Positions 1 to 36,287 of a stretch of DNA of 36,287 nt are shown here, piece after piece. Origin of the DNA: Opitutales bacterium (GTDB lineage: Bacteria > Verrucomicrobiota > Verrucomicrobiia > Opitutales > Seribacteraceae); NCBI GenBank assembly GCA_029254745.1, contig JAQWWZ010000042.1, positions 1 to 36,287 on the forward strand. The letters run 5' to 3'. A program made the position numbers and the translations under genes. The number at the start of each line of letters is the position of its first letter. The first letter of the stretch is position 1. Under the pieces are notes generated by a model that ran no database searches, was not told the DNA's origin, and was given only the letters and a program-made list of their open reading frames with translations.

Positions 1-1155
1 ATGGGTTAAAGATTCACCGACTACCCCGGTGGTGATAGTTACATCACTTCCAAGAAGATCCACCGTACCATCATATATTCGGTCGGCACTCAAACCTACT
101 GTCTTCGTGTTAATCGTGACCGGAGCATTGGTTGAATCCAGGCTGGGCAACTGATAGTTGCTTACCAACCCACTGGAGCCATCGGTTGCATCCGTTAGGG
201 TAATTGCATCAATGTATTTATTGGCAACCGCTACATCTTTTGAACTCGAAGTTGTGCCGGTATGCGTCAAGGTTTCAACCCCTACCCCGGTGGTGATGAT
301 TACATCACTGCCAAGAAGATCCACGGTCCCATCATAAATCCGGTCGGAAATTAATCCGACAGTCTTTGCATTAATAGTTACAGGAGCATTTAAAACATCC
401 AAACTAGGCAGCTGATAATTGCTTGCTAAGCCTCCGGATCCATCCGTTGTATCCGTCAGGGTAATCGCATCAATGTATTTATCTTCCACGGCTACATCTT
501 TAGAGTTCGCAGTGGTCCCCGTGTGAGTCAAAGTTTCACTACCTACACCAGTGGTGATGGTCACGTCATTTCCCATAAAATCTACCGTGCCGTCATAAAT
601 TCGATTTGCTACCAAGCCAACGGTTTTAGCTTTGATGCTAACCGGTGCTAGGCTGCTGTCCAAGGTAGGTAAGTTATAATTACTCGCCAGCCCTCCGGAT
701 CCATCACTGGCGTCGGTTAAGGTAATGGCATTGATATATTTATTAGCCAAAGCTACATCCTTCGAACTCGAGGTTGTGCCGGTATGCGTCAAGGTTTCTA
801 CCCCTACCCCGGTGGTGATGATTACATCACTGCCAAGAAGATCCTCGGTGCCATCATAAATACGTTCAGCACTCAACCCTACTGTCTTTGTGTTAATCGT
901 AACCGGAGCATTGGTTGAATCCAGGCTTGGCAACTGATAATTGCTTGCCAAACCTCCGGAGCCATCGGTTGCATCCGTTAGGGTAATTGCATCAATGTAT
1001 TTATTGGCAACTGCTACATCTTTGTAACTTGATGAGGCTCCCGTGTAAGTAAGAGTTTCACTCCCTACACCTGTTGAAATCGTAACATCGGTCCCCGATA
1101 GATCAACTGCACCATCATAAATACGAGAGGCGGCAAGTCCAACGGTTTTCGCAAC
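1..1155 (-). repeat. Tandem array of five 261-bp (87-residue) YDG repeat units
   Basis: The anchor CTACCCCGGT or a close variant ends at 30, 291, 552, 813 and 1074, exactly 261 bp apart. Each unit encodes an IYDG motif, then a (V/I)TTGVG.ETLTHTG segment, then KYI(N/D)AITLTD and a closing NY.LPSLD. Bases 121-240 match 904-1023 with about 7 differences (offset 783 bp, three units). Bases 241-324 match 763-846 with about 3 differences (offset 522 bp, two units). The array runs off the left edge, so its full copy number is unknown. Neighbouring repeats further right in the same gene are much more diverged. Confidence 0.9.
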
Positions 1156-4100
1156 AATTTCTCCGTTGGTAGCTGTAGTTGTGTAGCCAAGGGTTAGGTA
1201 GTAATTGTTGGAATCTGTACCGCTGAGGCTCATATCGCTTAAGGTGTAACTAAGACCCGTTCCTACATTTTGTGTTGAATAGGAACCCAGACCTTCAGCT
1301 GTGACAATGTCTCCGCTTTCAATCCCAGAAAGAGTAAGGCTTAAACCCGTCATATTAACTGTAGAATCATAGATTTTAGATAAGCCAGCACTGGCGGATG
1401 CTGTGAGGTTTTTAGTATTCACCTGGTGCGACCCAACAATGGTAATAGTATCACTAAAGTTCTCACTATTCTCAGTTGCCTCACCAATACTGCCCAAGGT
1501 GTATGATCCTTGTTCCAATTTATTGGCACTTGAGTAAGCTCCAGACAAAGGGCCAACATCAAAAGATGCGGTCCCCCCTGAACCATCATTCAAGGAGACT
1601 TGATTACTGGCATTGATGGAAACTGAACTTCCCGGGACAGAACCGTCATCCAACCTTACCACAGCAGCACCGTTGTAATACTCAACCGAACCAATCGTGT
1701 AAGATGTGGCAGTGCCATAGGTGTTCACCACATTATCCAACCTGACCAGCAACTGATCAGATGGGACGATTGTGAAATCACCTTCCTCGTATTGAAAAGA
1801 ATAATTGGAGGCGGTCAGCCCGGATGGTAAGAGGACATCTTCATATGTATCAGCAACATCAGTCGAAACGTTAGTTCGGGTAATTGCTAAAGTACCGCCG
1901 ATCAGTCCTGGATCCGTTTCTTGTTCACCGTAATGAAATCCTGAATAAGTCACCCCTTGAAAACCGGCTGGATCTGCCTGGGTAACAAACTTTGAGTCGT
2001 TGGATGCCGTCACGGTTAAAACTGCTTTACTGACACTTAGTACTCTGGGCACATGAGTTATCAAGTAATTTGGAGAAGTTGCCCCCGCTGCAGTAATCGC
2101 ATGATCTCCAACCGTGGCACTCGCCCCGGTTGGTGCACTCAGAACCAAGCCGGAAACAACACTTTCGTTTTCGGAGTTTTGAAAACCAGTATAAGTAGCA
2201 GTACGAACCGGCTCGGCATAACCATAGATTTTAGATAGATCGTCCGCGGTGATCGTTAGAGCTGCCGGATTAATGACATAATCACCATCCAAATAAGTGA
2301 CTAAGTAATTTGATTCAAGGAAACCTCCGCTACCGGTTGCTCCAGAAATATCAATTGCACCTGAGTATGTCCCAGCATTAGCAGTGGCAGTTGATTCATA
2401 AGCACTTGCACCCGTAGTGAGAACAACATCGGTTGCCTCTTCAGAGGGTGCGTAGGTTCCAGAAGTTAGACTAAATGAAGTATTACCTAAGCTATCCACA
2501 TCCCCATAGGTCTTAGATTGATTGGTTGCTGTTAAAGTGATGGGTCTTTGGTTAACCGTGAGAGTACCATTATTTTGGGTAATATTGTAGTTACCGTAGG
2601 TTGCTGTCGCTCCACTTACTGTTATGACATGAGTCACATAACCTGCACTTGCTCCTGTTGGAGCACTTACTGATAAACCAGATATCTCAGAGGATGGAGA
2701 TAATGCGTCATTTCCTACCAAGCCAGTATAATCAACCGACAAAATAGGATTTGCATCGCCATATGTTTTTGATTGATCATCAGCAGTAATTGTCAAAGCA
2801 ATCGGCGTAGTCGTCACTGAATTAACAGCACTTACATAAGAACTACTTGGTAGTTGGTAATTAGATGCCAAACCGGTTCCATCAGCTAAAAAATTTGTCG
2901 TCGTAACTACGAAATTGGTGCCATCGACATTTTTACTGTTCGCAGTCAAAACACCCGTTGTCGATAAGGTTTCCCCGTTCGCCCTATTTCCAATTATGAG
3001 CTCACTGGTTTCAACGATGGCGGTTCCGTCATAGGATTTGGTAACAGAAAGAGTTACCTCTCTCTTGTTTATGGTTAGGTCACCTTCATCCCGAGTAATC
3101 TGGTAATTATTTGTATCAAAATTATCACCAGTCACCGAACCAAGTTGGATAACAATCTCATCGGAGTAGGTAGCTTGATTCTGTTTTGTACTTGCAGCAT
3201 ACCCATTCGCAGAGGTTAATGTCACAGCCGTAGCAGCCTCAGAAGTGTGAACACCGGATGCATAAGGCGCAAATGAACCAGTGGTTAAATCGAATGCAGT
3301 CGTACCCAATGAAAGAACATCTCCATAGGTCTTACTTTGATCCTGAGCCTTTAGGGTAATAGGTCTTTTATTTACGGTAAAGGTCCCAGAAGTAGGGCTA
3401 GCAAAGGTGTAATTATCATTATCTGCGGTTGCTGCACTTACATCAATTGTAATGCTATGTGTACCGGCTGTTGCCGAGGCGTTGGTCGGGGCACTTATAG
3501 TCCATCCTGATATATGACTTGGGTCAAATCCTGTAGCATCACCCGAATAGCTAACTGTGAGAGTTGGGTCTGCATCGCCATAAGTTTTGCTTTGATCATC
3601 AGCCAATATGATTAGGGGTGCTGCAGTTATCGTTAAATTATTTTTGGCAGAATCATAAGCAATGGGCGGCAGTTTATAATTTGCAGCCAAACCACCGGAT
3701 GCGGAAGTTGCTCCAGCTTCATCACCAAGGGAGGTACTGGCTGAGGTATCGATAAACTTGCTGGAGGAATTAACATTTATACTGCTAAGATTATCGGCAC
3801 TTGAGTCCATGGAATTCGCGTTCGAAATCACCAATTCTTCTGCTCCACCTAAAGTGGCATAATTACCCAGCGTAATTTCGCCACTCTCGATAACGCGAGT
3901 ACCATCAAATACCTTAATGGCTGAAAGAGTAAGCTCACGCTTCAGAATTTTGGCATTATTGGTGGTTTGATTCGTAATGCTGTAATTACCTGACTTCGCA
4001 CCAGTCAAATCCGAATTTGTAAGACTCAAAGTTACCGTCTTTACAATCTCATTTCCAGATCCGTCCAGGGCAACATTCTTGTCAGAGAAATTGGCGGAAT

Positions 4101-7100
4101 CCGCACTCAGACTTCCGGAATTCAGAGAAACATCATCAGAGAATAAAACTCCTGATAGTGATCCGTAACTGCTAATACTTGCATCATCTGTACCATCATA
4201 GATTTTATCCGAAGCAGTAAGACCAGAAATCGAAAGAGCTTTTCGGTTTACGGTCAAAGTACCGTTCACATAGTTAATGTTATAATTCCTGGTATCAAAT
4301 CCAGTTGAACCCGAGTCCGTTGCAGCACTCGGTACAATAGCGTAAGAATTGACATTTGTCGTATCGACCGCTCCACCACTCGCGAATGAAATGGTAATTG
4401 CATCATCTCCTTGCAATCCAGCCTCAGTGAATTCAGTACCATCAAATGTTACGGCATCTCCATATGTTTTACTAACTGAATTTGCGGTAATGGTGACATC
4501 TCTTGGAGTAATAGTAACCGAGTTTCTTACTGCATCATAACTCATCGGTGGAAGTACATAATTGGATGCAATTCCATCATTTGAACCGGTATCTCCATCT
4601 GCCAGAACGATTGAGGTAAAGAAGTTGTTTGCCTCCCATTGATTTTTGTAGGCAACGGCTGCTGAGGAAAAAGTAAGGTTTTCACCCGTCGATGCAGTGA
4701 TCGTCAAAACATCGTCTGCACTGGATGGATCAAAAGCCAAACTATCATCGTAGATTTTGGTGGCCGATAAATCGACCTCTCTGGTATTGATGCGGTAGGA
4801 ATCAGTATGGGTATTTAGTGAATAATTATCGCTCTTACCTCCAGATAGAGTCATTCCGGCATAAGTGACTGTTTGATCAATCACATTACCTCCTGCATCG
4901 TAGGTAACATCAGCACTATCAAAAGTTGCGGTAATCGTGGTATAGGAAATTGAAACATCATCATCGGTTCCACCTATACTTACAGGTCTGTTATCATTAT
5001 CTGCATTCGAGCCAGTGGTAACAAAAGATTGTAGAGAGGGTGTACCCGATGGAGTCGCGGTATTGTCCCCATCATAAAATTTATCCGCACTCTCAAGAGT
5101 ACCGTCAACAATAGTTAGTGGTTTTTGGGTAATCGTTAAGGCATTGTCCGTAGCACTGTAAGAAGAGAGGGATGGAAGTTGATAATTGTCAGGATCGCCG
5201 ACGGTACCCGAGGTACCCGAACTGATCGAAATGTTATCAACATAAGGATTTCCCCCACGATCGATTGAACTTGCCGTGACTCCAGCGTCCACAGTTAAAG
5301 TTTCACTGTTTTGCCGATTACCAAGTATGACTTCAGAAGTCTCAATTACATTTGTTCCGTCATAGATCTTGGTTGCAGTTATGGATAATCCTCTTTTGTT
5401 GACAGTAAAGGAATTCTCTGTCGAAGAGTGAGAATTCGAGGATGAAAGATAATAATTGGTTCCAATGCCACCATTGCTACCATCACTTAAAGTGATACTG
5501 GAAACATAATTATCCACTGTACCAGAGTTGCCGTCGGGACCATTAACATCCTTAGTTGCGAGGGTTGCTGAAAAGCCCAATGTTTGGGAACTCACTAGAC
5601 CGGAATCGGCATTCCCGCTAATTGCTCCCAACCCACCTGAAGTAAGAAGCGAAGGGCTTAAGTCAGTGAGTCCATTGTAAGTTTTTTCAGCAATCAGGCT
5701 GAGGGGTCGTTTATTGATCTTGAACTCGTCGTCGGAATGCCCATCCAGGGTGTAGTTGGTTGCATCGCCTCCAGCTAAAGTGATCCCCGAGTAGGAAACG
5801 GTCTGGTTCTGGGCAACTCCACCGGAGTCAGAAACATTGGAACCGGGAAAACTAGCCGATTGCTCAGACAAATTCAGGGAAATCGTATCTCCTGTAATTG
5901 GTCTTTTATCAGAATCGACACTACTGGAACCCGCAATCGTATCCTCCAAAGTCGCTGTACCCACAATCGCTGCCACTGCATTGCCATCATATATCTTATC
6001 TGCACTCTCCAAAGTGAGATTCTTAATTTGCAGTGCTTTTGTTGTAATCGTAACATTGTTCTTGGTGGCGTTGTAGGAATTGGCCGGTTTGGTGTAGTTT
6101 GAGGCTATTCCGGTGCTTCCATCAAGTAACGTAATGGATGAAGTAACCAAGTAGGTGGCATCGTCGACATTTTTAGTACTGGATGTCAAACTTCCTGAAA
6201 AGGTCAAATCTTCACCCGAGACCAGATTAACGGAAGCCGATTCGTCCGAGTCTAATGCTGTAAGCTGATCGTCATCAATGGTTGTCGTACCATCGTAAAC
6301 TTTTGTTGCAAGCAGGTAGACTTCTCTTTCATTAATAATTACCTTATTATCATTTACATCGTATGAACTTGGGATACCTGGAACATTGATGGTGGATCCG
6401 TCTGAGATAAGAGTGAAATTATAAGCGGTCGTGGTATAATTGGATGCAAGGTAAGAACCAGAGTCAGCAAGACCAAGGGCTGTGTTGGTAGCATATTTAC
6501 TGGAAGTGGCTACATTTTTGTCGCTGGAGGTAACTGAGAAGATGAGTGATTCACCTGATTCCAACCCAGAATCCGCAAAACCATTAATTCCACTCAATCC
6601 TCCCGAAGTAACATTGTCATTATTCAAAGTTGTGGTGCCATCATAAGTTTTTTCCCCGCTAAAACCAATTGGTCTGGGATAAATCTTAGCTTGTGCGGTT
6701 GCTTGGTCTGTAATAGAGTAGTTGTATACATCATCACCAGTGTAATTGGTTACTAAATTTACTGTCTTATCCTCAACAGTTGAACCACTTAGTGAAACGT
6801 TCTTGTTTTCGAATGTTCCAGTGACAGTTGAAATCGAGAAATTGTCACCACTTATTTTGCCCAACGAAACCAAGTTGGTGTTAACCGGGCTAAAATATTC
6901 GTTAGCTGAAAGACCGCCATCATAGATTTTATCATCAACTTCAATACCGGAAATCGTTATCGGTTTAGGGGTAATGGTTACATCGTTGTAAGTGGCGGTG
7001 TTACTAATACTCGAAATGCTAATATTTGTATGATCCGCGTCCGAAGTGTCCCAAAGATCTTTATTACTAAATTTATAGTCGGTGATGAATCCTGAAGCAT

Positions 7101-10100
7101 TGTAACTGCCAGATGTTTGCCGAACCGCATCCGCAGCATCCTGCAAGGCAATCGCGGAGATATAGGTCATAGATCGAACTCCATCTGTAACAGTTCCAGC
7201 ATGCTCACTGGCCGTCGAAGCGTTAGAATACTGCAAAGTCTCTCCAGTTATTTCTGTGGTAACAGTCAAATCTTCGACATCTCCAGATTCTGGCCAATTG
7301 ACCTCGGAATCATAAACTCTGGTTCCGGTTATTGTCAGCTGCTTAGGAATAACCTTGAACGGTGCATTCGCTGCATTAAGCGTCGGCAGGCTATAATTTT
7401 GTGGCTCAAACTCACTACCGCCAGCGTCATCACCAAGAACAATTTTAGTTATGAAATTATCTGTTCTGTCCGTTGTATCACTGTCACTATCATCATGCTC
7501 AAAGATGTAAGTCTCTTTGTGGTCATCTGGTCCGGTGACATGTTTTGAGCTGATGGTGCCAGCATGTTCAGCATGATTAGTTACATAAGAAAAATCCTCA
7601 TTATTAATCAACCCTCCTGAAGCTGCTGCAACTCCAGCAGCTTCGTTACTTGAATCATCAGGGTCTACAATTAAAATTTCTCCCTCAACAACAGGAGCTG
7701 TATAGTAAGGACTACCAGTTTCTGGAACTACATATCTAGAGATATAATTATTTCCATCATAAGTTTTTTTTGCCGGGATATATAATATTTGTCTTTGATT
7801 AATTCGACCATCCGTTCCATCAATTGCGTTGGAAGACAATAAATAGTTTGAAGAATCAGATCCGCTCAGGATCACATTTTCAATGCGATAATTTTTATCA
7901 GTTACATTGTAAGTGATCGTGTGACCTACATCGGTTGTTCCACTATACTCAACATCCTTATTTGTAGTTTCATCGGCATTCCGATAAGTCCCCAATCCGG
8001 AAACATTCACGGTATCACCAGACTTAATCAGACTGGATAGATCATACTGCAGACCTTCCATGTCCGGAGTACCGTCGTAGATTTTAGTCTTACCAGCAGA
8101 AACATGGGATGGGGAAAGAGTTAAGGTCAAAGTATCAACCGTGTGGGTGCCATTGACAACTACGGTACTCGAAAAAGAACCAGAATTATCGATTTCACTC
8201 GCCCCAAGTTTATAGGTCCCAACTTTTAAATCCCCCGAACTTGAATTATTCCCTGAGGGAGGTCCAAGTTTGAAAATGAGCACGTTTACATCATCACCTA
8301 GACTATCACTTACCGTAAGCTTGTTGCTGATAGCTTCCATAACATAAAAGGAGTCATCAACCGTCTGAATGATAGACCCATCATAGTAAGAAATTGAAGA
8401 AATGGTATAAGCCGGTAATGCGTCACCATAAGTAGAAACAGCATCATTCAGAACAACTTTCAACTCATTGGCAGGAACAATGGTAAAAACTCCGTTTGCG
8501 GTACTGAGGGAATAGTTGGCAACGGTGATACCAGTGACATCTGGGATTAAAGCATAATCTCCAGCAGTATCGTTCGTAGAATCTGCACGGGATAGAGTGG
8601 CACTACCAGTTAAAACCGAAAGATTCTCGTAATTCACAAAACCAGAATAAGTTACCCCACTAAAGCCTGACGGGTCACTTTCGGATATAAATTTAAAAGA
8701 TGAATTGGCCGTAACAGTAAGCACAGCTTTGTTAATGGAAGCGTCCACCGTTTCGGTGGTTGATTCCAAAACATAATCCGTCGGATAAGAATTTTTTGAA
8801 CCTGAAATATTATTAATCGTAATTCCGCTCATCGTGAGGGAGCTGGCATCCGCTACACTGCCACTATTATAATTTGCATCGGAGAAGCTTAATTCAGCAC
8901 TTGCATCCCCAGATACTAAGCCTGTGAAGGTATACTCTGGGGAAAAGTCATCTGCGGCACTATCGAAACCATCATAAGTTTTAGTGAGTCCAGCCGATGG
9001 GCTAGCATGGGAACCATTGTTAACAGATACAGACAGAGTCGCCACATTAGTAGTTACTGGTGCATTTGAACGGGTAAGTGTGGGCAACTTATAATTACGC
9101 GACTTGGTGGCAGAGCCCACATTGATGGCAGGTGACTGGATGGTCCCATTGGTAAGAGTAATTGCGTTGATGTACCTGTAGGTAGCATCTGCCATAACGT
9201 GCTTATTACGGACAGTTGCACCAGAATAACCGATTGCTTCATTGGTAATCAAGTTACCAATTGTCACTTCACTACCATTTAAAACATTGTTTCCATCATA
9301 AGTTTTTGTAGCTGATAGAGTGACTTGTTTTTGATTCACAGTAATAGTCTGATTATTGGTTACATTGTAACCCAGTGCCGATAGATTCTCTGAGATGGAA
9401 TAACTTTGCACCTGAAAATCTCCACTGGCAGCATCAACTTCTCCTTTAACATCTAAATATTTAGTTTCGTCACTGCCGTGATCGGTGTAAGACTCATCTT
9501 CAATGGACGCAGTAAGGGTATCTCCATTTTGTAAATTATCCGTAGAAATAGTCGGAGTGGCAGAACCATATGTAAGAGTGGTGTCAGATAGTACTATAGA
9601 AGACGCCGGTTGTTCGCGATAAACCGCATATTTTCCTGAAGAAATGGCAGTTGTGTAGTTTGAAGCGCTTTCATCACTATAATATCGAAAGCGCCCCGTA
9701 CCCCATCCGATCAAAGTAGTCAGTCCAGTGGATCCTGTTATGCTTCCCGTGTAGAAAATTGCCTGCCCTGATCCTCCAACTGAAATCGAAGGTGATCCAG
9801 AAATTGAAATATCTCCCCCTGAAGATGAACCTGCACTGTCGTTTTTGCCGGCATTTAATAAAATCGCTGAATTCGTTGTGTTGGTGGTGGTCAGGTTAGC
9901 CGCAAGCGAAATATCGTTATCAGCGTTTATGGTTAACGTACCTGCACCAGAATTAATCGAATTACTTACAATTGCATCCTGACCGACTGTGGCACTAAAA
10001 GTTGCCGAGGTAAGATTCGCACCAACACTTAGGTCTCTTCCACTCGTGATTGTTAAATCTCCGGAGTCAATATCAACCGCTGCGTTGATCAACACATCCT

Positions 10101-11694
10101 GCCCTGCTTCCAAGGTTAAATTATTACTGCCGGAATAGGAAATAGCAGAGTTTATGGTCAGGTCATAATTTCCAGAACCAGTCTGGATACTTACATTGCT
10201 TGATCCAAGAGCGTTTACGATGGATGTGGGGTGAATATCCGTATCGATCCCCACGGGGAAACTAGGCAATGAGTCGGTATCCGAAGTGCCGGAATCGGTA
10301 ATATTGATATTTCCAGGATCCAAAAGCCATAATCCAGTGCTACCAGCGGTGGCAATGGTGGAAACTTTAGCTTGGTTAATATTTAGAATTCGACCGGAGG
10401 TTTCCACCATTCCTCCATCTCCCTGCTTGGAGCCCCCTTGGGCATAAATTTCGCCAAGCACGGTGGTAAAAGAATTCGGATTCAACACATCAGACCATAA
10501 AACCACTTTTCCTCCATCCCCATTGGAACTGGCACTGGCATCAATTCGAGCCCCTTCAGCCATGAAAACAATCTCGGCTTGGATGATGGCATCTGGATCA
10601 TCAAATATACGCAATTCGTCATTGGTACCGCCCTGCCAGTCACCACCAATCAAAACTTCACCACCTCCAATCGAGCCTGTGGCATCTATCACGGAGTCTG
10701 TTTCCAAAATGATGGCTTCACCCTCCAAGGTAACCCTTCCTCCCTTACCGTGGATCGAGGAAACATCAAGTAAGCCAGCGTTTTCAACAGTTCCATTCTC
10801 TCCGCTCGTGAGAATCAACCTGCCACCCACCCTCTTCATACCGGTTGCCTTGATTGAACCCGTATTACGAATCAAGCCACCCCGCAAAGACCGAACGGCT
10901 TGGGCAGACAAAATAACCAGACCTTCTTCAGCCTCAATCGCACTGTTATTCTCTACGAGTGCTTCCCATTCGCCAGGTGTGACTCGAATGCCGGAGAGTT
11001 TGCCATATGGGTCCAATTCCAATTCCACCATCTCACCGGAAGCCAGAGCCACGGTTCCTTTCTCGGCAAAAATAAGGCCTTGATTTCGTACATCTGGGGC
11101 AAGCAAGGCAATAAAACCCTCAAACTTAGCCCGTAATTCGCCTTCATTTACCACCTCCCCTGAACCTTTACCCTGCAAAAAGCGAAGTTGTCCCTTCATA
11201 AAGTCTTCGATATCAATGTCCATGGTTGTGGCAACCAAGCTGCCAACATCAACAGATGCAGAACGGCCAAAATAAACCCCATTCCCGTTGGAAATAAAAA
11301 CTTGGCCTGGTGCTTGAATTCGACCCAAAATTTGGCTGGGGTTTGCCCCTGTTATACGATTCAAAGTAGCGGCCGCAGAATTAGGCTGGTTAAAATGGAT
11401 AGATGCATCCTTTCCTACGTTAAAGGATCTCCAGTCAATCACAGCCCGTTGAGATGATTGATTGATCAGCATATTTGCACCGGAAATATCAATGTGTGCA
11501 CCACCAGCTTTTATCTGGCTACCAGAAGGGAGGGCAATTGAAGGGGTTGCTTGCGACCATGCTACCTTGACCTGAACCCCAAGGAGAATGACAATACTAA
11601 TGGCTAAAAAACGAAATCCTCCAAGAAATTTGGCAAGGATAAGTACCACACAAGCAAACCCGCTGGTGCACGATCTGAAAACCATTGACAACAT
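1..11694 (-). CDS. Giant two-partner secretion exoprotein (filamentous haemagglutinin-like adhesin), C-terminus beyond left edge
   Basis: One minus-strand reading frame starts at ATG 11694. I found no stop in the lines I checked down to base 1, so at least 3898 residues are present and the C-terminus is missing. Residues 1-48 form a long signal region with a hydrophobic stretch ending near AWSQA. Residues ~50-180 match the haemagglutination-activity (TPS secretion) domain, with NQPN, then SNGNGVYFG and DVGSLVAT. A beta-helix region continues to about position 9650, where a VYREQP segment closes it. After that come YDG-type repeats (KIYDGT... ending NY.LP) and MBG-type repeats (KTYGDADP...); I count roughly two dozen of the former and fewer of the latter. 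The transporter gene lies 46 bp upstream. By family knowledge the protein is exported through TpsB and displayed as a surface adhesin. An ATG at 11685 is an alternative start; the Shine-Dalgarno signal is weak for both. Confidence 0.93.
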   Translation of the reverse strand, partial: MLSMVFRSCTSGFACVVLILAKFLGGFRFLAISIVILLGVQVKVAWSQATPSIALPSGSQIKAGGAHIDISGANMLINQSSQRAVIDWRSFNVGKDASIHFNQPNSAAATLNRITGANPSQILGRIQAPGQVFISNGNGVYFGRSASVDVGSLVATTMDIDIEDFMKGQLRFLQGKGSGEVVNEGELRAKFEGFIALLAPDVRNQGLIFAEKGTVALASGEMVELELDPYGKLSGIRVTPGEWEALVENNSAIEAEEGLVILSAQAVRSLRGGLIRNTGSIKATGMKRVGGRLILTSGENGTVENAGLLDVSSIHGKGGRVTLEGEAIILETDSVIDATGSIGGGEVLIGGDWQGGTNDELRIFDDPDAIIQAEIVFMAEGARIDASASSNGDGGKVVLWSDVLNPNSFTTVLGEIYAQGGSKQGDGGMVETSGRILNINQAKVSTIATAGSTGLWLLDPGNINITDSGTSDTDSLPSFPVGIDTDIHPTSIVNALGSSNVSIQTGSGNYDLTINSAISYSGSNNLTLEAGQDVLINAAVDIDSGDLTITSGRDLSVGANLTSATFSATVGQDAIVSNSINSGAGTLTINADNDISLAANLTTTNTTNSAILLNAGKNDSAGSSSGGDISISGSPSISVGGSGQAIFYTGSITGSTGLTTLIGWGTGRFRYYSDESASNYTTAISSGKYAVYREQPASSIVLSDTTLTYGSATPTISTDNLQNGDTLTASIEDESYTDHGSDETKYLDVKGEVDAASGDFQVQSYSISENLSALGYNVTNNQTITVNQKQVTLSATKTYDGNNVLNGSEVTIGNLITNEAIGYSGATVRNKHVMADATYRYINAITLTNGTIQSPAINVGSATKSRNYKLPTLTRSNAPVTTNVATLSVSVNNGSHASPSAGLTKTYDGFDSAADDFSPEYTFTGLVSGDASAELSFSDANYNSGSVADASSLTMSGITINNISGSKNSYPTDYVLESTTETVDASINKAVLTVTANSSFKFISESDPSGFSGVTYSGFVNYENLSVLTGSATLSRADSTNDTAGDYALIPDVTGITVANYSLSTANGVFTIVPANELKVVLNDAVSTYGDALPAYTISSISYYDGSIIQTVDDSFYVMEAISNKLTVSDSLGDDVNVLIFKLGPPSGNNSSSGDLKVGTYKLGASEIDNSGSFSSTVVVNGTHTVDTLTLTLSPSHVSAGKTKIYDGTPDMEGLQYDLSSLIKSGDTVNVSGLGTYRNADETTNKDVEYSGTTDVGHTITYNVTDKNYRIENVILSGSDSSNYLLSSNAIDGTDGRINQRQILYIPAKKTYDGNNYISRYVVPETGSPYYTAPVVEGEILIVDPDDSSNEAAGVAAASGGLINNEDFSYVTNHAEHAGTISSKHVTGPDDHKETYIFEHDDSDSDTTDRTDNFITKIVLGDDAGGSEFEPQNYSLPTLNAANAPFKVIPKQLTITGTRVYDSEVNWPESGDVEDLTVTTEITGETLQYSNASTASEHAGTVTDGVRSMTYISAIALQDAADAVRQTSGSYNASGFITDYKFSNKDLWDTSDADHTNISISSISNTATYNDVTITPKPITISGIEVDDKIYDGGLSANEYFSPVNTNLVSLGKISGDNFSISTVTGTFENKNVSLSGSTVEDKTVNLVTNYTGDDVYNYSITDQATAQAKIYPRPIGFSGEKTYDGTTTLNNDNVTSGGLSGINGFADSGLESGESLIFSVTSSDKNVATSSKYATNTALGLADSGSYLASNYTTTAYNFTLISDGSTINVPGIPSSYDVNDNKVIINEREVYLLATKVYDGTTTIDDDQLTALDSDESASVNLVSGEDLTFSGSLTSSTKNVDDATYLVTSSITLLDGSTGIASNYTKPANSYNATKNNVTITTKALQIKNLTLESADKIYDGNAVAAIVGTATLEDTIAGSSSVDSDKRPITGDTISLNLSEQSASFPGSNVSDSGGVAQNQTVSYSGITLAGGDATNYTLDGHSDDEFKINKRPLSLIAEKTYNGLTDLSPSLLTSGGLGAISGNADSGLVSSQTLGFSATLATKDVNGPDGNSGTVDNYVSSITLSDGSNGGIGTNYYLSSSNSHSSTENSFTVNKRGLSITATKIYDGTNVIETSEVILGNRQNSETLTVDAGVTASSIDRGGNPYVDNISISSGTSGTVGDPDNYQLPSLSSYSATDNALTITQKPLTIVDGTLESADKFYDGDNTATPSGTPSLQSFVTTGSNADNDNRPVSIGGTDDDVSISYTTITATFDSADVTYDAGGNVIDQTVTYAGMTLSGGKSDNYSLNTHTDSYRINTREVDLSATKIYDDSLAFDPSSADDVLTITASTGENLTFSSAAVAYKNQWEANNFFTSIVLADGDTGSNDGIASNYVLPPMSYDAVRNSVTITPRDVTITANSVSKTYGDAVTFDGTEFTEAGLQGDDAITISFASGGAVDTTNVNSYAIVPSAATDSGSTGFDTRNYNINYVNGTLTVNRKALSISGLTASDKIYDGTDDASISSYGSLSGVLFSDDVSLNSGSLSADSANFSDKNVALDGSGNEIVKTVTLSLTNSDLTGAKSGNYSITNQTTNNAKILKRELTLSAIKVFDGTRVIESGEITLGNYATLGGAEELVISNANSMDSSADNLSSINVNSSSKFIDTSASTSLGDEAGATSASGGLAANYKLPPIAYDSAKNNLTITAAPLIILADDQSKTYGDADPTLTVSYSGDATGFDPSHISGWTISAPTNASATAGTHSITIDVSAATADNDNYTFASPTSGTFTVNKRPITLKAQDQSKTYGDVLSLGTTAFDLTTGSFAPYASGVHTSEAATAVTLTSANGYAASTKQNQATYSDEIVIQLGSVTGDNFDTNNYQITRDEGDLTINKREVTLSVTKSYDGTAIVETSELIIGNRANGETLSTTGVLTANSKNVDGTNFVVTTTNFLADGTGLASNYQLPSSSYVSAVNSVTTTPIALTITADDQSKTYGDANPILSVDYTGLVGNDALSPSSEISGLSVSAPTGASAGYVTHVITVSGATATYGNYNITQNNGTLTVNQRPITLTATNQSKTYGDVDSLGNTSFSLTSGTYAPSEEATDVVLTTGASAYESTATANAGTYSGAIDISGATGSGGFLESNYLVTYLDGDYVINPAALTITADDLSKIYGYAEPVRTATYTGFQNSENESVVSGLVLSAPTGASATVGDHAITAAGATSPNYLITHVPRVLSVSKAVLTVTASNDSKFVTQADPAGFQGVTYSGFHYGEQETDPGLIGGTLAITRTNVSTDVADTYEDVLLPSGLTASNYSFQYEEGDFTIVPSDQLLVRLDNVVNTYGTATSYTIGSVEYYNGAAVVRLDDGSVPGSSVSINASNQVSLNDGSGGTASFDVGPLSGAYSSANKLEQGSYTLGSIGEATENSENFSDTITIVGSHQVNTKNLTASASAGLSKIYDSTVNMTGLSLTLSGIESGDIVTAEGLGSYSTQNVGTGLSYTLSDMSLSGTDSNNYYLTLGYTTTATNGEIVAKTVGLAASRIYDGAVDLSGTDVTISTGVGSETLTYTGASSSYKDVAVANKYIDAITLTDATDGSGGLASNYQLPSLDSTNAPVTINTKTVGLSAERIYDGTEDLLGSDVIITTGVGVETLTHTGTTSSSKDVALANKYINAITLTDASDGSGGLASNYNLPTLDSSLAPVSIKAKTVGLVANRIYDGTVDFMGNDVTITTGVGSETLTHTGTTANSKDVAVEDKYIDAITLTDTTDGSGGLASNYQLPSLDVLNAPVTINAKTVGLISDRIYDGTVDLLGSDVIITTGVGVETLTHTGTTSSSKDVAVANKYIDAITLTDATDGSSGLVSNYQLPSLDSTNAPVTINTKTVGLSADRIYDGTVDLLGSDVTITTGVVGESLTH

Positions 11695-11740
11695 ATTCTT
11701 CACGCGCGTGTTACATTTAACGATGATAATCAATAATGTG

Positions 11741-13435
11741 CTAGAAGGTTCGTGCAAGCACAATCCACCATCTATTTTTATCCAAAGTACCATCTGAATC
11801 GAAACCCGTATTGGGATCAGAATTTGGATTATCTCCAATTCGGCGAGCATAGGTGGTTTGAAGACTGAAGCCGAGGGGGGTACTCCATGAAGTACTCACC
11901 CCAGCACCCGATATTTCGTATTCTGTTGGACCAAGCGATGTGGGTGCTCTTTCCTGAACCATACCCCAATCATAGAAAGGCTTAATAATGAGCGACTTAG
12001 CAGCCAAATAGCGAAGTTCTACGCCTAATTTTTGTCCTTGTGGTCCCGAAGCTTCACCCGAGGGATATGCCCGAACACCTGACAATCCACCAAGGCTGAA
12101 ATTCTCTGCACTATCCAGATATTCCTGCTCACTCACCGATGACCCCAGTGTAATTTGCTGGGCATTTGAAGAGGCAATATCTAGCCCATATTGACCCGTA
12201 AAAGAAAGGAACAAGCTAAGCTTTTCAGTAAATGATTGCTGACGCGTAACGGAGTAATTCAGCAGAGTATGGTAATTTTTGCTCACATTAAAACCCTCGG
12301 CTTTACCGTGAGTGAAGGACAAACTCGCACTGTTAGCACCTCCTTTTAAAAATTTATCAAAGAAGTTAGCAGAAAATGCAATTTTACTATTGTCGATCGA
12401 ATATTCTTTTTGAACAACTCCACCAACCGTGGTGCTGTATTCGCGGTGATCGAAGCTAAAAGTAGAATATAGATTTCCATTCCGGCTTCGGATAATTGGA
12501 TAACGAAGACTAATGCCCTCTTCATTGACTTTACCTGATATATCCAAAGCCTTTAGTTCTGGGGCAACAACGGAATAATTCATACGGCTGATGTTCAAGT
12601 TCATCTTCCAACCGCGTGCCCCCAATGGAAACCCAAAACTGAACCGACCATAGCGACTTCCCTTACTCTTAAGTGTTTGCAATGCGAGAGTCTCACCATA
12701 CTTGAAAGGGCTAACCAGCATACCAGAAAAAGACACCTTTTCTGAACCTAAAGAACGGGAGTTTGCATTGTCTGCTGCAAGGTCAGCAATGTAAGCCGGT
12801 TCCTTGGAACTTTTCACAACTAAATCAACGTGACCTGGTTCTTTACTGGATTGCAGAAAGCCTGTTAGACTAACGCCAGGTAAATCATCGGCAACCAAGA
12901 GTCTACGATCAAAATCTTCTGATTTGTATAATTGGCCAGGATTAATTTCACTTTGAAGAAGGGATAAAACGATAGATTTTCTCACTGAGGTAGAACCTGT
13001 TGGATCAAATATTATTTGCCCAAACCGTCCTTCCACTACCTCAATTTTAACCATCCCGCTGGTTATATCTTGTGGCGGAATAACGGCACGCGCAATATGA
13101 CCATGTAGCTCATAATGCTTCTCAATAACAGCAGTTACCTTAGAGAGTTCGCTAAATGTAATAGGTTTTCCAATAAAATCTCTGACCAACTCATTAAGTT
13201 CATGAGGAGAAAACCTGGAAACCCCAGTAAATTCCCAAGATACAGGTTTGAAAGTTTCCTCTTCAGGTTCCGGGGATACATTTGTCTTCAGAATTGGATC
13301 GTCTGAATTCGCGGAAATAGAAGAATTGGTTTGCTCTTCTGAAAAGGCAAAAGGAAGAAAAGAGCTAGACCAATAAAAAAAAACTGAGAATAAAACGATG
13401 GTTTTTTTTGTAAAGTGATGGGAGTAAAGAGACAT
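11741..13435 (-). CDS. TpsB outer-membrane transporter (ShlB/FhaC/HecB family)
   Basis: 564 residues, the usual length for the family. A signal peptide covers residues ~1-32, followed by a short acidic, Ser-rich linker. A POTRA domain spans ~62-140, with the EKHYELHGHIARAVIPPQ segment and the VEGRFGQI strand. The rest is a beta-barrel that ends in the terminal Phe typical of outer-membrane proteins. GGLSGVRAYPSGEA near residue 475 is the conserved VRGY-type motif of the L6 loop. The protein should translocate the adjacent giant exoprotein across the outer membrane. The gene sits just upstream of tpsA in the same direction, which is the standard TPS arrangement. Its own promoter is probably in the 106-bp gap before it, which also holds a near-palindrome. 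Confidence 0.95.
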   Translation of the reverse strand: MSLYSHHFTKKTIVLFSVFFYWSSSFLPFAFSEEQTNSSISANSDDPILKTNVSPEPEEETFKPVSWEFTGVSRFSPHELNELVRDFIGKPITFSELSKVTAVIEKHYELHGHIARAVIPPQDITSGMVKIEVVEGRFGQIIFDPTGSTSVRKSIVLSLLQSEINPGQLYKSEDFDRRLLVADDLPGVSLTGFLQSSKEPGHVDLVVKSSKEPAYIADLAADNANSRSLGSEKVSFSGMLVSPFKYGETLALQTLKSKGSRYGRFSFGFPLGARGWKMNLNISRMNYSVVAPELKALDISGKVNEEGISLRYPIIRSRNGNLYSTFSFDHREYSTTVGGVVQKEYSIDNSKIAFSANFFDKFLKGGANSASLSFTHGKAEGFNVSKNYHTLLNYSVTRQQSFTEKLSLFLSFTGQYGLDIASSNAQQITLGSSVSEQEYLDSAENFSLGGLSGVRAYPSGEASGPQGQKLGVELRYLAAKSLIIKPFYDWGMVQERAPTSLGPTEYEISGAGVSTSWSTPLGFSLQTTYARRIGDNPNSDPNTGFDSDGTLDKNRWWIVLARTF

Positions 13436-13461
13436 CTTCTATGCTCTTATAAAAGACAAGT

Positions 13462-13478
13462 TTGCTTGATTAAAGCAA
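13462..13478. promoter_or_regulatory. Near-palindrome upstream of tpsB, candidate operator
   Basis: The 17-base sequence TTGCTTGATTAAAGCAA has perfect 6-bp arms around a 5-base centre. It lies about 27 bp upstream of the tpsB start, in the gap between the LacI-family gene and tpsB. Its size and symmetry suit a LacI-type or other dimeric repressor. The protein that binds it is unknown. On the minus strand a TATAAG lies a short way downstream and could be a -10 element, but I cannot place a convincing -35 at the right spacing. Confidence 0.35.
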
Positions 13479-13541
13479 CAAATAAAAAAATTTCATTTGC
13501 TGCAGTTTATTTCGCTTCATCGAATCCAATAACTGTACACA

Positions 13542-14591
13542 TTAGGGTAGGTGAAGCTTAGGGTGGGAGCGGTAAGCTTTATTTTCCAATGGAATTCCTT
13601 CAAGCAGTTCAATTAATTTTGTAAACATTTTATCTACGGGAACTTCAACCGTGGCAATCTCGTGCTTCAGGTATTTAAGTGAATCTATTTTATCAAACCC
13701 TAATATATGAATATCTTTTCCCACTCGGATACCTCGCTGTTCAAACACAGCTGCAGCACCTTGGGCGATTCCGTCCGAAGAAGTAATAAGGTAATCAAAC
13801 TTTTCTTTCGTAAGATAAGGTAAAAGGTCGAGTGCCAGTTGCTCTCCCAGTCGGAAGATATTTTCATTCAATTTGCCGCTTTGTGGATTTGGATACGATT
13901 GCATCCTGGCTAATAATTTACAAATTTCAGTGGTTTGAGGGCTATGCTCTAAGAGGGCAAAAATCTTTTCATCAATCAGAATTCGAGTAAGGTTTTGCTC
14001 TTGAAGGTATCTCAGAAAGGCTAGATAGACATGATTTCTCGAAAACCCGATAAGGTGACTGCCCAGGGAAAGAAATTTAGTTTCCAATTTTTGATCAGGG
14101 ATATCAAAGGGAAAGTTGTAAATAATGTGAGGAACCACCCGTAATAATTTGTGCAGAGTTTCATTTCCCAAGTCCTTAACACCAAAATTATCCAGCATGG
14201 GGCTGAGTAAAATTACAATAGTATCAACCCTATGCCCCATAAGTTCCCGAATAGCGTCCGTTAAACTTCCCTCTGCACTCACATGCATTTGCAGGGTTTG
14301 ATCAGATCCTAAAAAATAGTGATTTAATTTCTCTAAAGCAGACAGAGTATGGGAATATAACGGGCCATGGCATAATAAGCCTACCCTTCCCTGTTTTTTC
14401 TTTCTTAGTGAAATTGCAGTGCGGTTGGGAACAAAGCCAATTTCATCCATGGCTTGAGTGATGCGGTCATAAGTGGCTTGGGAGATTCTTTTTTGCTTCC
14501 AGTTATCATTAATAATTGCAGAAATAACCTGCCTGGAAGTACCAGTTTTCTTTGCCAGATCTGAAGTAGAATAATAGCGAGCTTGCATCAT
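13542..14591 (-). CDS. LacI-family transcriptional regulator
   Basis: 349 residues. The N-terminal helix-turn-helix (residues ~8-30, STSDLAKKTGTSRQVISAII) is followed by the hinge region with GFVPNRTAISLRKKK. A periplasmic-binding-protein-like effector domain covers ~70-345 and ends with ILGFDKIDSLKYL and an ATVEVP segment typical of the family. It is the last gene of the minus-strand sugar-acid operon, 33 bp after the SDR gene, so the likely job is sensing a sugar or sugar acid and controlling this operon. It also lies directly upstream of the tpsBA genes. ATG at 14591 is followed at once by a second in-frame ATG, so the start may be one codon later. Confidence 0.9.
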   Translation of the reverse strand: MMQARYYSTSDLAKKTGTSRQVISAIINDNWKQKRISQATYDRITQAMDEIGFVPNRTAISLRKKKQGRVGLLCHGPLYSHTLSALEKLNHYFLGSDQTLQMHVSAEGSLTDAIRELMGHRVDTIVILLSPMLDNFGVKDLGNETLHKLLRVVPHIIYNFPFDIPDQKLETKFLSLGSHLIGFSRNHVYLAFLRYLQEQNLTRILIDEKIFALLEHSPQTTEICKLLARMQSYPNPQSGKLNENIFRLGEQLALDLLPYLTKEKFDYLITSSDGIAQGAAAVFEQRGIRVGKDIHILGFDKIDSLKYLKHEIATVEVPVDKMFTKLIELLEGIPLENKAYRSHPKLHLP

Positions 14592-14601
14592 AGAGTTTTT
14601 A

Positions 14602-14629
14602 TATAATTACAAAAAAAGATTTAATTATA
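14602..14629. promoter_or_regulatory. AT-only inverted repeat between SDR and LacI genes
   Basis: Perfect 8-bp arms TATAATTA and TAATTATA flank a 12-base spacer containing a run of A (T on the minus strand). The repeat overlaps the SDR stop codon and fills most of the gap before the LacI gene. It could be an autoregulatory operator or a weak transcript-end signal. With AT-only arms, chance is also plausible in this composition. Confidence 0.3.
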
Positions 14630-15440
14630 CACCACAAAAACTAGAAAACCCTCCATCCACAGCCACAACCGTACCGGTTACAAAAGCAGAGGCATCTGAA
14701 AGTAAAAAGTGAATGGGACCGTAGATTTCATCCTGGTTGCCAAAGCGACGAAACGGAGTTTTGTTGATTACTTGCTGACCACGATCTGTAAAACTACCAT
14801 CTTCGTTTGTGAGGAGTGCTTTATTTTGCTTCGAGATGAAAAAACCCGGGGACACGGCATTAACCCTTATCTTATCTCCATACTTTAGAGCCATTTCAGC
14901 CGCCATCCACCGAGTGAAATTATCGATCGCTGCCTTGGCATTAGAATACCCTAACACCCGAGTCAGAGCCTGGGGAGATGACATCGATGAAAAATTAATC
15001 ACACACCCATATCCTTGTTTTTGAAAAGCTTTGCCAAAAATGAGAGTGGGTAGAACTGTCCCTTTTAGGTTTAAGTCCATGACCTTACCATAGTCGTCTA
15101 TATCTAAATCAAAAATTTCTTGATCGGGACCAATCGTTGCCCCTGGCATATTTCCTCCTGCCCCATTAATTAAGGCATCGATACGCCCAAACTTGCCTAA
15201 CACCTTGCCGAAAGCGGTCTGCAGACCCTTTTCATCCAGTACATCGCAGACAACGCCCATACAGTCTTCCGATATAGTACGGGCCAACTCCAACGCTTGG
15301 TCCACCCTTTGCTGGTTCCGGCCTAAATAAATTACTTTGGCCCCATTTTTTTGCAGATACTGGGCAGTACCACCTGCGAGTACACCGGTGGCACCGGTAA
15401 CAACAATAACCTTACCTGAGATAGTAAATAAATCATTCAT
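14625..15440 (-). CDS. Short-chain dehydrogenase/reductase, D-mannonate oxidoreductase-like
   Basis: 271 residues, classical SDR length. It shows the Rossmann motif TGATGVLAG near the N-terminus, the NGAGG motif with a following NMPGAT segment, an active-site Ser in INFSSMSS and the catalytic YSNAK. The C-terminal TGTVVAVDGGF segment closes the fold. The NGAGGN, DLNLKGTVLPT and SPGFF(I)..QN pattern resembles the SDRs that reduce D-fructuronate to D-mannonate in Bacteroidota and Verrucomicrobiota. The KdgK-like kinase just upstream (18-bp gap) supports a uronate or sugar-acid route. An AAGAGAAG ribosome-binding sequence precedes the start. The precise substrate is inferred. Confidence 0.85.
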   Translation of the reverse strand: MNDLFTISGKVIVVTGATGVLAGGTAQYLQKNGAKVIYLGRNQQRVDQALELARTISEDCMGVVCDVLDEKGLQTAFGKVLGKFGRIDALINGAGGNMPGATIGPDQEIFDLDIDDYGKVMDLNLKGTVLPTLIFGKAFQKQGYGCVINFSSMSSPQALTRVLGYSNAKAAIDNFTRWMAAEMALKYGDKIRVNAVSPGFFISKQNKALLTNEDGSFTDRGQQVINKTPFRRFGNQDEIYGPIHFLLSDASAFVTGTVVAVDGGFSSFCGV

Positions 15441-15458
15441 GGATAACTTCTCTTACGC

Positions 15459-16556
15459 TTAGCGGATTACGCGGGCACCACCCCCACTGATTATTTTTTC
15501 GACTTCGGCCAAAGTTGCCATCGATGTATCCCCCGGGGTTGTCATCGCCAAAGCCCCATGAGCGGCACCATAATTGACCGCCCTGTCCCCATTATATCCT
15601 TGCAGAAAGCCATAAATAAGCCCCGAGGCAAAGCTGTCCCCTCCCCCAACCCGGTCTAAAATTTCAAGGTTGCTGCGGTTCGTCGCCTCGTAAAAGTTTC
15701 CATTTTCCCAGCAAATTGCACCCCAATCATTGATTGTGGCTGTTTTTACGCTTCGCAAAGTTGTCGCAGTTGCCTTAAAATTGGGAAACTCAGCGATCAC
15801 CTGCTTGATCATTTTCTTAAATTTATCCACCTCGAGATTAGAGATGTTTTCATCCACGCCCTCGACCTCAAAGCCCAAGCAAGCAGTAAAATCCTCTTCA
15901 TTGCCAATCATTACATCTACATTGCGAGCAATCGCCCGATTCACTTCCTGGGCTTTTTCTATTCCTCCAATGGATTTCCATAATGATGGGCGATAATTTA
16001 AGTCATATGATACAACGGTGCCATATTTCTGGGCAGCCTGCACAGCCACCGCAGTAACCTCCGCGGTGGACTCCGAAAGGCCAGCAAAAATACCACCGGT
16101 GTGAAACCAACGAACTCCTTGCCGACCAAAAATATCCTCCCAATCAAAATCACCGGGTTTTATCTGACTGGATGCGGTAATACCCCGGTCCGGCACACCG
16201 ACCGCACCCCGTATTCCATGGCCCCTCTCGGTAAAGTTAAGCCCATTGCGTACATTCCGCCCCAAGCCATCGTAAGCAATCCATTTGATTAGGGAAGTAT
16301 CCACGCCTCCCTGAAGAATAAAGTCTTCGATGAGACGACCAATCTCATTGTCGGCAAATGCCGAAGCCACCGCGGTGGTAAGACCGAAACACCGACGCAG
16401 TCCACGGGCAACATTGTATTCCCCTCCACCTTCCCAAGCTTGAAATTGACGGGCTGTGCGAATGCGACCTTCCCCAGGGTCTAACCGCAGCATAATTTCT
16501 CCCAGGGAGACGAGGTCATATTTACATTCAGATTTGGGGCGGATTGATAAGCTCAT
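15459..16556 (-). CDS. kdgK: PfkB-family sugar kinase, 2-dehydro-3-deoxygluconokinase-like
   Basis: 365 residues. The N-terminus VSLGEIMLRLDP and the GGGEYNVARGL motif are typical of the ribokinase/KDG kinase fold. The C-terminal PfkB signature is DRVGGGDSFASG, with the catalytic Asp in GGGDSF. Predicted reaction: ATP-dependent phosphorylation of 2-keto-3-deoxygluconate to KDPG in the cytoplasm. The gene lies 10 bp after the Ldh_2 gene and 18 bp before the SDR gene, clearly in one operon. No KDPG aldolase is present in the window. Family assignment is firm; substrate is inferred from motif and context. Confidence 0.85.
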   Translation of the reverse strand: MSLSIRPKSECKYDLVSLGEIMLRLDPGEGRIRTARQFQAWEGGGEYNVARGLRRCFGLTTAVASAFADNEIGRLIEDFILQGGVDTSLIKWIAYDGLGRNVRNGLNFTERGHGIRGAVGVPDRGITASSQIKPGDFDWEDIFGRQGVRWFHTGGIFAGLSESTAEVTAVAVQAAQKYGTVVSYDLNYRPSLWKSIGGIEKAQEVNRAIARNVDVMIGNEEDFTACLGFEVEGVDENISNLEVDKFKKMIKQVIAEFPNFKATATTLRSVKTATINDWGAICWENGNFYEATNRSNLEILDRVGGGDSFASGLIYGFLQGYNGDRAVNYGAAHGALAMTTPGDTSMATLAEVEKIISGGGARVIR

Positions 16557-16566
16557 AAGAAAAAGT

Positions 16567-17670
16567 TTAGTTGGATTCTCTAGGAAAATTTACAAGTGGC
16601 CAAAGAGACGCCCCGCACGCTTCCGCAATTTGGTTAAATTCCATGATTTCATTTTCAGAAAAAAGGAGGCCACCTGCTTTGGCACTGCGTTTGGCAAATG
16701 CAGCTTCTATTTGCCCAGGTAGAATACAGTTTTTATTACCTCCTGATAAAATATCATCTAGGACAACCTTCACATTTTCTACCTGCGTGCGTCCAAAAGC
16801 AAAACTTCCAGAACTAATAGCATCCGGGTGGATTACCTGAAAATAAAAATTAGTGGTATGCTTGTCCCCATCCTCCAAGTGATGGCTTCGCAGGGTTGGC
16901 TTTGAGGCCCCAATCAAACCGGCAGTAATCTCGTTAATCAGGGAAAGGCCGTATCCCTTATGGGCACCAAAGGGCTTGAGGGCAGCGACTTGGGTGGGAT
17001 CGGTTGTTTCTTGCCCAGCTTGATCCACAGCTGCTCCTTGAGGGAGGCTTTTACCTTCCCGCTTTAGCTGCTGAACCCGGCCCATGGCAATGACCGATGT
17101 GGCCCAGTCAATCACAACAGGAAAACCGATCGCATCCGTAGTGGGGAAGCCCCAGGAGTGAGGATTAGTTCCGAGGGTAGGGTCGCTCCCCATAAAAGGT
17201 ACAACTTCGGTTATAGATGAGGTACAATTGGTGTAAGCAATGTATCCTCTCTTGGCTGCATCCATCACATACCCCCCACCCCAAAGGTAATGAAAGGCAC
17301 GATCCACCGAGACTTGACCGATTCCGTACTGATCCGCAAGTTCTATGCAACGGTCTATCGCTTCATAGGCAGTGGCTTGCCCCAGTTTAAATTGGCAGTC
17401 CCAGACCTCAGACGAGGCAAACCTACTTGCCTTCTTAGAAATTACAGCGGCAGGTTTACATCCGCCGGCTTTCGAACCAAAAAGATCATCGAGGTGAAGA
17501 GCTTTAAGGGCATTGTGGGTGCGTATACCATGCCTGGTTGCATGAGCAGCAAATTGGGCAGCCGCCTCACATTCCGATTCATCAAAGCCTCTTTGCTTGT
17601 AAGCATGACAAACGAGCTTTCTGTGATGCTCCTCTGGAACAATATAAAACGGGTCTTCGGTGAAACTCAT
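16567..17670 (-). CDS. Ldh_2-family (malate/L-lactate/diketogulonate reductase type) NAD(P)-dependent dehydrogenase
   Basis: 367 residues, normal length for pfam02615. Diagnostic segments include ATRHGIRTHNAL near the N-terminus, GSDPTLGTNPHSWGFPT in the nucleotide-binding part, VIDWATSVIAMGRV, and FGAHKGYGLSLINEI near the active site. Relatives interconvert 2-keto and 2-hydroxy acids, such as malate, ureidoglycolate or 2,3-diketo-L-gulonate. Its start codon overlaps the stop of the upstream hydroxyacid dehydrogenase by 4 bp, implying translational coupling. The context points to a sugar-acid substrate rather than malate. Confidence 0.88.
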   Translation of the reverse strand: MSFTEDPFYIVPEEHHRKLVCHAYKQRGFDESECEAAAQFAAHATRHGIRTHNALKALHLDDLFGSKAGGCKPAAVISKKASRFASSEVWDCQFKLGQATAYEAIDRCIELADQYGIGQVSVDRAFHYLWGGGYVMDAAKRGYIAYTNCTSSITEVVPFMGSDPTLGTNPHSWGFPTTDAIGFPVVIDWATSVIAMGRVQQLKREGKSLPQGAAVDQAGQETTDPTQVAALKPFGAHKGYGLSLINEITAGLIGASKPTLRSHHLEDGDKHTTNFYFQVIHPDAISSGSFAFGRTQVENVKVVLDDILSGGNKNCILPGQIEAAFAKRSAKAGGLLFSENEIMEFNQIAEACGASLWPLVNFPRESN

Positions 17671-18650
17671 AGCTCTTTCATGTGCACAGTAAGCGGAGCC
17701 TCATTTGCCTGCGCCAGAGGGGGTTTACCTTGAAGCGCAAGAATGAGGTTATTTGCAGCCATAGTGGCCTGCCTTTGCACAGACTCGTAGGTACGGGATC
17801 CAATGTGTGGAGTGATTACAGTATTCGGTGCCCTAAGAAGTGGATGGTCAGGCGGAGGGGGCTCCTGCTCCAATACATCCGCTCCATATCCTCCAACCTG
17901 GCCAGTATCTAAAGCTTTCACCATATCCATTGTATTCACAATTTCACCTCTGGCACAATTGAGCACGACGACCCCTTTTCTCATTTCACTAAGGCTTGAT
18001 TGGTTAATCAAATTCCTGGTCTCATCCGTAAGATTTACGTGTAAACTGACCACATCTCCAGATGCTAGACAATCAGCAATGGAAGCACACCTTTGAACAG
18101 AATACTTCTGGGCAAACTCTGCATCCCAATGAAGATCGAAAGCGAATATCTTCATACCAAAGGCCTTGGCCCGCACAACTACCTCTTTTCCAATCCGTCC
18201 AAGACCAACGATGGCAATTGCTTTTCCCATTATTTCATTGCCCGTGATCCGGACCCATTCACCTGAAGCCACATGATTGGCTTCAGTGACCATTTTTCGA
18301 AAGAGAGCGAGCATAAGAGCAAAAGTATGCTCAGCCACGGTCGTATGATTTACGCCAGGACAAAAAGTAAGCGGAATATTTTGGGCACTGACATATTCGG
18401 TATCGATTTTATCCAAGCCGATTCCATATTTTGAGATCACCTTCAATTTTGGCAAAGCTTGGTCTATGACAGCACGAGTAATTTCATCATCCCCACAAAG
18501 AATAGCATCAAAATCGCCCACCAGTTCCATCATCCGGGCCTCAGGTAGTGGGCCTCGTTCCATGACTAATTCCAATCCAGCAGCTGCAAGTAGTTGATGG
18601 TGCGGACCCGGAGTATCCTGAAAAGAAGTAGTTGTGAGTAAAACTTTCAT
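17667..18650 (-). CDS. D-2-hydroxyacid dehydrogenase (phosphoglycerate dehydrogenase-like)
   Basis: About 327 residues from ATG 18650 (MKVLLTTTSF). An upstream in-frame ATG at 18716 would add 22 unlikely residues, so I prefer the internal start. The NAD-binding motif GLGRIGKEVVVRAKAFGM is followed by the acidic ribose-binding FAFD. The catalytic triad is visible as Arg in NCARGEI, Glu in EQEPPP and His in PHIGSRT. It should oxidise a D-2-hydroxyacid or reduce the matching keto acid with NAD(H). It is the first gene of the minus-strand operon and is divergent from the DUF1080 gene across an 87-bp promoter region. Confidence 0.9.
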   Translation of the reverse strand: MKVLLTTTSFQDTPGPHHQLLAAAGLELVMERGPLPEARMMELVGDFDAILCGDDEITRAVIDQALPKLKVISKYGIGLDKIDTEYVSAQNIPLTFCPGVNHTTVAEHTFALMLALFRKMVTEANHVASGEWVRITGNEIMGKAIAIVGLGRIGKEVVVRAKAFGMKIFAFDLHWDAEFAQKYSVQRCASIADCLASGDVVSLHVNLTDETRNLINQSSLSEMRKGVVVLNCARGEIVNTMDMVKALDTGQVGGYGADVLEQEPPPPDHPLLRAPNTVITPHIGSRTYESVQRQATMAANNLILALQGKPPLAQANEAPLTVHMKEL

Positions 18651-18737
18651 AAAAATATTCGATTGCCGAGTAAAGGCTTTACACGAGTTAAGCCAGACGT
18701 CAAATATACTTATCACAGCCCTGATAACATCACCAAA
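18651..18737. promoter_or_regulatory. Divergent promoter region with GTAAAGGCTTTAC palindrome
   Basis: This 87-bp gap separates the minus-strand sugar-acid operon from the plus-strand DUF1080/Gfo-Idh genes, so it must carry both promoters unless one is elsewhere. At 18670-18682 is an odd-length palindrome, GTAAAG-G-CTTTAC. Its position suits a shared operator that would co-regulate the two operons, possibly for the LacI-family protein at 13542-14591. The binding partner is inferred. Confidence 0.4.
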
Positions 18738-19400
18738 ATGAAAGAAATTAATAGAGCAATCATTCGTAAGTTGTTCACCTTCACGCTAACTTTCCTGCTT
18801 GCGACAATAGGCTTGCAAGGCAAACAAGCAAAGTGGATTGATTTATTTAACGGAAAAAACCTAGATAATTGGCACAACCCATATCCTCACGGAACCGCTA
18901 AGGTTAAGGAGGGAATCATTGAACTTGTAGCCAACAAGAAATTCTTCTTTGCCTACAATAAAAAGTTTTCAAATTTCATCATGGTCGCGGAAATCAAGCT
19001 CCCGGAAGGTAAAGCAAATTCAGGTATTCTTTTTCGGTCTCAAAAAAAAGATAACGGGTCCATGTTTGGATACCAAGCCGAAGTGGACGGCTCCGACAGG
19101 CGTTGGTCTGGAGGCTTATATGACGAAGGCAGAAGAGGTTGGATTCATCCCAAAAAACCTGTTCAAAACGCATACAATGAAAAAAACTGGAAGGATGAAC
19201 GAAAAAATGCCCTAAGACGGAGTGATTGGAACAAATACAAAATTAAATGCGAAGGAGACCATCTTCAGATTTGGGTAAATGGAGTACAAACCACCAACCT
19301 TAAAGACAACACTGATTCGAACGGATATATCGCGATTCAACATCACGGGGAGAAAGGACAGGTTTACCGCTTTCGTAATCTCCGCCTCCTGGAACTTTAA
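18738..19400 (+). CDS. Secreted DUF1080 protein (3-keto-disaccharide hydrolase-like)
   Basis: About 220 residues from ATG 18738. An in-frame ATG at 18663 would place extra residues before the signal peptide, so the internal start is preferred. The signal peptide (residues ~10-28, FTFTLTFLLATIGLQG) is followed by one DUF1080 jelly-roll domain. Its landmarks are WIDLFNGKNLDNW, SGILFRSQ, GYQAEVDGSD, WNKYKIKCEGDHLQIWVNG and a closing RFRNLRLLEL. Some DUF1080 members cleave 3-keto-glycosides. It stands first in a plus-strand run with the Gfo/Idh and isomerase genes, consistent with release of 3-keto sugars in the periplasm. Confidence 0.88.
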   Translation: MKEINRAIIRKLFTFTLTFLLATIGLQGKQAKWIDLFNGKNLDNWHNPYPHGTAKVKEGIIELVANKKFFFAYNKKFSNFIMVAEIKLPEGKANSGILFRSQKKDNGSMFGYQAEVDGSDRRWSGGLYDEGRRGWIHPKKPVQNAYNEKNWKDERKNALRRSDWNKYKIKCEGDHLQIWVNGVQTTNLKDNTDSNGYIAIQHHGEKGQVYRFRNLRLLEL

Positions 19401-19423
19401 TAATACCGCCTCCCTTTACCACC

Positions 19424-20485
19424 ATGTCATCAAAAACCTTTAAAATTGGTATAATTGGAGCCGGTCTCATTGCTGATTTCCACGCTCAGGCGTTACAGGC
19501 GATGGATGGCGTAAAATTAGTTGCCGCTTTTGCCAGAAACAAAGCAAAAGCCGATTCTTTTTCCGACAAATACCATTGCACCGGATACTCGGACCTTGAG
19601 TGCTTTTTAGCCCATGAAGACATGGATGTGGTAATCATAGGGTCGGTAAGCGGAGTACACTTGGAACATACCAGTTTAGCGGCCAAGGCTGGCAAGCACA
19701 TCATCTGCGAAAAACCCCTTGAGGTTACCCCTGAGCGTATTGACCAGATGATTCAGGTTTGCCAGGAAAACGCAGTCTCCCTTTCTGGCATATTCCCCCG
19801 TCGCTTTAATGATTCGACCTCTATTTTTAAAAACACAATCGATGAAGGCAGGCTGGGGAAAATTGTGCTTTGTGACACCGCAATCAAGTGGTGGCGACCG
19901 CAGGAATATTATGATAGCGGTGCCTGGCGAGGTTCCTGGGACTTGGACGGAGGGGGAGCCCTCATGAACCAGTCTATTCATACGATTGATTTAATGCTTC
20001 ACCTCATGGGAGATGTAAAGTCTGTGACTGCATCCGGTGGACTTGAAGCCCATCATGGCATAGAAGTTGAAGATGTTGCTGTTGCCATCGTTGAATTTCA
20101 ATCGGGAGCCAGAGGGGTGATTCAGGCATCCACTGCCTGCTTTTCAAATAGTGGCTTGCCTGCCTCCATTCACATCTGCGGAGATCAGGGGTCGATTATG
20201 ATGGTCGATGACAAGTTCAGTGTATGGGACTTAAAGAACCCCAAAAAAGAAGATGAAACCATCCTCTCCCAACATGGAATTTATGAAAATTCATCTGGGG
20301 CTGGGGCTGCTGACCCGAAAGCGATTGATTTTAAATGGCATCAAAGAAATTTCGAGGATGCCCTGGGTGCCTTACGTAGAGGTAAAAAACCAGCTATCGA
20401 TGGGCAGGAGGGGAAGCGGGCGGTCAACTTAATTTGTGCCGTCTATGAATCCATAAAAAAGGACGGACTTAAGATAAACCTTTAA
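19424..20485 (+). CDS. Gfo/Idh/MocA-family NAD(P)-dependent oxidoreductase
   Basis: 353 residues. The Rossmann motif GIIGAGLIADFHAQAL lies at the N-terminus, the family EKP motif appears as CEKPLEV near residue 97, and the substrate-domain segment NQSIHTIDL follows. There is no signal peptide, so it is cytoplasmic. Family members oxidise or reduce ring hydroxyls of sugars and inositols, often at C3, which matches the neighbouring DUF1080 gene 23 bp upstream. The next gene, a sugar isomerase, follows after 13 bp, so the three are probably co-transcribed. The substrate is not visible from sequence. Confidence 0.92.
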   Translation: MSSKTFKIGIIGAGLIADFHAQALQAMDGVKLVAAFARNKAKADSFSDKYHCTGYSDLECFLAHEDMDVVIIGSVSGVHLEHTSLAAKAGKHIICEKPLEVTPERIDQMIQVCQENAVSLSGIFPRRFNDSTSIFKNTIDEGRLGKIVLCDTAIKWWRPQEYYDSGAWRGSWDLDGGGALMNQSIHTIDLMLHLMGDVKSVTASGGLEAHHGIEVEDVAVAIVEFQSGARGVIQASTACFSNSGLPASIHICGDQGSIMMVDDKFSVWDLKNPKKEDETILSQHGIYENSSGAGAADPKAIDFKWHQRNFEDALGALRRGKKPAIDGQEGKRAVNLICAVYESIKKDGLKINL

Positions 20486-20498
20486 TTATTTATTAAAC

Positions 20499-21389
20499 AT
20501 GTACTTAACAGGTATAGCAGACGAGGCGGCAAAAGATATAAATGGGCAAATTAAAGCGACCCAAGAACTAGGTTGGAATGCGATTGAGTCCCGTTTTATA
20601 AATGGCCAAAACATTCACGACATCAGTGAAAATGTGTTTGATCAAGTGTGCGAAGCTCTCAACGGGTCTGGGGTATTCATCAATGCATTTGGCTCAGCAA
20701 TTGGGAACTGGGGCAAGGATGTAAGGGATGATTTTGCCATCACTGAACAGGAAATTGCCCGGGCCATTCCGCGAATGAAAAGATTGGGTGCCAAGTATGT
20801 ACGGATCATGAGCTATAAGGTGTTGGACCAGAAGGACCAACTTGTTAACGAGCGAGTTCGCAGGCTTCGTATAATCGTAGATTTATTTGCTTCCGCAGGA
20901 ATAACTGCCGTTCATGAGAATTGTATGAATTATGGGGGAATGAGCTGGAAGCATACCCTGGAACTTGTAGAGGCTGTGCCTGGAATGAAGCTCGTATTTG
21001 ACACTGCCAACCCAGCTTTTAATCGTGATCGGTCCAAACAAAATGAACCCTGGCAAGACCCTCTGGAATTTTATCATCAGGTTAAAGAACACATTGAATA
21101 TATTCACATCAAGGACTGCTTGAACCCTACGCCTGAGAGCAACAATAAAGAAGTATATGTTTATCCGGGTGAGGGACATGGATGCGTAAAGGAAATCCTG
21201 GCTGACCTTCAAGCAAGCAATTACAGAGGAGGCATATCAATCGAACCCCATTTGGCAGCAGTCTTTCATATCGCTGACTCTAACAATCAAACCGATGAGG
21301 ACCGGTATGATACCTATGTGCGGTATGGGCGGCAACTCATGGACATGCTCGACACAATCGGATACTCCTATCAGGCATACTCTCCTTAA
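20499..21389 (+). CDS. Cytoplasmic TIM-barrel sugar isomerase/epimerase (AP_endonuc_2 family)
   Basis: 296 residues. Metal-ligand segments of the xylose isomerase-like fold are visible in order: HEN, FDTANP, HIKD and SIEPH. There is no signal peptide. Such enzymes, paired with Gfo/Idh oxidoreductases, commonly isomerise or epimerise (keto-)sugars. It is 13 bp after the Gfo/Idh gene and ahead of the ferredoxin gene. A second but secreted TIM-barrel protein is encoded at 21779-22615. The substrate is unknown. Confidence 0.88.
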   Translation: MYLTGIADEAAKDINGQIKATQELGWNAIESRFINGQNIHDISENVFDQVCEALNGSGVFINAFGSAIGNWGKDVRDDFAITEQEIARAIPRMKRLGAKYVRIMSYKVLDQKDQLVNERVRRLRIIVDLFASAGITAVHENCMNYGGMSWKHTLELVEAVPGMKLVFDTANPAFNRDRSKQNEPWQDPLEFYHQVKEHIEYIHIKDCLNPTPESNNKEVYVYPGEGHGCVKEILADLQASNYRGGISIEPHLAAVFHIADSNNQTDEDRYDTYVRYGRQLMDMLDTIGYSYQAYSP

Positions 21390-21427
21390 TGGATTGTCTT
21401 TTTATAAAATCCTAGTAAACAAACCTC

Positions 21428-21739
21428 ATGGCAAAAGTTACTTACATTACACCCAGCGGTGAGGAAATTATTGTAGAGGACGCGATTGGTAATTTAATGG
21501 AAATTGCCCGTGAGCACGACATCGATGGTATCGAAGGGGCATGCAGCGGTTGCTGTTCTTGTGCCACCTGCCACATTCGCGTGAAACCGGAATGGTTGGA
21601 CAAAACCGGGCGTGCCACCGAAGCAGAGCAGGATCTTATTGATCTTGAAAGTGGCACAGATGAGCATAGTCGCCTCAGTTGCCAGGTGGAGATGTCCGAT
21701 GACTTAGATGGGCTCATCGTGGAAGTAGCTCCTTTTTAA
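21428..21739 (+). CDS. [2Fe-2S] ferredoxin, adrenodoxin type
   Basis: 103 residues, normal length. The cluster motif is C-x5-C-x2-C (ACSGCCSCATCH) with the fourth Cys in RLSCQV. An extra Cys sits inside the motif (SGCCSC). VEDAIGNLMEIAREHDI precedes it, as in adrenodoxin-like proteins. It should carry single electrons in the cytoplasm. It follows the isomerase gene by 38 bp on the same strand, yet no ferredoxin reductase, P450 or Rieske oxygenase occurs in the window, so its partner is unknown. Confidence 0.95.
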   Translation: MAKVTYITPSGEEIIVEDAIGNLMEIAREHDIDGIEGACSGCCSCATCHIRVKPEWLDKTGRATEAEQDLIDLESGTDEHSRLSCQVEMSDDLDGLIVEVAPF

Positions 21740-21778
21740 AAGAGCCACCTCGCTAGACCCAGGCGAATCCCCTTACAT

Positions 21779-22615
21779 TTAGAGAGCAAGTAATTCGTTC
21801 ATGAGGTGAGCGGTTTTTTCATTACCACCATCATTGCCCTCGCGGGTGGCCCATCCGCTGAATTCAATCCGCTCGAGCTCATTTCTGATTTTTTTCCAGT
21901 CCACATCCCCCTGCCCAAGCGGACAAAAACCGTTTTTAGAGCCCCAATCCTTTACATCCAACTTAAGGGTTCTTTTTCCTAAAACTCGAATCCAGTTATG
22001 GCTGGGGCCATATCTTTGCATATTTCCTATATCGTAGTAAGCCTTCACCCATTTACTGCCGATCGCATCGATATAATCCCTAAACTGCTCGGGTTTGTAA
22101 CAAAATCCATTCCATACTGTTTCAATTAAAATGTGTATTTTTAATTCATCGGCAAGAGGGAGAAGTTTCTTGATCTGCTCGATCGAGCGATCCCACACAT
22201 GTTGATGCGTTTCATTCGCTCCACCCACTTTACCCGGGACCAACAATACCGAACTGCCACCAACGGCTTGTGCTTCCCTCATCGATTGGCCAAGCCCCAC
22301 CCGGCTTTGTTCACGAACCTCAGGGCTTGGGTCTGACAACCTGGTATGCCAATGCTTGCTGTAAACCAAGCCGTGCATAGGAAGATTTATTTTATCACAT
22401 GCCTTTCTCATCGCCTCAACCTGTAAGCCCGGACCGCTTCCTTCAATTCCATCAAAGCCAAGATCTTTAAGCCTCCTCATTTTTTTCTCATCAGGTTGAG
22501 TACCAAATTTTACCGCTTTTTTTATTCGTCCCTTGAAAGAGACTGGCTTTGCAGAAAGCATCCGGCTCATGGCTAATGTACAGGAACTTGTAGCTATAAA
22601 TTGTCTTCTATGCAT
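21779..22615 (-). CDS. Secreted TIM-barrel sugar isomerase-like protein with Tat-type signal
   Basis: 278 residues. The N-terminus has a twin-arginine motif HRRQFIAT followed by a hydrophobic stretch, so export by the Tat pathway is likely. The rest is a xylose isomerase-like TIM barrel, with IETVWNG, YYDIGNMQRYG, LKLDVKDWG and a late WATREGND as likely ligand segments. It converges with the ferredoxin gene and is divergent from the cytochrome c gene. A folded, metal-loaded barrel exported to the periplasm fits an extracytoplasmic sugar-processing route. The substrate is unknown. Confidence 0.88.
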   Translation of the reverse strand: MHRRQFIATSSCTLAMSRMLSAKPVSFKGRIKKAVKFGTQPDEKKMRRLKDLGFDGIEGSGPGLQVEAMRKACDKINLPMHGLVYSKHWHTRLSDPSPEVREQSRVGLGQSMREAQAVGGSSVLLVPGKVGGANETHQHVWDRSIEQIKKLLPLADELKIHILIETVWNGFCYKPEQFRDYIDAIGSKWVKAYYDIGNMQRYGPSHNWIRVLGKRTLKLDVKDWGSKNGFCPLGQGDVDWKKIRNELERIEFSGWATREGNDGGNEKTAHLMNELLAL

Positions 22616-22784
22616 ACATCAATCAGTATATTTTTATAAACTATGTCCACGCAAATAAACTGAGTTGATAAAAACACTTGGCAAATCCTAGAAATTTTGG
22701 AGTGATCATAAGTTCGATCTCTTTACTTCTATTATGCGTCTTTTCACGGACTTCCTTTGGTACCTAGTAAAAAACCAACATTGT
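22616..22784. promoter_or_regulatory. Divergent intergenic region
   Basis: 169 bp between the minus-strand Tat-TIM-barrel gene and the preferred start of the cytochrome c gene. It must hold at least the promoter for the cytochrome/propeller/ThuA run and probably one for the TIM-barrel gene. I see no strong palindrome or terminator here. Confidence 0.4.
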
Positions 22785-23909
22785 ATGTTATTTATAAAAT
22801 TTACACATCTTAGCTTTCTTCTCTGTGCCGTACAGCTTACTTTTGGTAATACGGAGCGGGGGCAACAGATCTACAGCCAAATCTGTGTCAATTGCCATGG
22901 TCCTAATTTGGATGGTGGCATTGGGCCCAACCTAATTGATTCGTACTGGAAAAATGGAGACTCTTTTGATTCCATCTACCGGAGTATAGCGAAGGGAATT
23001 ACCGGTACCGAAATGATTGCCTATGAATTAGTTTACCCAGAAGAGGATCTTTCATCGCTCACTGCATTCATTGTAGATAAACAAGAGGGAAACCGGGAAA
23101 CTCTCCGCTCCACTTATCCCCGGGATTATTTCCAGGGTAAAAGACTGCACCCCGATCTCTTTGATTCAATAGAATCAACTTCGCAAAAGCGATTACCGGA
23201 AAATTTTTACTATGTAAAAAGAATGTTTGACGGCATTCTTCGCGGACAATCAAAGCTCTATATTTCATCACCAGGTAAATATCGTTTTAACACGGGTGGT
23301 CCAGGTCGTACATCTATCTGGGTCAATGGAAATGAAGTACTTTACAGAAACGACAAACAAGATAAATCAACCGGTATCAATCTCGACTTTGTGCTACCTG
23401 CCGGGGTCCATGATCTTGAAATTATTCACGAAGAGCCAACATCTCACTCAATGCGATTTTATGCGAGGCTTCAAAAATTAAACGGTAAACATTGGATGCT
23501 TACAGGAAAAAGTTTGGAAGGAAGTGTTCCCAAAGTTATCCGGTCAGGCCAAGAGGCAAAAGTCATTCGAAAATGGATAGATGATTTACCCCCGAGAACC
23601 TTACTCCTGCTTTTACCCAATAAGGTATTGCTGGCTTATGATTCCGCCAGTGGGAAAATTATCAAAGGGTGGGAATCTGCCTTCCTCAATCAAACTCCCT
23701 CCCTTGATAGCCGTAGTCAAAAACAGTCAGAAATCAAAGGTACGGAATTGCCTGATGTCGCAAAAACCATATTGGAAGGAAAGCAATTTAATCTGCTCCA
23801 CTATGAGACCGCTGGTGATTCCGTAAAAATTGCCACTCTGGTGGATGGAAAACAGAAAAACTTCGAGATCAGTCCGGAGGGTAAAAACTCTTACAAGCTC
23901 ACTTTCTAA
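22785..23909 (+). CDS. Periplasmic cytochrome c with PA14-like domain
   Basis: 374 residues from ATG 22785, which gives a clean signal peptide (MLFIKFTHLSFLLCAVQL...). An in-frame ATG at 22734 would add 17 residues. One heme site, CVNCH, lies at residues 34-38 after GQQIYSQI, with a candidate axial Met in GTEMIAYEL. A PA14-like beta domain (residues ~150-250, FDGILRGQSKLYISSPGKYRF and IWVNG) follows, then an unassigned beta-rich tail. It should pass electrons in the periplasm and perhaps bind carbohydrate through the PA14 part. It is 21 bp upstream of the propeller-DUF1080 gene. Confidence 0.85.
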   Translation: MLFIKFTHLSFLLCAVQLTFGNTERGQQIYSQICVNCHGPNLDGGIGPNLIDSYWKNGDSFDSIYRSIAKGITGTEMIAYELVYPEEDLSSLTAFIVDKQEGNRETLRSTYPRDYFQGKRLHPDLFDSIESTSQKRLPENFYYVKRMFDGILRGQSKLYISSPGKYRFNTGGPGRTSIWVNGNEVLYRNDKQDKSTGINLDFVLPAGVHDLEIIHEEPTSHSMRFYARLQKLNGKHWMLTGKSLEGSVPKVIRSGQEAKVIRKWIDDLPPRTLLLLLPNKVLLAYDSASGKIIKGWESAFLNQTPSLDSRSQKQSEIKGTELPDVAKTILEGKQFNLLHYETAGDSVKIATLVDGKQKNFEISPEGKNSYKLTF

Positions 23910-23930
23910 CCCAGTAACCAAAATAAGTAT

Positions 23931-26120
23931 ATGTACCGGTTTCCTCTTTTCTTTTTATTGTTCAGTTTCTCGATTTTGCATGCCCAAATACCCGCCGGTT
24001 ATAAAGTACAATCTGTCCCCCTCCCCCGCGGTTCAGTTTCCGTGCTTGGATTATGCCACAAACCGGACGGCACCCTGGCAGTCTGTACCTGGGAAGGAGA
24101 AGTTTGGGAAAGAAAAAACGAAGTGTGGACCAAGTTTGCCGAAAACCTGATGGAACCAAACGGCATCTATTATGATCTTGAAGAAGATGCATATTATGTG
24201 GCCCAAAAACCAGAGCTAACCAAGCTTATTGACTTTGATAAAGATGGCGTTTGTGATCGTTATGACTGTGTTACCGATGCGTTTGGAATATCTGGTGAAT
24301 ATCATGAATATCACTTTGGTCCAGTGGCCGATTCACTGGGTAGGAAATATGCATCTTTGAACTTAGGTGCTCGGGGAGAATTTACCGTGCCAGACGGAAA
24401 ACCATTTGGCAAAGGGGGCGGTAATATGTCCTACAATGCCCCATGGCGTGGCTGGGTATATCGCTCTGACCGCAAGGGTCATTTTCAGCCACTTGCCAGC
24501 GGATTCCGTTCTCCCTGTGGGATTGGCATGAGCCCCGATGATGAGCTCTTTATTACAGATAATCAAGGAGACTGGGTAGCAGACTGTGCCCTCTATCATG
24601 TTCGGGAAGGAAATTTTTACGGACATCCTGCCTCCCTGCCTGCCCGACCTGATTTCACCAAGGAAAAAGTATTGTCTCTCACCGCTCAAGACTTTGAAAA
24701 AATACGTACACCTCCAGCCGTTTGGTTAGTTCGTGAGGAAATTGCCAATTCCCCGGGCAGTCCAATTTGGGATACAACCAAAGGTAAATTTGGACCCTTC
24801 GAAGGACAAATTTTTGTCGGGGACCAAAGGCAATCCAATTATTTCCGCTGTGGCGTTGAGAAAGTAAATGACAAATACCAGGGATGGTGCGTAGATTTTC
24901 TTCGCGGTTTGGAAAGCGGACCAGTAAAAATGTCCTTTGATTCAAAGGGTCGGCTTTGGTCAGCCCAGGTGGGCAGAGGGTGGTTTAGTAAAGGAGGTAA
25001 GCGTACGGCGATTCAATATGTTGAATGGGATAAGGAAACCATCCCTTTTGCAATCAAATCAGCAAGTGTAACCAAGACTGGATTTTCCGTTCAGTTCACG
25101 CAGAAAATTGGAAAGAAAATGACTCCAAAAGTTTGCAACTGGAAGTATCATTATTACAGCACTTATGGCTCTCCACCGGTGGAACAACAGGAATTAAAGG
25201 TGAGTAATTATCAACTTTCCAAGGACCGGAAAACAGTCTCATTTGATGTCCCCTTGAGTGAAGGTAAAATATATGCGATTACCTTTTCTGAACAAAAAAA
25301 CACGAAAGCCAAATTGCTGGATTTTGACACCATTTACTACACCCTCAACCAAACGAGACCGGTACGGGTTTCACGCCCTGGAAGAAATGTGGGCTGGAGT
25401 CTTGCAGGATCTGGATGGAGTCGAAATGATAAGAATCGCCCCTTACCCCCTGTTGTTACTCCTCTGCCCTTAGAAATATGCACCCTGCCCGCTCCCGGGC
25501 ATGCCACTGTTCTAGATGCATCCCAATGGAGCAACCCAAATTGGAAATTCGACAAAAATGGAAACATGTCTCGGAGTAAGGGAAACAATTCCACAAAGAA
25601 GGCTTATGGCAATGCCCGTATTCATTTGGAATTCCGCTTTGATCTCTCGGTCAATCCGCAATGGAAAGGACAACTCTACGGAAACTCAGGAATCTTTTTA
25701 ATGTCAGGCTACGAAATGCAGGTGGTTAACAGCTTCCAAAATCCTACATTTGCAGACGGGACCTGTGGATCCATTTATGGCCAACACCCGCCACGGGTAA
25801 ACTCATCGCGAAAACCAGGAGAATGGCAGTCTTATGACATTATGATGAAAGCACCCGTTTTTTCCGGGCAAGGAAAAGTAGACAAACCCCTCAGGGTCAC
25901 CGCATTTCATAATGGTATCCTTATTCATAATGATGTGTGGGTTTACGGAGAAGTAGGCGGACCTTACAAGAAACATGGTAAAAGGCCTCTCTTGATCCAG
26001 GATCACAAAGGTACCGGAGTTTCCTTTCGTAACCTCTGGATTATAGAAGATTTTCCATATGAACAGAACTTGCCTGATTTCCGTAACATCTTTACGCCTG
26101 GAACAGCTTCATCAATTTAA
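23931..26120 (+). CDS. Secreted beta-propeller fused to C-terminal DUF1080 domain
   Basis: 729 residues with a signal peptide (MYRFPLFFLLFSFSILHAQ). Residues ~20-370 resemble the sugar-dehydrogenase/PVC-type propeller, with PNGIYYDLEEDAYYVAQKPELT, DKDGVCDRYD, FRSPCGIGMSPDDELFITDNQGDW and DSKGRLWSAQVGRGW. A linker with Ig-like strands follows. Residues ~530-720 are a DUF1080 jelly roll: NSGIFLMSGYEMQVVNSF, WQSYDIMMKAP, and VSFRNLWIIEDF at the end. The fusion links a possible oxidoreductase propeller with a possible 3-keto-glycoside cleaving domain. It has no CxxCH, so a cytochrome partner is likely, and both adjacent cytochrome-type proteins qualify. Confidence 0.87.
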   Translation: MYRFPLFFLLFSFSILHAQIPAGYKVQSVPLPRGSVSVLGLCHKPDGTLAVCTWEGEVWERKNEVWTKFAENLMEPNGIYYDLEEDAYYVAQKPELTKLIDFDKDGVCDRYDCVTDAFGISGEYHEYHFGPVADSLGRKYASLNLGARGEFTVPDGKPFGKGGGNMSYNAPWRGWVYRSDRKGHFQPLASGFRSPCGIGMSPDDELFITDNQGDWVADCALYHVREGNFYGHPASLPARPDFTKEKVLSLTAQDFEKIRTPPAVWLVREEIANSPGSPIWDTTKGKFGPFEGQIFVGDQRQSNYFRCGVEKVNDKYQGWCVDFLRGLESGPVKMSFDSKGRLWSAQVGRGWFSKGGKRTAIQYVEWDKETIPFAIKSASVTKTGFSVQFTQKIGKKMTPKVCNWKYHYYSTYGSPPVEQQELKVSNYQLSKDRKTVSFDVPLSEGKIYAITFSEQKNTKAKLLDFDTIYYTLNQTRPVRVSRPGRNVGWSLAGSGWSRNDKNRPLPPVVTPLPLEICTLPAPGHATVLDASQWSNPNWKFDKNGNMSRSKGNNSTKKAYGNARIHLEFRFDLSVNPQWKGQLYGNSGIFLMSGYEMQVVNSFQNPTFADGTCGSIYGQHPPRVNSSRKPGEWQSYDIMMKAPVFSGQGKVDKPLRVTAFHNGILIHNDVWVYGEVGGPYKKHGKRPLLIQDHKGTGVSFRNLWIIEDFPYEQNLPDFRNIFTPGTASSI

Positions 26121-26178
26121 AATCATCCAGCCACTACCTAAGAGTTGCGCTTAACATTTAAATTTGTTCAAAGAATGG

Positions 26179-27216
26179 ATGTTCCATCTCATTCGTACCC
26201 TCCTAACAAAGACTAATTTTTTTTGCTATGTGCTTTTCACAGTGCATGTTGGAACCCTGCCTATCCATGCTCAGCAACAATCAACCAAGGATATAAAAAG
26301 TATTCTTTTCATCGCTGGTGATACCAAACATCGTCACGGTTTCCACGAATACAAAGCAGGATCAATTTTACTGGCCAATGCGTTGAATAAAAGTGGGCTT
26401 CCCGTTTCTGCCAAGGTTCATTGGTACGGTTGGCCCGAAGATGAGTCTATATTTAATGATGTAAATGCCTGCATCATTTACGCGGATGGTGGAGGTGAAT
26501 TTGGAGAGAAATATGCCTTCCTCGATCAAAAGATTAAAACGGGAATGGGTATCATGTTTATGCACTATGGCGTACATCCCACGAAAGAAGTGGCCGAAAA
26601 TTATTACCATGCATGGATTGGAGGGTATTATGATGATAATTTCTCGGTCAACCCCTCTTGGGTTGCAGATATTAAGCCCAGAAAGAATCATCCCGTTGGT
26701 CGGGGCGTTGGCTCACTCACAGCCTACGATGAATTTTACTGGAACCTTAATTTCCCAAGTGGTAAAAAATGTAATCATTGTTACCCCCTCGCCACCGCTA
26801 TCCCCACCGAAAAAAATATGATTCGATATGGAAGTTCGAAGTTTTGGAACAAACAGGCCGAAGAAAAACTGGGTACCCCTCAAGCTTTACTATGGTGCTC
26901 AGACCCAAATCAGGGAGCCAGAGGTGCCGGTTTTGTGGGTGGACACTACCACCGAAATTGGGCAATCAACGACTACAGGAAATTAATTCTTAATACCATC
27001 GCCTGGGTTGCCCGGGTTGAGGTTCCCGAAGAAGGAGTTTCATCCTCAAATGTGACCAGGGCCATGCTCAATAAAAACCTCAACCGTCCAGATTATCCTG
27101 AGGAAATTGAATTACCCACGACCGATCTTTTAACCCAAGAGCCCGGGAAAAAACCGATACTTGGATCCAATGGAAGAATGCCCCCGCGAGCATCTAAAAA
27201 GCCAAAGAAAAAATAA
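26179..27216 (+). CDS. Secreted ThuA-domain protein
   Basis: About 345 residues from ATG 26179; a TTG at 26164 could add five. A signal peptide (to ~PIHAQQ) leads into a ThuA-like glutamine-amidotransferase-fold domain, with ILFIAGDTKHRHGFHEYKAG, ACIIYADGGGE, GIMFMHYGVHP and a late GARGAGFVGGHYHRNW followed by ILNTIAWVARVEVP. ThuA of rhizobia acts with ThuB in the 3-keto-trehalose route, so this again points to keto-sugar chemistry. The C-terminal tail is basic (ASKKPKKK). It is the second-to-last gene of the run, 20 bp before the large PVC-type protein. Confidence 0.9.
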   Translation: MFHLIRTLLTKTNFFCYVLFTVHVGTLPIHAQQQSTKDIKSILFIAGDTKHRHGFHEYKAGSILLANALNKSGLPVSAKVHWYGWPEDESIFNDVNACIIYADGGGEFGEKYAFLDQKIKTGMGIMFMHYGVHPTKEVAENYYHAWIGGYYDDNFSVNPSWVADIKPRKNHPVGRGVGSLTAYDEFYWNLNFPSGKKCNHCYPLATAIPTEKNMIRYGSSKFWNKQAEEKLGTPQALLWCSDPNQGARGAGFVGGHYHRNWAINDYRKLILNTIAWVARVEVPEEGVSSSNVTRAMLNKNLNRPDYPEEIELPTTDLLTQEPGKKPILGSNGRMPPRASKKPKKK

Positions 27217-27236
27217 CCCTTTCTGCTTCACCCTCT

Positions 27237-29930
27237 ATGAAATTCCCTCCACTCTTCCTCCTGATTTCTGGCCTAGGTATAAGTACCGCCCTTTCTGCAC
27301 CTCCTAAAAGCTCAGCAATGGCATGGCCCCCAGCAGTCAAAACCAATCATGTCGGGGTCGATAAATTTTCGACCAGTCTCGACCTGGAGGTAACCTTATG
27401 GGCCAAGAGCCCAAAGTTTTATAACCCCACGAATATGTCCATCGACCCGCAGGGAAGAATTTGGGTTACCGAGGGAGTAAACTATCGAGAAAAGCTTGGT
27501 ATTCGACGAAACGCTGGTGACCGGATCATGGTGCTGATCGATTCGAACAACGATGGCACAGCCGACCAGTCAAAAGTATTCCTGCAGGACCCATATTTAG
27601 AATCGCCCCTGGGTATCGCTGTATTTGATAATCAAATTATTATTTCCCAACCTCCGGACATTGTTATCTACACGGATGTAAACCGGGATCTCAGGTTTGA
27701 TCCAAAAGTCGATAAAAAAGAAATTCTACTCACTGGTTTTAATGGTCGCCAGCATGATCACTCCCTTCACTCCATCACCTCTGGACCGGATGGAAAATGG
27801 TACTTCAATAGTGGGAATTGTGGAGCCATCTTCACCGATAATTCGGGAAAGACATTTCGGATGAATACCAACTATCGTGGTGGCACCAGTGAGAAATATT
27901 TCTACACCCCTACCGATAAACTTAAAGGAGCCAAAAGTGATGATGGCTATGTTTGGAGTTCCGGCTTCAGCGTACGAATGAATCCCAACGGAACCGATGC
28001 AGAGATTATTGGTCATGGCTACCGAAATAGTTACGAGCAGGTAGTTAATTCCCTGGGTGATATGTATCAAAGTGATAACGATGATTATTCAAGTTGCCGT
28101 AATTCCTATGTCTTGGAATTTGGATCCGCAGGCTACTATTCTCTGAACGGACAACATAAATGGCAGGCTGATAAACGCCCGGGACAAGCAATCCCTCGGG
28201 CTCACTGGAGGCAGGATGACCCGGGCACATTTGATGCAGGTGATGTCTATGGTTCAGGCGGACCAACCGGTGTAACTTTTTATGAGAATGGAGCACTGGG
28301 AGAAGAGTGGATTGGTACCTACCTTTCCGGTGAAGCCTCCCGAAACACAGTATTTGGATACAAACCCAAACCCCAAGGGGCCACCTATAGCATGGATCGT
28401 TTTAATTTTCTGACCACCCGGAGCTTATCATCAGGTATGAGCGAAAAAGAGCGGGATGAGCGGGTACATTTTCGACCCTCTGATATTTCCGTTGGTCCCG
28501 ATGGAGCTCTTTATGTTGCAGACTGGTATGATCCCGGTTCGGGAGGTCACGCCACCCGCGATGAATCCTCCTCCGGTGCCATATACCGGATTGCACCCAA
28601 AAACTTTCACTCCATTACCCCAAAATTAAACCTATCGACAATATCAGGTCAGGTGGAAGCCCTGCTCAGCCCAAACCCGAATGTAAGATTTCTTGGCGTT
28701 GAGGCATTGAAACAAAAAGGAGCAAAAGCGTATTCACAAGTGTCCAAATTACTGAGCCACAAAAACCCATACATCGCAGCACGGGCGATTTGGTTACTGC
28801 CATATTTGGGGCATCAGGGAATTGGTAAATTATATCAAACCCTGCAGGCGGAAAATCCGGTTTTCCGACTCGTTTCGTATCGGAGTCTGAGAAGGTCAGG
28901 AGCCGAGCTTTTACCACATGCTGTAAAAATGGCAAGAGACCCAAGCCCAGGAGTCCGCCGAGATGTGGCACTATCGATGAGAGCATTCCAGGCCAAACAA
29001 GCCAACCCCATCTTAAAGGAAGTTGCCCAAAGATATGATGGCGTAGACAAAAATTATGTGGAATCAATTGGGCTCGGAGCTGCAGGCAAAGAGGCAGAGG
29101 TATGGAAATACTTACGGGGTGCACTCAAAAGACAAAACTCCTCGAAATGGGATACACCCTTTGCCCGTATCACTTGGCGTTTGGGAACCAAAGAAGCTAT
29201 TCCCGATCTTACAGAAAGAGTAAAAAATCAAAATCTTGCGATAGAGGACAGGCTTTTTGCTGTTGAATCGATTGCCTTCATCAACCACCCCCTTGCCCCC
29301 GATGCTCTCTTTGCTTTGGGTAAGAGTCTGACAGAATCAAGAATCAAACAGGCCATCACTCAATGGATCTTAAGGCGCAGCCTTACGTCATGGAGCCAAT
29401 ACGATTTAAAAAACCGGCTTAAAAGCTCTGGAATCTACGACCCGGAAAGCACTCAAATTATTCCCATCAGCACCCCGAAACCAAGCCAGAAAAAAAAGCT
29501 AAAAGTTGAGGAAATTGCAAAGCTACAAGGTGACCCCACCCGAGGAAAAACTACCATCATGCGCTGCACTATGTGCCATGAGGTGAACGGGCTTGGAGCT
29601 AATTATGGGCCAAGATTAGAAGGCTGGGCCGCCAAACAATCAACCAGTGCGATTATTCATGCCATCATTAATCCATCTCAAGGCATTGCCCATGGATTTC
29701 AAGGTACAGAGTATATTCTTAAAGACGGGGGCATCATTCATGGAATCACTGAATCTCAAGGTGATCCCGCTATCGTGCTTACCCAGGGCGGACTGACTCA
29801 AATGGTTCCCCGGTCCAAGGTAGAAAGCTCAAAGAGAATGAAGCGTTCCCTCATGCTCTCCGCGGAACAACTTGCCCTTTCTTCCCAGGATGTCGCTGAC
29901 ATTGTTGCCTACATGAAAGGGTGGGAGTAG
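27237..29930 (+). CDS. PVC-type propeller, HEAT-repeat and heme-binding (CxxCH) protein
   Basis: 897 residues with a signal peptide (to ~ALSAPP). Residues ~45-460 are the membrane-bound-dehydrogenase/PVC-type propeller, with NPTNMSIDPQGRIWVTEGVNY, DSNNDGTADQSKVF, GRQHDHSLHSITSGPDGKWYF and SDISVGPDGALYVADWYDPG. Residues ~470-720 are helical HEAT-like repeats. A class I cytochrome c follows, with CTMCH at residues 777-781, then ANYGPRLEGW, and it ends in DVADIVAYMKGWE. Families TIGR02604 and TIGR02603 fit these parts. It is predicted to oxidise a sugar in the periplasm and pass electrons to the respiratory chain. The substrate and the cofactor are not proven by sequence. Confidence 0.93.
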   Translation: MKFPPLFLLISGLGISTALSAPPKSSAMAWPPAVKTNHVGVDKFSTSLDLEVTLWAKSPKFYNPTNMSIDPQGRIWVTEGVNYREKLGIRRNAGDRIMVLIDSNNDGTADQSKVFLQDPYLESPLGIAVFDNQIIISQPPDIVIYTDVNRDLRFDPKVDKKEILLTGFNGRQHDHSLHSITSGPDGKWYFNSGNCGAIFTDNSGKTFRMNTNYRGGTSEKYFYTPTDKLKGAKSDDGYVWSSGFSVRMNPNGTDAEIIGHGYRNSYEQVVNSLGDMYQSDNDDYSSCRNSYVLEFGSAGYYSLNGQHKWQADKRPGQAIPRAHWRQDDPGTFDAGDVYGSGGPTGVTFYENGALGEEWIGTYLSGEASRNTVFGYKPKPQGATYSMDRFNFLTTRSLSSGMSEKERDERVHFRPSDISVGPDGALYVADWYDPGSGGHATRDESSSGAIYRIAPKNFHSITPKLNLSTISGQVEALLSPNPNVRFLGVEALKQKGAKAYSQVSKLLSHKNPYIAARAIWLLPYLGHQGIGKLYQTLQAENPVFRLVSYRSLRRSGAELLPHAVKMARDPSPGVRRDVALSMRAFQAKQANPILKEVAQRYDGVDKNYVESIGLGAAGKEAEVWKYLRGALKRQNSSKWDTPFARITWRLGTKEAIPDLTERVKNQNLAIEDRLFAVESIAFINHPLAPDALFALGKSLTESRIKQAITQWILRRSLTSWSQYDLKNRLKSSGIYDPESTQIIPISTPKPSQKKKLKVEEIAKLQGDPTRGKTTIMRCTMCHEVNGLGANYGPRLEGWAAKQSTSAIIHAIINPSQGIAHGFQGTEYILKDGGIIHGITESQGDPAIVLTQGGLTQMVPRSKVESSKRMKRSLMLSAEQLALSSQDVADIVAYMKGWE

Positions 29931-29981
29931 AAGTTTCATTTTTTTAGGCAAACATTTTTCCTTTTGGAGTATTAGGTATAG

Positions 29982-30518
29982 ATGCATCCTAAAGAGAAAG
30001 ATAGGCACGACAGATTTCTTCAACTATATGTTGAGACGGAAAGTTCTTTGAGAGGATTTGTACGCTCTCTACTGCCAACTTTGGAAGATGCCAAAGAAGT
30101 AATGCAAGGCACAGCTGCGGTGCTTTGGCGAAAGTTTGATCAATTGGATTCCCCCGATAATTTCAGAAGATGGGCATTTGGAGTAGCGAGGTTTGAAGCA
30201 CTCTCCTACCGACGCGATAAGGCAAGGGACCGGCATGTCTTTAGTGAAGAACTTGTCATGCTGTTGGCAAAAGATGCTGAGAATGAAGCTGAACTCTTCG
30301 ATTTGGAAGAAAAGGCCCTGGAAGAATGCATCCGTAAATTACCTGAAAAAAATCGATCTCTCGTACAGGAAGCATATTTCACAGGCACTAGGATTGACCA
30401 AATAGCACAAAGAGCCGGACGCACTCCGATGTCTTTATACAAAGCATTACACCGTATTCGTGTAGCACTGGCAGACTGTATTCAAAAAGATATCAGAAAA
30501 CAGGAGGGGCGTGTGTGA
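29982..30518 (+). CDS. ECF sigma factor (Rhodopirellula/Verrucomicrobium-type)
   Basis: 178 residues. Region 2 holds LRGFVRSLLPTLEDAKEVMQG, AVLWRKFDQLDSPDNFRRWAFGVARFEALSYRRDKARDR, and region 4 holds LPEKNRSLVQEAYFTGTRIDQIAQRAGRTPMSLYKALHRIR. This matches the small sigma-70 group TIGR02989. It is paired with a FecR-domain membrane protein: the sigma stop overlaps the FecR GTG start by three bases. It probably transcribes a regulon controlled by that FecR protein. It begins 51 bp after the PVC-type gene, so it may also be carried by read-through from the sugar operon. Confidence 0.92.
   Translation: MHPKEKDRHDRFLQLYVETESSLRGFVRSLLPTLEDAKEVMQGTAAVLWRKFDQLDSPDNFRRWAFGVARFEALSYRRDKARDRHVFSEELVMLLAKDAENEAELFDLEEKALEECIRKLPEKNRSLVQEAYFTGTRIDQIAQRAGRTPMSLYKALHRIRVALADCIQKDIRKQEGRV
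30502..30507 (+). promoter_or_regulatory. Ribosome binding site for the GTG-initiated FecR gene
   Basis: AGGAGG lies 7 bases before the GTG at 30515. The start overlaps the sigma stop (GTGTGA), so this strong site fixes the GTG start and supports coupled translation. Confidence 0.75.
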
Positions 30519-31879
30519 AGTCATCCGAGGCAGACATGGAACTTGTCAGGCTCTACCTTGACTCTCAGGCAACGGCGGAAGAGGTGGGATTGTTGGAGCA
30601 AAAAATGAAAGATAATCTGCAACTCAGAAAAGATTTCCTGGCCTACACAAGAATAGATGCGGCCCTGCCCTACTCCATTAATCTCCCAAAGAGAGACAAT
30701 CAAATCCCTCCCCTCCTTTCCTATTGGCCTCTTTGGTTATCGGCCGCTGCTGCCTTACTCTTCCTTTTTGCCTCAAAATTTACACCAGCAAATCCAGCCA
30801 ATAACAGAATACCTGCTCAAACTATTGCTCATTTTGAAAAACTGGAAAATTGCAGATGGATGAACCCCAAAGAAGCACCAGTTCTGGGAAATTCTCTTTT
30901 TGTAAATGACCGCATTGAGCTATCCTCAGGAACCGCTCATATTCGTTTTGAAAACGGAGCCACTATGGAATTGATAGGGCCCTCTATTATACAGATCGAT
31001 TCAGCGAATTCCGTTTTCCTTACGATGGGAAGGACAAAGGTACTGGCTGACACTCCCGACTCACAGGGATTTTCCATCACCACCCCAAGTTCAACTTTTG
31101 TGGATCTGGGTACAGCCTTTACCGCTGCTGTCGCTCCCGACGGATTAAGTCGCTTGGATGTGAGCCAGGGAAAAGTAAATTTAATTGTGGAAGATGACCA
31201 TGATCACCACCTCATAGAAGCGGGACAAGCCATTTTTGTAGAACCTGGAAAACGAAAAGTTTTGGCAAAAATTGAGTCTGGATCTGAATCAAAAGCCTTT
31301 ATTTTCCCCACCATTCCGCCCCCAAGCCGAAATGATTACGCTGATGCCTCAAAAGGAATGGCAAGAGTTTCGGTACCTACAGGCAAGCTTCTTCAAAAAC
31401 CTAACTGGGAAGTCAACCCTCTCACTCTATTAGATGGAAAAGGCCAGTCTGAGCCCGATTCCCCCAAAGAGTCAGTCTTTTTAGAAAGGGAAGGCGGTAC
31501 TTACGGGAACTTACTCATTGATTTGGGTAAAGAAATAGGAATCGAACGGATAAACTCCTATTCTTGGCACCAACACCAAAAAGTAAAAAGTCATAAAAAC
31601 CGAGCTAGGCAAGTTTTTACCCTTTATGGATTTAAGGACAAAAAACTCCCTAATTTAAACCTGACAGCGAGCGAAACAGGATGGAACAGAATAGCACGCA
31701 TCAACAGCGACCATTTTTTTGATGTTAATCAAGACATCGATCGACCTGCCCAACAAGCCTGTTCGATTTTTGCCTCGAAGGGAAAAATAGGCTTTTTTCG
31801 CTATCTTTTGATCGAAGTACACGGGCCCACCTTCTTTGGTGAAATTGATGTGTTCGGAAACTCAGTAAATCCAAGATAA
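30515..31879 (+). CDS. FecR-domain membrane protein with F5/8 type C-like C-terminal domain
   Basis: 454 residues, GTG start. The helical cytoplasmic part (residues 1-65, LVRLYLDSQATAEEVGLLEQ) probably holds the sigma factor. One membrane segment follows (~68-88). The FecR domain covers ~110-250 with GTAHIRFENGATMELIGPS, ITTPSSTFVDLGTAFTAAV and SRLDVSQGKVNLIVEDD, then a His/Asp-rich DDHDHH patch. Residues ~300-450 form a beta-sandwich with LLIDLGKEIGIERINSYSW and RYLLIEVHGPTFFGEIDVFG, resembling F5/8 type C (discoidin) domains. It is likely the anti-sigma/sensor partner of the sigma factor upstream, with the sensing part in the periplasm. No TonB receptor is encoded beside it. Confidence 0.85.
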   Translation: MKSSEADMELVRLYLDSQATAEEVGLLEQKMKDNLQLRKDFLAYTRIDAALPYSINLPKRDNQIPPLLSYWPLWLSAAAALLFLFASKFTPANPANNRIPAQTIAHFEKLENCRWMNPKEAPVLGNSLFVNDRIELSSGTAHIRFENGATMELIGPSIIQIDSANSVFLTMGRTKVLADTPDSQGFSITTPSSTFVDLGTAFTAAVAPDGLSRLDVSQGKVNLIVEDDHDHHLIEAGQAIFVEPGKRKVLAKIESGSESKAFIFPTIPPPSRNDYADASKGMARVSVPTGKLLQKPNWEVNPLTLLDGKGQSEPDSPKESVFLEREGGTYGNLLIDLGKEIGIERINSYSWHQHQKVKSHKNRARQVFTLYGFKDKKLPNLNLTASETGWNRIARINSDHFFDVNQDIDRPAQQACSIFASKGKIGFFRYLLIEVHGPTFFGEIDVFGNSVNPR

Positions 31880-32254
31880 TCATCATCCAAGCAAAATGGC
31901 TCAACTTCGTTGCATCCAATTTAAATAAGTAGTTCCTTCCTTCTCTGGATCATCCCAACTTTAAGGAAAAGGCCTTCTATCTTAAACTGTACTGATCTCA
32001 TCGCCACCTTTACAGTATTACTGGATGTAAATATAAAATAAAAACTCCGAAGTGTGGAAGATAGTTTCAATTTTGCCCGCACTCCTGGACCCCAAAAAAA
32101 GAACAAACTGTCCCTCGATGGTCCACGGCATCTACACTATTGGTCAGAAGAAATTCAGGCTCATACACTCTGCTAAATCATAACAAGTTAAAAACACGAA
32201 AAAAAAGAAAAATAATAGTAAGAAATGAGTCAAAGTTGATATAGTAGGTGTCAC
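31880..32254. other. 375-bp non-coding gap between the two sigma/FecR pairs
   Basis: This gap should contain the end of the first FecR transcript and the promoter for the second sigma gene. No obvious terminator hairpin with a T-run is seen. The final ~70 bases are A-rich, and AGGTG just before ATG 32255 is a weak ribosome site. A 61-residue minus-strand frame exists at 31921-32106 but resembles nothing I recognise. Confidence 0.4.
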
Positions 32255-32785
32255 ATGGAAGACAAAACTAACGACGAGCACTCTCTTTTTCTTAGTTATC
32301 TCGCCTCAAGCGAGCCAATTATTCGTGCCTACCTCAGATCTTTGGTACAAGATTATCACGACCAATCCGAAATCATGCAAAATGTTTTCATTACTGCCTG
32401 GAATAAATTTTCAAGTTTTAGTGGATCTCAAGACGAATTTTGTAAATGGGCTTGTGTCATTGCCCGCTACCAAGCAATGAAACATCGCCAAAACCAAGCC
32501 AGGGACAGACTCGTTCTAAATGACAAATTAATTACTCTGATAGCCGATGAAGGAATAGAAGATCAATCCACCACCAAGCATTGGCACAAAAAATTGGATA
32601 TTTGCCTGCAGAAACTTTCACCCAGCAACCGAACCCTTATTCAAAAAGCCTACGAATTAGATCAATCGATTAAAGAACTAGCCAATTCATTAAATAAGAG
32701 CCCAAATTCATTTTACCAAAAATTACTGCGTATTCGAAAAAGCCTTTCCAAATGCATGGATACAGATCCGGCCCTTTATTCCTGA
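32255..32785 (+). CDS. ECF sigma factor, second paralog
   Basis: 176 residues. It shares layout and motifs with the first sigma protein: IIRAYLRSLVQDYHDQSEIMQN and KFSSFSGSQDEFCKWACVIARYQAMKHRQNQARDR in region 2, and LSPSNRTLIQKAYELDQSIKELANSLNKSPNSFYQKLLRIR in region 4. The FKFWA/DFRRWAF-type segment, LVLNDKLITLIAD and the CLQKLSP junction line up with the first copy, so the two genes probably arose from one family by divergence. The coding sequence is more AT-rich than the operons to the left. It is followed after 11 bp by its FecR partner. Confidence 0.9.
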   Translation: MEDKTNDEHSLFLSYLASSEPIIRAYLRSLVQDYHDQSEIMQNVFITAWNKFSSFSGSQDEFCKWACVIARYQAMKHRQNQARDRLVLNDKLITLIADEGIEDQSTTKHWHKKLDICLQKLSPSNRTLIQKAYELDQSIKELANSLNKSPNSFYQKLLRIRKSLSKCMDTDPALYS

Positions 32786-32796
32786 CATCAAATAAT

Positions 32797-34461
32797 ATGA
32801 AAGATAGCGATCAGACTCTTATTGAACTTTATTTGGAAGGAAACTTGCCGAAAGATAAATGGGACATGTTTTCCACACGACTCAATGAATCCTATAAAAT
32901 GAGGAGGGAATTCCGTAAATTGTGTACTCTGGATGATCGTTTACGTTCTGGCTCGCTCCATCATTTATTGACCTCAGAATTCCAACCCAAGAATAAAATT
33001 TCACTAATAATGTCGAGGACCGGAATCGCCGCTTGTATATTAATTGCTTTGTTTTTTGGTTCTAAAAGTAAATTACTGGAGGAAATTGGCACTGAACCTC
33101 TTATCGCTTCTGTTCCAAAAGATTTACAAGCGAATAGGGTGCCCTATGCTGTAATTCTCGACTATTTCCAGCCATTTCATAATCCGGATTCCATCCTGGG
33201 TTGTAAAATTTTCGAACCTAGAAAATTTAAAATGGAGGCGGGCGGGGTTCACTTGCGCTTTAACAATTGCGTTGACTTTATTTTTCAAGGACCCGGGGAG
33301 TTTGAAATTCTTGGGAGAAAAGATGTGCGGATATTTAAAGGCAATGCAAGAACTATGGTTTTAAATAAAAAGGGTAGAGAATTCACTATTCATACTGATA
33401 CCTCAAAAATTGTGGATTGGGGCACGGAATTTTCCGTCTCTGTGAGCCCAGGTGAAAAGCCAAAAATCAAGGTTAGAAATGGCATTGTGGAAATTAAAAG
33501 CAAGGACGATCATTCACTTGGATTTTTAGAGAGATATAATAACCCACTAAACACGACGGATATAGCTAAACTCCAATCATCATTTACTAATTTCAATGAT
33601 TCTAAAGTTTTTCAACCGGGAAACTTGGGATATAAACGTAAATCGGCAAGGATGAATGGATTTCAATCAGATAACAGCGTCTTGGGATATTTCGATTTTG
33701 CTTATCCACCTTTGAGTGAATTGAAAGGTAACAATTATAAGGAGAAAACCCCTCAATCTAGAATATCAGTAAAAAATGCACTCCGCCCGAATAGAATTAT
33801 TAAAAATCATAAGAAAAACTCTCTGGTTAGCAATGGTGTGATGCATAACTCAGTCTGGTCTGTTGGAAGATTTCCTGGTTCAAGAGCACTATTGATGAAC
33901 AAACAAGAAAGTCATATTTCGTTAGATATAAGCGGTAAACATAAGGAGATGACCATTTCTTGTTGGATCAATGCATCACAGTCGATGAACGCATGGTCGT
34001 GTATATTTGGATCAAGAAACTGGGATAAATCGGGACGATTACGATTTGAATTTCCACGTTTATCTAGAACCCCTAAACTTTTCTGCTGGGGAGAAAAATC
34101 TTTCGGTTACAACTCTCAACGATCAACCGATCTAAAGTTACCATATAACGAATGGATAATGGCAAGTATTGTCATGGGAATATCGGAAAACCACTACCTT
34201 GGATTAACTTATGTTAACGGGGACATTCAAAACAAATCAAAAGCGAAATATCTAAATTATTTGGAACCCGGTGAGTTAATAGTGGGGAATATCAGAAATT
34301 CTCGTCTTAGCACAATCCCTGACCCTAACAATTGGGAAAGACCGTTAAGCGGATTAATCGATGAACTTATTATATGGAACCGTTGTCTTTCTGCAGAAGA
34401 AATTAAAAAACTGCATAAAGAAGGAGACACAACTTACTTGAGTAACTTTGCCTCACTTTAA
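32797..34461 (+). CDS. FecR-domain membrane protein with C-terminal LamG (jelly-roll) domain
   Basis: About 554 residues from ATG 32797. An in-frame ATG at 32752 would overlap the sigma gene and add 15 residues. The N-terminal helical part (LIELYLEGNLPKDKWDMF) is followed by one membrane segment (~70-86, IAACILIALFFGS). The FecR domain (~110-240) includes GGVHLRFNNCVDFIFQGPGEFEIL, DTSKIVDWGTEFSVSV and KVRNGIVEIKSKDD. Residues ~370-545 are a LamG-type domain with MTISCWINASQ and the diagnostic end LIDELIIWNRCLSAEEIKKLHKEG. It likely holds and senses for the second sigma factor, with the lectin-like part in the periplasm. Confidence 0.87.
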   Translation: MKDSDQTLIELYLEGNLPKDKWDMFSTRLNESYKMRREFRKLCTLDDRLRSGSLHHLLTSEFQPKNKISLIMSRTGIAACILIALFFGSKSKLLEEIGTEPLIASVPKDLQANRVPYAVILDYFQPFHNPDSILGCKIFEPRKFKMEAGGVHLRFNNCVDFIFQGPGEFEILGRKDVRIFKGNARTMVLNKKGREFTIHTDTSKIVDWGTEFSVSVSPGEKPKIKVRNGIVEIKSKDDHSLGFLERYNNPLNTTDIAKLQSSFTNFNDSKVFQPGNLGYKRKSARMNGFQSDNSVLGYFDFAYPPLSELKGNNYKEKTPQSRISVKNALRPNRIIKNHKKNSLVSNGVMHNSVWSVGRFPGSRALLMNKQESHISLDISGKHKEMTISCWINASQSMNAWSCIFGSRNWDKSGRLRFEFPRLSRTPKLFCWGEKSFGYNSQRSTDLKLPYNEWIMASIVMGISENHYLGLTYVNGDIQNKSKAKYLNYLEPGELIVGNIRNSRLSTIPDPNNWERPLSGLIDELIIWNRCLSAEEIKKLHKEGDTTYLSNFASL

Positions 34462-34552
34462 ACATAACAATTAGTTGAATATTAAGATTCTATTATGAAC
34501 GCTTTTTTTCATATTAAGTTAACCGAATCCAACAAGCAATAACTCCCATGTC

Positions 34553-34768
34553 ATGAATATCCAAAATTACAAAACATTACCGGACTTTATGATTACTATG
34601 ACGGATGCGGCTCGAATTTTAGGTTACAAGGACTACAGGCATGTGGAGAAACTTATCAGTCAAAACCACCTTAAGTGCTACAATATCCCTACCAGTAAAC
34701 GGCCGCTACTTCGATATAAAGATGTCATGACTCTGCCTAAGACAACTCAAGACAGCGGTAATAACTGA
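34553..34768 (+). CDS. Mini helix-turn-helix protein 1 (excisionase/MerR-like)
   Basis: 71 residues that are almost only a single DNA-binding domain: MTDAARILGYKDYRHVEKLIS, then NHLKCYNIP, then SKRPLLRYKDVMTLPK. This matches the HTH_17/excisionase-like winged-helix pattern (HTH, turn, then R/L-x-R wing). It is the first of three tandem paralogs 34553-35368 on the same strand. No integrase or prophage genes are nearby, so a regulator is more likely than an excisionase. The start ATG has no clear Shine-Dalgarno. Confidence 0.8.
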   Translation: MNIQNYKTLPDFMITMTDAARILGYKDYRHVEKLISQNHLKCYNIPTSKRPLLRYKDVMTLPKTTQDSGNN

Positions 34769-34835
34769 AAAGAATGTTTAATTGTTACTGTATCACCATT
34801 CGCCTCCTAATAAATAAAATTTATCTAGTTTAAGT

Positions 34836-35123
34836 ATGACAAATGTTCACACTCATGAGCAAAATTCTGAACACAACAGTTACCTTGCTGTCGAGACAAA
34901 GCCCGAATTTGAGCAGTTAGACCGATTTATCACCTTTACACAGGCAGCACAGATTCTAGGTTACGCTACTCATATTTCCGTAAACAGGTTAATTAAACGA
35001 AACCTTCTCACCCTCTATTTCCTCCCTTCATCGAGCAAGAGGATTCTACTGAGTGAGGTTTCAACATTAATGCAGGCTAACCCTAAAAAGGAAGGTAAAA
35101 GAGGAAGACCCAGCAAATTCTGA
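34836..35123 (+). CDS. Mini helix-turn-helix protein 2 with C-terminal AT-hook core
   Basis: 95 residues. An unrelated 30-residue N-terminal extension (with HTHEQNSEHNS) precedes the HTH: FTQAAQILGYATHISVNRLIKR, NLLTLYFLP, SSKRILLSEVSTLM. After it the protein ends in KEGKRGRPSKF, containing the AT-hook core RGRP. The AT-hook binds the minor groove of AT-rich DNA, and a 649-bp AT-rich block lies downstream. It sits 67 bp after the first paralog and 44 bp before the third. Confidence 0.8.
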   Translation: MTNVHTHEQNSEHNSYLAVETKPEFEQLDRFITFTQAAQILGYATHISVNRLIKRNLLTLYFLPSSSKRILLSEVSTLMQANPKKEGKRGRPSKF

Positions 35124-35167
35124 TCCATTCACCAGTTATGAAAAATTATAGCCACTAATTTAGCTAG

Positions 35168-35368
35168 ATGAATCACACTTATTCTAATCAACTAATTAGT
35201 TTTACGGAAGCAGCCAAATTACTCGGTTACAGATCTTCAAAAATTATCGAAAACCTAGTGAATCAAAACCACCTGCAAGTTCATTTTAAACTCGATTCTT
35301 CTAGGCGCCTGGTTGACGCAGCAGAGGTAAAAAGCTTAATTAAACCCGTAGATAAAAAAAGTATTTAA
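35168..35368 (+). CDS. Mini helix-turn-helix protein 3 (excisionase/MerR-like)
   Basis: 66 residues. It contains the same single domain: FTEAAKLLGYRSSKIIENLVNQ, NHLQVHFKL, SSRRLVDAAEVKSLIKPV. It shares the T-x-A-A-x-(I/L)-LGY signature with the two preceding genes and has the shortest flanks. It is directly followed by the AT-rich palindrome-rich region. The three proteins are clear paralogs, yet divergent enough to bind different sites. Confidence 0.8.
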   Translation: MNHTYSNQLISFTEAAKLLGYRSSKIIENLVNQNHLQVHFKLDSSRRLVDAAEVKSLIKPVDKKSI

Positions 35369-35379
35369 TTGATCATCAA

Positions 35380-35400
35380 AATTGTTTACAAAAAACAATT
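35380..35400. terminator. Inverted repeat after the third mini-HTH gene, possible terminator
   Basis: AATTGTTT and AAACAATT (8-bp arms, 5-base spacer) start 11 bases after the stop codon. No clear T-run follows, so it may be an operator or a weak terminator instead. Confidence 0.35.
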
Positions 35401-35488
35401 ATTAAAATCTCTTTTGAGGATTTATAATTGTTAGTCATTAAGCTAACTGATAAGTTAATACCATCATAATTGATTCTATTGTATCTTA

Positions 35489-35527
35489 TTTGTCATGTTA
35501 TCATTTAACATATGATAACATGACAAA
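35489..35527. promoter_or_regulatory. 16-bp perfect inverted repeat with 7-base spacer
   Basis: Arms TTTGTCATGTTATCAT and ATGATAACATGACAAA are exact complements separated by TTAACAT. A perfect 16-bp repeat is unlikely by chance even in AT-rich DNA. It may be an operator for one of the tandem mini-HTH proteins, a bidirectional terminator without a good T-run, or a recombination site. Confidence 0.6.
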
Positions 35528-36017
35528 AACTTACAGTTCAGTTATAAACTCAAATAGTCGAGTTACATAAAAAATACCTTTGAATTAAACAGATTTGCAA
35601 AAAAACCAATTTTGTAGGTTTAGTAATAGTATCCTGTAAGGATCTCAAACATAATGCTGTAAAGATTTTTTATACACCATAGCTTATTACTATAATTCAT
35701 ACAAAAAGTATGTAATTATTATGATTATTAGTTACATAAGTATTCATTACTTAAAAAAAAATAATAAATTTCATTATATATTTTTTTTTAGTTACAATTA
35801 ATAAACTTCATTGAGTCTTATTAATTTGAAGAAAGTAAATATTTTATGTATTTTTTCCCATGTTATTGCTAATAGATTAGTATATACATTTAACATTTTA
35901 CACTAACTTCATAAACTAGTACGTAATCATTATTATTTAATAAGCAACCACACGCAACATCAGCACAATAAAATTAATTTTTCTTATTTTTTTCAGCGAA
36001 AAAACCAAAATTAAATC

Positions 36018-36287
36018 ATGAATCCAAAGGTTTACATCTCTTTTTATCTTTTTATTTTACTAAATTTGCATGGCTTGCATGCCCAGACCATTGTCCCGGC
36101 AGGCTTGGGTTCGATGAGTGTAACTCAACCATCTCGGGAGACTGCCACCCTTACCGGCCAACTTCTTAGCACGGGCGGGCAGAACCCAACGGTAAAGATA
36201 CGCTGGGGAGATGAGGACCGTGGAACTGCAGTCACGCCCAGCACCGCCTGGGATAATGAAGTCACTGTTTCGACCAATCAGGCAGCT
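36018..36287 (+). CDS. Secreted surface protein, N-terminal 90 residues (right edge cuts it)
   Basis: ATG 36018 starts a frame that is open to base 36287. Residues 1-23 form a signal peptide (to LHAQ). The mature part has IVPAGLGSMSVTQPSRETATLTGQLL then GGQNPTVKIRWGDEDRGT, the pattern of fibronectin type III-like modules common in secreted proteins of marine Verrucomicrobiota and Planctomycetota. The rest of the protein is outside the window, so total size and function are unknown. It is preceded by the 649-bp AT-rich block and may be a target of the mini-HTH proteins and/or the sigma/FecR pair. Confidence 0.75.
   Translation, partial: MNPKVYISFYLFILLNLHGLHAQTIVPAGLGSMSVTQPSRETATLTGQLLSTGGQNPTVKIRWGDEDRGTAVTPSTAWDNEVTVSTNQAA

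Follow-up and report, generated by a model that had tools for sequence, protein, structure and literature searches.

Single-domain proteins of the BldC/Xis type have mostly been studied singly. BldC binds direct repeats cooperatively, in head-to-tail fashion (PMC5859096). Filament formation on DNA has been described for RdfS, lambda Xis and BldC alike, with RdfS binding as head-to-tail multimers, and a BldC orthologue has been reported to bind AT-rich regions via indirect readout (PMC11963761). In ECF promoters the two boxes stand at a fixed distance of about 16-17 bp, as published for an ECF regulon (PMC6767563). Here we describe a locus from an Opitutales draft genome (2.45 Mb, 72 contigs) in which several small proteins with a predicted BldC/Xis-like fold are encoded in tandem between an ECF sigma/FecR pair and the gene of a giant secreted protein. 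The analysed stretch (36,287 bp, hereafter the window) is contig C32 in full, and its features are collected in Table 1.

Table 1. Positions and supporting evidence of features in the window.
Feature	Position	Strand	Evidence
ECF sigma factor, array-linked type	32255..32785	+	Sigma70_r2 31.5 bits and r4_2 26.1 bits, both over cut-off
FecR-like/LamG protein, putative membrane anti-sigma sensor	32752..34461	+	Laminin_G_3 1.7e-12; FecR 21.2 bits, under cut-off 24
Mini winged-helix protein, array position 2	34553..34768	+	71 aa; tree support 99/92
Mini winged-helix protein, array position 4, C-terminal AT-hook-like KRGRPSKF (about 35097-35120)	34836..35123	+	95 aa; tree support 97/92; tail kept in relatives
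Mini winged-helix protein, array position 5	35168..35368	+	66 aa; tree support 98/87; model matches Xis and BldC, Z 7.7 each
Perfect 16-bp inverted repeat, 7-bp spacer	35489..35527 (arms 35489-35504/35512-35527)	.	Strong hairpin, z -7.5
Core promoter-like motif ATGTATT-N15-GCTAA, common to giant secreted-protein genes	35846..35872	+	Strict form once in window
Array-specific element CTAATAGATTAGTATAT, candidate operator or sigma-specific extension	35869..35885	+	Pattern matches 5 times in 42 genomes
Giant secreted protein N-terminus, gene runs off contig	36018..36287	+	Signal-peptide-like start; relatives' giant genes begin with 67-86% identical N-termini

Results

Three small paralogous ORFs (hereafter minis) lie in tandem at 34553-35368, encoding proteins of 71, 95 and 66 aa that are 35-43% identical in pairs (BLASTP E 3e-12 to 2e-10), and they are the sole members of their family detected in this genome. 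A sequence-only reading had proposed three tandem paralogous mini helix-turn-helix genes with the common motif T-x-A-A-x-(I/L)-LGY, and ORF positions, BLASTP and the motif itself (TDAARILGY, TQAAQILGY and TEAAKLLGY) confirmed this. It had also called the products excisionase-like single-domain proteins, which is supported by weak HTH_17/excisionase matches and by the predicted fold. All matches to curated family models were below threshold, the best reaching 15.5 bits against a cut-off of 27 for HTH_17 (PF12728) and 13.9 bits against 28.8 for the excisionase domain (TIGR01764), so the likeness is one of fold and not of formal family membership.

Structural models of the minis (66-95 aa) displayed the order E-H-H-E-E-H, corresponding to one MerR-like winged-helix domain without a coiled coil or effector domain. 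The model of a position-4 relative (pLDDT 83) had BldC (Z 8.2) and Pukovnik Xis (Z 7.5) as its best structural matches, and the position-5 model from the window (pLDDT 81) matched both at Z 7.7; these Z scores are moderate and the Foldseek E-values were weak (best 0.02). dN/dS on concatenated position-matched array genes was 0.14, 0.25 and 0.07 in the three clean array pairs counted (the first gene pair of G013/G018 and its concatenated value were left out), so the minis are real genes and are under purifying selection.

An iterated profile over loci from related genomes yielded 78 mini genes, with more loci added afterwards. Profile matches at E up to 1e-9 were found in 19 genomes of a single Opitutales (Verrucomicrobiota) family, and arrays of three to five tandem minis, counted from locus maps, were present on 18 contigs from 15 of its genomes. 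Among the rest of the sampled order and phylum, about 720 genomes, the array family was absent, with no profile match in the 334 other genomes of the order listed without one and none in 387 others of the phylum sample, two samples that partly overlap. Named records with minis fall in Opitutales/Opitutia and nearly all are metagenome-assembled; the record Opitutales AM-382-K23 is not labelled as such and is single-cell-like by its name, which speaks against a binning artefact. We conclude that the arrays are real and lineage-restricted.

The tree of minis resolved five position-specific groups that follow array order together with a class of singletons, its deep forks being weak because it was built on 52 columns only. 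Position 5 was the least clean group, with the position-5-like genes of four-gene arrays falling outside its main group. The minis of the window belong to positions 2, 4 and 5. The gaps before the first and second of them measure 91 and 67 bp, so that positions 1 and 3 are absent here and not merely unread. The sequence-only reading had treated the triplet as a unit; judged from profile and tree, it is instead what remains of a longer, lineage-specific cassette in which up to five paralogs, each tied to its position, stand in a set order, and two of these have no counterpart in the window. The AT-hook-like C-terminal tail of position 4 retained GR in all 13 sequences and GRP in 12 of 13. Between two genomes, G030 and G058 (L034:3995-5500 against L089), the array DNA was 97-99% identical and the flanks mostly 75-90%, a pattern which suggests that this array was exchanged as a unit or is unusually constrained.

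Outside the arrays, singleton minis with a PLPxPPP tail begin about 20-25 bp after some giant-type genes (L039:1-197, L044:9022-9219, L118:421-687), and some giant genes may be flanked on both sides by minis. The array upstreams of one lineage (L045, L046 and L047) share repeated TTTGCAAT/ATGCAAT, and those of a second (L040, L042 and L043) share a TTGACA box and a TAAT-type box; both patterns are possible array promoters or autoregulatory sites.

No integrase is encoded in the window, and the genome's three PF00589 hits all fall on contigs other than C32. Across the 15 array genomes such hits likewise lay on contigs without an array; the one exception was a short piece of an integrase gene some 6 kb away from an array. 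Relatives of the minis were not found in viral contigs (searched with the position-4 alignment), phages or plasmids. The absence of an integrase or phage gene beside the triplet, on which the sequence-only reading had remarked, is thus upheld, with orthologs in 15 genomes lacking an adjoining integrase.

Upstream of the triplet, domain matches confirmed the expected sigma/FecR-LamG pair. The ECF gene overlaps the downstream FecR-domain gene, as in ECF/FecR pairs (the FecR score being sub-cut-off), and the FecR-like/LamG gene possibly starts at an internal ATG at 32797. The window holds two such pairs. The ECF adjoining the triplet had its best relatives elsewhere among ECFs beside mini arrays (61, 55, 39 and 39% identity); the ECF tree is poorly resolved and does not place the array ECFs in a single clade. 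Full-length alignment of the adjoining FecR was obtained only with array-locus FecRs, and the other pair of the window groups with an unlinked pair. Arrays preceded by both an ECF and a FecR/LamG gene are those of the window, G027, G030 (two loci), G058 and G009; in L032 and L033 the stop of FecR overlaps the start of the first mini. The arrays of G008:C246 and G035 have an ECF before them but no intact FecR, and in G008:C132 a 200-bp stretch before the array is 94% identical to the G009 ECF gene. GC content of the ECF2-FecR2-mini block was 37-38% compared to 43% for the window.

Downstream, the next gene on the same strand was a giant secreted-protein gene in 7 of the 13 arrays with a resolved neighbour (window, L032, L034, L035, L049, L089, L116). 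The remaining six were followed by a response regulator and kinase (three, one lineage), a convergent gene (two) or an ECF pair (one), and five further arrays stop at or near a contig edge. The order ECF-FecR-minis-giant on one strand, sometimes with overlaps, recurred in several genomes. That the triplet sits between a signalling pair and a secreted-protein gene, as the sequence-only reading had it, is borne out, and the same placement in relatives speaks for a multi-protein regulator that acts locally; the set probably provides dedicated local control of the giant gene. Many giant genes have no array, so giant expression as such does not depend on one.

A giant-family protein was visible to 3599 aa with seven LamG stretches. 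Open frames of up to 14,789 aa carry a giant-related module, and the 14,789-aa frame (G017:C5:149309-161104) was among the largest seen in the analysis. A second giant gene of the same genome (L088, G000:C33:51488-51757) has an N-terminus 88% identical to that at window 36018-36287 and no mini array; both contigs end inside the giant gene, probably because a shared repeat breaks the assembly. Response regulator and histidine kinase genes lie downstream of the array in L045, L046 and L047, and a related response regulator was found near a singleton mini gene (L119:7704-8156, G030:C81). At the other end of the window (1-13435, minus strand) a very long secreted ORF of >3950 aa has, by eye, a filamentous-haemagglutinin-like start, and the adjoining 564-aa ORF resembles its two-partner secretion transporter.

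The region between the triplet and the giant gene (35369-36017) is 649 bp long with 22% GC. The AT-rich palindromic block pointed out in the sequence-only reading is present in the window and is not shared with relatives: the inverted repeat was not found in their intergenic regions and was rejected as a shared operator, and it corresponded to no terminator-like site or Rfam family. AT-richness was likewise rejected as a general feature of array loci, the giant upstreams of G027, G030, G058 and G008 being about 59-65% AT. From the comparison of upstream sequences, the promoter and element at 35846-35885 are a better candidate target than the palindromic block.

The strict core motif lies about 170 bp upstream of the giant gene. 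Giant upstreams, with or without arrays, share YGTATT-N16-YTAA, and a slightly relaxed form of it was found at exactly this spacing in 24 of 28; other spacings gave 0-5 matches and the opposite strand 1. Judged by sequence, chance probably accounts for a few of the 24, and some true sites lie one base off in spacing. A stricter form was present in 17 of 27 giant upstreams (shuffle mean 0.44, maximum 3). The spacing of 16 bp agrees with that of ECF-type promoters (about 16-17 bp). The YGTATT and YTAA boxes do not match the AAC/CGT hallmark of ECF promoters (PMC8103513), so the assignment to an ECF sigma is putative.

Genome-wide, AYGTATT-N15-GCTAA was observed directly before many secreted-protein genes (L135-L174; G000:C29, C33, C34 and C72, and relatives), most exact matches being so placed, which is how a surface-protein regulon under a single sigma factor might look. 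Exact-motif counts were only slightly or modestly above the reversed control, so the idea of a wider regulon draws on the genes downstream of the matches and not on the counts. An ECF sigma gene conserved in two genomes (L165, G000:C29:20674-21209; G017:C10:113781-114312) is separated from the following same-strand gene by a stretch with the core motif, and this ECF could be the sigma that reads the core promoter.

Array-linked giant promoters add YTAATAGNNTWGTATAY, whose five matches in 42 genomes, the window among them, all lie directly downstream of an array, with a giant gene visible after four of them and a contig end after the fifth; these same loci served to define the pattern, and the informative part is accordingly its absence elsewhere, including other giant promoters. 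A shorter variant follows the G008:C246 array. The element was absent at the G004 and G012 arrays, where the giant genes are of another type and no ECF is adjacent. It may serve either the minis or the ECF.

Discussion

We lean towards the reading that BldC/Xis-like minis act locally, together with an ECF-FecR switch, on the promoter of the giant gene, a mechanism we regard as plausible. The FecR/LamG protein would sense an outside signal and release the ECF sigma, which would then transcribe the giant gene, encoding a secreted LamG-repeat protein, from its own promoter. The minis would bind as monomers side by side on AT-rich DNA via the winged helix, most likely in the manner of BldC/Xis, with the position-4 protein contributing a minor-groove AT-hook. 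Assembly would take place within 35369-36017; the likeliest site is the element 35869-35885, where the core promoter ends. Binding near the promoter, probably cooperative, would tune expression of the giant gene. We infer DNA binding by the minis, their mixed assembly, the target site and the sign of regulation, as well as the reading of the giant promoter by the adjacent ECF sigma. The position clades, dN/dS, BldC/Xis matches, position-4 tail, gene order, array-type ECF/FecR, core promoter and array-specific element, along with the head-to-tail DNA binding described for BldC and RdfS (PMC5859096, PMC11963761), led us to this explanation. Counting against it are the six of 13 resolved arrays without a following giant gene, the many giant genes without an array, the derivation of the array-specific element from the described loci, its possible use by the ECF and its lack at two giant-linked arrays with no adjacent ECF, and the moderate Z scores with weak Foldseek E-values.

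A more elaborate form, which we put forward tentatively and consider rather unlikely, is that up to five ordered minis coat the giant promoter jointly, as a nucleoprotein filament of mixed but defined composition, with the FecR/LamG signal and array make-up jointly setting expression and different arrays in one genome addressing different giant genes.

It is also conceivable, though again improbable in our judgement, that the ECF/FecR pair alone controls the giant gene, that the array element is part of the sigma's promoter, and that the minis regulate only their own operon or other genes. Such an arrangement would fit the occurrence of the element only where an array-type ECF/FecR adjoins and its lack at two giant-linked arrays without an adjacent ECF, as well as the fixed promoter spacing known for ECFs (PMC6767563); however, the core promoter also occurs at giant genes without an adjacent ECF, and the retention of several diverged putative DNA-binding proteins beside the giant gene would be left unexplained. 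We give little credence to the minis as a local xenogeneic-silencer-like coat on AT-rich DNA without specific sites. The AT-hook-like tail, the BldC/Xis-like fold, the AT-rich binding of a BldC orthologue by indirect readout (PMC11963761) and the 22% GC intergenic region in the window are consistent with a coat, whereas the much less AT-rich giant upstreams of other array loci and the five diverged position types, which suggest distinct specificities, are not. Finally, an excisionase role was rejected and it is very improbable that the minis serve as recombination directionality factors of the excisionase type or are left over from an integrated element, since despite their fold, the weak excisionase family matches, the lower GC of the ECF2-FecR2-mini block and the signs of array exchange between two genomes, tyrosine recombinase hits lie off the array contigs in all 15 genomes (bar the one short fragment), there is no phage, plasmid or viral-contig link, and order is conserved with purifying selection at up to five different positions.

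The components of the arrays are of known kinds and their ordered combination appears new: narrow literature searches found no description of tandem excisionase-like paralogs in Verrucomicrobiota and, for Opitutales, nothing relevant on giant proteins with laminin-G domains. As many as five diverged BldC/Xis-type proteins in a conserved order, tied to one sigma/anti-sigma type, one promoter class and giant proteins, would offer a natural system for the question of mixed assembly. The common promoter motif and the very specific candidate element give a first handle on the control of extremely large secreted-protein genes in uncultured marine Opitutales.

Among described systems, FecI-FecR cell-surface signalling has the same order of an ECF sigma gene and an overlapping FecR-domain gene, but here a LamG domain is joined to the FecR-like part and a giant secreted protein is presumed to be the target; to our knowledge, known FecIR systems include no block of mini winged-helix genes. 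Phage Xis and recombination directionality factors (Pukovnik Xis 4J2N, RdfS 8DGL, HTH_17) equal the minis in fold and size (Z 7.5-7.7 for Pukovnik Xis), whereas the minis have no integrase nearby and no phage or plasmid relatives. BldC of Streptomyces (68 aa, MerR-like; PDB 6AMA, 6AMK; PMC5859096) resembles the minis in size, in its single winged-helix domain and in having no dimerization or ligand domain, with a sequence identity of only about 20%. BldC is, however, described as one pleiotropic developmental regulator, while the minis are several diverged paralogs in an ordered cassette beside an ECF/FecR pair.
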